From positions 310,001 to 374,000 of the forward strand of contig CP138327.1 in assembly GCA_037956075.1 (NCBI GenBank): 64,000 nucleotides of DNA. The letters are read 5' to 3'. The stretch is from Catillopecten margaritatus gill symbiont (GTDB lineage Bacteria; Pseudomonadota; Gammaproteobacteria; PS1; Pseudothioglobaceae). A program made the position numbers and the translations under genes. The notes under the pieces are model-generated. The model searched no databases and was not told where the DNA came from. It saw nothing but the letters and a program-made list of their open reading frames with translations. Shown piece after piece: positions 1-64,000 of this stretch (positions within the stretch are counted from its first letter, which is position 1; each line of letters starts with the position of its first letter).

Positions 1-285
1 CCTAATCCTAAAGTTGGCACTGTAACTCCTGATGTTGCGACTGCTGTAAATAATGCAAAAGCGGGTCAAGTGCGTTATCGCACGGACAAAGCGGCGATTA
101 TTCACGCTGGCGTTGGTAAAGCATCATTCACACCAGAAGCTTTGGCTGAAAATATCAATGCGTTAATGGGTGCTTTGAAAAAAGCCAAACCAAGTTCTGC
201 AAAAGGTATTTATTTTCAAAAAGTGAGTGTTTCTTCAACAATGGGTCCAGGCATCAGCGTTGATTTGGCATCGGTTGATACTTAA
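1..285 (+). CDS. rplA: 50S ribosomal protein L1, C-terminal part (partial)
   Basis: The frame is open from the first base and encodes the end of ribosomal protein L1, which forms the L1 stalk of the 50S subunit, binds 23S rRNA and represses its own operon. The visible part starts [16 protein letters not shown], a typical L1 stretch, and continues through [17 protein letters not shown] to the taa stop at 283-285. The N-terminal half lies outside the window. An internal gtg at position 70 is not the true start. L1 upstream of L10 and L7/L12 is the usual bacterial order. Identification is secure from motif and context. Confidence 0.95.
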
Positions 286-484
286 AAGTTAACTAAAACA
301 AATTCTTTCGGGTCTTAGATTGTTCTATGACCTCAAAGACCATAGGTGCAGGTATTCCTTCTGGGGTGCTTGTTTAATTGACTGGTAAAACAGTTGGCCT
401 ATGTAGAGGGCATGAAAATGTTCTAAGGGCGAAAGTTATAATTTTATAGCTTTCTTTTTTAAACTGTTATAGGAGAGAGGCAAA
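286..484 (+). promoter_or_regulatory. probable L10 (rplJ) leader RNA
   Basis: This 199-nt gap between rplA and rplJ holds no ORF. In gammaproteobacteria this position carries the rplJL leader, which L10-(L12)4 binds to repress translation. A short stem is visible (ggtctt near 320 with aagacc near 340), followed by a G-rich stretch around 355-400. The Shine-Dalgarno aggagag lies just before the rplJ ATG. I assign it from position and partial structure only; I could not fold it or score it against the L10_leader model. Confidence 0.5.
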
Positions 485-1006
485 ATGGCTCTAAATCTTG
501 AAGCAAAAAAGGCTGTTGTTGAACAGGTTAATGCACTCGCTGAGGGCAGTATTGCTGTTGGTGTAGCTGAGTATCGTGGTCTGACAGTTGAACAAATGAC
601 TAATCTACGCGCCAGCGCAATGGATGCCAGTGTTTCTTTACGCGTTGTAAAGAATTCACTCGCAAAAAGAGCGTTAGCGGATACGACATGCGAATGCGTT
701 ATGCCAGTGTTAAGTGGACCTGTGGTTCTTGGTTTTTCACAAGAAGATCCAGGTGCAGTAGCACGGGTATTTAACGATTTCGTCAAAGAAAACGAAGATT
801 TAGTTGTTAAAGGTCTGGGTGTTTCAGGTGATTTTGTGGAAGCAAATGAACTTAAACGCATCGCAGCCTTACCAACCAAAGACCAAGCGATTAGCTTAGT
901 TATGGCACTTATGTTGGCACCAGTAGAGAAATTGGCAAGGAGTCTGAACGACATCCCAGGTCAAATCACTCGCGTGGTTTCAGCAGTGGCACAACAAAAA
1001 CAATAA
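485..1006 (+). CDS. rplJ: 50S ribosomal protein L10
   Basis: L10 anchors the L7/L12 stalk on the 50S subunit, where translation factors bind and GTPase activity is stimulated. The 173-residue product has the expected length and opening ([16 protein letters not shown]), with the central [11 protein letters not shown] motif near residues 55-65 and the C-terminal helix that binds L12 dimers. The start is preceded by aggagag. It lies 27 nt upstream of rplL, so the pair is co-transcribed. Autogenous control through the leader at 286-484 is likely. Confidence 0.97.
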
Positions 1007-1033
1007 TAATATAAATAAAAAGGAGTAAATATC

Positions 1034-1411
1034 ATGGCTAAGATTACCAATGAAGATATTTTAAATGCAATTGCTGATATGTCAGTAATGGATGTTGTAG
1101 AGTTAGTTTCTGCAATGGAAGAAAAGTTCGGTGTATCTGCAGCAGCCGCTGCAGCAGCACCTGCAGCAGCAGCAGATGCTGGTGCAGCAGTAGAAGAAAA
1201 AGATGAGTTTGATGTTGTGATGACGAGCTTTGGTGAGAAGAAAGTTGCAGTTATTAAAGCGGTTCGTGGTATCACGGGTCTTGGTCTTAAAGAGGCGAAA
1301 GATATGGTTGAAGCAGCACCTGCACCAATCAAAGAAGGCGCATCTAAGGCTGAAGCTGAAGATATCAAAAAGCAGCTTGAAGAAGCTGGCGCTACTGTAG
1401 AACTTAAGTAA
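1034..1411 (+). CDS. rplL: 50S ribosomal protein L7/L12
   Basis: This is the stalk protein, present in several copies on L10, that recruits IF2, EF-Tu, EF-G and RF3. The 125-residue product shows the N-terminal dimerisation domain, an Ala-rich flexible hinge (about residues 36-54) and the conserved C-terminal domain with [20 protein letters not shown]. The Shine-Dalgarno aaggag is 9 nt before the ATG. Length, hinge and position after rplJ make the call certain. Confidence 0.98.
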
Positions 1412-1425
1412 TTCTGTTCTATAAG

Positions 1426-1510
1426 AACACTGGAATTCTCATAAGAGGACTCCGGTGTTTTTGCGTTTTTAACAAAACGCAATTTCAACCTATGAAAATT
1501 TCATAGGTTG
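1426..1510 (+). promoter_or_regulatory. three successive hairpins between rplL and rpoB (attenuator/processing region)
   Basis: Three inverted repeats follow rplL: aacactgga/tccggtgtt (1426-1434 with 1451-1459, one G-U pair), ttgcgtttt/aaaacgcaa (1461-1469 with 1474-1482) and a perfect caacctatgaaa/tttcataggttg (1486-1510, one-base loop). None is followed by a long T run. In E. coli the same gap contains a partial attenuator and an RNase III site that lower rpoBC expression relative to ribosomal proteins; a matching role here is inferred. Confidence 0.65.
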
Positions 1511-1580
1511 ACCCTATTACTTAGAAGACTTTATTGAGATATTGTTTTCTAAAAAATGTTAATTTTTAATGCGAGGTGCT

Positions 1581-4500
1581 ATGGCTTATTCATTTACTGA
1601 GAAAAAACGAATTAGAAATAATTTCGGTTCAAGAGAATCAATTTTAACGGAGCCAGATTTGTTGGCTATCCAGATAGAATCATTTAACGGCTTTATTCAA
1701 GCTGGCGTAAATGAGAAGACAAATGCTGGATTGCATGCTGTTTTTCAGTCTGTGTTTCCAATTACTGCAAATAATGGTTATGCAGAAATTGAATATGTTG
1801 ATTATGCATTGCAAAAGCCAAAGTTTAATGTTGAAGAATGTAAGTTGCGTGGTGTTACTTTTGCTTCAATTTTACGCGTTAAATTAAACCTTGTTTTATT
1901 TGATAAGAACGGTTCGACTTTAAAGAAAAAACGCAAAGTCAAACAAGTCATTGAAGAAGATGTTTATCTTGGACAATTGCCATTAATGACAGATACAGGT
2001 ACTTTTGTTATTAATGGCACCGAACGAGTTGTGGTTTCACAATTGCACCGTTCGCCAGGTGTGATTTTTGAGCATGACAAAGGTAAAACACACTCTTCGG
2101 GTGAGATTTTATTCTCATCTCGCATTATTCCTTACCGTGGTTCGTGGATGGATTTCGAGTTTGACCATCATGCACATTTATATGTTCGTATTGATCGTCG
2201 TCGTAAATTGCCAGTAACTGTATTGTTGCGGGCAATGGGCTTTGACTCAAATGCAATATTGGATACTTTCTATGAAAAAATCAATGTTAAGCTTAAGGCA
2301 AAATCTTGTGATATAGATTTATCTCCTGAGAAATTAAAAGGTTCAATTGCTGAGTTTGATATTCTTTCTGGTAAAGATGTGGTGATTGAAAAAGGTCGTC
2401 GTATTACTGCCAAACATACTAAGATTTTAGAAAAGGCTAAGATTAAATCTGTTAATGCACCTCTTGATTATTTATTAGATAAGGTTATTTCTCAAGATGT
2501 TATCGATAAAGAAACGGGCGAAATTTTAATCGCTGCTAATACTGTTATTAGCGAAGAAGTGTTGGACCTTATTGTTGCCAGCAAAGTTAAAAAACTTGAG
2601 TTGCTTTATGTTAATGAATCTAAAACGGGTGCTTATATTTCTAACACCTTGCGTTTAGACGAAACTGAAACTGAAATTGAAGCGCGTCAATCTATCTACC
2701 ATGTGATGCGTCCAGGTGAGCCAGCAACAGAAGATGCGGTTAACTTGTTATTCAACAATTTATTCTTTAAAGGTGAGCGTTATGACCTTTCTAAGGTCGG
2801 TCGTATGAAGCTTAATCGTCGTTTAGGCATTGATGAAGAAACAGGCGTACACGTTTTAACCAATGATGATATTTTGAATGTTGTGAATTTATTGATTGAC
2901 ATTAAAGATGGTAAAGACACGGTTGACGATGTGGATACATTGGCAAACAGACGCGTTAGAGCTATTGGTGAAATGATTGAAAACCAGTTTAGAATTGGAC
3001 TGGTGCGTGTTGAAAAAGCTGTGAAAGAAGGTTTGAACCTTGCTGAAACAGATGAATTAACTCCACAAGATTTGATTAATTCAAACCCAGTTTCTGCGGC
3101 GGTTAAAGAATTCTTTGGTTCTTCACAGTTGTCTCAGTTTATGGATCAAGTTAATCCATTGTCAGGCGTAACACATAAGCGACGCATTTCTGCCTTAGGT
3201 CCGGGTGGTTTGACCCGTGAGCGAGCAGGTTTTGAAGTGCGAGATGTACATCCATCACATTACGGTCGTTTATGCCCAATCGAAACCCCAGAAGGTCCAA
3301 ATATTGGACTGATTAATACTTTGGCGGTTTATGCGAAGACCAATAATTATGGTTTCCTAGAAACACCTTATCAAATTGTTAAAAACGGTAAAGTGACCAG
3401 TGAAATTATTTACGTGTCTGCGATTGATGAAATTGTACACACGATTGCACAGGCAAATGCGGGTGTTGATGCGAAAGGAAAATTAATCGATGAGTTAATT
3501 TCTTGTCGTCATAAGAATGAATTTGTTTTGGTGAATGCAGAAGATGTTACTTTAATTGACATTGACTCTAAGCAGATTTCATCCGTGGCAGCATCGTTGA
3601 TTCCATTCTTAGAGCATGATGATGCAAACCGTGCCTTGATGGGTTCAAATATGCAGCGCCAAGCAGTGCCAACTTTGCGTGCTGAAAAGCCGTTAGTAGG
3701 TACGGGTATTGAGCGTGTTGTGGCGACGGATTCTCGTGTTTGTGTGACAGCTAAACATGGTGGCGTGGTTGAAGCGGTTGACGCTTCTCGTATCGTTATT
3801 CGGGTTGACGCTAAGCAGGCAAAAGCAGGGGAGTTAGGTGTTGATATTTACAATTTAACTAAGTATTCTCGTTCTAATCAAAATACTTGTATTAACCAAA
3901 AACCTTTGGTAAAGACAGGCGATAAAATTACAGCAGGCGATGTATTAGCTGATGGTCCTTCAACGGATTTAGGCGAATTGGCACTCGGTCAAAATATGAA
4001 GATTGCCTTTATGCCGTGGAATGGTTATAACTTTGAGGATTCTATCTTAATTTCTGAAAATGTTATTCAGGAAGACCGTTACACCACAATTCACATTGAA
4101 GAATTAACTGCTTATGCACGAGACACTACTTTGGGCTCAGAAGAAATTACCGCTGATATTCCAAATGTGAGCGATTCTGCTTTGGCTAAATTAGACGAAG
4201 TGGGTATTGTTTATGTGGGTGCGCGTGTTAAGGGTGGTGATATTTTGGTCGGTAAAGTAACGCCTAAGAGCGAAACTGTTTTGTCTCCAGAAGAAAAATT
4301 ATTGCGCGCTATCTTTGGTGAGAAAGCCAATAGCGTTAAGGATTCTTCATTACGCATTGGCGCATCAAAATCGGGTGTGGTGATTGATGTTCAAGTCTTT
4401 ACTCGTGACCGTGTTGAAAAAGATACACGCGCAGTGAGTATTGATGCAGACCGTTTAGCGAAAATCAAAAAAGATGTTGATGACGAGTTTGGTATTATTG

Positions 4501-5663
4501 ATGGCGATATTTTCCGTCGTATTCGTGCAAAGCTTTCAGGTAATGAATTGACAAAAGCAGTTGCAGGACTTAAAGCAGGCGAGAAATTGAATGCTAAGAG
4601 TATGAAACCTTTAAGCAATGAAGACCTTGCAAAAATTAAAGTTAAAGATGCGGCAATTAATAAAGAAGTGGCGGCATTGGTTAAACAAGCGCAAGCGAAG
4701 TCAGTTGAATTTGATAAGTTCCTTGAGAATGAAAAAGCTAAGATTAACGAAGGTGCAGAATTACCACCAGGCGTAATGAAAATGGTAAAAGTTTATGTGG
4801 CAACTCGCAAGACTTTGCAGGTTGGCGATAAGATGGCAGGTCGTCATGGAAACAAGGGTGTTATTTCCCGTGTTTCTCCAGTAGAAGATATGCCTTACCT
4901 TGCAGACGGTTCTACCATTGATGTGGTGCTTAACCCGCTTGGTGTTCCTTCTCGAATGAATGTTGGACAGGTGTTGGAAGTCCACTTAGGTTACGCAGCG
5001 AAGGGTTTAGGCTTTAAGATTGCGGCAATGCTGGATGAAAAACGCACTGAAATGGTGAAAGAAATCAGAGAATTTTTAGACAAAGTCTATAACTCTCACG
5101 GTAAGCAAGAAGATTTAGCCTCATTCAGTGACGAAGAAATCATTGAATTAGCGAAAAATCTTCGTGGCGGTGTGCCAATGGCAACGCCAGTATTTGATGG
5201 TATCAAAGAAGAGGATATTAAATCCTTATTGAAATTAGCCGACTTGCCAGAATCTGGTCAAGAGCAACTTTATGATGGTCGCACAGGTGAGCCGTTTGAC
5301 CGTCCAGTAACGGTAGGTTATATGCATATGTTGAAACTCAATCACTTGGTTGATGATAAGATGCACGCGCGTTCAACGGGTCCTTACTCATTAGTCACAC
5401 AGCAACCGTTAAGTGGTAAAGCACAATTCGGTGGACAACGATTCGGTGAAATGGAAGTTTGGGCGTTAGAGGCTTATGGTGCAGCACACACATTGCGTGA
5501 AATGTTGACCGTTAAATCAGACGATGTCGCAGGACGAGCAAAAATGTATAAGAGTATTGTTGATGGCGTTAATGCAACTGAATCAGTGATGCCAGAATCC
5601 TTTAATGTATTGGTTAAAGAGATTCGTTCATTGGGTATTGATGTTGAGTTGGAACAGAACTAG
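1581..5663 (+). CDS. rpoB: DNA-directed RNA polymerase subunit beta
   Basis: The beta subunit forms one pincer of RNA polymerase and half of the active-site cleft. I start at ATG 1581 ([20 protein letters not shown], the usual gammaproteobacterial opening) rather than the in-frame ATG 1569, because gaggtg lies just upstream of 1581. The product is 1360 residues, close to E. coli (1342). The rifampicin region is intact ([11 protein letters not shown], then [14 protein letters not shown]), and RHGNKG and the C-terminal [18 protein letters not shown] motif are present. It lies 9 nt upstream of rpoC. Confidence 0.98.
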
Positions 5664-5672
5664 GAGAATAAT

Positions 5673-8600
5673 ATGCAAGATTTATTAAATATTTTAAAGA
5701 GTCAAAACAAAGAACAAGATTTTGATGCGATTAGAGTGGGTTTGGCGTCTCCTGAAAAGATTCGTTCATGGTCTTATGGCGAAGTAAAGAAGCCTGAGAC
5801 GATTAACTACCGAACTTTTAAGCCTGAGCGCGAAGGTTTATTCTGCTCTAAGATTTTCGGACCAATGAAAGACTTTGAGTGTTTGTGTGGTAAATACAAA
5901 CGCATGAAATTTCGCAATGTGGTGTGTGAAAAATGTGGCGTTGAAGTTACTTTATCTAAAGTGCGTCGTGAGCGAATGGGTCATATCGACCTTGCAGCGC
6001 CTGTTGCTCATATTTGGTATTTGAAATCATTGCCATCGCGTCTTGGATTATTGATGGATATGACTTTGAAAGACATTGAGCGTGTTTTGTATTTTGAAGC
6101 CTTCTTGGTCACAGACCCAGGTTCAACGCCTTTGGTTCATAAGCAACTATTGACTGAAGAAATGTATTTTGATGCCTTAGATGAGTTTGGCGATGATGAA
6201 TTTGAAGCAAAAATGGGTGCAGAAGCCATCCAAGATGTTTTAAAAGATATGCAACTTGAAAAAGAAGCGGCAAACCTTCGTGAAGACAGTCTTAACACCA
6301 AGTCTCAAACAAAGCTCAAAAAATACAATAAGCGTTTGAAATTAATCGACTCTCTGATTCAATCAGGCAACAAGCCTGAGTGGATGGTGTTGGATGTTCT
6401 ACCAATTCTACCACCAGATTTACGCCCATTAGTGTCGTTAGATGGAGGTCGTTTTGCCACCTCTGATTTGAACGATTTGTATCGTCGTGTGATTAACCGT
6501 AACAATCGTTTAGCGCGTTTGTTAGAGTTAGATGCGCCTGAAATTATTGTTCGTAATGAAAAGCGTATGTTGCAAGAATCCGTGGATTCACTAATTGACA
6601 ACGGTCGTCGTGGTCGTGCAGTGATGGGTAATAACCGCCGTCCGTTGAAGTCAATTGCGGATATGATCAAAGGTAAGCAAGGTCGTTTCCGTCAAAACTT
6701 ACTCGGAAAACGAGTGGATTATTCAGGTCGTTCGGTCATCGTTTGTGGTCCATACCTTAAACTGCACCAGTGTGGTTTACCAAAGAAAATGGCGTTAGAA
6801 TTATTCAAGCCGTTTGTTTACAATCGTTTGATTGCTCAAAGTTTAGCGTCAACAATTAAAGCAGCAAAGAAAATGGTTGAAGCCGAAGAGGCTGTTGTAT
6901 GGGATATTTTAGAAAAAGTTGTACACCAACATCCGGTGATGCTTAACCGTGCGCCAACTTTACACCGTTTAGGTATTCAAGCTTTTGAACCATTATTGAT
7001 TGAAGGTAAAGCGATTCAACTCCACCCTTTAGTTTGTGGCGCATTTAACGCTGACTTTGATGGTGACCAGATGGCAGTACATGTGCCTTTATCTGAAGAA
7101 GCGCAACTTGAAGCAAGAACTTTGATGTTAGCCTCTAACAATATTTTACACCTTGCGAGTGGCGAACCAATTATCGTGCCTTCACAGGATGTGATTTTGG
7201 GCTTATATTATATGACACGCGATATGATTAACCAGCAAGGTGAAGGAATGGTTTTTGCCAGCCCTACTGAAGCATTAAGTGCGTATGAGTCAGGTGCAGC
7301 AACTTTGCATGCAAAAATTAAATTGCGTATTCAAGATTATAAGAAAGTTGGTAAAAAATACGAGCCAACTTCGACGCGTATTGTTGATACCACCGTCGGC
7401 CGTGCGATTTTCTCAAGAATTTTACCAAAAGGATTGTCCTTTGATTTGATTAACGAGGCTATCAGTAAAAAAGTGGTTTCTAACTTGATTCATGTTTGTT
7501 ATCAAACGCAAGAACTCAAAGACACCGTGGTTTTTGCTGACCAAATGATGTACATGGGTTTCCAGTACTCAACCAAATCAGGCATCTCATTCTGTTCGAA
7601 TGACATGACCATTCCAGACTCCAAAGCAGGCACAATTCACAGTGCAGAGCTACAAGTGAAAGAAGTGCAAAAGCAATATGCACAAGGTGTTGTAACCGAT
7701 GGTGAGCGCTATAATAAAGTGATTGATATTTGGTCAAGAACTTCTGAAACTGTTGCAAAAGCGATGATGAATGAAATCGGCTTCGATAACTTTACCAATG
7801 CTGAGGGCAAAACTGAAAAATTAGCCTCCTTTAACTCCGTTTATATGATGGCTGATTCTGGTGCGCGTGGCTCCCCTGCACAGATGCGACAGTTAGCGGG
7901 TATGCGTGGTCTAATGGCTAAGCCAGATGGCTCAATTATTGAAACCCCGATTACTTCAAACTTCCGTGAAGGTTTGAACAATATGCAATACTTTATTTCA
8001 ACACACGGTGCACGAAAAGGGTTGGCGGATACCGCATTAAAAACAGCGAATTCAGGTTACTTAACGCGTCGTTTGGTGGATGTTGCGCAAGACTTAGTGG
8101 TTAATGAAGATGATTGCGGCACAGAAAATGGTTTAATAATGAAAGCAACCATTGAAGGTGGTAACATTGTTCAAACCTTGGGCGCCGCTGTTTTAGGTCG
8201 AGTGATGGCTGAAGATGTTATGGTGCCAGACACAACAAAAGTTTTATTGCCTAAAGGTCATTTAGTCACTTTAGAGGATTCAGACAAAATTAATGAAGTC
8301 GGTGTTGAATCTATCAAGTCGCGTTCTGCAATTACTTGTGATGCCCGATATGGTGTTTGCGCATCTTGCTATGGTAACGATATGGCACGAGGTCACAAGA
8401 TTGGTGTTGGTGAAGCAGTGGGTGTAATTGCAGCACAGTCAATCGGTGAGCCAGGCACACAGTTGACGATGCGTACTTTCCATATTGGTGGTGCGGCCTC
8501 TGCATCAACAGCAGTGAGCAGTGTTAATATTGACAATGACGGTGTGGTTCATTTTGAAAATCTTAAATCTATTACCAATGCGAGTGGTGATTTAGTGGTT

Positions 8601-9875
8601 ATTTCTCGTTCTTCTGAAGTAACCATTCGTAACAAAAAAGGTCAAGAAGTTGAACGCTACAAAATTCCTTACGGTGCAATTGCCCATGTTAAGGATGGCG
8701 GCAAAGTTAAAGCAAAAGATAAGATTGCTGACTGGGACCCACATACACATCCTATTATTTCTGAGCAAGCAGGTCGTGTTGTATTCGTTGATTTTGTTGA
8801 AGGTGTTACCGTCAATAAAAACTCTGATCCATTGACAGGTTTGACTTTCTTTGAAATGATTAAAGAAAGCGAAAGATCGGCAGCAGCAAAAGGCTTAAAG
8901 CCAATGATTAAGATGGTTGACGAAAAAGATTCTGAAATCGTGTTATCAACGCATTACCTCCCGTCTGAAGTGAAGATTAACTTGGAAGACGGACAGGTAA
9001 TTACGGCGGGTGAAGTCCTTGCGAAAATCGCCAAAGACCAATCCAAAACCAGTGATATTACTGGTGGTTTGCCACGAGTTGCAGACTTATTTGAAGCGCG
9101 TAAAGCCAAAGACCATTCCCTACTTGCGGAAGCAACAGGTGTGATTAGTTTCGGTAATCCAACCAAATCCAAAGATCGTTTGCTGATTACTTCTGTAGAA
9201 GGTGAAGCGACTGAGATGATGATTCATAAATGGCGTCAAATTAATGTTTTCGATGGTGAAACCGTTGAAAAGGGTGATGTGATTTCTGATGGACCTTCAA
9301 ACCCGCATGACATCTTGCGTCTATTGGGTGTAGAAGCGTTAGCCAACTATGTGGTTAAAGAAGTTCAGAATGTTTACCGCCTACAAGGTGTGAATATTTC
9401 CGACAAGCACATTGAAGTCATTGTGAAGCAAATGTTGCGTAAAGTGGAGGTACTTGATACCGGTAATTCTAAGTTTGTAAATGGTGAAACCGCCGAGTAC
9501 GCACGCGTCATTGAAACTAACAAGCAATTGGTTGCACAAGGTAAAGACCCAGTGATTTACCAAAGATTGTTGATGGGTATTACCAAAGCATCCTTAGCAA
9601 CTGAGTCATTTATTTCTGCTGCATCTTTCCAAGAAACCACGCGTGTATTGACTGAAGCGTCAACCACGGGTCGTGTTGATAACCTGTTAGGTTTGAAAGA
9701 GAATGTGATTGTTGGTCGTTTGATTCCAGCAGGAACAGGCTTCGTTCATCACCAAGAGCGTCGTGCTAAGCGTGCAGAAAAAGCCGTGATGCAAACTGCA
9801 GAGGCAGAAGCAGCACTTTCAGCTGAGTTGAGTGAAGTGGTGGAAGCCGAGGCGGAGACAACTGTTGAAGAGTAG
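5673..9875 (+). CDS. rpoC: DNA-directed RNA polymerase subunit beta'
   Basis: The largest RNA polymerase subunit carries the catalytic magnesium site. The 1400-residue product has the N-terminal zinc ribbon ([20 protein letters not shown], about residues 70-90), the catalytic [12 protein letters not shown] with Asp461, Asp463 and Asp465, and the second zinc site ([13 protein letters not shown]). Shine-Dalgarno aggag precedes the ATG. It ends in an acidic Glu/Ala-rich tail. It is the last gene of the operon and is followed by a strong terminator. Confidence 0.98.
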
Positions 9876-9893
9876 TTGCATTTAATACTTATA

Positions 9894-9927
9894 AAAAAAC
9901 CGCACTGATTAGTGCGGTTTTTTTTCG
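9894..9927 (+). terminator. rho-independent terminator of the rpl-rpoBC operon
   Basis: A perfect stem aaaccgcact / agtgcggttt with loop gatt is followed directly by a run of T. It lies 18 nt after the rpoC stop codon and ends 22 nt before trpE. Textbook structure. Confidence 0.93.
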
Positions 9928-9949
9928 TCTGGTGGTTTAAAATACGACT

Positions 9950-11410
9950 ATGAATAAAGCAAGCTTTGAACAATATGTAGCAGAAGGATACAATCATATC
10001 CCCGTTTATAAATCCCTTGAGATTGATGTCAGCACAGATGCAGCGTTAAATTTATATTTAACGCTAGCGGATACGCCATATTCTTATCTTTTTGAATCGG
10101 TTGAGGGTGGGAAAAAATGGGGGCGTTATTCAATGATTGGATTAGACTCGCAAACTGTCATTAAAGTTTTTGATTACGAAGTACAGATTGAACAACAAGG
10201 TGAATTGCTTGAAACGCATCAAGTTAAAGACCCTTTAGATTGGATTGAACAATATTTAACCCAGTATCAAGTGCCACAACTCGACGAATTACCAGATTTT
10301 AATGGTGGATTGGTTGGATATTTTGGTTATGAGATTATTCGTTATATCGAACCAAGACTTGCGAATATCAATAAAAAAGATGAATTAGGTACGCCCGACA
10401 TTCTATTAATGGTGTCGAATGATTTGGTGGTATTTGACACTGTGCTAAATCAAGCTTTTATAATTACCCACATTGACCCAAACAAACAGAGCTATGAAGA
10501 CGCACAGGCTCGATTAGAGGAAATGGTGGCAGGAATTCAAGTGCCAGTGAGTCAAACAGAATATCAATCGGATGAACTAACTGAGCAAGATTTTACCTCC
10601 AGTTTTGGTGAAGAAAATTATAAAGCCACGGTTAAAAAAATTCAAAAGTATATTGTTGCAGGCGATGTCATGCAAGTAGTGCCATCACAACGCCTAAGCG
10701 CTAAATTCACCGCACCGCCGATTGAATTATATAAACAATTACGCCAGCTTAACCCCTCTCCTTATATGTATTATCTGAATTTAGGCGACAGCGTAATTGT
10801 CGGCTCATCACCTGAAATTCTAACGCGTTTTGATGCTAACAATACGGCCACAGTGAGACCTTTGGCAGGCACACGCAAACGGGGTAATGATAAAGCGGAA
10901 GATCTGTTATTAGAAAAAGATTTATTGGCAGATGAAAAAGAAATTGCTGAGCATTTAATGTTGATTGATTTGGGACGCAATGATTTGGGGCGTATTGCTA
11001 AAACAGGCAGTGTTAAATTAACGGATAAAATGTCAATTGAACGCTACTCACATGTAATGCATATCGTTTCAAATGTTGAGTGCGAATTACAAGAAGGGAT
11101 GAGTGCAATCGATGTATTGCGCGCTACTTTTCCCGCAGGCACATTGAGTGGCGCACCTAAAATTCGTGCTATGGAAATTATTAACGAGACTGAACCTTTA
11201 AAACGCAATATTTATTCAGGGGCAATCGGCTACCTTTCTTGGCATGGATGTATGGACATGGCAATTGCCATTCGCACCGCAGTGATTAAAGATGAAATGT
11301 TGTATGTGCAAGCAGGGGCAGGGATTGTCTATGATTCTGTACCTCAATCGGAGTGGGATGAAACGATGCACAAAGCACGCGCATTGATTAAGGCAGCAGA
11401 ACAGGTTTAG
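9950..11410 (+). CDS. trpE: anthranilate synthase component I
   Basis: TrpE converts chorismate to anthranilate, the first step of tryptophan synthesis, using ammonia from TrpG. The 486-residue product has the N-terminal Anth_synt_I_N domain with SYLFESVEGG (feedback tryptophan site region) and the chorismate-binding C-terminal domain with RPLAGTRKRG, LLIDLGRNDLGRIA-like and FPAGTLSGAPKIRAMEII motifs. No trpG or trpD follows; the next gene is soxX, so the trp genes are dispersed. No Shine-Dalgarno is visible, and a TAAAAT box ends about 8 nt before the ATG, so a leaderless transcript is possible. Confidence 0.95.
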   Translation: MNKASFEQYVAEGYNHIPVYKSLEIDVSTDAALNLYLTLADTPYSYLFESVEGGKKWGRYSMIGLDSQTVIKVFDYEVQIEQQGELLETHQVKDPLDWIEQYLTQYQVPQLDELPDFNGGLVGYFGYEIIRYIEPRLANINKKDELGTPDILLMVSNDLVVFDTVLNQAFIITHIDPNKQSYEDAQARLEEMVAGIQVPVSQTEYQSDELTEQDFTSSFGEENYKATVKKIQKYIVAGDVMQVVPSQRLSAKFTAPPIELYKQLRQLNPSPYMYYLNLGDSVIVGSSPEILTRFDANNTATVRPLAGTRKRGNDKAEDLLLEKDLLADEKEIAEHLMLIDLGRNDLGRIAKTGSVKLTDKMSIERYSHVMHIVSNVECELQEGMSAIDVLRATFPAGTLSGAPKIRAMEIINETEPLKRNIYSGAIGYLSWHGCMDMAIAIRTAVIKDEMLYVQAGAGIVYDSVPQSEWDETMHKARALIKAAEQV

Positions 11411-11441
11411 AATATTCTAATATTATGCTTTAGTGATAGTG

Positions 11442-11504
11442 TTGCAATTGTTTTTAATCTGTGTATTATTGCACCTTAGTTAGTTTCATTGAATCTAACT
11501 AAGG
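11442..11504 (+). promoter_or_regulatory. sox operon promoter with 5' stem-loop
   Basis: A sigma70-like pair TTGCAA (11442-11447) and TATTAT (11464-11469) with 16-nt spacing is followed by a perfect 10-bp inverted repeat ccttagttag / ctaactaagg (11474-11483 and 11495-11504). The predicted transcript would begin near the base of this stem-loop. It could stabilise the mRNA, act as an operator, or terminate trpE transcription (a T-rich run follows). Confidence 0.55.
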
Positions 11505-11533
11505 ATTTTATTTTTTATAAAGAGGAGAGGAGT

Positions 11534-11881
11534 ATGAAGAAAAGCATTTCTGTCTCAGCAGTTGTTACTTTGGCGACATTATTTATGATGCCAATGCAAA
11601 CAATCGCTAAAGAGGCGAAAACAGGTCAAGAACTCAGTTTTGACCGTAAGTTTGGTAATTGTTTGGCTTGTCACACAATTTCAGGCGGTACGCAAGGAGG
11701 CAATGTTGGTCCGCCACTCGTTGCAATGAAAGCAAGATTTCCAGATAGAGCGGTGTTAAGAGCTCAAATTTGGGATGCAACAGTAAAGAACCCAGGTTCT
11801 ATTATGTTGCCATTCGGTCGACACAAAATAATGTCTGAAAGCCAGATTGATAAGGTAACAGATTTTATCCATTCATTATAA
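11534..11881 (+). CDS. soxX: sulfur oxidation c-type cytochrome SoxX
   Basis: SoxX is the electron-accepting monoheme cytochrome of the periplasmic SoxXA(K) complex, which joins thiosulfate to SoxY. I start at ATG 11534 (MKKSISVSAVVTLATLFMMP) because gagaggag precedes it. The 115-residue product has a Sec signal peptide, heme attachment at Cys43-x-x-Cys46-His47 (CLACH) and the probable distal Met91 in NPGSIMLPFGRH. It is the first gene of soxX-Y-Z-A-K, all on the plus strand with short gaps and strong Shine-Dalgarno sites. Confidence 0.93.
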   Translation: MKKSISVSAVVTLATLFMMPMQTIAKEAKTGQELSFDRKFGNCLACHTISGGTQGGNVGPPLVAMKARFPDRAVLRAQIWDATVKNPGSIMLPFGRHKIMSESQIDKVTDFIHSL

Positions 11882-11897
11882 TTTAAGGAGAATAACA

Positions 11898-12341
11898 ATG
11901 AAAAGAAGATTATTTTTAAAAAGTGCAATGGCAAGTTCTGCTGTTGTAACGGCAGTAGGCGCAGGCTTACTAACGCCATCAACGGTTTTTGCTGCCTCAG
12001 CAAACTTTACAGCAATATCAGATAAAGTAAAAGCAAGTGCAGCAAGTGCAGGCGCAGGTTCATTCAAGTTCAAAGCCCCTAAAATTGCTGAGAATGGTGC
12101 AGTGGTTCCAATGGAAATTGATGCCTCGAAGATGAGCGATGTCAGTAATATTGCTATTTTTGTACAAAATAACAGCACACCTTTGGCGGCTTCGTTTAAT
12201 TTATCTGGCGCTGTTGGCTTTGTTGCTGCTCGTGTTAAGATGGGTGCAACTTCAAAAGTAGATGCGTTAGTAACAGCGGGTGGTTCTACAACGAAAGTAA
12301 CGAAAGAAATCAAAGTAACTATTGGCGGCTGCGGCGGTTAA
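11898..12341 (+). CDS. soxY: thiosulfate oxidation carrier protein SoxY
   Basis: SoxY carries the sulfur intermediates covalently on a C-terminal cysteine. The 147-residue product ends in GGCGG, the diagnostic swinging arm, with Cys145 as the carrier residue. The N-terminus (MKRRLFLKSAMASSAVV) is a twin-arginine signal, as expected for folded SoxYZ export. Shine-Dalgarno taaggag precedes the ATG. The partner soxZ follows after 28 nt. Confidence 0.96.
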   Translation: MKRRLFLKSAMASSAVVTAVGAGLLTPSTVFAASANFTAISDKVKASAASAGAGSFKFKAPKIAENGAVVPMEIDASKMSDVSNIAIFVQNNSTPLAASFNLSGAVGFVAARVKMGATSKVDALVTAGGSTTKVTKEIKVTIGGCGG

Positions 12342-12369
12342 TTCAACATATTAATTAGGAGAAACTATT

Positions 12370-12672
12370 ATGGCAAAAATTAAATTAAAGCCGAAAGCAA
12401 GAAAAGGCGTTATTACTATTAAGGCGCTTGTTAAGCATCCAATGGAAACAGGTCTTCGTAAGAAGAAAGGTAAGTTAGTCCCTGCAAATCACATTATGCA
12501 TATGGTTATATCGCATAATGGTACTAAAATGGTTGATGCAGATATTGGTAGTTCAATATCTAAAGACCCTTATTTTAAGTTTAAAATTCCTGGTAAAAAA
12601 GGCGATACTATCAAACTTGATTATAAGGATAATTTAGGAAAAACAGGGACTGCGACTAAAAAGTCTAAGTAA
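12370..12672 (+). CDS. soxZ: thiosulfate oxidation carrier complex protein SoxZ
   Basis: SoxZ is the beta-sandwich partner of SoxY and is exported with it, having no signal peptide of its own. The 100-residue product has the family's usual size and opening pattern (KLKPKARKGVITIKALVKHP, then METGLRK) and an expected NHIMHMVISHNG core. Tandem placement after soxY confirms it. Confidence 0.96.
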   Translation: MAKIKLKPKARKGVITIKALVKHPMETGLRKKKGKLVPANHIMHMVISHNGTKMVDADIGSSISKDPYFKFKIPGKKGDTIKLDYKDNLGKTGTATKKSK

Positions 12673-12698
12673 CTCTGTTTTTTATTGAGGAGAGAATA

Positions 12699-13562
12699 AT
12701 GAAAAAAATAATAACAACAGTAGCAGTTGCGACTTTATTAAGTTCAACTACTATATTTGCAGCACAGCAATCATCAGTTGTTCAGGCTGACATTAATGCC
12801 TTTCAAGGTTACTTCAAGGATAGATTTTCTGAGTTGTCGTTAGATGACTTTTCTAAGGGTCCTTATGCGATGAATGAAGACAAGATGTTGCAGTTTGAAG
12901 CTGCGATGGATTTACCTCCATTTGAAGATCATGTAGAAAAAGGTGAGAAGGCATGGAATACACCCTTTAAAAATGGCAAAACTTACTCAAGTTGTTTTCC
13001 AGGTGGCGACGAAAATATTCGTGCTAACTATCCAAAATGGGATGCAGCCAAAGGTAAAGTGGTTGGCTTAGAAGGTGCTATCATTAATTGTCGCGTGAAA
13101 AACGGCGAGAAAAAGATTGGCTCTGGTAAAGGTAAACTTGCTTATATGGGCGCTTACTTAACGGGTCTTGCTGAGGGTAAAAAAATCAATGTAATCGTTC
13201 CAGAAGGGGACGCTAAAGCATTGGCTGCTTACAACGAAGGCAAAAGATTTTTCTATGCTAAACGAGGTCAGTTGAACTTATCTTGTGCAAACTGTCATGT
13301 GAATAATGCAGGTCAAAAACTTCGTGGTGATATTTTGTCACCCGCTTTAGGTCAGACGACTCACTTCCCAGTATGGCGTGGCAAATGGGCTAAGAAGAAA
13401 GGTGATGGTTTTGGTACTATTCAGCGTCGTTATGGTGGTTGTAACAAGCAAGTTCGTGCACAACCGTTTAAGCGTCAAAAAGACGAGTATAACAATCTGG
13501 AATACTTTCATACTGTCATGAGTAATGGCATGGAGATTTCTGGTACTGAATACAGACAATAA
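12699..13562 (+). CDS. soxA: sulfur oxidation c-type cytochrome SoxA (monoheme type)
   Basis: SoxA is the catalytic subunit of SoxXA and forms the thiosulfate-SoxY link through a heme-ligating cysteine persulfide. The 287-residue product has a Sec signal peptide (cleavage after IFAA), one heme motif CANCH at Cys196-Cys199-His200, and the active-site cysteine Cys248 in RRYGGCNKQVRAQP. The N-terminal heme motif of diheme SoxA is missing; Cys99 and Cys131 remain and may form the disulfide known in the monoheme class. Shine-Dalgarno gaggagag is present. Confidence 0.95.
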   Translation: MKKIITTVAVATLLSSTTIFAAQQSSVVQADINAFQGYFKDRFSELSLDDFSKGPYAMNEDKMLQFEAAMDLPPFEDHVEKGEKAWNTPFKNGKTYSSCFPGGDENIRANYPKWDAAKGKVVGLEGAIINCRVKNGEKKIGSGKGKLAYMGAYLTGLAEGKKINVIVPEGDAKALAAYNEGKRFFYAKRGQLNLSCANCHVNNAGQKLRGDILSPALGQTTHFPVWRGKWAKKKGDGFGTIQRRYGGCNKQVRAQPFKRQKDEYNNLEYFHTVMSNGMEISGTEYRQ

Positions 13563-13573
13563 AGGAGAATAAC

Positions 13574-13954
13574 ATGAAAAAATTATTATTAACAACGCTA
13601 ACTGTATTTGCATTGTCGTTACAAGTTGGTTGCACATCAGATGACGGATATGGTTCTACAGCTAAACCTGCTGATAAATCAACCGCATCTACTGCACCTG
13701 CTGCTAAATCAACTGCACCTTCTGCTTATGAGTCTGCCTTGAAATCTGCTAAAAAAGAGATTAAAAAGGCTAAGAAAGCAGGAATGCTTTGGAAGACAAT
13801 TGGTGGCAAGAAGGGACTTTTAGCAAAAGCGAAGAAGTTGGAAAAGAAAGGCAATACTAAGAAAGCCATTAAGCTTATTAATACTGCTAAGGCACATGCA
13901 ATTCTTGGTCAAAAGCAAGCTGTTGACCAAGCTAACGCAGGTCCTAACTTCTAA
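13574..13954 (+). CDS. soxK: SoxK-like SoxXA-binding lipoprotein
   Basis: This 126-residue protein has a lipoprotein signal with lipobox LQVGC (Cys20), a Ser/Ala/Thr-rich linker and a helical Lys-rich domain (ALKSAKKEIKKAKKAG, MLWKTIGG, LEKKGNTKKAIKLINTAK). The pattern of paired helices with a central W-x-T and a G-(N/D)-x-x-KA motif, plus its position right after soxA, fits SoxK/SAXB, the third subunit of SoxXAK that increases SoxXA activity. The fold match is by eye; position is the stronger argument. Confidence 0.65.
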   Translation: MKKLLLTTLTVFALSLQVGCTSDDGYGSTAKPADKSTASTAPAAKSTAPSAYESALKSAKKEIKKAKKAGMLWKTIGGKKGLLAKAKKLEKKGNTKKAIKLINTAKAHAILGQKQAVDQANAGPNF

Positions 13955-13974
13955 AACCGTTTAGTGTTATAGAA

Positions 13975-14003
13975 AAAATACCCCTTCATTGGGGTATTTT
14001 TTT
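13975..14003 (+). terminator. rho-independent terminator of the sox operon
   Basis: Stem aaaatacccc / ggggtatttt with loop ttcatt, then a T run, 20 nt after the soxK stop codon. It closes the soxXYZAK transcription unit. Confidence 0.92.
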
Positions 14004-14087
14004 ATCTGTATTTTTTTATTAGCAGTTAAGTTTTACTGAGATTTTTTTAATTGTAAAATGAAACCTGATTATCTAATTATTCTTTAA

Positions 14088-17000
14088 ATGCCTGCTGAAT
14101 TTATTCACCTTCATTGCCATAGCGAATACTCTGTTGAGAACAGTTTGATTCGCATACCAAAGTTAGTAAAACAGGCTAAAAAACTGGGTATGAATGCAAT
14201 TGCGTTGACGGATAATAATAATTTATTTGCAGCGGTTAAGTTTTATAAGGCGGCGAAAGAGGCGAATATTAAACCTATCTTTGGCACTGAGATTACTTTA
14301 AAAGGTGAGAAGAAAAATTCATCTTTATTGCTTCTGTGTCAAGATAGACAAGGGTATTTAAACCTCTCCAAACTCATTTCTTTGTCCTATCAAACAGGAG
14401 AAGGGATGGAGGGTGCAAATATTACCCTTGAACAATTACGGCAATATAATCAAGGCTTGATATTAATCGCACTGCCCGTGCATAGTGATGTGGCTCAGGC
14501 ATTAATTAAAAATAAGAGTTCTGAGTCCTATGCAAAAGCCAAAGTTTGGCAACAGATATTTGGTGACCGGTTTTATTTAGGGTTACAACGCACCAACCGT
14601 GTTCACGATGAACAGTATTTACACCCTTGTATAGAATTGGGCTTGGCACTTGATATTCCTTTAGTGGCAACGAATGATGTTCAATTTCTTGAAAAAGACG
14701 AATTTGAAGCGCATGAAGCGCGTATTTGCATCACTCAGGGTGGTTTATTAGACGATGCTCGACGAGAAAAGCGTTATTGCGAAGAGCAATATTTGAAGTC
14801 GGGGGGTGAGATGAGTGCGTTGTTTTCTGATTTACCCGAGGTACTTGCGAACAGTGTTGAAATTGCCAAACGATGTAATGTGCATTTTGAGCTATACAAA
14901 AAGAATTATTTACCTGATTTCCCTGTGCCAGAAGGCTTGACTATGGCGGAATTCTTTTCTCAAGAATCTAAACGAGGTTTGGAGTTGCGCCTAGAAGGGC
15001 TTGAAGTTGATAAAGAAGTTTATGATGAGCGTCTAGAGTTTGAGCTTTCAGTGATTAATAAAATGGATTTCCCGGGTTACTTTTTAATCGTTGCTGACTT
15101 TATCCGTTGGTCTAAAGACAATGATATTCCTGTAGGTCCAGGTCGTGGCTCTGGCGCAGGTTCTTTGGTAGCATACGCACTCGGCATCACCAATGTTGAT
15201 CCAATCAAACACGAATTACTGTTTGAGCGTTTTCTGAATCCTGAGCGTGTTTCAATGCCAGACTTTGATGTAGATTTCTGTACCGATCGTCGTGACGAGG
15301 TGATTGAATATGTCTCGCAAAAATATGGCTCTGAAAAAGTATCGCAAATTATCACTTATGGCACAATGGCAGCCAAAGGTGTGGTGCGTGACACAGGGCG
15401 TGTTTTGGGACATCCTTATGGGTTTAGTGACCGTATTTCTAAGTCCATTCCAAATGATTTAAAAATCAATTTATCTCGTGCTTTAGGGCGTTTTTCAGAA
15501 AAAGATTCGCAAGAAGACAAAGATAAGTGGTTCTCAGAAGAGCTGGCTAATCGTTATGATTCAGAAGAAAGTGTTACCGCTTTACTGGATCTGTCCTTGC
15601 AATTAGAGGGCTTGGTGCGTAATGTAGGCACGCATGCAGGCGGCGTTCTGATTGCACCGAGTAAAATTAGTGATTTCTGCCCAACTTATAAAGCCAGTAA
15701 TGAGGACGGTGTAGTTTCGCAGTTTGACATGAAAGATGTTGAAGCAGTTGGGTTGGTTAAATTTGACTTCTTGGGTTTATCAAACTTAACGGTCATTGAC
15801 AAAACTGTCAAATTAATTCATAAAAAAGGCTTGTGCGAAGAATTAATTGATATTGATGCGTTTTCATTAGACGATGAGGCTGTGTATGAGTTGTTGCAAC
15901 GATGTGATACCACGGGTATTTTCCAGCTAGAATCAGAAGGAATGCGGGGTTATCTGAAAAAATTGCAGGCAGATTCGTTTGAAGATATTGTGGCAATGTT
16001 GGCGCTCTATCGCCCAGGCCCACTTGATGCGGGCATGGTAGATGACTACATCAATGTCAAGCATGGCACGCAAAAAGTGAAATACCCGCATCCAATGTTA
16101 GAAGGAATTTTAGCCCCAACCAACGGTGTGTTTTTGTATCAAGAGCAAGTGATGCAATCTGCCCAAGTGATGGCAGGATACTCGTTAGGTGGTGCGGATT
16201 TATTGCGTCGGGCAATGGGTAAAAAAATTGCTTCTGAAATGGACGCACAACGCAGTGTGTTTGTTGAGGGTGCAGCAAAAAATGACATTGATGAGAAAAA
16301 AGCCAATGAAATTTTTGACTTAATCGACAAATTCTCGGGCTATGGTTTTAACAAATCTCACTCAGTTGCTTATGCTTATGTGTCCTATCAAACTGCATGG
16401 TTAAAATCCCATTATCCAGCTGCCTTTATGGCATCTGTGCTGTCACGAATGATGGACGACACGGACAGAGTTAGTTTTACCGTGAATGAAGTGCGGACGA
16501 TGGCACTAACGATTGAAGGTCCGAATGTGAATGAATCTTTGTATGAATTTAGCATTAAAGACGACAAAACCCTTACTTATGGCTTGGGGGCAATTAAAGG
16601 CGTAGGTGAGGCAGTTGTTGAGTTGTTGGTTGCTGAACGCGAAGCTAATGGTAAATACCACGATTTATTTGATTTTTGTATGCGTATTGAAAAACGCGCC
16701 TTGAATAAACGCGCGCTTGAGGCGCTGATTTATAGCGGTGCTTTGGATGAGTTTGGGGTGGAGAGATCCAGTTTGATTCATACTTACCCAAATGCAACGA
16801 AACAAGCGGAACAACAGCAAAATGACCGCTCCAGTGGACAAAGTGGTTTGTTTGGCGAAGTGCAAGGTTGTCAAGAATACGAAGCACATTATGCCGTCGT
16901 GCCACCTTTTTCATTTAGGCAAACTTTACAATTTGAAAAAATTGTGATGGGTTATTATTTTTACAACCATCCAACTGATGAATATAAAAATGATTTAAAG

Positions 17001-17555
17001 GCAATTACCGCCACTCTGCCTAAGGATTTGACTTTTAGAAATAGTAAAGAAGTGCGTGTATTGGCATTAATTTCTGATGTTTATTATCGCACCACCAAAA
17101 AAGGGAAATTGATGGTATCCCTGGCACTTGAAGACGGCAAGACAGTGTTAAATGCGGTTATTTTTGCCAAAGTATTGGAAACTGAAGGTATTAGCGAGCA
17201 ACTAAAGGTGGATACTGTGGTCGTTATTTCAGGAAAAATTGAGCGAGATGATTACCGAGATGGCTGGCAATTGATCATTGATAATATCGAAAATATTGAT
17301 AGCGTCAAGGAAAAATACGCTAGAAGTTTTGACATTTTGCTCAATGAGCAACACATAGAATTGTTCGACCAACTTGCCACAGAGCTCAAACAAAATCAAG
17401 GAAAGTGCCCTGTGAAATTAGTTTATCACACCGAAAAATCTACCGGTTCAATACGATTAGGGCGTGAATACGCTGTTCAACCTACCCAACAATTAATTGA
17501 GAGGGTGGATGCACTATTAAAGGATAATGTGGGTCAAATTAATTACTCACATTGA
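14088..17555 (+). CDS. dnaE: DNA polymerase III subunit alpha
   Basis: DnaE is the replicative polymerase subunit. The 1155-residue product matches E. coli (1160). It starts with the PHP domain (FIHLHCHSEYSVENS), has the polymerase catalytic motif PDFDVDFC with Asp392 and Asp394, the finger motif GPGRGSGAGSLVAYALGI, the helix-hairpin-helix region around YGLGAIKGVGE, and a C-terminal OB fold (residues about 985-1070). No clear Shine-Dalgarno is seen before the ATG. The 3' end overlaps the convergent comEC by 13 nt. Confidence 0.97.
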   Translation: MPAEFIHLHCHSEYSVENSLIRIPKLVKQAKKLGMNAIALTDNNNLFAAVKFYKAAKEANIKPIFGTEITLKGEKKNSSLLLLCQDRQGYLNLSKLISLSYQTGEGMEGANITLEQLRQYNQGLILIALPVHSDVAQALIKNKSSESYAKAKVWQQIFGDRFYLGLQRTNRVHDEQYLHPCIELGLALDIPLVATNDVQFLEKDEFEAHEARICITQGGLLDDARREKRYCEEQYLKSGGEMSALFSDLPEVLANSVEIAKRCNVHFELYKKNYLPDFPVPEGLTMAEFFSQESKRGLELRLEGLEVDKEVYDERLEFELSVINKMDFPGYFLIVADFIRWSKDNDIPVGPGRGSGAGSLVAYALGITNVDPIKHELLFERFLNPERVSMPDFDVDFCTDRRDEVIEYVSQKYGSEKVSQIITYGTMAAKGVVRDTGRVLGHPYGFSDRISKSIPNDLKINLSRALGRFSEKDSQEDKDKWFSEELANRYDSEESVTALLDLSLQLEGLVRNVGTHAGGVLIAPSKISDFCPTYKASNEDGVVSQFDMKDVEAVGLVKFDFLGLSNLTVIDKTVKLIHKKGLCEELIDIDAFSLDDEAVYELLQRCDTTGIFQLESEGMRGYLKKLQADSFEDIVAMLALYRPGPLDAGMVDDYINVKHGTQKVKYPHPMLEGILAPTNGVFLYQEQVMQSAQVMAGYSLGGADLLRRAMGKKIASEMDAQRSVFVEGAAKNDIDEKKANEIFDLIDKFSGYGFNKSHSVAYAYVSYQTAWLKSHYPAAFMASVLSRMMDDTDRVSFTVNEVRTMALTIEGPNVNESLYEFSIKDDKTLTYGLGAIKGVGEAVVELLVAEREANGKYHDLFDFCMRIEKRALNKRALEALIYSGALDEFGVERSSLIHTYPNATKQAEQQQNDRSSGQSGLFGEVQGCQEYEAHYAVVPPFSFRQTLQFEKIVMGYYFYNHPTDEYKNDLKAITATLPKDLTFRNSKEVRVLALISDVYYRTTKKGKLMVSLALEDGKTVLNAVIFAKVLETEGISEQLKVDTVVVISGKIERDDYRDGWQLIIDNIENIDSVKEKYARSFDILLNEQHIELFDQLATELKQNQGKCPVKLVYHTEKSTGSIRLGREYAVQPTQQLIERVDALLKDNVGQINYSH

Positions 17556-19837
17556 CGCAAATAATAGCGTTTATTATCTTTTCTATATTCTTGAATTTCG
17601 ATTTTTTCACTTAATAAAATCTCAATTTGCCCCGAGCAATTGGTTTGTAGGGTTTTGATGTTGTTGTATTGATAGCGTTGCATAATTTTTTTAGCGGGGT
17701 GATGGAAACGGTTTTTAAAACCACTGGAAATTACCACTAATTCTGGTGACACTGCTTTTAAAAATAGTTGTGTAGAGGAGGTTTTGCTGCCATGATGAGG
17801 GGACATTAAAACATTGTTTTTTAATTTTTCTTTGAGGTTTTTTACCAAATAATATTCAACTTCTTTTTCAATATCACCCGTGAGCAAAGCACTGTATTTC
17901 TCAGTGGAAATTTTTAGTACGCAAGAGGCATTATTACCTTTAAAATCGCTATTTTTATTGGGGTTGAGTATTTCAAAGAACACGCCATCCCATTTCCAAT
18001 TTTGCCCTGTTTGGCAAATCGTTGTTTTTACTTCAATTTTTTTAGGTACAGAAGTGAGTATTTCACCTATTTCAAAATTCTCTAAAATATTGTGAAACCC
18101 GCCGATATGGTCATTATCTCCGTGTGAAATGATAACTTTGTCTAAAATACGAATATGTTTTGCGTGCAAAAAAGGCGTAATAACGCTATCACCGAGATTA
18201 AATCCAGAGCGGTATATCGCACCCGTGTCAAACACTAAAGTATGGTTTTTCGTTTGCACCACATGGGACAATCCCTGTCCAACATCAAGAGTGGTAATGA
18301 GCACGGAATTATCGGCTATTTTTTGAGCAGGTGTGAGCAATAGCAAACCTAAAATTGGAATTGATAGCCAACGAAGTTTTAGTCCTTTTGGTGATATGGC
18401 AATAAATAAACCGAAAATAAAAATTGCTAAATCTATCAGCGAGGTTTGCGAATAATGCCATTTATTAAATTCAAATTTTTGCAATTGTTCTAAGAATAAG
18501 GACAGATAAATTAAGGCTTGATCGGCGATTGAAAAAACCAAAGTGGATAAGTAATCTAATCCAATAAAAGCGAGCGATGCACCAATTAAAGCAAAGGGTG
18601 TGGCAATAAAACTAAAAACAGGAATGGCAATCAAATTGGCAATTGGTGATACAATTGAGCCTGTTGAAAAAAACCAAATGGTCAGTGGCAAGGAAGCAAT
18701 GCTAATCAATAATTGTAGATAAATAAGACGATAAAGCCAAGATTTTTGTTGATGTCGCCCAGCACCATAAACAATCACGGCAACCACATAAAATGACAGC
18801 CAAAAACCGATGCTAAAGACGCTTAATGGATTGTTAATCAGCACTAAAAGTAGTGCCACACCATAGAGTTGCCAAACATTATGATGGCGTTTCAAGATAA
18901 TTGACAGAAAAACTACACTTGCCATAATAAAGGCGCGACCTGTGGGGATGGAAAAACCCGCAATTAAGGCGTATAAAAATGCAGAAAGCAAGCCAAAATA
19001 GGCACCCATAATTTGTGCAGGCACTTTTAAGCAAAGTCGTCGAGAGCGTCGCCATAAAAATTGCACCAATAGAAAAACAAAACCAGAGATAAGTCCGATA
19101 TGCAAACCAGAAATAACGCTTAAGTGCGTAGTATTGGTAGATCTAAACAATTCCCAGTGTTTGTTTTTTACAAAGGAGCGGTCGCCGATAACAAGGGCGT
19201 TGAGCACCCCACCAAATTCTTGTTGAGTGAGAATAGGGGACAAGGTTTGTCGGATAGATTGTCGAATTTTATCAATTGAAGACAAGGTGGGGTTAGAGAA
19301 AATAAGTCGATTATCAGGCGAGGTTCGAACATAGCCAGTGGCATCAATGCGTTTATAAAACAGCCATTTTTCATAATCAAAACCACCGAGGTTTTGATAG
19401 CCGTTATTAGGCTTCATTTTGAGTAATAATTGCCAAGTGTCGCCAACTTGTAAATCGGGCACAAAGACTTTTTTGCGACTATACCAAGACAGTTTTAATT
19501 GCCCTTCAAAGGGAGAAATTGCCTTGAAAAAGAATTTGGTACTGCGTTTTGATTTTTCGGGTAATTCAATGATTTCACCCGTGACTAAAATCGGCTTATT
19601 TAAGTAAATTTCTTTGACTTTGGTATTGAGGACTTGCGTCGATATAAACCCCATCCAAGCAAAACCAAGTAGAAAAAACACCAGATTCAAACTGAGCGAC
19701 TGATGACGCCTAAAAAGCGTGAAAATTGCCAAAATTAGAGTGAAAATAATACCCCACTCTACACCCGTGATTGGCAGTGTGTTTTTGAGTGAAAACAGTG
19801 AAATTCCAAGGAGAAAATTTAGGGCGTAAATAAACAT
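17543..19837 (-). CDS. comEC: DNA internalization-related competence protein ComEC/Rec2
   Basis: ComEC forms the inner-membrane channel that takes up single-stranded DNA in natural transformation. The 764-residue product has the family's full length and order: N-terminal membrane helices, an OB-like periplasmic domain (about 55-160), the multi-helix Competence domain (STNTTHLSVISGLHIGLISG, about 230-250), and a C-terminal metallo-beta-lactamase domain with HGDNDHIGG and SPHHGSKTSS. No frameshift is visible, so uptake capacity appears intact for this component. The coding ends of comEC and dnaE overlap. Confidence 0.94.
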   Translation of the reverse strand: MFIYALNFLLGISLFSLKNTLPITGVEWGIIFTLILAIFTLFRRHQSLSLNLVFFLLGFAWMGFISTQVLNTKVKEIYLNKPILVTGEIIELPEKSKRSTKFFFKAISPFEGQLKLSWYSRKKVFVPDLQVGDTWQLLLKMKPNNGYQNLGGFDYEKWLFYKRIDATGYVRTSPDNRLIFSNPTLSSIDKIRQSIRQTLSPILTQQEFGGVLNALVIGDRSFVKNKHWELFRSTNTTHLSVISGLHIGLISGFVFLLVQFLWRRSRRLCLKVPAQIMGAYFGLLSAFLYALIAGFSIPTGRAFIMASVVFLSIILKRHHNVWQLYGVALLLVLINNPLSVFSIGFWLSFYVVAVIVYGAGRHQQKSWLYRLIYLQLLISIASLPLTIWFFSTGSIVSPIANLIAIPVFSFIATPFALIGASLAFIGLDYLSTLVFSIADQALIYLSLFLEQLQKFEFNKWHYSQTSLIDLAIFIFGLFIAISPKGLKLRWLSIPILGLLLLTPAQKIADNSVLITTLDVGQGLSHVVQTKNHTLVFDTGAIYRSGFNLGDSVITPFLHAKHIRILDKVIISHGDNDHIGGFHNILENFEIGEILTSVPKKIEVKTTICQTGQNWKWDGVFFEILNPNKNSDFKGNNASCVLKISTEKYSALLTGDIEKEVEYYLVKNLKEKLKNNVLMSPHHGSKTSSTQLFLKAVSPELVVISSGFKNRFHHPAKKIMQRYQYNNIKTLQTNCSGQIEILLSEKIEIQEYRKDNKRYYLRQCE

Positions 19838-20182
19838 AAATAACCGTCATAAAATGACACCATAATTAAGTCAAATATTAATCACAGTATAATTTTATAA
19901 TATTCTGTGAAACACTTGATTTAATGCGTGAAACCTTAAAAGTTTTCCCCCATAACGAAATAAAAGCTAACTGACTCTATTTTTGTTGATATTTGTTTTT
20001 TTAAAACTTTCATAAATATTTGATTTTTAATTAAAAAAAATAGTTGATTGTTTTTTATTCAAAACCATAAGAAAGTGCAATATACCAATGTTTTTTACTA
20101 TTTTAACGAAGATATTAACAGAGTTATCCACAGTTTTGTGGGTAACTCTACTGAGTGTTGATTTAGCAAGGTTTTTGACTAT
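19838..20182. other. AT-rich intergenic region with paired inverted DnaA-like boxes
   Basis: This 345-nt gap between comEC and coaBC has no credible gene. It contains very AT-rich stretches (19980-20090) and, at about 20120-20147, an inverted repeat whose left arm includes the perfect DnaA box TTATCCACA and whose right arm reads TTACCCACA on the minus strand. On the coaBC strand the hairpin could also be a terminator, although the T run is weak. I cannot tell origin-like function from chance. Confidence 0.5.
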
Positions 20183-21376
20183 TTATAAAATTTTTTTATT
20201 TACCATTTCAACAATTTTTCTAGCTATCTTTTGCTTAGTATTTTTTTCGATTTTTTGGTGGTTTTTCGAGGTTAAGAATATCACTTCATTTTCATCACTT
20301 TTGAAGCCAAAATCAGCGTTAGAAACATCATTTAAGATAATGGCGTCACACCCTTTGTTTTTTAACTTGTTTTCAGCATTTTTAATCAAGTTTTGCGTCT
20401 CTGCAGCAAAGCCAATGCAAATTGGTTTTTGTGGCAATTGGCACACTTCTTTTAAAATATCTTTGGTCGGAGTTAACTCTAAAATGAGCGCTTTATCCGA
20501 CTTCTTAATCTTGTGTTTTTCACTGTTTTTGACACAATAATCACTCACCGCAGCACAAGCAATAAAAATGTCTTGTTTGGCAATATTGTGCATCACAGAT
20601 TGATACATTTGTTCGGCACTCAATGCAGAAATCGTCTCGGCTTTTTGGTTTAAATTAACGCTAATATTACCCACCACCAAAGTTACTTTTGCCCCTGCTT
20701 CGATACAAGCATCGGCGAGTGCTGACCCCATTTTTCCACTCGAATGATTAGACAAATATCTCACGGGGTCAATGGCTTCAACCGTTGCCCCCAAAGTAAT
20801 TAATACTTTTTTACCCGTTAGTTTTGTATTTTGAAAAAGCGCACCGACTTGTTGAGCAATATCCGCAGACTCAGCCAAACGCCCCTCGCCAACATCCCCA
20901 CAGGCTTGCTCACCACTTTCAGGTTGAATGACAATGACTTGTCGTTGCACCAGTGTCTTTAAATTCGCCTGCACACCGTTACTTACATACATTTTCTGAT
21001 TCATCGCAGGGGCAACTATCATCGGACAATCACTCGCCAAAACCACGCTGCTTAGTAAGTCATTTGCCTTACCTAACGCCAAATTCGCAAGGGTATTTGC
21101 ACTCGCAGGGGCAATCAAAATCGCATCCGCCCATTTTGCTAATTCAATATGCCCCATCGATAATTCAGCTTCTTTATCCCACAGATTATGATGCACTTTA
21201 TGTTGAGAAGTTACTTGCAAAGACAATTCCGTCACAAATTGCGAGCCACCTTGTGTCAAAACCACACGCACTTTCGCCCCTAAATCCTGCAATCGACGCA
21301 CAATGTCAGGGGCTTTGTAAGCGGCAATTGAGCCACTCACGCCTAAAATAATATTTTTATTAGTCAGTATTTTCAT
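20183..21376 (-). CDS. coaBC: bifunctional phosphopantothenoylcysteine decarboxylase/phosphopantothenate-cysteine ligase
   Basis: CoaBC performs two steps of coenzyme A synthesis: it ligates cysteine to phosphopantothenate (CoaB) and decarboxylates the product with FMN (CoaC). The 397-residue product starts with the flavoprotein motif ILGVSGSIAAYKAPDIVRRL, has the CoaC APAMN motif (PMIVAPAMNQKMY) and the CoaB part beginning GKKVLITLGATVEAIDPVRYLSN-like, with the conserved NHSSGKMG segment. It overlaps ribD by 4 nt (ATGA), so the two are translationally coupled. Confidence 0.96.
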   Translation of the reverse strand: MKILTNKNIILGVSGSIAAYKAPDIVRRLQDLGAKVRVVLTQGGSQFVTELSLQVTSQHKVHHNLWDKEAELSMGHIELAKWADAILIAPASANTLANLALGKANDLLSSVVLASDCPMIVAPAMNQKMYVSNGVQANLKTLVQRQVIVIQPESGEQACGDVGEGRLAESADIAQQVGALFQNTKLTGKKVLITLGATVEAIDPVRYLSNHSSGKMGSALADACIEAGAKVTLVVGNISVNLNQKAETISALSAEQMYQSVMHNIAKQDIFIACAAVSDYCVKNSEKHKIKKSDKALILELTPTKDILKEVCQLPQKPICIGFAAETQNLIKNAENKLKNKGCDAIILNDVSNADFGFKSDENEVIFLTSKNHQKIEKNTKQKIARKIVEMVNKKIL

Positions 21377-22419
21377 TTTAGCGTTGCTGTTATTTTGATG
21401 TCTTCGCCGACCATTCTGATGTCGCTAATATTGAGCGTTAGTTTGTCATTCATTGTTTGAATCGGTAGATTTATCATTGAATTTGCCTCACTGCCCATCA
21501 ATATCGGCGCCGTATAAATAACAAATTCATCAATCAACCCAGCCTCAACCATCGCCCCAATCAACCCAGGACCCGCCTCAAGTAAGATATTATTAATTCC
21601 TTGTCTGCCCAATTGTAAAAGCACAGCATGCAAATCTAATTTTCCAATAGCGTTAGTTTTGGTATTTTTAGGATTAAAAACTTGCGTACTTGCATCTGCT
21701 GAAAAAATATTAAGTGTCGTATCGGTAATCTGATTTTTACCATCCACCACCACGCGCAATGGCACGCTATCAACCCCATCAAGACGCACTGTCATCGACG
21801 GATTATCGGTCAACACCGTGCCAGACCCCGTCATAATTGCCTGATTTTTAGCGCGTAATTTTTGCACCTCTAATCGTGCTGACTCGCCCGTAATCCATTT
21901 ACTTTCACCCGATGCCATCGCTGTTTTGCCATCCAAGCTCATTGCAATTTTGCAAGTGATAAAAGGCAATCCTGTTGTCATTCGTTGAATAAATCCACGA
22001 TTGAGTTGCCTCGCCTCAACTTCTAACAAACCCGTTTTAACGACAATCCCCGCTTCTTCCAACAGTGCCACACCTTTGCCACCCACCAAAGGATTAGGGT
22101 CAAGCGTCGCAATAATAACTTGCTCAACCTCCGCATCGATAATCGCCTGAGCACAAGGCGGTGTCTTGCCTTGATGGGCACAAGGCTCTAAGGTTACATA
22201 AAGCGTCATCCCCTTTGCCTGATGATTGATTTGTGCTAACGCATTGAGTTCCGCATGGGCTTCGCCAAATATTTGATGATAACCTTGTGCCATAATCTCA
22301 TCATTTTTTACAATCACACAGCCCACCATTGGGTTGGATTGCACGCCATAACGACCTTTGCCAGCCAGTTGCAGTGCCAGCGACATAAATTGTGTGTCAT
22401 TTGTTGAAAAAGTTGCCAC
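21373..22419 (-). CDS. ribD: riboflavin biosynthesis deaminase/reductase RibD
   Basis: RibD catalyses the deamination and reduction of the pyrimidine intermediate in riboflavin synthesis. The 348-residue product has the zinc deaminase motifs HAELNAL and PCAHQGKTPPCAQAI (about residues 50-90) and the C-terminal reductase domain (TCKIAMSLDGKTAMASGESKWITG). It is divergent from recA, with 53 nt between the starts, and leads the ribD-coaBC unit, which links flavin and CoA synthesis. Confidence 0.96.
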   Translation of the reverse strand: MATFSTNDTQFMSLALQLAGKGRYGVQSNPMVGCVIVKNDEIMAQGYHQIFGEAHAELNALAQINHQAKGMTLYVTLEPCAHQGKTPPCAQAIIDAEVEQVIIATLDPNPLVGGKGVALLEEAGIVVKTGLLEVEARQLNRGFIQRMTTGLPFITCKIAMSLDGKTAMASGESKWITGESARLEVQKLRAKNQAIMTGSGTVLTDNPSMTVRLDGVDSVPLRVVVDGKNQITDTTLNIFSADASTQVFNPKNTKTNAIGKLDLHAVLLQLGRQGINNILLEAGPGLIGAMVEAGLIDEFVIYTAPILMGSEANSMINLPIQTMNDKLTLNISDIRMVGEDIKITATLK

Positions 22420-22435
22420 AGTTGTCTAATTACTC

Positions 22436-22458
22436 GTAAAATTAACCTCTTATTTTAC
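22436..22458. promoter_or_regulatory. inverted repeat in the ribD-recA divergent promoter region
   Basis: gtaaaat (22436-22442) and attttac (22452-22458) form a 7-bp inverted repeat with a 9-nt centre, 15 nt before the recA ATG. It does not match the gammaproteobacterial LexA box (CTGT-N8-ACAG), and I saw no LexA box in this gap. It could be an operator or an mRNA hairpin that ends next to the aggag Shine-Dalgarno. Confidence 0.4.
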
Positions 22459-22472
22459 AGAGGAGAAGCCCC

Positions 22473-23516
22473 ATGGATGAACAGAAAAAACAAGCGCTAA
22501 AATCGGCATTAACACAAATTGAAAAGCAATTTGGCAAAGGTTCAGCGATGTTTCTCGGCGACGAAAGGGCAAACACAGATATTGAAGCGGTTTCTACCGG
22601 TAGTTTGAGTTTGGACATTGCACTCGGCATCGGTGGTTTGCCAAAAGGGCGTGTGATTGAAATTTATGGACCTGAATCTTCGGGCAAAACAACTTTAACG
22701 CTACATGTGATTGCAGAAATGCAAAAACTCGGTGGCACCGCAGCCTTCATTGACGCAGAGCATGCCTTAGACCCACAATACGCCAAAAGATTAGGCGTAA
22801 ATACCGATGAATTGGTCATTTCCCAGCCCGATACTGGCGAGCAAGCTTTAGAAATTACAGATACTTTAGTGCGTTCAGGCAGTGTGGACATCGTGGTAGT
22901 TGACTCAGTGGCAGCACTCACACCAAAAGCAGAAATTGAAGGCGAAATGGGTGCATCACATATGGGCTTGCAAGCGCGTTTGATGTCACAAGCCTTGAGA
23001 AAACTAACCTCAAATATCAAAAAAACCAACACCATGGTTATCTTTATTAACCAATTAAGAATGAAAATTGGCGTGATGTTTGGTAATCCCGAAACGACAA
23101 CGGGCGGTAATGCCTTGAAATTTTACGCCTCCGTGCGTTTAGACATTCGTCGTATCGGCGCCATCAAGAAAGGCGACGAAATTATGGGCAACGAAACCCG
23201 TGTGAAAGTATTAAAAAACAAAGTCGCACCCCCATTCAAACAAGCAGAATTTCAAATCCTTTACAACGAAGGCATTTCCCGTGAAAGTGAAATCATTGAT
23301 TTGGGTGTGAAGCACGAATTGGTCGATAAAGCAGGTGCTTGGTACAGTGTTGGCGCGGAAAGAATTGGACAAGGCAAAGACAAAGCCCGTGATTATCTAA
23401 AAGAACACCCAGAAATGTGTGCTGATTTAGAAGAGAAAATCAAAGCCATTGTTTTAGGTTCGGATGAAGAGGAAGTAGAAACCAAGCCAAAATCTAAAGG
23501 CAAAGACGCTGAGTAA
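22473..23516 (+). CDS. recA: recombinase RecA
   Basis: RecA forms ATP-dependent filaments on single-stranded DNA for homologous recombination and SOS induction. The 347-residue product has Walker [10 protein letters not shown] (residues 66-74), Walker [12 protein letters not shown], the L2 loop region with [20 protein letters not shown], and an acidic C-terminal tail. Shine-Dalgarno gaggag precedes the ATG. recX follows immediately, overlapping or abutting. Confidence 0.98.
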
Positions 23517-23541
23517 AACCGCTTACAATAGTGCCTTAGGA

Positions 23542-23922
23542 ATGCTCGCTAAACGCGAGCATTCTTGTATGGAGCTGCATAAAAAACTGACTCAATGGCA
23601 TGAAGAAGACGAAGTTGAAGAAGCCATCGCCAAACTCACCAAAGAAAATTACCAATCTGATGAGCGTTTTGCCGGTGAATTTATCCAAATGCGTTTTAAC
23701 CAAGGCAAAGGCCCAATTAAAATCTCAATAGACTTACGACAACGAGGTATCGAGCACTTTGATTTATCTGAATACGATTTTTTTGCCTTAGCAAAAGAAA
23801 TCAGAGTAAGAAAATACGGCGAACAAGCCCCCAGTAATTACAAAGAAAAAGCCAAACAACAACGCTTTTTGCAATCTCGTGGATTTGATTTTGAACAAAT
23901 TAATTGTTCTTTTGAGTCATAA
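23542..23922 (+). CDS. recX: recombination regulatory protein RecX
   Basis: RecX binds RecA filaments and limits their extension. The product shows the RecX core: AKREHSCMELHKKL, then WHEEDEVEEAIAKLTKENY with DERFAGEFI, QGKGPIKISIDLRQRGI. From the first ATG it is 126 residues, short for the family. Family-like sequence (AYNSALGM) continues upstream of that ATG in the same open frame back to 23479, and the ATG has no usable Shine-Dalgarno. A CTG at 23509, 8 nt after aaagg and overlapping the recA stop, may be the real start. Confidence 0.88.
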   Translation: MLAKREHSCMELHKKLTQWHEEDEVEEAIAKLTKENYQSDERFAGEFIQMRFNQGKGPIKISIDLRQRGIEHFDLSEYDFFALAKEIRVRKYGEQAPSNYKEKAKQQRFLQSRGFDFEQINCSFES

Positions 23923-23980
23923 AAAAGAACACCTATCAAAGATGGGCGTCGGACCAAGTGTGTTTAGGAATAATGGCGAT

Positions 23981-24033
23981 AATGGGGTGGGCTACTTTTA
24001 TCATCCTATTATAAAAAGTAGCCTACCCCCATT
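23981..24033. repeat. 53-bp palindromic repeat, copy 1
   Basis: A long inverted repeat: the left arm aatggggtgggctacttttat pairs with its near-complement at 24011-24033 (one indel and one mismatch) around the loop catcctatt-like centre. A second copy in the same orientation is at 25043-25093. Both arms and the loop are conserved between copies. It directly abuts the attC site. Confidence 0.85.
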
Positions 24034-24038
24034 ATTTT

Positions 24039-24092
24039 TAACGCTTGGATTCACCTGACGCATTAGCGGTCAGGTGGAATGATTTGTTATGC
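24039..24092 (+). other. integron attC site (59-base element)
   Basis: This 54-bp site has the full attC layout. The left end is TAACGCTTGG and the right end is GATTTGTTATGC. The two halves pair as TAAC/GTTA, then a 6/5-nt unpaired spacer, a 3-bp ATT/AAT stem, a single extrahelical G, and an 8-bp stem CACCTGAC/GTCAGGTG around a 9-nt loop. The spacer sizes, single bulged base and TAACGCTTG opening are the same as I recall for the aadA cassette attC. The R' box GTTATGC at 24086-24092 is also found in Vibrio repeats. No intI gene is in the window. Confidence 0.8.
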
Positions 24093-24095
24093 ATT

Positions 24096-24350
24096 TTATC
24101 TGCTATAAATATTTTTTCTATGCCCAATACTAATAACTAAAATTATCAATTCATTATCATTAATTTCATATATCACCCTATAACTTCCAATTCTTATACG
24201 ATATGCTTCTCTGCCAGTTAATTTTTTAGTATTGTAATATGGCTCATTGGCTAAGGCGTAAATCTTATTTATTATTTTAGTTTGAAATGGTTCACTTATT
24301 TTAGCCAATGATTTTTTGGCATTTTTCTGTATCTTTAAATCGTATTTCAA
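24096..24350 (-). CDS. type II toxin of the RelE/ParE superfamily
   Basis: The 84-residue basic protein has the RelE-family pattern: KIQKNAKKSLAKIS at the N-terminus, a PYYNTKKLTGREAYRIRIG centre, and YRVIYEINDNELIILVISIGHRKNIY at the end. Such toxins usually cleave mRNA on the ribosome (RelE) or poison gyrase (ParE); the GREAYRIRIGSYRVIYEI pattern favours RelE. It lies 4 nt after the antitoxin gene on the same strand and its stop is 3 nt from the attC R' box. It is therefore probably the content of an integron cassette, inserted in reverse orientation. Confidence 0.88.
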   Translation of the reverse strand: MKYDLKIQKNAKKSLAKISEPFQTKIINKIYALANEPYYNTKKLTGREAYRIRIGSYRVIYEINDNELIILVISIGHRKNIYSR

Positions 24351-24354
24351 AATA

Positions 24355-24552
24355 CTAATGATTTTTTATTTCTTTTACTGCCTGACTGAACGATATAACT
24401 TCACTATTGGTTTTTTTAGCTTTATCATAAACCTCTATATCATCTAGCATTTCAAGCTGTTGCATTATTTTTTGCCATTCATTCATTTGAATAACCACTG
24501 CTTTTTGAGTTTGTGTATCATCAATTATGTATTGTGGATGTAGTGCTAACAT
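24355..24552 (-). CDS. antitoxin of the RelE-type pair (RelB/Phd-YefM-like)
   Basis: The 65-residue protein (ALHPQYIIDDTQTQKAVVIQ, then MNEWQKIMQQLEMLDDIEVY) has the short antitoxin layout: a small N-terminal strand region, a W-x-x-(I/L)-x-x-x-L-E helix, and a C-terminal toxin-binding tail. It precedes the toxin by 4 nt. Antitoxins of this kind neutralise the toxin and repress their own promoter; the AT-rich DNA above 24552 is where that promoter should lie. Confidence 0.85.
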   Translation of the reverse strand: MLALHPQYIIDDTQTQKAVVIQMNEWQKIMQQLEMLDDIEVYDKAKKTNSEVISFSQAVKEIKNH

Positions 24553-24611
24553 ATCGTCTTCCTTGTATTTTTTATGCCTATAATTATATCAAATTTTACA
24601 TTTCATCCACA

Positions 24612-25067
24612 CTATTTTAAATTTGTTATCGGTAATTGTTTCATTTTTATTATCTGAGAATCTATTTTTTTTAGTCGTATTTGTTTATTTAGATGTATTC
24701 TTCTATCCTTTACCTCTTGTTTAAACTTAGTACTCATTGACTCTTTAAATGACCAAAAAATACTATCACTTAATTTTTTTCTAATTTATCGAAAGATTTA
24801 TACAGTTTTGCCAATCTTTTGCTATCCTTGTCTTTTGGATTTTGTAATTCCAATTTATAATTTTTTCAATAAATCATGCATATACAACATATCTTGTTTT
24901 TGGACTTTGTTTAGAATGCCACTATCTTCTAATTTATAATAGTCTTGAAATTCCTCAATAACACTTTCCTCAATAACACTTCTTGGGTAATTGATAGTGG
25001 GTGTGTGGATTTGAATTAACCGATTTACAAGATTTGGCAGATAATGGGAGCAGACTATTTTTATCAT
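24612..25067 (-). pseudogene. frameshifted gene remnant of unknown function
   Basis: On the minus strand one protein-like sequence runs through three frames. Frame 1 (to the stop near 24856) ends MHDLLKKL; a shift in an A run leads to YKLELQNPKDKDSKRLAKL; a second shift in an A run leads to LSDSIFWSFKESMSTKFKQE and ends at the tag at 24612-24614. Both breaks are in homopolymers. The N-terminus is cut off by palindrome copy 2. A 15-bp tandem duplication (24953-24982) repeats the peptide SVIEE. I do not recognise the family. Confidence 0.65.
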
Positions 25068-25093
25068 CCTATTATAAAAGTAGCCTACCCCAT
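25043..25093. repeat. 53-bp palindromic repeat, copy 2
   Basis: Same element as 23981-24033: left arm beginning aatgggagcagactattttt, the same tcatcctatta centre and a right arm ending tagcctaccccatt. The left arm has diverged more than the right. The DNA between the copies (attC, toxin-antitoxin pair, gene remnant) is about 1 kb. Confidence 0.85.
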
Positions 25094-25350
25094 TATTCGC
25101 TAATTATTTAAAACACACTCTGACTCCAATTCCATTTCAATCAGATTGAAGCACAACTTAAGAGTAGAATCAAACTAAAATCAAGGGAAGGGGGTAAGAA
25201 TTCAAACGGTAAAATAAAATCAAGTGATACTACCCTTTTTGATTGACCCCTTTGATTTAAAAAATCAACCTAATCTCATTGGCGTATTTTTTTCAAGCGT
25301 GTGCTGAGTAAAAAAACCGTAAAATAGCCTAGACTACAAATAAAAAAATT
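25094..25350. other. AT-rich gap upstream of the ATPase gene, no gene seen
   Basis: I find no gene or RNA here. The DNA is AT-rich with one G-rich patch (near 25186-25197). A TAAAAT box at about 25320 could serve the ATPase gene. No Shine-Dalgarno precedes the ATG at 25351. Confidence 0.4.
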
Positions 25351-26317
25351 ATGAAAATAAAGATAGAAAATTGTAATAATATTACAGAAGGTTTAATTAA
25401 TATTGAAACAAAGAAACTAAACATTAGATTTGGTATAAATGGAACAGGTAAAAGTACAATAGCAAAAGCTATTCAGTATCAAGTTGAAGATCCAGAAAGC
25501 TTAACAGATTTATTACCTTTTAAATTGCGGGAAGAAAATCAAGACAATCTAAGTCCAAAAGTTGAAATTAATAATGGAGAAATCAAGTCTATTTCTATTT
25601 TTAATGAAGAATACATTAAACAGTTTCTTTTTAAGCAAGATGAGCTTGTAAGTAATAGTTTTGAAATTTTTATAAAAACTCCAAACTATACCGAAACAGA
25701 AGAAAATATTGAAGAACAATTAAAAGAAATAAAAAAAGTATTTTTAAGCAATGAGGAATTAGATCAAGCCATTTCAGATTTTGAATCTTTATCTAACAGT
25801 TTTAAAACAACAAAAAAAGGACTTTCTAATGCCTCGGCTATTTCCAAGGGTTTAAAAGATGGAAATAAAATAGAAAATATTCCAGAAAACTTAAAAGAAT
25901 ATGCTCCTTTTATTCAAGATAAAGAAAAATGTGTTAAGTGGTTAGAATGGCAAATAAAAGGAAATAATTTTAGTGAAAATCATAACAACTGCCCTTACTG
26001 TGTTTCTCCAACTGATAATGAAAAAAAACAAACAATAAAATCTGTTTCAGAAAATTATGATAAAAATGTAATTAAAAATTTTATTCTAATAATAAAAGCA
26101 ATAGAAGATTTAGGTGCTTATTTTTCCAAAAAATCAAAAGAAGAATTGGAAAGAATATTAAAAAAAACTGATGGACTATTAGAAGAAGAAAAGACTTATA
26201 TCATCACAATAAAAAGTCAGATAGATAACTTTTTAGAGAGATTAAAAAATCTAAAAAATATTTCATTTAATAACTTAAAAGATGATGAAAAGATAGAAGA
26301 AAAAATAAAAAATTTTA

Positions 26318-27065
26318 GGGTCTTAACTAGTTAAGCAATTTTTAATTGCTTAAAATACTAGTTATGAAAAGGAAAAATAAGTATTACAACCGTTCAAGAC
26401 TTTCAGAGGCAAAATTTAGAGAAGTTATTAAATATTTTTCAGTGGATTTAAGCGCTACTCAAATAGCACAATTAACCAATCTAAATTTAAACACTGTTAA
26501 TAAAATTTTGACACTTGTAAGGATAAGAATTTTTGAATTATCAGACCAATATCAACTTCAATCTGCCCCACTAGTGGGGCAGATTGAAGTTGATGAAAGC
26601 TACTTTGGTGCTCGGCGCGTCCGTGGGAAACGCGGCCGAGGTGCCAGGGGCAAGATAATCGTATTTGGCTTATTGAAACGAGGTGATAAGGTTTATACTC
26701 AAATTATAGAAAAGTGCGATAGAATAACCCTTCACAGCATAATAAAAGACAAAACATCAACAGATAGTATTATTAATTCTGACGGATGGCGTGGATATAA
26801 TGGCTTGGTAGATTTTGGCTATAAAAAGCATTATCGTGTTCATCATGGTAAGAATGAATTTGCCAGAGGAAATTCTCATATTAACGGCATCGAATCTTTT
26901 TGGGGTTATGCTAAAATTAGACTAGTAAAATTTAAAGGAATGAATAAAAAAATGTTTAAATATCATCTTAAAGAATGTGAATTTAGATTTAATAATCGTA
27001 AGCAAGATATGTATAAAATCTTACTTGATAATTTTAGAAAAGAGCCGCTTAACTAGTTAAGACCC
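26318..27065 (+). mobile_element. IS1595-type insertion sequence, 748 bp, with exact ends and 8-bp target duplication
   Basis: Perfect 19-bp terminal inverted repeats, gggtcttaactagttaagc at 26318-26336 and its complement at 27047-27065, enclose one transposase gene. The flanks are the identical 8-bp AAATTTTA (26310-26317 and 27066-27073). Eight-base duplications and this transposase type fit the IS1595 family (IS1016-like group). Each end contains the 12-bp palindrome ttaactagttaa, and a second palindrome (ttaagcaatt/aattgcttaa, 26331-26353) overlaps the left end. Perfect ends indicate recent transposition. Confidence 0.95.
26364..27056 (+). CDS. IS1595-family (IS1016-like, ISXO2-type) transposase
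   Basis: The 230-residue DDE-type transposase starts at ATG 26364 (MKRKNKYYNRSRLSEAKFRE), with an N-terminal helix-turn-helix (SATQIAQLTNLNLNTVNKIL) and the core beginning VDESYFGARRVRGKRGRGA. The second acidic residue is in SDGWRGYNGLV and the third region is HINGIESFWGYAKIRL, followed by a CEFRFNNR tail. The stop codon lies inside the right terminal repeat. It is full length with no frameshift, so the element is probably active. Confidence 0.94.
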   Translation: MKRKNKYYNRSRLSEAKFREVIKYFSVDLSATQIAQLTNLNLNTVNKILTLVRIRIFELSDQYQLQSAPLVGQIEVDESYFGARRVRGKRGRGARGKIIVFGLLKRGDKVYTQIIEKCDRITLHSIIKDKTSTDSIINSDGWRGYNGLVDFGYKKHYRVHHGKNEFARGNSHINGIESFWGYAKIRLVKFKGMNKKMFKYHLKECEFRFNNRKQDMYKILLDNFRKEPLN

Positions 27066-28280
27066 AAATTTTATTATAGTTATTGATGAATTATTTGATA
27101 AATTAAAAGCAGATAAAACAGAGAAAATAGTAATTAATATTAACAAATCTTTAAACACTACACTTGAAAAAATCGGAACACTTAAGGGAAATATAAATAA
27201 ACAAAAACAAGAAGTTGAAAACTCAATAAAAAAACATCAAAAAAATATTAACCAATTTCTTAAAAATGCAGGATATAAATATGAAGTTTTAATTGATGAG
27301 GAAAATAAAATAAAACTTCAACATATTGATTGTAAAAATAATATTTTAGGTGGAGATCAACATTTAAGTTTTGGAGAAAAAAATGCTTTTGCTTTAGTAT
27401 TATTTATGTACGAAACTTTATCTAAAAATCCCAATTTAATTATTTTAGATGACCCTATTTCTTCATTTGATAAGAATAAAAAATATGCAATTTTACAAAT
27501 GCTTTTTAGGGAAGATACTTCTTTTAAGAGTAAAACTGTTTTGATGCTAACTCATGATATTGAGCCAATAATCGACTCTGTAAAAGCACTTGGCCGTATA
27601 TTTAAAAATCAAACAAACGCTAGTTTTTTGCAATATAAAGATGAAAATATTACTGAAAAAGAAATTAAAAAAGAAAACATATTAACTTTTACACAAATTT
27701 GTAAAAATATCACCGAAGATAAAAATATTAATAAAATATCAAAATTAATTTATTTAAGAAGGAATTTTGAAATATTAGATGACAAAGGTGATGAGTATCA
27801 AATATTATCAGATTTATTTCATAAAAGAACAAAAGAAGATGCAAAAACTTATAGACAAGAAAAAGATAGCAGTTTAACAGGTGAACAATTTGAAATAGAT
27901 TTTAGCGCTGGAATGAAAAAACTTAAAAAAGTTATTTCTGATTTTAATTATGAAGACTTGTTAAAAACAATTAAAAATCAAGAGGGGTTAAAGAAAATTT
28001 ATGAGGCTGCTGAAAATGGATATGAAAAATTACAATTGTTTAGAATTATAAATGGTGAATTTGCCAAGCAGGATAGTTTTAGTGATGTGATGAAAAAATT
28101 TATAAATGAAACTTACCACATAGAAAATGATTTAATTCATCAATTAGATCCAAGAGAATATGATCTGATTCCAGAGTTTATTGTTAAAAAATGCAATGAT
28201 TGTATTTCTGATTTACCAAAATAATGGCTTGTGATTAAAAGGGCGCCGCCTCCCTTCCCCGCCTCCCCCCGCGAATTGCC

Positions 28281-28526
28281 ATGTTGAGAAAAATACCAGC
28301 AAAAATTCGTTTTTTATCGATAGAGTCATTGTTGGAAGATTTGGGTGCGGTTGATTTTGAGGATATTCATTGGGTGATTGTTGGCGGGGAGAGTGGTGCT
28401 CGAGGAGTAAAAGGGGGGCGCCACCCTTTTATTTTAATATTTTAGTAAAAACAATGGCTTACCCTTTCACCCGAGAAAGTCAAGAAGAGGGCTAATGGGA
28501 AATATATTGCAGATACGCCACTATAA
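28281..28526 (+). pseudogene. C-terminal remnant of a DUF5131 (phage Gp37/Gp68-like) gene
   Basis: The frame from 28281 reads KIPAKIRFLSIESLLEDLG and then DIHWVIVGGESGAR, the hallmark of DUF5131 proteins (usual form: IPAKVRFLSIEPLL...WVIVGGESG). It is broken after GARG by a hairpin insertion (stem taaaaggg/ccctttta, 28408-28431) and stops at 28443-28445. A last family-like piece, KRANGKYIADTPL, runs to the stop at 28524-28526. The function of DUF5131 is unknown to me; it occurs in phages and mobile DNA. Confidence 0.75.
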
Positions 28527-28567
28527 ACATATAAACCATATTAAGAAAATTTATTTGGGTTTTAAAA

Positions 28568-28723
28568 ATGAGCATAAAAACACAAATAGAATGGACAGGG
28601 AAAACATGAAATCCGACCACGGGTTGCACGAAGGTCTTGGCTGAATGTAAGCAAAATTACCAAGCGTTTATGCCTGCTGTGGAGAATGTGAAGTTATTGG
28701 AAAATATTTTCAACCGCATTTAA
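28568..28723 (+). pseudogene. N-terminal remnant of a DUF5131 gene with a nonsense codon, fused to an unknown tail
   Basis: ATG 28568 opens MSIKTQIEWTGKT, then TGA (28607-28609), then NPTTGCTKV. The family normally reads EWTxxTWNPxTGCTKV, so the TGA replaces the conserved Trp. After KV the frame no longer resembles the family and reads AECKQNYQAFMPAVENVKLL to a taa at 28721-28723. This N-terminal piece lies downstream of the C-terminal piece at 28281, so the order is scrambled or two gene copies have decayed. Confidence 0.72.
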
Positions 28724-28764
28724 GTTTGTTTGGTGTGGTTCGAATATTATATGATGTTTTTTAG

Positions 28765-28926
28765 GTTTACAAAGTAAAATGGCTTGAATTCGCCAGTAAA
28801 GAATTAAATGATGTTGCAACTAATTATTTTGATGTTAGTGAAAATCGTTTACGCAAGCATCAATTACCAAATGAAATTCCCACCAAGCGAAATCCTTTAA
28901 AACGACCAAAAAAATGGCAGAAATGA
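28765..28926 (+). pseudogene. short gene-tail remnant
   Basis: A 53-codon open frame right after a tag stop reads YKVKWLEFASKELNDVATNY and ends KRNPLKRPKKWQK at the tga 28924-28926. It has protein-like composition but no start codon of its own. It looks like the 3' end of a lost gene. Family not recognised. It overlaps the start of the next ORF by 13 nt. Confidence 0.4.
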
Positions 28927-29300
28927 ATAAAATATTTACTTTGCGTTCTCCGCTTTATATTAAATACCCGAACGGGGAAACCCGTGTGATTGAGGAGATT
29001 TTTCAGCACCCTAAAGGACTGTTGTATTTTGAGTTGTTTTGGGAAAAAGACCCGCAATATAGTATTCATTTGATTGAGGGTGAAATCAAGGGTGATGGCC
29101 CTTGGAGGGTGGGGGAGGCGAGTTTTCATGTGTTGGGGTGTAATCATACGCACCCGCAGATGTGTGAGATGCATAGTTTTTGGAAGGTGGAGTTAATGCA
29201 GAATCCGCAACAGTTTAGGCGTGATGAGGTGATGAAAATTGCGTTGGAAAAGGGGGTTATTTTGCCAGAAGATTATCCGATTAACGATAGGAAATATTAA
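28914..29300 (+). CDS. hypothetical protein, 128 aa
   Basis: The product (MAEMNKIFTLRSPLYIKYPN; FQHPKGLLYFELFWEKDPQY; later GCNHTHPQMCEMHSFWKVEL) has no signal peptide or membrane segment. It has a His/Cys-containing stretch (GCNHTHPQMCEMH, about residues 84-96) that could bind metal. It ends 2 nt before the Atm1-type exporter gene, so co-transcription with that gene is likely. ATG 28923 is an alternative start. I do not recognise the family; codon use and tight linkage argue that it is real. Confidence 0.6.
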   Translation: MAEMNKIFTLRSPLYIKYPNGETRVIEEIFQHPKGLLYFELFWEKDPQYSIHLIEGEIKGDGPWRVGEASFHVLGCNHTHPQMCEMHSFWKVELMQNPQQFRRDEVMKIALEKGVILPEDYPINDRKY

Positions 29301-29302
29301 CA

Positions 29303-32521
<3,219 letters not shown>

Positions 32522-32542
<21 letters not shown>

Positions 32543-34366
32543 TTTTTTAAAGTAAATATCCAGTACTTCTTTTGCAAGTGGTGCTGCTTTTGCACTACCG
32601 CTACCCGCATTTTCAACAATAACAGCAATGGCAATTTTAGGATTTTCAATCGGTGCAAAGCCAGTAAATAACGCATGGTCTCTCAATCGTTCATCAAGGT
32701 TTGCTGCAATATATTGCTCTTCTGCATCTAAGCCAAATACTTGTGCAGTGCCTGTTTTTCCTGCCAGCGTGTATTTTAATTTTTTATTCAACCTCCTGCC
32801 CGTGCCATTTGGTGAGTAGATGGTTTGTCGCATACCATCAATCACATCTTCCCAGTGATGAATGTCTTTGATGGGTATTTGTTCACTGGCTCCTTTCGCT
32901 GCTTCTTTAATGTTCTTCCCAGGAATTTGTATGTTTTTTAATATCTTGGGTTGAAAAAGCACTCCTTTGTTAGCTAGAGCCGCTGTAGAAACGGCAAGCT
33001 GCAACGGACTAGCAGTCATAAAACCTTGTCCAATGCCTGTAATTAAGGTTTCCCCACGATACCAAGGCTTGTCCTTGTTGATTTTTTTCCAATCCTTTGA
33101 AGGCAGGATACCACCACGCTCGCCAGGAATGTCAACCCCTGTTTTTTTACCAAAGTTAAAATATGCCAAACCATCGTGCAATGCATCAATCCCCATTTTG
33201 TCAGCTAAATCGTAAAAATATACATCACAAGACTGGGCAATTGAATCTTTGACATTGACCACACCATGTCCAGAGCGTTTCCAGTCGTTAAATTTACGCT
33301 TTACATTGGGTAATTTAAAAAATCCTGGGCAATAAGCCTCTGAGTGAGCGGTAATAAATCCTTGCTCTAATCCCGCGAGTGCTACCATTGGTTTAACCGT
33401 TGAACCTGGTGGGTAAAGCCCCTGAATGGCACGATTAAGTTGCGGAATATCTTTTGAGGCTTGTAATTTTTTATATGCTTTGCGAGAGATGCCATTTACA
33501 AACCAATTGGGATTATAAACGGGTGTGCTTGCCATTACTAATACCTCGCCATTAGTGACATCCATTGCGACAATCGAACCTCGCTTTCCTTTAAGTAAAG
33601 ATTCTGCCTTCTTTTGCATGTCTAAATCAATACTTAAATATAAATCAGCACCTTTACCCGCTTCTTTAATAACTTTGGTATTGATAACTCGCCCCGTAAC
33701 ATTGCGTTCAATTTGTTTCTTACCGCTTTTCCCATGTAATAAAATTTCGTATTGTTTTTCAATACCTGTTTTTCCGACAAAAGAAGTGCCGAGATAATTT
33801 TGCTTATCATAGAAATCTTTATCCTTTTTATTCATTCTGGAAACATAGCCAACTACATGAACACTAGAGGCGTTGTTGGGATAGACTCGATGAAAGTAAG
33901 GCTCAATATCAATACCAACAAATTGATTGTTGACTAAAAATTTTGCCACCTGTTTTTCACTTAATTTATGTTTTAAAGGAATGCTGTGGAATTTTTTATA
34001 ACGCTTTCTGTATTTATTGAAAGCAGCAATGTCTTTATCGCTAATAAAATTTTGTTCTTTAAGTGACGACAATGTTTCAGTAATATTTTTGGTTTTTTCA
34101 GGGGTAAGTGTTAGCCTATAGGAAAGTTGATTGGTGGCAATAACTTGACCAAATCGGTCAAAGATATTGCCACGGGTTGGTGCAATTGGCAATGTGCGCA
34201 TTTGGTTGCCTAAAGACTCCTCAATGTAGTAGTTGTGGTTACTAATTTGTAGATTAAAAAGTCTCAATAGTAAGACAATGGTTAGCGCAAAGATAAAGGC
34301 AGTCGCTAGAATCACCCTGCTAGAAAATTTTTTGCTTTCTAGTGAAGCGTTACCAATTTTAACCAT
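32522..34366 (-). CDS. mrdA: penicillin-binding protein 2 (elongasome transpeptidase)
   Basis: PBP2 cross-links peptidoglycan during rod elongation together with RodA and MreBCD. The 614-residue product has one N-terminal membrane helix (about 18-40), a PBP dimer domain, and the transpeptidase motifs: SxxK in YPPGSTVKPMVALAG, SxN-type SCDVYFYDLADKMG and KTG in LAGKTGTAQVFG. It follows mreD by 20 nt in the order mreB-mreC-mreD-mrdA. No rodA follows; the 3' end overlaps a convergent gene. Confidence 0.95.
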
Positions 34367-34386
34367 GAGTCATCATTGCAACTTGG

Positions 34387-34860
34387 CTAATGCCTGAATT
34401 TTGAAAGTAACAACTGAATCACAGGCCAAAATAGCGCGCTGGTTAATGGCGTGAATAGCAGATAGTAATTAAAATTGAAACTTTGGGTTGATAGGGCATG
34501 CACAAATAGCAACACACTTAGGTAGATACTAGACGCAGCAAAGATATAAATTTGTTGTGTTGTGGCATTTGAAACAGAAAGAGATTGCTTTACCTTGACA
34601 ATAAATGCACCACTTAAGATGAGTGCTAAAGCATTTTGACCCAAGATATCCCCATGCAACACATCGATTAAAGCGCCTAATATTAAAGCGATAAAGAATC
34701 GCTCTTGCGCATTAACGAAGTAAATTAACCAATAAGAAAAAAATAACAACATCCAAAAAGGTGTGACATTTAAAAGGATTTCAGGCAAAGGAAGTATGCT
34801 AATGACCAGTGCAAGTAATGTCGTTTTAGCGAGAAAAATATAAGGTCTTTGAGTACGCAT
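34387..34860 (-). CDS. mreD: rod shape-determining protein MreD
   Basis: MreD is a small integral membrane protein linking MreC and the elongasome. The 157-residue product is almost entirely hydrophobic, with about five predicted helices and the family motif LGALIDVLHGDILGQNALAL. It starts 1 nt after mreC ends, indicating coupled translation. Confidence 0.92.
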   Translation of the reverse strand: MRTQRPYIFLAKTTLLALVISILPLPEILLNVTPFWMLLFFSYWLIYFVNAQERFFIALILGALIDVLHGDILGQNALALILSGAFIVKVKQSLSVSNATTQQIYIFAASSIYLSVLLFVHALSTQSFNFNYYLLFTPLTSALFWPVIQLLLSKFRH

Positions 34861-34861
34861 T

Positions 34862-35662
34862 CTAGCCCACCTCTTTATTGATTAAAACAAATTCTAATTG
34901 TTGCATAATTTGGGTTGGTGCAAGTTCAATATTTAAAAACGGGTCATTCGGTCGATTTTCTATATGTGTGACACGGCCAACTGGGTATCCTGCTGGAAAT
35001 TTTGAACCAATTGCACTGGTTACAAACACATCGCCAACTTTTATATCGAGCCCAGATTCAATAAAACGAACCTTTAATTTACCTTGATGTGAGGCAAACC
35101 CTTTGCCAATGCCACGGATACCATTACGCTGGTTTTTTACAGGTATGTGCTGGGTTGGATCGGTAATTAGTAAAATGGTTGAATAGAAAGGTGTTATCTG
35201 ACTGACTTGACCAAGAACGCCATTGGCGCCCAGTACAATTTGACCAACTTCAATGCCATCACCACTGCCTTTGTTAATAACAATCTGCTTCTTTAATCGT
35301 GATTGATTGATAGAGCCAACACGCGCTAATATAAATATACTTTTATCAAGTTGATAGCGTGATTTTAGCAGTTCGCTAAGTTTTTGATTGTCTAGTAATA
35401 AGGCGTTATGATCTTGTAAATCAATTTTGAGGCGTATCAATTCAGCATTAAGCCGTTTATTTTGATTTAATAGGGATTGCTTGCTTGTACCTTGTTCGTT
35501 AATCCAAATATAGAGTTGAGAGGGAAGGTTAGCTAATAAATACACAGGCGATATAAATTTAGCGATTGATTGCTTAACGCTGTCTAAATAAGAAAATCTA
35601 TAATCCGAAAAGATTAAGAAAATCGATACTAAAACAGGTATAAAAAATTTTAGAAACTGCAT
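34862..35662 (-). CDS. mreC: rod shape-determining protein MreC
   Basis: MreC is the periplasmic scaffold of the elongasome. The 266-residue product has an N-terminal membrane helix (about 5-25), a coiled coil (NQNKRLNAELIRLKIDLQDH, about 65-95) and the beta domain with VLGANGVLGQV and TDPTQHIPVKNQRNGIRGI. Length and order between mreB and mreD are standard. Confidence 0.94.
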   Translation of the reverse strand: MQFLKFFIPVLVSIFLIFSDYRFSYLDSVKQSIAKFISPVYLLANLPSQLYIWINEQGTSKQSLLNQNKRLNAELIRLKIDLQDHNALLLDNQKLSELLKSRYQLDKSIFILARVGSINQSRLKKQIVINKGSGDGIEVGQIVLGANGVLGQVSQITPFYSTILLITDPTQHIPVKNQRNGIRGIGKGFASHQGKLKVRFIESGLDIKVGDVFVTSAIGSKFPAGYPVGRVTHIENRPNDPFLNIELAPTQIMQQLEFVLINKEVG

Positions 35663-35696
35663 AACTTGGGCGCTTTACTTCTGTATCTAAAAGAAT

Positions 35697-36728
35697 TTAC
35701 TCCGCTGATAAAAACCCTATGTCATGCTGACTGATCATTTCTAAAGCAACACCACCACCACGCGCTACACAAGTTAAAGGATCATCGGCGATACGCACCG
35801 GTAGTTTAGTTTCTCCATTAATTAGTTTATCTAAACCATCTAAAAGTGCACCACCACCTGTCAACACTAAACCATTTTCTGCAATATCAGAGCTTAACTC
35901 TGGTGGCGTTTGTTCAAGTGCAATTCTAATTGCACCAAGTACTGTTGCCAACGGCTCTTGCAAGGATGACCTAATTTCTGTATTGGTCACTTCAAAACTA
36001 ACTGGCATACCTTTGGCAACATCCCTTCCTCTGAATTCCATTTTTTTAATAACGCTTGTTTTGAATGCTGAGCCAACTTCTTTCTTAATTTTTTCAGCAG
36101 TAGATTCACCAATAATAATACCGTGTTCACGACGCACAAATTTAATAATATAGTCATCAAACACATCGCCACCGATACGCAGTGAGTCAGAGTAAACAAT
36201 GCCATTAAGTGACATAATTGCAATTTCTGTTGTACCGCCACCGATATCAACAACCATTGTACCTGAAGCTTCTTTAATCGCCATACCTGCACCGAGTGCT
36301 GCTGCCATTGGTTCCTCAATTAAATAGACATCTCGTGCACCCGCACCAACAGCACTTTCTTTAATTGCACGACGCTCAACTTGAGTTGCGCCACAAGGTA
36401 CACAAATAAGTACCTTGGGACTTGGTGAGAAAAATCCAGCATCCAATACTTTTTTAATAAAGTGCTGTAACATTTTCTCTGTAATTTTAAAGTCAGCAAT
36501 GACACCGTCTTTCATTGGGCGAATCGCTTCAATTGAACCTGGGGTTCTGCCTAACATATCTTTAGCGTCTTTACCGACGGCGATAACAGTTGATTCTGTT
36601 GCGCCCCTTTCATGGTGGATGGCAACAACAGATGGCTCGTTTAGTACAATCTCATCCTCCATAAAAATAAGGGTATTTGCAGTACCGAGATCAATAGAAA
36701 GACTTTGCGCTTTGAAAAAATTAAACAT
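35697..36728 (-). CDS. mreB: rod shape-determining protein MreB
   Basis: MreB is the bacterial actin that organises lateral wall growth. The 343-residue product has the actin-fold phosphate loops ([11 protein letters not shown] at the N-terminus and [13 protein letters not shown]), the [11 protein letters not shown] loop and [14 protein letters not shown]. Shine-Dalgarno cggag precedes the ATG. It is divergent from the fumarase gene; the 82-nt gap contains a TATAAT box (36768-36773) that may serve the fumarase. Confidence 0.97.
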
Positions 36729-36810
36729 AAAAAACTCCGCTTAGGCATTAGATAAAATAAAAAGAGATATAATACTATAAATTACCAGCAATTTTTTACA
36801 AAATTTAAAT

Positions 36811-38292
36811 ATGAACATTCAGCAAAATCACGTTATTGAAAGCATTGCCAACGCATTGCAATATATTTCTTACTATCACAGCCCCGATTTTATTCAAGCA
36901 ATGAACAGTGCTTACGAAAAAGAAACGCATAAAGTCGCCAAAAATGCCATTGCCCAAATCCTCATTAATTCAAAAATGGCAGCCATCGGACAGCGTCCAC
37001 TTTGCCAGGATACGGGTATTGTCAATGTCTTTGTTGAGGTCGGGATGGAGGTTACTTGGGATGCGGATTTATCCTTAGAAGATATGATTAACGAAGGCGT
37101 TAGACAGGCCTTTACTAACGCCGATAATCCATTGCGTGCTTCTATCGTTGAAGACCCTTTATTTACCAGAGTTAACACTAAAGACAATACCCCAGCCGTC
37201 ATTCATATGAAAGTCGTCAAGGGTAACAAACTGGATTTTATTGTTGCTGCCAAAGGTTGTGGCTCAGAAAATAAAGCAAAATTTACCGTCTTGCAACCCG
37301 ATGACAATGTCAGTGATTGGATAATGAAGATGATACCTAATATGGGTGCAGGCTGGTGTCCACCAGGGGTAATTGGTATCGGTGTTGGTGGCACGGCTGA
37401 AAAAGCCATGCTGATGGCAAAGCAAAGTTTGATGGAGCCGATTGATATTACCGAAGTTGCACAAAAATCCAACCCAAGTAAGATTGAACAAATGCGCCTA
37501 GAATTAATGGATAAAATCAACAATCTCGGCATTGGCGCTCAAGGTTTGGGTGGTTTAACCACTGTTTTGGATGTCAAAATCAAAGATTACCCAACCCACG
37601 CCGCCTCTCAAGCCGTTGCCATGATTCCAAACTGTGCTGCCACCCGTCACTTGCATTTTTCCATGGATGGCTCAGGTGTGGCAGATTTGCCAACAGTGAA
37701 TATGGCTATGTATCCAGAATTGGAAATTGATTATTCCCAATATAAACAAATCGACCTAAATACGCTAACAAAAGCACAAATGAATGATTGGCAAGTGGGT
37801 GATACTTTACTGCTCACTGGCACAATCATTACAGGCAGAGATGCCGCACACAGTCGTCTTAAAAAAATGTTGGACAATGGCGAAGGGTTGCCGAAAGGGG
37901 TAGATTTTAATAATAAATTTATCTATTATGTTGGACCCGTTGATGCCGTTGGCGATGAAGTTATCGGCCCTGCGGGACCCACAACTGCCACGAGAATGGA
38001 TAAATTTACCGATATGATGTTAGAAAATACAGGTATTTTAGGGATGATTGGTAAAGCTGAACGCGGTGAAGCCACTGTTAAAAGTATTAAAAAACATAAG
38101 TCCAGTTATTTAATTGCTGTGGGCGGTGCTGCTTATTTAATTTCTAAATCCATCAAAAAAGCCAAAAAAATAGCGTTTGAAGAAATGGGCATGGAAGCCA
38201 TTTATGAATTTGAAGTTAAAGATATGCCCGTCACAGTCGCCGTAGATTCTCAAGGTGAAAATATCCACCAGTTTTTAGCGCACCCCCTTTAG
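36811..38292 (+). CDS. fumA: fumarate hydratase class I (iron-sulfur type, fused subunits)
   Basis: This TCA-cycle enzyme interconverts fumarate and malate using a [4Fe-4S] cluster. The 493-residue product fuses the alpha part (CQDTGIVNVFVEVG with Cys68; GCGSENKAKFTVLQP; PNCAATRHLHF) and the beta part (VGDTLLLTGTIITGRDAAH; YYVGPVDAVGDEVIGPAGPTT). The three cysteines at the ends of these alpha motifs are the usual cluster ligands. It is shorter than E. coli FumA (548) but complete. It overlaps the convergent small secreted protein gene by 4 nt. fumA versus fumB naming is arbitrary here. Confidence 0.93.
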   Translation: MNIQQNHVIESIANALQYISYYHSPDFIQAMNSAYEKETHKVAKNAIAQILINSKMAAIGQRPLCQDTGIVNVFVEVGMEVTWDADLSLEDMINEGVRQAFTNADNPLRASIVEDPLFTRVNTKDNTPAVIHMKVVKGNKLDFIVAAKGCGSENKAKFTVLQPDDNVSDWIMKMIPNMGAGWCPPGVIGIGVGGTAEKAMLMAKQSLMEPIDITEVAQKSNPSKIEQMRLELMDKINNLGIGAQGLGGLTTVLDVKIKDYPTHAASQAVAMIPNCAATRHLHFSMDGSGVADLPTVNMAMYPELEIDYSQYKQIDLNTLTKAQMNDWQVGDTLLLTGTIITGRDAAHSRLKKMLDNGEGLPKGVDFNNKFIYYVGPVDAVGDEVIGPAGPTTATRMDKFTDMMLENTGILGMIGKAERGEATVKSIKKHKSSYLIAVGGAAYLISKSIKKAKKIAFEEMGMEAIYEFEVKDMPVTVAVDSQGENIHQFLAHPL

Positions 38293-38606
38293 TCTAAATC
38301 ATCCCCCCATATTAACGCCTCTTGTTTGGCTTTCCAGTAAGGAGAGCGAAAATCTCGGACCCATATTTTAACCGCTTCTTTATTGCTGGAATCTTTTCTC
38401 CACATGGTTAATCTGGCACAGTCAACTGCTCTTCCCGTTTTCCATGCCCAGTTGACTTTACGCATACAATCTCTGGCATCTTTACACTTGGTAATGCCTG
38501 ATTTAACATCCCCAGAAGCGCCCTCCAATTTTTCAAACTCTAAATAAATGGCTGAGTTTGCACTTAAAGAGAATAAAGTGAGTGTTAGAAGTAGTATTTT
38601 TTTCAT
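38289..38606 (-). CDS. small secreted Cys-containing protein of unknown function
   Basis: I start at ATG 38606 because it gives a clean Sec signal peptide (MKKILLLTLTLFSLSANSAI); the longer frame upstream adds no signal-like sequence. The 105-residue product keeps three cysteines after cleavage (CKDARDC and AVDCARL), which could form a disulfide plus one free thiol, and an aromatic C-terminal half with several Trp residues. Likely periplasmic. I do not recognise the family. Confidence 0.7.
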   Translation of the reverse strand: MKKILLLTLTLFSLSANSAIYLEFEKLEGASGDVKSGITKCKDARDCMRKVNWAWKTGRAVDCARLTMWRKDSSNKEAVKIWVRDFRSPYWKAKQEALIWGDDLD

Positions 38607-38693
38607 TATGTGTGCCTTATTTTTACGGAGGAATATTATAACATCATAATATATTAATATTAAATAATTATCGCTAATTAAATCATAAGGCAT

Positions 38694-38699
38694 TATAAT
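38694..38699 (+). promoter_or_regulatory. rnpB -10 box
   Basis: A perfect TATAAT lies 5-8 nt before the expected 5' end of RNase P RNA. The -35 region near 38668-38676 is weak. Position relative to rnpB supports it. Confidence 0.6.
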
Positions 38700-38703
38700 A
38701 CCC

Positions 38704-39050
38704 GTTGAAGTTGGTCGGATAGTCGCTGGTGGTTTTTTCCATCAGAGGAAAGTCCGGGCTCCACAGAGCAAAGTGCTGGCTAACGGCCAGGTATGGTGAC
38801 ATAATGGAAAGTGCTGCAGAGATTTAGACTACCCATTCGTGGGAAAAGGTGAGAAGGTGCGGTAAGAGCGCACCGCACAATTGGTGACAATTGTGGCAAG
38901 GTAAACCCCACTTGGAGCAAGCTCAAATAGGCTACCATCGGTGCTGCTCGCACAAGGTAGCGGGTAGAGTGCTAAAGTGCATTAGTAATAATGTGCGTAG
39001 ATGAATGATTATCGATAACAGAACCCGGCTTATAGACTAACTTCTTCAAA
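38704..39050 (+). ncRNA. rnpB: RNase P RNA, class A
   Basis: The RNA is the catalytic part of RNase P, which matures tRNA 5' ends. The conserved 5' core ggtcggatagtcgctgg, the universal agaggaaagtccgggctcc (38740s-38760s), the central ggtaaaccccac (38900 region) and the 3' core agaacccggcttatagac are all present. The ends gaagttggt and actaacttc pair as helix P1. Ends are estimated to within about 5 nt. Confidence 0.96.
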
Positions 39051-39054
39051 CAAC

Positions 39055-39089
39055 GAGACCCCAGTATTTATACCTAATGCAGGGATATC
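39055..39089. repeat. 35-bp remnant: two fused ends of the GAGACC miniature element
   Basis: gagacccc followed by agtatttatacctaatgcag and ggatatc. The right half matches the inner end of the miniature elements at 49.25-49.94 kb (atacctaatgcagggg), and the left half matches their outer end (gagacccc). It looks like an element whose centre was lost. It lies just after the rnpB 3' end, before the terminator. Confidence 0.6.
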
Positions 39090-39102
39090 TAAGAATAAAA
39101 AA

Positions 39103-39141
39103 CCCAAAAAAAACCCAAGCACAATGGCTTGGGTTTTTTTT
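39103..39141 (+). terminator. rho-independent terminator after rnpB
   Basis: Stem aaacccaagc / gcttgggttt (with an acaatg loop region) followed by a run of T. It lies about 55 nt after rnpB because a repeat remnant sits between. On the other strand it could also end transcription of the outer-membrane protein gene. Confidence 0.9.
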
Positions 39142-39171
39142 AGTCATTAGGCAATAAGCCCAATGTAAAGG

Positions 39172-39933
39172 TTAAAAGTTGACAATAAGATTAAGAGAGG
39201 TGCGACTAAATTTAGCGTCCGACCCATTAATGTTAAAACTTCTAAAGGCATCAGCATGAAGCTTGTGTTTAGCGTGTTCTAATTCTATACTGTATTTTTC
39301 TTTGAAAATTAAACCCACTTTGGCACTAACATAATGCCCATTAATTTTGGTTTTTCCTTTCTCGCCATAATTGTTGAGGTCGGCAGGATTGTAATAAGAT
39401 CTGTGCCAATCACCTTTAACTTTGGCATAACCCAAGCCAACATAAGGGGTCATTTTATTAACTTCTGCAAAGTTATACAAACCACCTAAATATAAATCAG
39501 TAGTTTTTATGTAAGATGAGGGGGAATCTACTTCATGATTAACTGGTCCAGTTGCGGTATTTTTTTTAAAAGCACTGCCATCATCATGAATTAACGCTGC
39601 ATTTTGTTGTGGCATTCTAAGTTCGGTAACATAAAGGCCTAATTCATAGCCAAAACCAACTTTTGGTGTGTATCTTAAATTGTAACCAAGAGAGCGAGCA
39701 GTAGATATTTTTCCATCATGAACTGTGGCGTTTGCTTGGGTGATATCCTGGAAGTTACTTCCAGTAAAATTTTCGTAATCATTATGCGTTCCAGAAATAT
39801 CTGCATTATTAATGCTACCAATACCTTCACTTAGATAAAATCCGTGTTTGAGTGTTTTTTCTTCTTGTGCTTGTGCTTGAAAAGCGATTAGAAATACGCT
39901 TGTCAGTGTTATTTTTAACATTTTGCTGTTCAT
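39172..39933 (-). CDS. outer-membrane beta-barrel protein
   Basis: The 253-residue product has a Sec signal peptide (cleavage after FQAQA), alternating amphipathic strands, and ends SRTSLNLIVNF with the terminal Phe used for BAM-dependent insertion. TPYVGLGYAKVKGD and SAKVGLIFKEKYSIELEHAK fit the OmpA/OmpW-like small porin barrel fold (about eight strands). The ligand or role is unknown. The gene stands alone; its upstream region (39934-40040) is AT-rich. Confidence 0.8.
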   Translation of the reverse strand: MNSKMLKITLTSVFLIAFQAQAQEEKTLKHGFYLSEGIGSINNADISGTHNDYENFTGSNFQDITQANATVHDGKISTARSLGYNLRYTPKVGFGYELGLYVTELRMPQQNAALIHDDGSAFKKNTATGPVNHEVDSPSSYIKTTDLYLGGLYNFAEVNKMTPYVGLGYAKVKGDWHRSYYNPADLNNYGEKGKTKINGHYVSAKVGLIFKEKYSIELEHAKHKLHADAFRSFNINGSDAKFSRTSLNLIVNF

Positions 39934-40045
39934 TTTTTTTCCTTGTATAGTTTTAAAAGAGTTATTTGACCATATATAAAAAGCAAAAATTGTGTTTTTT
40001 TTAAAATATATAGAAACTTGCAGGTAGTTAGATAAAAATTTTAAG

Positions 40046-40175
40046 GACGCTCCCAGAAACCCCAGTGCGATTTAGAGAATGCAGGGGTCTCAAAAAAAAG
40101 GCTGTTTTATGTGTTTCAATCTTTTCAGTGCCCCCTTGAGGGGTATAAATTGTGCTGGGGTTTCTGGGGGTGTCT
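40046..40175. repeat. 130-bp miniature inverted-repeat element (family B, simple copy)
   Basis: Left end gacgctcccagaaaccccag and right end ctggggtttctgggggtgtct form about 30-bp imperfect terminal inverted repeats. The flanks are the 5-bp direct repeat TTAAG (40041-40045, 40176-40180). A second, interrupted copy in reverse orientation is at 49266-49626. No coding capacity. The remaining gap (39934-40228) holds no gene. Confidence 0.8.
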
Positions 40176-40228
40176 TTAAGTGTATTGTTTTTTAGTAATA
40201 AGGCGAAATGAAGCCTATTCGTTGGATT

Positions 40229-41515
40229 TTAAAAGCCAGTAAAGCCATACCATTGCGGGAATATTATGATGCTTAATAGCACAGCAACTTGAATAACGAT
40301 GAAAGGCATAACACCTTTGTAGATGTCAGTGGTTTGGATGGATTTTGGGGCAACGCCTTTGAGGTAGAAGAGGCTGAATCCGAAGGGTGGGGTGAGGAAG
40401 GAGGTTTGTAGGTTCATGGCGATGAGGATGGCGAACCATTGCATATCGATGCCGAGTGAGAGGGCGATTGGGTAGAAAATTGGAACAATGATGAGCGATA
40501 TTTCTACGAAGTCGATGAAGAAGCCGAGGATGAGGATGATGGCCATTGAGATGAGGATGAAGCTGATTTCTTTGGCAGGTAGGCTGTGAATGAAGTTTTC
40601 TACCACTGTGTCGCCACCGCTGTAGGTGAAGACCATTGAGAAGGCGGTGGCACCGACTAGGATGGCGAATACCATGGAGGTAACTTTGATGGTTTCAACG
40701 CTTGCTTGATAGATAACATCCCAGTTTAATCGGCGGTAAAGTGAGGCTAATAGTAAAGCACCGACGGCACCGATTGAGGCGGATTCTGTCGGAGTGGCAA
40801 TGCCTGAGAAAATTGAGCCGAGGACGGCAATAATCAGTGAGATAGGTGGTACGACGGCTTTGGCGACACGCCAGTATTTGCCCTTACTTGGGCTGTTGCT
40901 TTGAGTGGCAGGGGCAGCATCTTTGTCCCAGTAGGCAATGAATAAAACATACGCAATATAACTGCCAACCAATACCAGGGAGGGGATGACAGCACTTTGA
41001 AATAAATCTCCCACTGGAACGCCGAGCACATCTGCTAAGATAATCAAGACGATAGAAGGCGGGATGATTTGCCCTAAAGTACCTGATGCACAGATGACAC
41101 CAGTGGAAAGGGTTTTCTTATAATTGTGCTTGAGCATTACTGGCAGGGAAATGACACCCATCGCAATCACCGATGCACCGACAACCCCTGTGGAAGCGGC
41201 GAGTAGAGAGCCGACTAAAATGGTGGATACGGCTAAACCACCACGGATATTGCCAAATAAATCGCCCATTGCTTCGAGTAATTGCTCAGCCAAGCGGGTT
41301 TTTTGTAAAACGATGCCCATAAAAATGAATAAGGGAACCGCCATGAGAATGGTATTTTGCATCACACTCATAATGCGATAAGGCATAAAACCGAACAAAT
41401 CAATGCCTTCGGTAAGGGTGCCGAAAATCACAGCGACCCCTGCGAAAGTAAAGGCAACAGGGAAGCCGATCATTAGCAACGCCAGCGTAATGCCGAACAT
41501 AACTAAACCAATCAT
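40229..41515 (-). CDS. dctM: TRAP transporter large permease (DctM family)
   Basis: The large membrane subunit of a sodium-driven tripartite transporter that imports organic acids. The 428-residue product is fully hydrophobic with about 12 helices and family motifs GFPVAFTFAGVAVIFG, GVVGASVIAMGVISLP, GTLGQIIPPSIVLIILAD and PPFGFSLFYLKG near the C-terminus. It overlaps dctQ by 4 nt. Order in transcription is dctP-dctQ-dctM. Confidence 0.93.
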   Translation of the reverse strand: MIGLVMFGITLALLMIGFPVAFTFAGVAVIFGTLTEGIDLFGFMPYRIMSVMQNTILMAVPLFIFMGIVLQKTRLAEQLLEAMGDLFGNIRGGLAVSTILVGSLLAASTGVVGASVIAMGVISLPVMLKHNYKKTLSTGVICASGTLGQIIPPSIVLIILADVLGVPVGDLFQSAVIPSLVLVGSYIAYVLFIAYWDKDAAPATQSNSPSKGKYWRVAKAVVPPISLIIAVLGSIFSGIATPTESASIGAVGALLLASLYRRLNWDVIYQASVETIKVTSMVFAILVGATAFSMVFTYSGGDTVVENFIHSLPAKEISFILISMAIILILGFFIDFVEISLIIVPIFYPIALSLGIDMQWFAILIAMNLQTSFLTPPFGFSLFYLKGVAPKSIQTTDIYKGVMPFIVIQVAVLLSIIIFPQWYGFTGF

Positions 41516-41988
41516 TGTTTCAACACCTTGTAATTATCTTTGGCGAATAGTCCGCCAGAAATAATGACTAAAATAAAGCTTAATGGAATAACGCTTTTAA
41601 TAATGAAACGATGTGTTAATCCACCAGGGTCACCGCTTTGTTCGCTGATTGCGTAAGCCGAATAAGCAAAGTCAATGCCGTAATAAGCGATTAACAAACT
41701 AATCGGCAGGATGAATATCACATAGCCAATCAGATTGATAATCGCTTGTTTTTTCGGGGCGAATTTTGCGTAGAAGATATCTACTCTCACATGGGCATCC
41801 GTTTGCAATGTATAGGCAATGCCCAACAAAAACATTGACGAAAACAAATGCCACTCCATCTCCTGTAAAGCGATGGACGAGTTGTTAAAACCGTAACGAA
41901 GTGCAACATCAATAAAGACATTGGCAATCGTTAATAGTAATAACCCAACGATTAGTCGTTCTAACCATTGGGCATATCTGCGACGCAA
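41512..41988 (-). CDS. dctQ: TRAP transporter small permease (DctQ family)
   Basis: The small membrane subunit (158 residues) has four helices and the family segment EMEWHLFSSMFLLGIAYTLQ with DAHVRVDIFY, which is well conserved in DctQ proteins. It starts 7 nt after dctP ends and overlaps dctM by 4 nt, so the three subunits are made together. Confidence 0.9.
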   Translation of the reverse strand: MRRRYAQWLERLIVGLLLLTIANVFIDVALRYGFNNSSIALQEMEWHLFSSMFLLGIAYTLQTDAHVRVDIFYAKFAPKKQAIINLIGYVIFILPISLLIAYYGIDFAYSAYAISEQSGDPGGLTHRFIIKSVIPLSFILVIISGGLFAKDNYKVLKQ

Positions 41989-41995
41989 GAGGGGT

Positions 41996-43096
41996 TTACT
42001 TAGACTGAGAGTTTAAGTACGCCTGGTCTGAAATAGCCGTCCAAGCACGCGCCTTTTTAAGGTAGTTGCGTCTTGATTCAATGATTTCTTTTGACAAGGA
42101 GTTTTTAGCCGCTAACTTGTCAAGTAACTTATCGTTCGCCGCACGCAATGCGTCAAACACTGGCTTAGGAAAAGTTTTGACTTTAATGTTAGGAAAATCT
42201 TTTTTCATCGCTACCCAGTTTTTAGCACTTTCGTCATTTGAACGCACGAACATATCGTAAGCCGCCAACTTCATTGAAGTGATTAAAATGGTTTGTAAGT
42301 CTTTTGGCAATGAATTGTATGTCTTAAGATTGATTAAAAACTGTAATTCAGACCCTGGCTCATGCCAACCTGTGTAGTAGTAAGGCGCAACTTTGTGGAA
42401 GCCCATACGCAAATCCAATGAAGGGCCTACCCATTCTAATGCATCAATTGTGCCACGGTCTAGAGCGGTGTAAAGTTCTCCCGCTGGAATGTTGGTTGGT
42501 TTTGCACCGACTTCTGCCATAATCTCACCAGCAAAACCTGGGATACGCATTTTCAAACCTTTAAGGTCGGTAATAGAGTTAATTTCTTTTTTAAACCAGC
42601 CACCCATTTGGTTGCCCGTGTTACCACCGATGATAGATTTTAAGCCGTGTTTGGCGTAAACCTTGTCCATTAATTCTTGACCACCGCCATATTCAAACCA
42701 CGCATGTTGCTCATTTGCGGTCATATCAAATGGCATTGAAGTGAAAAATAAAGTGTTGATGTCTTTGCCTTTCCAATAATAAGAACCCGAATGACCTAAG
42801 TCGTATTGACCTGATTTAACAAAGTCAAAAATACCGAGTGCTGATTTGTGTTTGTTTTTGGAATCAACTTTAATGGCTAAACGACCACCAGACATATCGT
42901 TTGCTAATTGTGCAAACTTTTTAGTGGCATCGCCGAAAATCGGGAAGTTGCTCGGCCAAGTTTCTGCTAATTTCAAGGTATAAACTTTGTCGCTATGAGC
43001 GGCAGCACCTTCTTTTTTGTCATTGTCAAACCAGCCTGCATTAGCGGTTGTAGCGATTAATGCAGTGGCTGCAAATAGTGGAATTAATTTTTTCAT
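41996..43096 (-). CDS. dctP: TRAP transporter substrate-binding protein (TakP-like DctP)
   Basis: The periplasmic receptor of the transporter, 366 residues, with a Sec signal (MKKLIPLFAATALIATTANA). After an unusual charged linker (DNDKKEGAAAHSDK) it shows YTLKLAETWPSNFPIFGDAT, LKGLKMRIPGFAGEIMAEVG (family signature with the carboxylate-binding Arg) and DRGTIDALEWVGPSLDLRMG. The WVGP and GWHEPGSELQFLIN segments resemble TakP, which binds 2-oxo acids; the substrate is inferred. Shine-Dalgarno gaggagag precedes the ATG. Confidence 0.9.
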   Translation of the reverse strand: MKKLIPLFAATALIATTANAGWFDNDKKEGAAAHSDKVYTLKLAETWPSNFPIFGDATKKFAQLANDMSGGRLAIKVDSKNKHKSALGIFDFVKSGQYDLGHSGSYYWKGKDINTLFFTSMPFDMTANEQHAWFEYGGGQELMDKVYAKHGLKSIIGGNTGNQMGGWFKKEINSITDLKGLKMRIPGFAGEIMAEVGAKPTNIPAGELYTALDRGTIDALEWVGPSLDLRMGFHKVAPYYYTGWHEPGSELQFLINLKTYNSLPKDLQTILITSMKLAAYDMFVRSNDESAKNWVAMKKDFPNIKVKTFPKPVFDALRAANDKLLDKLAAKNSLSKEIIESRRNYLKKARAWTAISDQAYLNSQSK

Positions 43097-43113
43097 TTTT
43101 CTCTCCTCGTGAG

Positions 43114-43905
43114 TTATTTAAGTCGTGCCAAGACAGCACGATTGTTGGCATTATAATCTATAAATGTTTTGATTTGGGTAAAACTTTCTTTCAATAATTT
43201 AACGATTTCTTGTTGTTGATTGTATCCGTGTTCTAAAAGTAAAAAACCATTTTTATTCAATTGGTTAGGTGCTTGACTGATGATGACTTTAATATCATCC
43301 AAGCCATCTTCCCCCGCAGTGAGTGCGGCAATGGGTTCATGTTTTAAAGCGTTTAAATGTGTATCGTTTTCTTCAATATAAGGTGGATTGGAAATAATCA
43401 AATCAAAGGTTTGATTAGGCACAGCTTCAAACCAATTACCTTGCTGAAAGTTGATTGTCGTTGTGGTATTTTGTTTTGCTACTTCAAGCGTAGCCTCAGA
43501 AAAATCCGTTGCTGTTACTTGCCAATGCGGGTTTTTATCTGCCAAAGTGACAGCAATAACGCCACTGCCCGTGCCCAAATCTAGTAAATCACAAGGCTTG
43601 TTTTTAAATAAATCTAAGGCAATATCAATCAATAATTCCGTTTCAGGGCGGGGGATGAGTGTATCAGGTGTAACTTTGAAGTCTAAATGGTAAAACCCTT
43701 TTCTACCACTTAAATAAGCGAAAGGCGTGCCATTTTCTCGCTGTTTAATAAAGGTATCTAATGCTACTTTCTCTTTATTATTAAGCGTGTAATCTTTGTG
43801 GGTGATTAGCCAAGCAGGATTTTTTTGCAATGCTAATTCTAACAATGGCGTAATGTCAGTGAACGGACTGTTTAAATAATCGTCAACCCTAAGAAGTTTT
43901 TGCAT
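43114..43905 (-). CDS. prmC: peptide chain release factor N5-glutamine methyltransferase
   Basis: PrmC methylates the Gln of the GGQ motif in RF1 and RF2. I start at the ATG at 43905 ([13 protein letters not shown]) rather than at 43929, whose extra eight residues lie inside rnfE. The 263-residue product has the SAM motif [16 protein letters not shown] and the diagnostic catalytic NPPY motif in [12 protein letters not shown]. It overlaps rnfE by 17 nt. Confidence 0.93.
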
Positions 43906-44524
43906 TAATCCAATTTTTAACAGCAACAATCAAACCCAAACCAATGAAAGCACCTGGTGGCAAAATGGCTAATAATGTACCTTGATAATCCTCAAAAACG
44001 GTAATACTGAGTGTATTACCTAGGTTGCCTAAAAGCAAAGAAGACTGGTCAAACAGGGTGCCAGAGCCAATGAGTTCACGCATCGCACCAAGGACAATCA
44101 GCACGATAGAAAAACCAATCCCCATCATCAACCCATCTAGTGCCGATTTTCCAAAAGTATTTTTACTGGCAAAAGCCTCAGCCCTGCCCAAAATTGCACA
44201 ATTCGTCACAATCAACGGCACAAAAATCCCCAAAATCAAATACAAATCGTAAAAATACGACTGCATCGCCAATTCAACAATGGTTACAAATGAGGCAATC
44301 AGCAAAACAAAAACAGGAATACGAATCTCCTTGCGAATATTATGGCGAAAAATCGAAATCGTGGTATTCGACGCTACCAACACAAAAGTCGTCGCCAACC
44401 CAAGCCCAATCGCATTCACAATATTATTCGTTACCGCCAACAACGGACACAAACCCAGTAAAGCAACTAAGGCTTGGTTATTATTCCATAAACCGTTTTT
44501 GGCAATTTTGAGGTAATCTTCCAT
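43889..44524 (-). CDS. rnfE: electron transport complex subunit RnfE/RsxE
   Basis: RnfE is one of the membrane subunits of the Rnf (ferredoxin:NAD) complex. The 211-residue product has about six helices and family motifs [37 protein letters not shown] and [21 protein letters not shown]. It is a homologue of NqrD, but [19 protein letters not shown] favours RnfE. No rnfABCDG gene is adjacent: clpB lies upstream and prmC downstream, so this subunit is separated from the rest of its complex. Confidence 0.9.
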
Positions 44525-44548
44525 AAAGTGAATTATATCAATGATTAC

Positions 44549-47107
44549 CTAAGAAAATACAATTTCATCATTAGATACATTGCCGTGGATGATTGCATTA
44601 GGTGAAAATTTACCCGCCAATATTTTTTGTGACAATGGGTTTTCTAATAATTGTTGAATCGTGCGTTTTAGTGGTCGTGCGCCGAATATTGGATCGTAGC
44701 CTTTATCAACAATTAAAGCCATTGCCTCGTCGCTTAACACTAATTTTAGGTCTAAATCGGACAAACGAGATTGCAATATTTCCACTTGAATTTTGGCAAT
44801 GCCTTTGATTTGCTCTTTCCCAAGGCTATTGAAAATTACGATTTCATCAATACGATTGACAAATTCAGGACGAAAATGCTCGCCAACGATTTGCGTGAGT
44901 TCGTTGGTCATATCTTTGCCTGGGTTTTCTTGAATTAGGTGCGAACCAAGGTTTGAAGTCATTACAATCACCGTGTTTTTAAAATCCACAGTGCGACCTT
45001 GTCCATCGGTTAAACGCCCATCGTCAAGTACTTGTAAAAGAATGTTAAAAACATCAGGATGTGCTTTTTCCACCTCATCCAATAACACGATAGAATACGG
45101 CTTGCGACGCACAGCCTCGGTCAACATTCCCCCTTGTTCGTAGCCGACATAGCCTGGAGGTGCGCCGATTAAACGCGCGACAGAATGTTTTTCCATAAAT
45201 TCACTCATATCCACCCGCACAATCGCTTGCTCAGTGTCGAATAAAAAGTCAGCAAGGGCTTTGGTGAGTTCAGTTTTCCCCACACCTGTCGGACCCATAA
45301 ACATAAACGAACCGTCGGGACGATTAGGGTCAGACAACCCTGCACGAGAACGACGCACAGCATCAGCAATGACTTTAACAGCCTTGTCTTGACCCACTAA
45401 ACGCTGATGGATAATGGACTCCATTTGCAGAAGTTTGTCTTTTTCGCCTTCCATCATTTTATCCACAGGAATGCCCGTCCACCGCGCCACAATATGGGCG
45501 ATTTCATCTTCTGTCACCTTGTTGCGTAACAGCGTCATTGCCTCAGTGTCAGCAGATTCTGCTTCGGTAATTTTGGCTTCCAATTCAGGGATTTTTCCAT
45601 ATTGCAACTCACTCATTTTTGCCAAATCGTTATTACGATGTGCTGTTTCAAAATCGGATTTTGCTTGCTCCAACTCTTCTTTTAAATGCTGTGCGCCTTG
45701 CACCACGGATTTTTCTTTTTTCCACACTTCTTCAAAATCGGCGTATTCTTTTTCAAGGGTTGAAATGTGCTTTTCTAATTCTTTAAGTCGCTCTTTCGAC
45801 GCCCTGTCTTTTTCTTTTTTCAACGCCATCCTCTCAATTTTGAGTTGCACCAATTTACGGTCAAGCTTATCCATCGACTCAGGTTTTGAGTCAATTTCCA
45901 TCCGAATTTGCGACGCCGCTTCATCAATCAAATCAATGGCTTTATCAGGCAATTGTCTGTCGGTAATATAGCGTTGAGAATAAGTTACCGCAGCAATAAT
46001 CGCAGGGTCAGTGATTTCCACGCCGTGATGCACCTCATATTTTTCCTTCAAACCACGCAAGATGGCAATGGTATCTTCCTCCGTCGGCTCATCCACTAAC
46101 ACCTTTTGAAAACGGCGTTCCATCGCCGAGTCTTTTTCAATATATTGGCGATATTCATCCAGCGTCGTCGCCCCCATACAATGTAAATCGCCTCGTGCAA
46201 GTGCAGGTTTGAGCATATTGCCCGCATCCATCGAGCCTTCGCCTTTACCCGCCCCCATCATTGTATGCAACTCATCAATGAATAAAATCACTTGTCCATT
46301 TTCCGCCTCAAGGTCTTTGAGAACGGCTTTCATTCTTTCCTCAAATTCACCTTTATATTTTGCCCCTGCAACCAAAGCCGCCATATCCAAGGATAATAGG
46401 CGTTTGCCTTTAACCCCCTCAGGTACTTCGTTGTTAATAATGCGTTGCGCCAAGCCTTCGGCAATTGCGGTTTTACCCACACCCGGTTCACCGATTAAAA
46501 CAGGGTTATTTTTAGTGCGTCGTTGTAACACTTGAATGGCACGACGAATTTCACCATCGCGCCCAATCACAGGGTCGAGTTTGCCATCCTGCGCTTGTTG
46601 CGTCAGGTCAAGGGTGTATTTTTCCAAAGCATCTCTTTGAGTTTCTGCATTTTGGTCGTTCACGGTTTCTCCTCCTCTTAGGTTGTTAATGGCAGTTGAT
46701 AGGGCTTGCTTATCAACGCCTGATTCTTTCAATAATTTTGTACTCGTATCGCCGCCATTAACAATGGCTAATAAAAATAATTCAGTAGATAAATAAGTAT
46801 CACCTTTATCGGTGGCTAATTTTTCAGTCAGATTAATCAATCGTAATAAATTCTGCGAAATACCCACATCACCATTCAGATTGTTAATCACGGCTAACTG
46901 CTCAATGGACGCATCCACTTTGGTTTTAAGTTGCTTGGTATTCACATTCAACGCTCTAATCACATTACTCACACTGGATGCATAATCGCTAAGCATTACA
47001 CTCAACACATGCACCGCTTCAATCGCAGTATGATTTTTACTAACAGCAATAGAGTGTGCCGAATTCAAATCTTGTTGAAATTGTGAAGTTAATTTGTTAA
47101 TATCCAT
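44549..47107 (-). CDS. clpB: ATP-dependent disaggregase ClpB
   Basis: ClpB is the Hsp100 machine that rescues aggregated proteins with DnaK. The 852-residue product (E. coli 857) has the N domain, NBD1 with Walker [18 protein letters not shown], the long middle coiled coil (about 405-525) that defines ClpB, and NBD2 with [14 protein letters not shown] and [17 protein letters not shown]. No ClpP-binding IGF/L loop is seen. No sigma32 promoter was identified upstream. Confidence 0.97.
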
Positions 47108-47182
47108 AATCGTCTAAATTTTTCTAAGTTACAACCTATATAATGTTGAACTTTTGAACTTCAAGCGTCAATTAACAATAGT

Positions 47183-47644
47183 ATGTTAAATTTAGTCTTA
47201 TTCGAACCCGAAATACCCAACAATACGGGCAGTCTTATTCGCTTAAGTGCCAATATAGGCGCCGCTTTGCATCTGATTAAACCTTTTGGTTTTGAGATTA
47301 CCGACAAACGATTGCGTCGTGCAGGCTTAGATTATAAAGAGTTGGCAAATGTGACAGAATATGAGAATTTCCAAGATTATTTAGACAAAGCCAAACCCGA
47401 ACGCATTTTTGCTGTGAGTTCAAAAGTAAAAACAAATTATGCCGAAGTGAAATACAAGGACGGTGATTCATTTTTATTCGGCCCTGAAACACGAGGACTG
47501 CCACAAGAAATTTTAGACAAATACGAAGGCATTACCTTGCCCATGCAAGCAGGGTCTCGCAGTTTAAATCTGTCAAATTGTGTGTCTATCGTGGCGTATG
47601 AAGCATGGCGACAAGTAGGATTTATTGGGGCAAAAAATGTTTAA
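47183..47644 (+). CDS. trmL: tRNA (cytidine/uridine-2'-O-)-methyltransferase TrmL
   Basis: TrmL methylates the ribose of wobble nucleotide 34 in leucine tRNAs. The 153-residue product has the minimal SPOUT knot: NTGSLIRLSANIGAALHLIKP at the N-terminus, LFGPETRGLPQEIL, and MQAGSRSLNLSNCVSIVAYE at the C-terminus. A TATAAT box is at 47137-47142. The end overlaps the deacetylase gene by 8 nt. Confidence 0.94.
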   Translation: MLNLVLFEPEIPNNTGSLIRLSANIGAALHLIKPFGFEITDKRLRRAGLDYKELANVTEYENFQDYLDKAKPERIFAVSSKVKTNYAEVKYKDGDSFLFGPETRGLPQEILDKYEGITLPMQAGSRSLNLSNCVSIVAYEAWRQVGFIGAKNV

Positions 47645-48626
47645 ATTTCTATTTTTTATGTTATTCGCTTCGGTGGCAAGCGCTAACAGTTGCGTGGTTT
47701 TGTTGTACCATCATTTTTCTGATAGCACGCCAAAATCAACCAGTATTAGCCCAAAGTTGTTTGAACAGCACCTGCAATATCTCAAAAAAAATGCGTTTAA
47801 AGTATTGAAATTAGAAACAATGCTTGAGCAATTGGATAAAAATTTGCCGAATAAATGTGTGGTATTGACGGCTGATGATGCTTATAAGTCCATTGCTAAA
47901 AATGCTTATCCTTTACTGAAAAAATACCAAATGCCAATGAGTGTTTTTGTTTCAACCGATGCGGTGGATAAAAAGTATAAGGCAATGATGTCGTGGCAGA
48001 CGATGCGGGATATTCAAGGTGAAACAATGCAGTTTTATAACCATACCAAAGACCATGCACATTTATTGGAGTTAAATAAAAAGCAAGTTAAAGTGCAAAT
48101 TACGCAGGCACAAAAACGCCTTGTGCAAGAATTGGGGCAACGCAAGAAAATCTTTGCCTACCCTTATGGAGAGGCGAGTTTGGAGACGCTAAAACACCTT
48201 AAAAATATGGGGTATAGCGTATTTGGGCAGCAGTCGGGTGTGGTATCGGCTATGAGTCATCAGCAGAATTTTCCGCGTTTTCCGATGGCGGCGCACTATG
48301 CCAAAATGTCCAGTTTTAAAACCAAAGTTAATACTTTACCGATGCCGATTAAAGAGGGCGTTGTTAACCCGATATTTACTCAAAATCCACCGACCTTAAC
48401 TTTGAACTTTTTAAAGCCTTTGAATAAGCATCAAAAGGCTAATTTTAATTGTTTTGCTAGTGGTGGCGTGGATATGGTTTGGCAGGGTAGTGAAAGTGTT
48501 AAAGTGACGGCGAAAAAACGCTTAACTCATCGTCGTAGCAAGTATAACTGCACGATGCCGAGTGGGAAAAAAGGTCGATATTATTGGCACAGCGTGCAGT
48601 GGGTTAACCCCAAAATTAAAGAATAG
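47637..48626 (+). CDS. polysaccharide deacetylase family protein, exported
   Basis: NodB-type hydrolases remove acyl groups from cell-surface sugars. From ATG 47637 (MFKFLFFMLFASVASA) the 329-residue product has a Sec signal peptide, then YHHFSDSTPKSTSISP, the metal-binding motifs LTADDAY (motif 1, usual TFDDG), HTKDHAH (motif 2, HxxxH) and FAYPYGE (motif 3). A C-terminal part (about 230-329) is not part of the NodB fold and may be a separate small beta domain. The start overlaps the trmL stop. Substrate unknown. Confidence 0.85.
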   Translation: MFKFLFFMLFASVASANSCVVLLYHHFSDSTPKSTSISPKLFEQHLQYLKKNAFKVLKLETMLEQLDKNLPNKCVVLTADDAYKSIAKNAYPLLKKYQMPMSVFVSTDAVDKKYKAMMSWQTMRDIQGETMQFYNHTKDHAHLLELNKKQVKVQITQAQKRLVQELGQRKKIFAYPYGEASLETLKHLKNMGYSVFGQQSGVVSAMSHQQNFPRFPMAAHYAKMSSFKTKVNTLPMPIKEGVVNPIFTQNPPTLTLNFLKPLNKHQKANFNCFASGGVDMVWQGSESVKVTAKKRLTHRRSKYNCTMPSGKKGRYYWHSVQWVNPKIKE

Positions 48627-48670
48627 CGGTGTATAATCAAAATTTAGTTATTGAAAATTAAGAGAAAAAT

Positions 48671-49222
48671 GTGAAAGACACAAAAGAAAAATTATCTACT
48701 TTAACCATAGCCTTACATTGGATAGTGGGTTTAACTATTATTGCATTAGCAACTATTGGCATTTACATGGCTGAAAATGAAGCATTCGAACTTTACCCCA
48801 TCCATAAGTCAATTGGTGTTTTAATTTTTGCAGTTATTGTTGTTAGAGTTTATTGGCGTTTTTCAAATGGTTGGTTAGAGCCTGTTGCTGAATATAGAGC
48901 AATTGAACATAATTTGGCAAAAATAATCCATTGGACGCTAATAATTGCAATGGTTGTGATGCCAATTTCAGGCTTTATTATGTCCGGTGCGGGCGGTTAT
49001 GGTGTATCTGTATTTGGTTTGGAGATTATTGCCGCACAATTCGACCCCGTAGCTAAAGAAGCTATTCCACATAATGCAGCACTGGCTGTCTTTATGGCAG
49101 AAACACATGAAATAGCGGGTTGGACTATGGTTGTTGCCATTGTATTGCACTTTGTTGGCGCCTTAAAGCATCATTTTATTGACAAGGATAATACCTTGAA
49201 AAGAATGTTGGGGAAAAATTAA
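48671..49222 (+). CDS. cytochrome b561 family protein
   Basis: A four-helix diheme membrane cytochrome of 183 residues. The start is GTG at 48671, with agagaa just upstream. Paired histidines typical of bacterial cytochrome b561 are visible: ALHWIVGLT, YPIHKSIGVLI, IIHWTLIIAMVVMPISG, and ETHEIAGW/IVLHFVGALKHH at the end. It probably moves electrons between quinol and a periplasmic or membrane acceptor. It stands alone before the repeat-rich gap. Confidence 0.9.
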   Translation: MKDTKEKLSTLTIALHWIVGLTIIALATIGIYMAENEAFELYPIHKSIGVLIFAVIVVRVYWRFSNGWLEPVAEYRAIEHNLAKIIHWTLIIAMVVMPISGFIMSGAGGYGVSVFGLEIIAAQFDPVAKEAIPHNAALAVFMAETHEIAGWTMVVAIVLHFVGALKHHFIDKDNTLKRMLGKN

Positions 49223-49265
49223 AGAATTTTGCAGGCTGCGTGACTTATTGAGACCTTTGCATTAG

Positions 49266-49626
49266 GGGCGCCCCCAAAGACCCCAGCACAATTTATACCC
49301 CTCAAGGAAGACCCCTGCATTAGGTATAAATATCGCCTAAAAGCCAACTTTCATCCATTTGCTAACTTTTACAAAACTTGTCTTAACCCTGCTAGGACTG
49401 GCTTTGTAAAAATTACCAACTGAATAAAATTTAACTTTTATTCGACATTCATACCTAATGCAGGGGTCTCCAAGGGGGGTACTGAAAAGAGTGAAACACA
49501 TAAAACAGCCCCTTTCCTTTCCTGTCCAAAAAGGCGTTAAATAGCTGGATATTCTCTTTATTTTTGGGTAGAAAGGGGACTATTTTCTGCATTCCCTAAA
49601 TCGCACTGGGGTTTCTGGGGGTGCCC
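49266..49626. repeat. miniature element family B (reverse copy), itself interrupted
   Basis: Ends gggcgcccccaaagacccc and ggggtttctgggggtgccc are imperfect inverted repeats and match the 130-bp element at 40046-40175 in reverse orientation, including the shared internal gtgaaacacataaaacagcc. It is flanked by TTAG (49262-49265, 49627-49630), which are bases of the outer element's end. Family C element 49308-49470 is inserted in it. A segment with no counterpart in the simple copy lies at about 49515-49578. Confidence 0.75.
49308..49470. repeat. 163-bp miniature element family C (innermost)
   Basis: The terminal inverted repeats gacccctgcattaggtat (49310-49327) and its exact complement (49451-49468) extend to 20 bp with one mismatch. 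The flanks are the 5-bp direct repeat CAAGG (49303-49307, 49471-49475), consistent with insertion into element B. No coding capacity; it needs a transposase from elsewhere. Confidence 0.8.
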
Positions 49627-49693
49627 TTAGGTATAAATACCGCCTAAAAGCCAACTTTCATCCATTTGATAATTTTTACAAAACCTGTATTAA

Positions 49694-49853
49694 TACCATT
49701 TTCAAAAAATAATTATACTAAATAGCACCAATCCTTATCCATTTTAAAAGGCTTAAAAATCCAATGATAGCAATAAGTATCATTGGTTTTTTAAGCATTT
49801 TAAAATGAAAAATTATCAACACTCTTTAGTGTAATTATTTTTTGAAAATGGTA
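49694..49853. repeat. 160-bp palindromic miniature element (family D) with TAA target duplication
   Basis: The ends taccattttcaaaaaataat and the complement are 27-bp inverted repeats with one mismatch. The flanks are TAA (49691-49693, 49854-49856). The interior is almost entirely self-complementary (ccaatgata/tatcattgg around gcaataag), so the whole element can fold into one long hairpin. It interrupts the outer element C' exactly where the C copy is continuous. Confidence 0.85.
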
Positions 49854-49940
49854 TAACTCTGCTAGGACTGGCTTTGTAAAAATTATCAATTTAATAAAAT
49901 TTGTCATTTTGCTAATCATCCCTATTTATACAAAGGTTTC

Positions 49941-50867
49941 TTATTGTAGTTTTATCAGTGTGTAGGCATTGCTAAAGTCTTGAATGTTAAGCGCTTTTTT
50001 GCCTGAAAGTTGCACGGTTTTTAGACTTAATGCACCGTCACCTGTGGCAACAATACATTCTTTTTTATCATGCTTGATGATGTCGCCTGCTTGATGCCCG
50101 TTCTTTTTAACCACATCAGCAGACAAAATACGCAATACTTTATCATCAAATTTCTCACTTGAAGCATGGGTTTGAGCGATAGGGTAGGGGTTAAAGCCCC
50201 TGATTTGTTGACTAATTTCTATCGCAGATTTATTCCAGTCAATCCATGCCTCGTTTTTATTGAGTTTTTTGGCGTAAGTGATACCCGTCTCACTTTGTGG
50301 GGTGGGCGATAGCCTGTCAATATTCTCCAAGGCCTCAACAATTGCACTCGCACCTAATGTTGTCAACTTGTCATGTAGTGATTGTGCGGTGTCAGTATCG
50401 GCAATATCACAGATTTTTTCTAACAAAATATCGCCTGTGTCTAAACCGACATCCATTTGCATGATGCCGATACCCGTTGTTTTGTCGCCTGCCAGAATTG
50501 CCCGTTGAATCGGTGCCGCTCCACGCCAGCGGGGGAGTAGGGAGGCGTGAATATTTAAACAACCGTACTTTGGGGTTTCTAAAACTTCTTTGGGGAGTAA
50601 TTGTCCATAAGCCACGACCACCATTACATCGGCATTAAGATTTGATAAAACTTGTTGCACGGTTTCGTCTTTCAAACTTTCAGGCTGAAAGATAGGTAAA
50701 TTATGTTCTAAGGCTGTTTCTTTAACGGGGCAGGCGCTCAATACACGACCACGCCCTTTGGGACGGTCAGGTTGGCAATAAACACCAACAATGTCATGCC
50801 CTGCATTTTTTAAGGCAGTTAAAATGCCGACAGAGAAATCAGGCGTACCTGCGAAAATTACCTTCAT
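49941..50867 (-). CDS. fmt: methionyl-tRNA formyltransferase
   Basis: Fmt formylates initiator Met-tRNA using 10-formyl-tetrahydrofolate. The 308-residue product starts [19 protein letters not shown] and has the catalytic [20 protein letters not shown] (Asn-His) and [13 protein letters not shown] motifs, plus the C-terminal tRNA-binding domain. Its taa stop lies inside the TTATT target duplication of the adjacent repeat element. It overlaps argH by 4 nt. No def gene is adjacent. Confidence 0.96.
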
Positions 50868-52246
50868 TTAAGATTTTTGCGTGCCGTGGTAATCGCTTGC
50901 TTGACTTGATTGGGTGCAGTGCCTCCCAAATGGTCACGGGCACAAAGCGAGCCTTCCAAGGAAAGCACATCAAATACATCATTTTCAATGCGTGCGTCAA
51001 ATTTTTGCAATTCTGCCAAACTCAATTCACTTAAATCTTTTTGCTGCTGAATGCCATAAGCTACCGATTTACCCACCACCTCGTGAGCATCACGAAATGG
51101 CAAACCTTTTTTCACCAAATAATCCGCTAAATCTGTCGCCGTGGTGTAACCTTTTTTGGTTGATTCGTGCATCACTTCGCTGTTGACTTGAATAGCAGGT
51201 ACCATATCGGCAAATACACGCAAGCAGGCTTTGAGTGTATCAACGGTGTCAAACAGTGGCTCTTTGTCTTCTTGATTGTCCTTGTTATAAGCGAGCGGTT
51301 GCGACTTCATAATCGTGAGCATTGAGGTCAAATTACCATACACACGCCCCGTTTTGCCACGCACTAATTCTGGCACATCAGGGTTTTTCTTTTGTGGCAT
51401 AATTGATGAGCCCGTGCAGAAACTGTCTTGCAATTCAATGAAGTTAAATTGCGCACTTGACCATAAAATGATTTCTTCTGAAAAGCGCGACAAATGCATC
51501 ATAATAATACTGGCAGCGTTTAAAAACTCAATCGCAAAATCACGGTCACTTACAGCATCTAACGAATTGTTACAAATGTTTTCAAATTCTAATAATTCCG
51601 CTGTGCGAACACGATTAATTGGGTAAGTTGTCCCCGCAAGTGCCGCCGCACCGAGCGGCATTGAATTGGTGCGTTTGCGACAATCAATTAAGCGTTCAAC
51701 ATCACGAGACAACATCTCAAAATATGCCATCATATGGTGCCCAAAACTCACAGGCTGTGCTGCTTGTAAGTGTGTGAAACCTGGCAATATGGTGTTTGTT
51801 TCTTGCTCTGCTAAGTTCAATAACGCACCTTGCAGGCGTTTAATTTCGTCATTAATATCATCGATTTGCTCACGCAAATATAGGCGGATATCGGTTGCTA
51901 CTTGGTCATTGCGAGAACGCCCTGTGTGTAGTTTTTTGCCCGCATTGCCAATCATTGCTACTAATCGTGCCTCGATATTCATATGCACATCTTCTAAATC
52001 AACCGACCATTCAAATTTATCGACTTTGATTTCCGCAAGAATCGTGGTTAACCCTTCGATAATTTGTGATTTCTCATTCTCAGTCAAAAGTCCAACTTCA
52101 CACAACATCGTCGCGTGTGCAATCGAGCCTTGAATGTCATAAGGGGCAAGAATTTTGTCAAAAAATACCGAAGCGCCAAAAATTTTGACAAATTCATCGG
52201 TTGATTGTTGGAAGCGTCCGCCCCAAGATTGATTAGTTTTACTCAT
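50864..52246 (-). CDS. argH: argininosuccinate lyase
   Basis: ArgH makes arginine and fumarate from argininosuccinate. I start at ATG 52246 ([20 protein letters not shown]), which overlaps the preceding gene's stop (ATGA); the longer frame runs inside that gene. The 460-residue product has [33 protein letters not shown] and the superfamily signature [12 protein letters not shown] with the catalytic Ser. It is full length and overlaps fmt by 4 nt. Confidence 0.96.
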
Positions 52247-52641
52247 AAATTCCTTGAATGATGTTTGTCTAATAATTTGTCTAATTCCGTCCAATAATAA
52301 TCTTTATTGATAACGCCAATGGTTCTTTCTAATTGTGTGCCGTATGCATCAAACAACAGCAAAGTCGGGTAAAAATCTATACTGCGTCTATCTGCAAAAT
52401 CGTTATTTTCAATTTCCACATCTTTAAAATCTATCATATCAAGCCCTGCGTTTATTTCTATCTGACGAATGATGAGTTTATCGGTGTATTCTGTGAGCTC
52501 GGTCATCGGCTGTATTACTTCGTCAATAAGAAAATGACACCAAGGGCATTCTTCTAAATGCATAAGCACCAAAATTTTTTTATTTTCTTCTTGTGCTTGC
52601 TGTTTTATTTGAAAAAGATTCTTTGCAGGTAAAATACCCAT
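52243..52641 (-). CDS. thioredoxin-fold protein with CPWC motif
   Basis: The 132-residue product has a thioredoxin-like active site in [20 protein letters not shown] (CPWC, about residues 33-36) and the cis-Pro region in [15 protein letters not shown]. It has no signal peptide in this frame, so it is cytoplasmic unless the start is wrong. It resembles the thioredoxin_2/SoxW-like group that reduces or repairs thiols in sulfur oxidisers, but the role is unknown. It is the first gene of the unit with argH and fmt, divergent from hemC. Confidence 0.8.
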
Positions 52642-52687
52642 AGTTTTTTGTTAAAATACACAACTTAACCAATTTTAAATCAATTTT

Positions 52688-53605
52688 ATGCAACAAACAA
52701 TCAAAATTGCAACTCGTAAAAGTCCATTAGCACTTTGGCAAGCCGAACATGTTAAAGTAGAATTGGAACGACATCATCCTAAACTCAAAGTAGAGTTAGT
52801 CAAAATGATGACCAAGGGCGACCAAATTTTAAATTCTCCTTTGTCAAAAATAGGTGGAAAAGGTTTGTTTATTAAGGAATTAGAAATCGGAATGCTAGAG
52901 GGAAAGGCAGATATTGCCGTACACTCAATGAAAGATGTACCCTATGAAATCCCCGCAGGATTTGAACTTGGTGCGATTCTTGAGCGAGAAAACCCCTTTG
53001 ATGCGTTTGTTTCTAATAATTTTGACAGCATTACTGATTTACCACAAGGCGCAAAAGTCGGCACTTGTTCGATGCGTCGAATTGTGCAGCTCAAAGCCAT
53101 TCGTCCTGATTTGGAAATTTTGGATTTGCGTGGCAATGTCAATACTCGGCTGAAAAAACTAGACGCTGGCGAATACGATGCAATTATTTTGGCATGTGCC
53201 GGGCTAATTCGTTTGGGTTTTGAGGACAGAATCAAACAACAAATTCCCGCAGAACACTCTCTGCCTGCCGTTGGACAGGGTGCAGTTGGCATTGAAATTA
53301 GAGAAAATGACCAAGAAATACTGGAGTTAATCACGCCACTAATTGACAAACAAACAACTTACAGAGTGAATGCCGAACGTGCAATGAACGCACGCCTTGA
53401 AGGAGGTTGTTCTGTGCCAATTGCGGGTTTTTCAGTTCTTAACAAGGGTAAAATTACACTCTCTGGCTTAGTTGGCAATGTAGAGACTGGTATAATTTTG
53501 AAACAGAAAGTGTCAGGCGATGTGGGTAATGCAGAGATATTGGGTATAGAGTTAGCTGACAAGTTAATTGAAATGGGTGCACGAGAAATTTTAGGAATAG
53601 GATAA
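52688..53605 (+). CDS. hemC: hydroxymethylbilane synthase (porphobilinogen deaminase)
   Basis: HemC joins four porphobilinogens for heme synthesis. The 305-residue product has [49 protein letters not shown] with the active-site Arg pair, [14 protein letters not shown], and the cofactor-bearing Cys241 in [12 protein letters not shown] (E. coli Cys242). A TAAAAT box about 30 nt upstream may be the -10. Confidence 0.97.
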
Positions 53606-53609
53606 GAAT

Positions 53610-54248
53610 ATGTTTAGATTTATTGAGAAAACTTTTTTAAAAATAATACAAATAATAGGTTTGCTATTTGCCACGATTGTGTTGGTTGCGTCAGTATTTT
53701 TGGGCTATAACAAAATTGACATTAAAGAGACTGATGCAGTGGTTGAAATGCCAGTAATTAAATTTTCTGATTATCAAAAAATGACGCTCAATCAAGAGCA
53801 AAAAATCGCTAAGAATTTAGGTGATAATCAACAGTTTGAAAATGCATTTGACGAGCATATTAATGGGATTGTAGGCGCTTTAAGTGTTTTGTCTGACAAG
53901 GCTGTTGACAAAGAAGATCTTAAGCAAAAAGTTAAAATTTCCAGCAGAGTTAAAGTGAGCCAATACCCGCAACCAATACAATTGACTTATCTCACATCTT
54001 TGGAAAAATTGACCAAGCAGGTGGCAACTGTAGGCGCTGAAGTGGATATGGATAAATTAATACAGTGGCACGATTATGCATTTTTTCAACAAATGCAAAA
54101 GACTAACCAAAATAACTTCTTACAAATAGGCTCCGTTCGAATTCAAAAAAATGCCTATTCTGCACTTTGGAATGCGTTGGCAATTTTTGCAATGTTAGTG
54201 ATTATGCTTGCTGTATTGCGTATTGAACAAAATACACGCAAAAAATAG
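53610..54248 (+). CDS. membrane protein of unknown function, 212 aa
   Basis: The product starts 4 nt after hemC, so it is probably co-transcribed. It has an N-terminal membrane helix (about 12-34), a largely helical extracytoplasmic region of about 150 residues (DVLSDKAVDKEDLKQKVKIS-like), and a C-terminal helix (about 188-206) ending RIEQNTRKK. The charge pattern suggests both ends are cytoplasmic. It is not HemX or HemY, which often follow hemC/hemD. Family not recognised. Confidence 0.75.
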   Translation: MFRFIEKTFLKIIQIIGLLFATIVLVASVFLGYNKIDIKETDAVVEMPVIKFSDYQKMTLNQEQKIAKNLGDNQQFENAFDEHINGIVGALSVLSDKAVDKEDLKQKVKISSRVKVSQYPQPIQLTYLTSLEKLTKQVATVGAEVDMDKLIQWHDYAFFQQMQKTNQNNFLQIGSVRIQKNAYSALWNALAIFAMLVIMLAVLRIEQNTRKK

Positions 54249-54257
54249 TCACTTTTT

Positions 54258-54421
54258 ACCCTAATCCAAAGATAGAAAGTGTGAATATGGCGTTAAGCCT
54301 TGCTATCACAGTGTTTTAAAAAAATCTTAGTGCCACCCAGTGGTTCCACGGTGATTTTTTTGAAATACTGTGGCAGTGAGGGTTGGCGTCAGATTTACAT
54401 TTTCTATTTTTGGATTAGGGT
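54258..54421. repeat. 164-bp imperfect palindrome, miniature-element-like
   Basis: Ends accctaatccaaagatagaa and ctatttttggattagggt are inverted repeats, and the inner arms (cacagtgttttaaaaaaatc with gatttttttgaaatactgtg) also pair with many G-U-compatible differences. The whole stretch folds back on itself around a 20-nt centre. It fills the gap between two convergent genes and could end both transcripts. No clear target duplication was found. Confidence 0.75.
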
Positions 54422-54439
54422 TTTAGTAACTTGATGTTT

Positions 54440-55384
54440 TTATTCAAATAAAGCATCAATAAACTCCTTAGCCACAAACGGCTTAAGGTCATCAATGCCC
54501 TCCCCAACACCAATATAACGAATGGGTAGTTTTAATTCATCAGAAATTGCAAAGACGATGCCGCCTTTAGCGGTGCCGTCGAGTTTGGTGATGGTGATGC
54601 CGCTGAGTTTAACGGATTTGTTAAATTCTTTGGCTTGGTTGAGTGCATTTTGACCTGCGCCGCCGTCAACTACGAGCATTACTTCGTGTGGGGCAGTTTC
54701 GTTTTGTTTGGTGATGACGCGTTTGATTTTTTCTAATTCTTGCATTAGGTTGCCTTGGGTGTGCAGGCGACCAGCGGTGTCGGCGATGAGGATATTGATA
54801 TTTTTGGCTTGTGCAGATTGGTAGGCGTCAAAAATGACGGATGCGGCATCGGCGCCTGTGCCTTGTGCAACGACGGCGATGTCGTTGCGTTCGCCCCATA
54901 CTTTGAGTTGTTCGACAGCAGCGGCACGAAAGGTATCGCCAGCGGCGAGCATGACGGATTTGCCTTGATTTTGAAAAGATTTGGCGAGTTTGCCGATGGT
55001 GGTGGTTTTGCCTGCACCGTTGACGCCGACGACTAAAATCACGAAAGTTTCTTGCTCTTCGGTGTTTAATTGGTTGTCTTTAATCAGTAATTTTGCCAAC
55101 TCCTCTTTTAAAAAATCGTATAAACCTTCAGAATCTTTTAGAATTTTTCTTGAAGCGTTTTTACGCACAGATTCTAATACTTTGTCGGTGGTGTTGATGC
55201 CGATATCGGCAGTAATAAGCAAAGTTTCTAACTCATCCAGTAACTCTTCATTGATGGATTTTTTTCCTAATAATAATGCAGACAAACCCATACCTAGTTT
55301 TGTTCTGGATTTAAGCAGTCGGTCTTTTAATGAGGTGGGTTTCTCTTGATTTTTAGGGGTGTCTTTTTTGAAAAAATTAAACAT
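54440..55384 (-). CDS. ftsY: signal recognition particle receptor FtsY
   Basis: FtsY receives SRP-ribosome complexes at the membrane. The 314-residue product lacks the long acidic A domain of E. coli FtsY and is mostly the NG domain: GVNGAGKTTTIGKLAKSFQN (G1), AGDTFRAAAVEQLKVW, IADTAGRLHTQGNLM and TKLDGTAKGG, ending in GVGEGIDDLKPFVAKEFIDAL. The basic N-terminal helix with KSRTKLGMGLSALL is the membrane anchor. It is divergent from msrP. Confidence 0.96.
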   Translation of the reverse strand: MFNFFKKDTPKNQEKPTSLKDRLLKSRTKLGMGLSALLLGKKSINEELLDELETLLITADIGINTTDKVLESVRKNASRKILKDSEGLYDFLKEELAKLLIKDNQLNTEEQETFVILVVGVNGAGKTTTIGKLAKSFQNQGKSVMLAAGDTFRAAAVEQLKVWGERNDIAVVAQGTGADAASVIFDAYQSAQAKNINILIADTAGRLHTQGNLMQELEKIKRVITKQNETAPHEVMLVVDGGAGQNALNQAKEFNKSVKLSGITITKLDGTAKGGIVFAISDELKLPIRYIGVGEGIDDLKPFVAKEFIDALFE

Positions 55385-55483
55385 ATTATTTTATACAAAT
55401 GAAAAAATTAATTTTACTGCATCAAAGTGAAACTTTTAAGGCATTTGAATTGTATAATCAGATAATTTACTTGAGCAAAAACA

Positions 55484-56437
55484 ATGAAAAAAATTAGCGA
55501 ACATTATGTTACCAATGAATCTGATTATTTAAATCGCAGAGAGTTTATTAAAAAAGGGGCGCAATTTGGCATTGGTTTAGCGGCATTTAATGCCTTGCCC
55601 AGTATGGCAGAAGGCACTTATGGTGGCGAGTTGTCAGATAAAATTATTAAGACAAATTATGGTAAAGACCTGACTCCACATACTTTTAAACAAATTACCA
55701 ATTACAACAATTTTTATGAATTCGGCACAGGCAAACGAGACCCAGCAAAAAACGCTCATACTTTAAAACCTAAGCCGTGGCATATTAAGGTTTCTGGTGA
55801 ATGTGCTAAAACAGGGGATTATGATTTAGAGGATTTTATTGCGCCTTATCAATTGGAAGAACGCCTTTATCGGTTTCGTTGTGTGGAGGCTTGGTCAATG
55901 GTTATTCCTTGGGTGGGTGTGCCTTTGGCGAGTGTGTTGAAAACTTTTCAACCGAATTCTAAAGCAAAATTCGTGGTGTTTAAAACTTTGGTGGATAAAA
56001 AACAAATGCCTGGACAAAAACGCTCAACTTTGGACTGGCCTTATCTTGAAGGCTTGACAATGGCGGAAGCGATGAATCCACTCAGTATGCTGGCAGTGGG
56101 TTTGTATGGAAAAACTTTACCCAATCAAAATGGTGCGCCATTGCGTTTGGTAGTGCCTTGGAAATACGGTTTTAAAAATATCAAATCCATTGTTTCCATT
56201 CATTTTCAAGAGACGATGCCAATTAACAGTTGGCAAGACCAAGCAGCAAGTGAATATGGATTTTATGCCAATGTTAATCCGAATGTGGATCATCCTCGTT
56301 GGTCGCAAGCACGCGAGCGAATTATTGGACAGGGCAGCTTTTTCTCTCCTGCAAAACGCAAAACAGAAATGTTTAACGGCTATGGTGATGAAGTGGCACA
56401 GTTATACACTGGGCTTGATTTAAAGAAAAACTTTTGA
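55484..56437 (+). CDS. msrP: protein-methionine-sulfoxide reductase catalytic subunit MsrP
   Basis: MsrP is a periplasmic molybdopterin enzyme that repairs oxidised methionines. The 317-residue product has a Tat signal (NRREFIKKGAQFGIG), the molybdenum-ligand Cys133 in RFRCVEAWSMVIPWVG, and the family C-terminal region with YGFKNIKSIVSIHF and PINSWQ. A TATAAT lies at about 55450. Its last codons overlap msrQ. The pair protects exported proteins against chlorine or oxygen stress. Confidence 0.95.
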   Translation: MKKISEHYVTNESDYLNRREFIKKGAQFGIGLAAFNALPSMAEGTYGGELSDKIIKTNYGKDLTPHTFKQITNYNNFYEFGTGKRDPAKNAHTLKPKPWHIKVSGECAKTGDYDLEDFIAPYQLEERLYRFRCVEAWSMVIPWVGVPLASVLKTFQPNSKAKFVVFKTLVDKKQMPGQKRSTLDWPYLEGLTMAEAMNPLSMLAVGLYGKTLPNQNGAPLRLVVPWKYGFKNIKSIVSIHFQETMPINSWQDQAASEYGFYANVNPNVDHPRWSQARERIIGQGSFFSPAKRKTEMFNGYGDEVAQLYTGLDLKKNF

Positions 56438-57009
56438 TTATTTCTTGGCAAAAACCGCTGTTATTTATCTTGCTTTTAAGTCCTTTTTTAGGGCTTGCTT
56501 TTGATGCGTTTGCGGGTAATTTGATTGACCCGATTGAGGAAATTACCAACCCAACGGGGCAATGGGCACTGAGGTTTTTGTTACTCAGTTTGGCTATTAC
56601 GCCACTTAATAAACTCTTGCCTTTTTCGATTATTAAATATCGACGAATGATTGGTGTTTTTAGTTTTTTTTATGCCTGTTTGCATCTGAGTATTTTTTTG
56701 ATTGACCAGCAGTTTAGTGTAGAATTTATCCTTGAAGATGTGATGAAACGCCCGTATATCACGCTTGGTTTTAGTGCTTTTATTTTGTTATTTTTACTGG
56801 CAATGACTTCAACTCATAAAATGATGCGTCGTTTGGGAAAATATTGGAAAAAGCTGCATAAAACTATTTATTTGATTGTTATTCTGGTCGTCGTGCATTT
56901 TTATTGGCAGGTAAAATCATCTATGGATATTGAGCCGATGATTTATAGTTTGATTGCGTTATTATTATTGAGTTTTAGGGTAAATTGGAAAAGATGGTTA
57001 AATTTATAA
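56434..57009 (+). CDS. msrQ: heme-binding membrane subunit MsrQ
   Basis: MsrQ passes electrons from quinols to MsrP. The 191-residue product has about six helices and the family motifs NPTGQWALRFLLLSLAITPL, RRMIGVFSFFYACLHLSIFL and WKKLHKTIYLIVILVVVHFYW, including the conserved His residues for heme. The start is TTG 56434, overlapping the msrP stop (TTGA); no ATG or GTG nearby is better. It overlaps the next gene by 16 nt. Confidence 0.93.
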   Translation: MIISWQKPLLFILLLSPFLGLAFDAFAGNLIDPIEEITNPTGQWALRFLLLSLAITPLNKLLPFSIIKYRRMIGVFSFFYACLHLSIFLIDQQFSVEFILEDVMKRPYITLGFSAFILLFLLAMTSTHKMMRRLGKYWKKLHKTIYLIVILVVVHFYWQVKSSMDIEPMIYSLIALLLLSFRVNWKRWLNL

Positions 57010-58298
57010 TTTGTGTTGTTTTACTAACTCAGAGTTTGGCATTTGCCGACTCAAGCGTACGCACGGCGGTGCTCGATAATGGGCTTAAAATTATTGTCAA
57101 AACTGACCATCGTGCACCTGTTTTTATTTCTCAACTGTGGTATCGGGTGGGTGCGAGCGATGAATCACGACCCAATACGGGTATTTCGCATATGCTGGAA
57201 CATATGATGTTTAAAGGTACTAAGGCGTATGAAAAAGGGGAATTTTCAGCCATTATTGCCAAGAATGGTGGCAATGATAATGCCTTTACGGGCAAAGATT
57301 ACACCGCTTATTATCAAAAAATGCACAAGTCTAAATTGGCATTGGCACTCAAAATGGAGGCCGATAGGATGCGTAATTTAACTTTTTCTGACGAGGAGTT
57401 ACGCAAAGAAAGACAGGTAGTGATTGAAGAACGCAGAATGCGTATAGAAGATAATCCAAATGCCAAAGTGTATGAAAATCTTAACTTGATTTCTTTTGAT
57501 GAAACTGGTGCTTATCACGCACCCATTATCGGTTTGCAAAAGGACATAGAGTCCTATACTTTGCAAGATTTGCGTGATTGGTATGCACAATATTATGCGC
57601 CGAATAATGCGACTTTGGTGGTGGTAGGCGATGTGCAGGCTGATGAAGTGATTGCTTTGGCAAAGCAATATTTTGGGGGTTATCAATATAACCCAAAAAT
57701 TACTAATACGGGCAAACCTACGATTGCAAAAACGGGTAACTCGCGTATTTTAAAACTCAAAGCTGAGCTGTCTTTTTATATTTTATCCTTCCCCGTGCCG
57801 AGTTTAAAAACCAATGAAAATGATGCCTATGCGTTGGATATGTTGTCATATGTCTTGGATAATGGACTGTCAAAAACTTTAATTAGAGAACAACAAATCG
57901 CTTCCAGTATTGGCGTGGGGTATCGATTATACGATAAATACAATACGATATTTACACTGAGTTTTATCCCTGCAAAAGGGGTGAGCAACGATGCAGTTTT
58001 GTCAGCCATTAAAACCCAAGTGGCAGAATTAATTAAAAACCCAAATGTGATTAAAGAAGAGTTAGCACGCACAAAAACCCAACTTGAAGCCGAGTTTGTT
58101 TTTGAACAAGACCGCATTTCCACCCAATCCTATTATTTAGGGATGCTGTCAACGATAGGATTGGGCATTGATAAATTACCCTCTTATGTGGATAAAATGA
58201 ATGCCATTAATGCCAGTGATGTTGCAAAGGTCGCCAAACAATATTTAAATTTTTCACAGGCTAATTCAGTCGAACTCATCCCTCAAGGTATCCAATGA
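56994..58298 (+). CDS. M16 family zinc protease, active subunit
   Basis: I start at ATG 56994 (MVKFIICVVLLTQSLAFA), giving a Sec signal. The 434-residue periplasmic product has the inverted zinc motif HMLEHMMFKGT (HxxEH, about residues 66-70) and the distal Glu region LRKERQVVIEERRMR. It is followed, with a 4-nt ATGA overlap, by a paralogue without the zinc motif. Such pairs form a clam-shell protease of one catalytic and one structural half. It is part of the msrP-msrQ-M16-M16-GGCT unit; the substrate is unknown. Confidence 0.92.
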   Translation: MVKFIICVVLLTQSLAFADSSVRTAVLDNGLKIIVKTDHRAPVFISQLWYRVGASDESRPNTGISHMLEHMMFKGTKAYEKGEFSAIIAKNGGNDNAFTGKDYTAYYQKMHKSKLALALKMEADRMRNLTFSDEELRKERQVVIEERRMRIEDNPNAKVYENLNLISFDETGAYHAPIIGLQKDIESYTLQDLRDWYAQYYAPNNATLVVVGDVQADEVIALAKQYFGGYQYNPKITNTGKPTIAKTGNSRILKLKAELSFYILSFPVPSLKTNENDAYALDMLSYVLDNGLSKTLIREQQIASSIGVGYRLYDKYNTIFTLSFIPAKGVSNDAVLSAIKTQVAELIKNPNVIKEELARTKTQLEAEFVFEQDRISTQSYYLGMLSTIGLGIDKLPSYVDKMNAINASDVAKVAKQYLNFSQANSVELIPQGIQ

Positions 58299-59650
58299 AA
58301 CTTCCAGCAACCTTATTAACATTATTCAGTTTTTACACGGGCAAGGCCCGTGTAAATTCCCGTGTAGTCTTTATTTTATTTTCATTGTTAGTGGGGGGTG
58401 TATATGCTGAATTGGGTATTCAAAATTGGACAACGCCCGAAGGGGCAAAAGTCTTGTTTGTGCAAACCAAAGGCTTGCCGATTGTGGATGTGTCGTTGAC
58501 TTTTGACGCTGCCAGTAGTCGGGATGGTGAGCAATATGGGCTGGCATCTTTAACCAATAGTTTGCTTGGAACAGCCACCCAATATCACAATGAAGAGCAA
58601 ATTATTAACACCTTTGAATCGGTCGGTGCACAGTTTTCTGCTCATTCGTTAAAAGATATGTCAATCCTATCGTTACGCACGCTTTCAAGGGAGTCCGTTC
58701 TCAGAAAGTCGCTGGCTATTTTTACCGAAGTCATCACTCAGCCAAAGTTTGAACAGCATTATTTGACACGCACAAAACGCCAAACTCTGCAAGCCATCAA
58801 AGCCAGTCAACAGTCGCCTTCCAGTGTGGCATCGCTGGCTTTCAGTCAGACGGTGTTTGCTGGGCATCCTTACGCACACAGTGTTATCGGTACAAAAGAA
58901 ACCCTTGAAAATATACACATACAAGATTTAAAACGCCATTATCAACAGTATTATGTGGCAAAAAATCTTACTATTGCTTTAGTCGGTGATGTCAGTAGGG
59001 CAAAAGCCAAACAAATTGCTCGTCAAATTTCTCACGGTTTAAATAGAGGCAAAAAAGCGCCTACCAATTCAAAACTTTACCCTTCTAATGACAACAAAGA
59101 AGCCCACATTGAATTCCCATCAAAACAAACCCATTTGCTCATCGGGCAAATTGGCATCAATCGCTCCCATCCCGATTATTATCCTTTGTATCTCGGTAAT
59201 CATATCTTGGGTGGCAGTGGGCTGACTTCCATTCTTAGCGATGAAATTAGAGAGAAAAAAGGCTTGGCATATTCAGCCTATAGTTATTTTAGTTTGATGA
59301 AGTCAAATGGCATATTTTTGATGCGTTTGCAAACCAAAAATGCACAAGCAAAAGAAGCGAAAAATATTGCCATTCAAACCTTAAGCGACTTTGTTAATAA
59401 CGGCGTAAACGCACAAAAACTTCAAGATGGCAAAGACAATATCATTGGTGGTTTTGCTTTAAAAACAGCAAGTAACGCCAATATTTTGACCTATCTATCT
59501 GTCATCGGTTTTTACAATTTACCTTTGGATTATCTTGATAGTTTCACAGATAAAATCAAAGGTATTACCGTGCAAGAGGTCGAACGTGCTTTTGAGCGTT
59601 TGATTGATGTGAAAAATCTTGTTATTTTAAGCGTGGGGAAGGCACTATGA
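58295..59650 (+). CDS. M16 family peptidase-like protein, zinc motif lost, with palindromic insert
   Basis: The 451-residue partner of the preceding protease has no HxxEH (the matching place reads LASLTNSLLGTA) but keeps the M16 fold, including the C-terminal RxxY-like DEIREKKGLAYSAYSYFSLM. Its N-terminus is odd: MKLPATLLTLFSF, then YTGKARV (residues 14-20, encoded by a 25-bp palindrome), then NSRVVFILFSLLVGGVYA. Without the insert a normal signal peptide would result. A later start at the same hydrophobic segment is not offered by a good ATG. Confidence 0.9.
   Translation: MKLPATLLTLFSFYTGKARVNSRVVFILFSLLVGGVYAELGIQNWTTPEGAKVLFVQTKGLPIVDVSLTFDAASSRDGEQYGLASLTNSLLGTATQYHNEEQIINTFESVGAQFSAHSLKDMSILSLRTLSRESVLRKSLAIFTEVITQPKFEQHYLTRTKRQTLQAIKASQQSPSSVASLAFSQTVFAGHPYAHSVIGTKETLENIHIQDLKRHYQQYYVAKNLTIALVGDVSRAKAKQIARQISHGLNRGKKAPTNSKLYPSNDNKEAHIEFPSKQTHLLIGQIGINRSHPDYYPLYLGNHILGGSGLTSILSDEIREKKGLAYSAYSYFSLMKSNGIFLMRLQTKNAQAKEAKNIAIQTLSDFVNNGVNAQKLQDGKDNIIGGFALKTASNANILTYLSVIGFYNLPLDYLDSFTDKIKGITVQEVERAFERLIDVKNLVILSVGKAL
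58332..58356. repeat. 25-bp coding palindrome, copy 1
   Basis: tttacacgggc, loop aag, then gcccgtgtaaa: perfect 11-bp arms. It lies in the M16-like gene and encodes YTGKARV. An identical 25-bp copy, in the same reading frame relative to coding strand, is at 62992-63016. Confidence 0.92.
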
Positions 59651-59982
59651 AAGTAGAGTTATTATTTTCCTACGGCACGCTACAAACCCCTGCTGTGCAA
59701 ATTGAAACTTTTGGGCGTGAATTAATTGGTTATGAAGACCAGTTACTAGGCTACAAATTAGCAATGCTTGAAATTCAAGATAAAAGCGTGGTCGAACTCA
59801 GTGGCAAAACCCACCACCCAATCGCAATCGCCCAGCAAGGCGAAACCGTGCAAGGCAAAGTCTTTGAAATCACCCCCGAAGAATTAGCCCAATCTGACAA
59901 ATATGAAGTCAGCGATTATCATCGGGTATTAGGGAAAATGGCGTCAGGAAAGTCTGTCTGGGTGTATGTGGCTAGTCATTAA
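59647..59982 (+). CDS. gamma-glutamylcyclotransferase family (AIG2-like) protein
   Basis: The 111-residue product opens MKVELLFSYGTLQTPAVQIE, with the YGTL motif of the GGCT/AIG2 fold, and has the later family segment VQGKVFEITPEELAQSDKYE, whose Glu residues include the likely catalytic acid, and YEVSDYHRVLG. Members process gamma-glutamyl peptides or amines; the substrate here is unknown. The ATG overlaps the M16 stop (ATGA), the fifth gene in the overlapping operon. Confidence 0.85.
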   Translation: MKVELLFSYGTLQTPAVQIETFGRELIGYEDQLLGYKLAMLEIQDKSVVELSGKTHHPIAIAQQGETVQGKVFEITPEELAQSDKYEVSDYHRVLGKMASGKSVWVYVASH

Positions 59983-59996
59983 TTGTTAATGATTCA

Positions 59997-62900
59997 TTAC
60001 AAGAGCACTTTCTCAATACACACAGATTTAACAAAATCTTTCTGCCAGTTTGTGCCTAATTGCTGTTCAGCCATCAACTCGATTGGATAAACAGGTTCGA
60101 TACCTGTTGAGTCGCTATAACGAGACAAACCTTGGCGACAGGCAGGGCAGGTGGTTAGCATTTTGGTGGGTTTTTTGGATTCTATGGTGGCTAAATCTTT
60201 TTTGATTTCGGCTTCTTTGCGGAATTTTACTTGCTTGGCAATGTCGGGGCGGGCGACGGCAAAAGTACCTGATTCGCCGCAACAACGGTCATTATCGACC
60301 ACTTCTGAATTGACGATTTTTGAGATGACTGTGGCTGAATTGTCTGATTTAATTGGGTCGTGGCACGGGGCGTGGTACAGATATTCTTCGCCTGTGTTGT
60401 CAAGCGTTACCTTGTTTTCTAGTAAATATTCGTGGATGTCAGTTAGACTTGAATTTTTAAAAATATCGCCTAATTCATAGGTCATTAGTTGGTCAATGCA
60501 AGTACCACATGAAGTGAGTACATGCTTGATATCAAGGTAATTTAGTGTATTTGCCATACGGTGGAAAAGGACGCGGTTATCGGTTGATATTTCGTTGGCT
60601 TTTTGCTCGTAACCACCGGCTTTTTGTGGGTAGCCACAGCAGAGATAACTCGGTGGCAGGACAACTTTTACCCCTTGATGGTAGAGTAGGGCGATTGTGG
60701 CTAAACCGATGTTGGAATAGAGGCGTTCTGAACCGCAGCCTGGGAAGTAAAAGACGCTCGGTGAGTTAGCGGTTGACTTTTCAGGGTGTGCTAAAATCGG
60801 AACGCTGCCGTTGTCGTTGATGTTGAGTAAACTTCTTAGGGGTGCTTGTGAAGTGTCTGTTGGCAAAGGTTTGTCTAAAATTGTGATTAATTCTGTAAAG
60901 GCATTGGGCTTACCGACGGTCTTATCGGGGTTTTTCTTTAAAAATGGTTTGCTGAATAATGAGGCGTAATGTTGTGCTTTGTAGCTAAAATCAATCAGTA
61001 CTTTTTTGGTTAAATTGATTTTCCATGGTTGGGTCATATTTAGATAGGCAACCGAGGCTTTGGAGGCGATATTTGTGCGTCGTTGTTTTTGTTTTACCAA
61101 AATATTTTTCATCTTAATTGATACATTGCCAAAGTCGATATTCACAGGGCATGGTTTTTCACAGCGATGGCAAATGGTGCAATGGTCTGCCACATCGTTC
61201 AGTTCGTCAAAGTGGTCGATAGACACACCACGACGGGTTTGTTCTTCGTAAAGGAAGGCTTCTGAAATTAAGTTGGTGCCGATGATTTTATCACGGGGCG
61301 AGTAGAGTAAATTCGCCTCTGGCACATGTGTGGTGCAGACAGCCTTGCACTTGCCACAACGCAAGCACGACTTAACCATTTCATTGATTTCGCCAATTTC
61401 ACTGCTTTCCAAAATTAAAGCTTCTTGCTGAACCAATCGTAGAGAGGGGGTAAAGGCATTTTCTAAGCCACTATTAGGCATTAATTTACCTTTGTTAAAG
61501 TGGTTGTTTGGGTCAATTTTGACTTTATAATCGGCAAATTCTTGCTTAAATTCATCGGATAAATATTGATATTTAGTCAGCCCGATACCGTGCTCACCAG
61601 AAATTACACCCCCTAAGTTTTCGGCTAAAATCATAATTTCATCCACCACTGATTCGGCTTTTTTCAGCATTTCGGTATTGTGCGAATGCACAGGGATATT
61701 GGTATGCACATTGCCATCGCCAGCGTGCATATGGGTGGCGACGAATAGGCGGACTTCACGATATTCGGTGTGAATGGTTTTGACAGTTTGACGCATATCA
61801 GTAAAGACATCGCCCCTCAATAAATCACTTAAAGGCTGAGCAAAATCATTTACATAAGAAATCACGCATTGACCTGTTTGCAACGCCTCAAATCCAGCGG
61901 GTTGTTCCAAACTTTTTAAAGCCACTTGCCACTTGCCATTTATCGTGTTTAGTAAAGATAAAGCCAAGGTAATTTTGTCTTTGATTAGGGTAAATTCTGG
62001 ATTGATATTTTCAAAATAAGTTTTGACCGCATCCAATGTAGCCAACTTGTTTTCAATGGATAGGCGGATATTAATATACTCAATGCCGTGGCTATATTCG
62101 CTGAGCTTGTCCAATGGAATAACCACATCTTCATTGATTTTAAACGCATTAGTGTGTGCAGCAATCGCTGCGGTATTAGCCCTATCTTTCCAAAAAACTT
62201 GGCGTTTTTCCAATGACTTTGCCACAAAACACTCGCCTTTTCTATCGTGTGCGAGTTGGATAACTTTATCGGTTTGTATTGTTAACAAACCCTCAGTTTC
62301 TGCACTAATATCAATTAACAATACCATCCTCGGCAATTCTGGGCGATTGGCTTTGGTGGTGTAATTGACGGCCTTAATGTAGCGGGCATCAAGGTGTTCC
62401 ATCCCCACTAAATCCACTTCAATATTACCATCGATACTATTTTTAATATCAACAATACTGGATACCGCTAATTTTAAATTATGCCCAAAAAACTCTAAGC
62501 ACAGCGTATTGATGCACTTGAGTGGTTGATGCAAAATAAATTCAGCCGAGGTAATAAAGCCATCGCAACCTTCTTTTTGAATCCCCGGCAACCCATCTAA
62601 AAACTTATTAGTCACATCCTTACCTAGCCCGCTTTTACGCAGATTTTTGGATTGAATATCCAGTCTTCTCGTATCAACAATGGTTTGTGCATCGTCTTTT
62701 AGCGTGTGGATATTAAAACTCACCTCATCCAACAGTTGAATTTTATCTTGGTTATGCTCAATTCGTTCCACTTTCAACCATTTTCCATCTGGCATTACCA
62801 TCTTCCAAGACAGTAAATTATCAATCGTTGTCCCCCATCTCAACGCCTTTTTGCCCCCCGCATTCATCGCCACATTGCCACCAATCGTGCATGCATCTTG

Positions 62901-63716
62901 CGAAGTCGGATCAACCGCAAACACCAAATTATTTGCCGTAGCCACCTCACTCACTCGCTTAGTAACCACCCCCGCACCAACATTCACACTTTTTACACGG
63001 GCCTTGCCCGTGTAAAGTTCGACAATATCATCAATAAAATTGAGTTTTTCGGTATTAATGACAGCCGTTTGTGCATTTAACGGAATTGCACCACCCGTGT
63101 AACCTGTGCCACCACCTCGTGGAATAATGGTTAAGCCTAATTGAACGCAAGTTTTGATAATTGCTGCAATTTCAAACTCAGTATCAGGGGTAATCACCAC
63201 CGCAGGATATTCTACACGCCAGTCAGTCGCATCAGTTGAATGCGACGCACGAGACAAAGCGTCAAAACGAATATTGTTATTGTGCGTCACTTTTAAAAGT
63301 GCCTTTTTAATCTGGTTTTGATTATTCTTAAATTTACTCAAACACGATTTAAACTCATCCACCGCTTTATCAGCACTACCCAGTAAAGTAAGCACCTTTT
63401 GATTATCTTCGGAGCGTGTACGAATTTGATTTAAACGAGAATAAAGCGCATCAGTGAGCGATTTCCAACGACGCTTATTTTTGATTAAATCCTCTTGCAA
63501 ATAAGGGTTGCGATTCACAGCCCACATATCACCCAGCACCTCAAACAACATCTTAGCACTACGCCCCGTATTACGATTTTCACGCAATTGATTGAGCAAT
63601 TCCCACGACTCCTCACCAAGAAAACGACACACCACTTCCTTGTCTGAAAATGAGGTATAGTTATAAGGAATTTCTCTATATTGTTGCAAAGGTAGCGGAA
63701 GTTGGTAAAAGTTCAC
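59997..63716 (-). CDS. fused FAD-linked oxidase / Fe-S oxidoreductase (DUF3683 type)
   Basis: A giant 1239-residue cytoplasmic protein. Order: DUF3683-like N-terminus (1-170), PCMH FAD domain with PRGGGTGYTGGAIPLN (about 200-215), FAD-oxidase C domain including THMHAGDGNVHTNIPVHS, two 4Fe-4S motifs (CLRCGKCKAVC and CTICHRCEKPCPVNIDFG), and two CCG domains (FYFPGCGSERLY...LCCGYPQ; HAPCHD...DRCCGESG). It resembles GlcD-GlcF or D-lactate dehydrogenase fused into one chain, so it likely oxidises a 2-hydroxy acid to feed quinone. The FAD domain contains the palindrome-encoded peptide YTGKARV (residues 235-241). Substrate inferred. Confidence 0.9.
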   Translation of the reverse strand: MNFYQLPLPLQQYREIPYNYTSFSDKEVVCRFLGEESWELLNQLRENRNTGRSAKMLFEVLGDMWAVNRNPYLQEDLIKNKRRWKSLTDALYSRLNQIRTRSEDNQKVLTLLGSADKAVDEFKSCLSKFKNNQNQIKKALLKVTHNNNIRFDALSRASHSTDATDWRVEYPAVVITPDTEFEIAAIIKTCVQLGLTIIPRGGGTGYTGGAIPLNAQTAVINTEKLNFIDDIVELYTGKARVKSVNVGAGVVTKRVSEVATANNLVFAVDPTSQDACTIGGNVAMNAGGKKALRWGTTIDNLLSWKMVMPDGKWLKVERIEHNQDKIQLLDEVSFNIHTLKDDAQTIVDTRRLDIQSKNLRKSGLGKDVTNKFLDGLPGIQKEGCDGFITSAEFILHQPLKCINTLCLEFFGHNLKLAVSSIVDIKNSIDGNIEVDLVGMEHLDARYIKAVNYTTKANRPELPRMVLLIDISAETEGLLTIQTDKVIQLAHDRKGECFVAKSLEKRQVFWKDRANTAAIAAHTNAFKINEDVVIPLDKLSEYSHGIEYINIRLSIENKLATLDAVKTYFENINPEFTLIKDKITLALSLLNTINGKWQVALKSLEQPAGFEALQTGQCVISYVNDFAQPLSDLLRGDVFTDMRQTVKTIHTEYREVRLFVATHMHAGDGNVHTNIPVHSHNTEMLKKAESVVDEIMILAENLGGVISGEHGIGLTKYQYLSDEFKQEFADYKVKIDPNNHFNKGKLMPNSGLENAFTPSLRLVQQEALILESSEIGEINEMVKSCLRCGKCKAVCTTHVPEANLLYSPRDKIIGTNLISEAFLYEEQTRRGVSIDHFDELNDVADHCTICHRCEKPCPVNIDFGNVSIKMKNILVKQKQRRTNIASKASVAYLNMTQPWKINLTKKVLIDFSYKAQHYASLFSKPFLKKNPDKTVGKPNAFTELITILDKPLPTDTSQAPLRSLLNINDNGSVPILAHPEKSTANSPSVFYFPGCGSERLYSNIGLATIALLYHQGVKVVLPPSYLCCGYPQKAGGYEQKANEISTDNRVLFHRMANTLNYLDIKHVLTSCGTCIDQLMTYELGDIFKNSSLTDIHEYLLENKVTLDNTGEEYLYHAPCHDPIKSDNSATVISKIVNSEVVDNDRCCGESGTFAVARPDIAKQVKFRKEAEIKKDLATIESKKPTKMLTTCPACRQGLSRYSDSTGIEPVYPIELMAEQQLGTNWQKDFVKSVCIEKVLL
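62992..63016. repeat. 25-bp coding palindrome, copy 2
   Basis: The same sequence as 58332-58356 on the coding strand (tttacacgggc, aag, gcccgtgtaaa), here inside the FAD domain of the giant dehydrogenase. It encodes YTGKARV between NFIDDIVEL and KSVNVGAGVV, at a loop between two strands where relatives usually have a short turn. Confidence 0.92.
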
Positions 63717-63762
63717 TTATTTTACTATAATAGCGTCATTCATTGTTTTATTCGGAGTTGTT

Positions 63763-64000
63763 ATGTTGTGGGTCAAAGCGTTTCATATTATCAGTATTAT
63801 CACTTGGTTTGCCGCCTTGTTTTACCTGCCTCGTTTGTTTGTTTATCACGCAATGAGCGATGATCAAGCCAGTATCGAGCGTTTTAAAATAATGGAACGC
63901 AAACTGTATCGTGGCATTATGATGCCAAGTTTTATCTTAGCAACTGCGTTAGGCACTTGGATGATTGCCGATAATTGGGCGTATTATTCCACCCAATATT
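63763..64000 (+). CDS. hemJ: protoporphyrinogen oxidase HemJ (partial)
   Basis: The frame from ATG 63763 (MLWVKAFHIISIITWFAALF, then YLPRLFVYHAM) is open to the window end (79 codons). The opening with His in the first helix, YLPRLFVYH, and KLYRGIMMPSF are the HemJ/UPF0093 signature; HemJ oxidises protoporphyrinogen IX in heme synthesis. Shine-Dalgarno ggag lies 7 nt upstream and TATAAT at about 63726-63731 is a probable -10. It is divergent from the giant dehydrogenase. Confidence 0.93.
   Translation, partial: MLWVKAFHIISIITWFAALFYLPRLFVYHAMSDDQASIERFKIMERKLYRGIMMPSFILATALGTWMIADNWAYYSTQY

Follow-up and report, generated by a model that had tools for sequence, protein, structure and literature searches.

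An IS1595-family insertion in a candidate anti-phage gene with an RloC-like ATPase in the Catillopecten margaritatus gill symbiont

Closest described systems and the restored protein

Lamassu LmuB and Septu PtuA are SMC/Rad50-like defence ATPases that work with separate nuclease subunits. PrrC, a protein of ~390 aa, combines an ATPase with a C-terminal effector. RloC (~770 residues) has an ABC-ATPase, into which a helical arm bearing a CPxC knuckle is inserted, and a C-terminal triad, Arg-X3-Glu-X36-52-His, each residue of which is required for tRNA cleavage (PMC2610378). It is activated by DNA breaks via its ATPase and zinc hook (PMC3874168), and it was found at type I or III restriction loci in 8 of 72 cases (PMC2610378). 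Restriction-modification (R-M), RhuM and Fic genes have been described as neighbours of PrrC/RloC HEPN-ABC proteins (PMC3710099).

Here we analysed a stretch of 64,000 nucleotides from the genome of the Catillopecten margaritatus gill symbiont (the window), in which a candidate defence gene is cut in two by an insertion sequence (IS). The empty site was rebuilt in silico by removing the IS and one copy of the flanking duplication AAATTTTA, which yielded a frame of 705 open codons with zero internal stops. The parts of the gene are as follows.

25351..26317, first target duplication included, plus strand: left half of the gene, with the N-lobe of the ABC-ATPase (Walker A at residues 30-36), a helical arm and a CPYC knuckle (residues 214-217; CPxC invariant in 71 homologues); matches PDLC04889 positions 1-317 (E 1.7e-114); G+C 24%
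27067..28224, plus strand: right half, with the arm end, ABC signature LSFGE, Walker B LDDPISSFD, H-loop THD and the C-terminal domain; matches PDLC04889 positions 323-688 (E 4.5e-145)
27658..28221, plus strand: C-terminal putative effector domain, 188 aa, all helical (70-sequence alignment; AlphaFold2 mean pLDDT 91.7; no PDB or BFVD match)

The first-pass annotation had proposed a 705-residue defence protein with Walker A, CPYC, ABC signature and Walker B, and all of these elements were recovered. Walker A (NGTGKST), the CPYC knuckle, LSFGE, LDDPISSFD and the H-loop THD are near-invariant across 62-71 intact homologues. Both halves match, over adjoining ranges, a single PADLOC model of 693 positions, PDLC04889, which belongs to the defence candidate PDC-S06. 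The broken gene is a fresh member of this already catalogued but uncharacterised family. The literature that we found held no functional study of PDC-S06 or PDLC04889 and no tested activity for PDLC04889 members, and an anti-phage role of the family is that of a candidate.

We compared the family with an RloC set, in which the published triad was confirmed as R670, E674 and H728. Alignment of the two with hhalign gave a probability of 99.2% over residues 1-487, and the CPYC motifs of both were aligned. The motifs of an RloC-type Rad50-like ABC-ATPase (Walker A, signature, Walker B and H-loop) were found to be invariant, and the CPxC in the ATPase insert, a putative zinc hook, corresponds to that of RloC. 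Judged from these alignments, the family and RloC are homologous in the portion that comprises the ATPase and the CPYC knuckle. PrrC differs from the PDLC04889 family in having no CxxC arm, and its profile matches over a short stretch only (36.6%). Lamassu LmuB and Septu PtuA gave weak PADLOC matches to the window protein; in contrast to them, the PDLC04889 family has its effector domain fused to the ATPase and no constant partner.

The AAA_13 assignment (PF13166) made from the sequence held for L037, the closest intact homologue, which exceeds the gathering cut-off with 54 bits, but not for the window protein itself, whose left half scores 29.9 against a cut-off of 36 bits and whose right half has no match. 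A full-length model of L037 (pLDDT 87) matched SMC, Rad50 and Lamassu heads in Foldseek, and PDB sequence searches returned matches limited to ABC-transporter ATPases and similar heads.

The C-terminal domain and its possible function

The residues R34, R35, E38, S51, Y98, Y122, R129, H154, E156, Q162, P165 and P172 (domain numbering) are invariant in 70/70 aligned sequences of the C-terminal domain. They form an R-R-x-x-E motif, a further R and an H-x-E motif; in right-half numbering, the R-x3-E corresponds to R231/E235 and the His to H351, which sits in the conserved segment F-I-N-E-x-Y/F-H (F-I-N-E-T-Y-H in the window). Like RloC, the family thus has an invariant Arg-X3-Glu followed by a later His, but this next invariant His lies 115 residues further and not 36-52, the C-terminal domains of the two cannot be aligned, and the proteins of the family are shorter (~700 residues). 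The invariant residues therefore resemble the RloC/PrrC nuclease triad with a different spacing.

The domain alone gave no match in Pfam or PHROGs (E<=0.001), and a PADLOC search with it led to no assignment, in agreement with the first-pass view that it belongs to no nameable family. The best match of its model in a Foldseek search of the PDB had an E of 1.2, and the HEPN helical fold was absent among these PDB matches. With hhalign, comparison to the C-termini of RloC, PrrC and a bridging family (one member of which, from a Streptococcus phage, bears the annotation RloC) gave probabilities of 0.3-0.8%, and in a segment test with column shuffles the score was not clearly over that of the shuffles. 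These failed comparisons carry little weight, because the C-termini of RloC and PrrC likewise go undetected by each other (0.2%) and sequence tests are powerless at such distance; the RloC C-terminus is itself without any Pfam or PADLOC match. An I-N-x3-H motif common to the PDLC04889 family, PrrC and the bridging family is suggestive only as a sign of relationship. PHROG 2801 covers both the PDLC04889 and the bridging family, and the Arg and His of a member map within ~10 profile positions of those of the bridging family; this co-mapping was discarded as evidence because it is too loose.

We further examined the genes next to the relatives. Type I R-M genes (at least two of the Hsd subunits HsdM, HsdS and HsdR on the same strand) were found at 12 of 76 loci, with the relative mostly immediately 3' of hsdS. 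Same-strand type III Mod/Res genes also occur, and in 5 loci the relative follows immediately after brxL in a PglZ-BrxL-gene order. Fic, RhuM and Schlafen-AlbA genes are further neighbours. R-M or BREX operons are at least as frequent a setting for the PDLC04889 family (12/76 type I, 5 BREX) as for RloC (8/72, PMC2610378); these are raw locus counts, and the argument rests on the same-strand, near-gapless layout. Frequent linkage to type I R-M is also a feature shared with PrrC, while no R-M or BREX genes are linked to the broken gene in the window. Since there is no constant partner at most other loci, the gene seems able to work alone.

A further arrangement concerns the sbcDC genes, which lie directly downstream of the relative in 4 loci. 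In three of these (L050, L082 and L086), BREX loci of unrelated bacteria, the PDC-S06 homologue stands directly between brxL and sbcD-sbcC, and in L047 the order is the same without brxL, suggesting a BREX accessory module.

Taking the locus as a whole, we consider it probable that the gene encoded a horizontally acquired, single-gene anti-phage protein built like RloC, probably an RNA cutter, that is now inactivated by the IS. In such a protein, a helical arm carrying a putative zinc knuckle (CPYC) would divide the Rad50-type ABC-ATPase head, and a toxic domain would follow at the C-terminus. By analogy with RloC, head and knuckle would most likely sense DNA that is broken or foreign, or the loss of a restriction or BREX complex with which the protein is partnered; hydrolysis of ATP would then free the toxic domain, as in RloC (PMC3874168). 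Zinc binding, DNA sensing and ATP-driven release are all inferred from this analogy. With its invariant Arg, Glu and His, the freed domain would cut RNA (tRNA being the likeliest target) and stop translation; this predicted RNase activity and its target are read from the invariant residues. In the host genome, a resident IS1595-family element has recently inserted and turned the gene off. The data themselves show the identity and family of the gene, its single-gene nature, its horizontal origin and its recent interruption.

The description "PrrC/RloC-like" given to the protein at first is correct for the ATPase and unproven for the effector. It is possible, although we think it unlikely, that the likeness to RloC ends with the sensor. 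The C-terminal domain would then be a new effector of another kind, without RNase activity, or would bind a partner and so recruit an R-M, BREX or SbcCD enzyme. This would agree with the domain being unmatched in Pfam and PHROGs (E<=0.001), the PDB and BFVD, with the sbcDC genes that immediately follow the gene in 4 loci, and with PADLOC matches to other PDC-S06 subfamilies, which end with the ATPase, while C-termini of the L190 and L191 types match several subfamilies. Against it, the C-termini of RloC and PrrC fail the same comparison with each other, and the invariant R, R, E, S, Y, Y, R, H, E and Q appear catalytic, not structural. The earlier suggestion that the effector may be new is thus allowed by the data but not demonstrated, given the resemblance to the RloC triad and the low power of the sequence tests. 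We put forward with much reserve the idea that the domain has a new effector fold, distinct from HEPN and from anticodon nucleases alike, and that, under the control of an RloC-type DNA sensor, it acts as a common accessory to type I/III restriction and BREX systems.

Interruption of the gene by an IS1595-family element

The element that separates the two halves has the following features.

26318..27065, plus strand: IS1595-family insertion sequence, 748 bp, with perfect 19-bp inverted ends
26318..26336, plus strand: left terminal inverted repeat GGGTCTTAACTAGTTAAGC
27047..27065, plus strand: right terminal inverted repeat GCTTAACTAGTTAAGACCC
26310..26317, plus strand: left copy of the 8-bp target-site duplication AAATTTTA
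27066..27073, plus strand: right copy of the 8-bp target-site duplication AAATTTTA
26364..27056, plus strand: IS1595-family transposase, 230 aa, open (NCBIfam NF033547, E 1.2e-47; Pfam DDE_Tnp_IS1595 PF12762, E 1.3e-23)
26551..26594, no strand assigned: 44-bp perfect palindrome within the transposase gene (RNA fold z-score -6.8)

The ends GGGTCTTAACTAGTTAAGC and GCTTAACTAGTTAAGACCC are identical at 19/19 positions, with no identity further inward. A DDE transposase, terminal repeats and an 8-bp duplication, as expected of the IS1595 family, were all found, so that the element, its family and its flanks are exactly as first annotated. The host genome, a single contig of 1,542,691 bases, holds 12 full-length copies (99-100% identity) and 2 fragments. 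Four of the 12 full-length copies are identical, the window copy among them; a perfect 8-bp duplication is retained at 7 of the 12, and the window copy alone has hit a long open frame. Terminal repeats or a duplication arising by chance were ruled out by the element ends, the flanks and the genome copies.

The identical IS copies, the duplications and the lack of any stop or frameshift in both gene halves indicate that the insertion into the candidate defence gene is recent, which bears out the original call of a very recent event.

ISAcra1, also of the IS1595 family, is like the window element in transposase family, 8-bp duplication and short inverted ends; the two differ in that identity is ~73-75% over part of the element and the 44-bp palindrome is absent from ISAcra1. 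This palindrome is identical in IS copies of a sister species whose overall identity is 91%. In another species 42 of its 44 positions are kept, and in L184 it is altered on both sides of the centre. It may form an RNA hairpin that limits translation of the transposase.

We judge the gene to be inactive in the host strain on the basis of its predicted products. The left product, of 327 aa, terminates 5 residues inside the IS and contains no ABC signature, Walker B or effector, and the earliest ATG/GTG/TTG of the right half, at 27406, lies beyond the ABC signature. The right-half frame has a terminal stop only, while the other two frames hold 35 and 70 stops. That the interrupted gene still works, either through separate production of its two halves or by serving as an on/off switch under IS control, is in our view highly improbable: both halves are stop-free, the IS copy is intact and its excision is possible in principle, but the left product ends within the IS and the right half has no start from which it could supply the ABC signature. 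The notion that the halves come from two families, or are unrelated genes brought adjacent by the transposon, has nothing in its favour and is refuted by the single reading frame that spans both halves in 76 of 80 homologous loci retrieved from genomes in GTDB, by the match to positions 1-317 and 323-688 of one model and by the perfect duplication; the first-pass annotation had rightly treated the halves as one gene.

Origin and genomic setting

The G+C content of the broken gene is 23-24%, compared with 39% for the window, and the gene is absent from every one of the 82 other genomes in Pseudothioglobaceae, the family of the host (the genome collections contain one genome per species). One genome of another genus in this family (G022) carries a different PDC-S06 subfamily, PDLC04890 (E 1e-260). 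In the tree, the window gene falls in a clade (100/100) with homologues from Paceibacterota and Gracilibacteria, nested in a Bacteroidota-rich group, and L037 has 71% and 63% identity to the two window halves. These sequence data indicate that the gene was horizontally acquired, with its nearest kin in Paceibacterota and Gracilibacteria.

One of the exceptions to the single frame, on a Gracilibacteria contig (L038), is open over 732 codons once UGA is read as glycine. This homologue (positions 128-2323) has 18 such in-frame UGA codons and 69% identity to the right half, and is evidently a case of defence-gene exchange across phyla and genetic codes.

Relatives are present in many phyla, in 905 plasmid records of one collection (565 from E. 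coli) and in prophages (18 viral contigs); none was found in the phage records searched, and the right junction sequence had no match in viral contigs.

The gene lies between recX (23542-23922) and a gene at 28914. In five sister species (L185-L189) the same two flanking genes enclose 0.8 to 5.2 kb of differing content: AIPR and RhuM, a RelA/SpoT-domain gene, an outer-membrane-like gene, or nearly nothing. The stretch 23923-28913 is a small variable defence hotspot in the genus.

Other features were observed around the gene. A ParE-family toxin gene (24096-24350, minus strand; Pfam E 1e-12) is its neighbour, with a possible antitoxin ORF immediately upstream of the toxin gene, and a 39-nt inverted repeat (23979-24017 and 25058-25096, 85% complementary) lies on both sides of the toxin region. 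Remnants of a DUF5131 gene occur at 28239-28442 and 28610-28720 (E 5e-16 and 0.02); their order is scrambled, with the profile's middle portion located upstream of the N-terminal one.

The broken copy itself is unremarkable, a costly or idle defence gene that a resident IS has disabled. Its family has a wide distribution, is found within restriction and BREX operons and carries at its C-terminal end a highly conserved domain without a match in the libraries used. Should this domain prove to be an RNase, the RloC/PrrC group would be broader than described; otherwise, a known sensor would here be joined to an effector of a new kind. The remaining interest lies in this unassigned, strongly conserved effector domain, which is worth testing.
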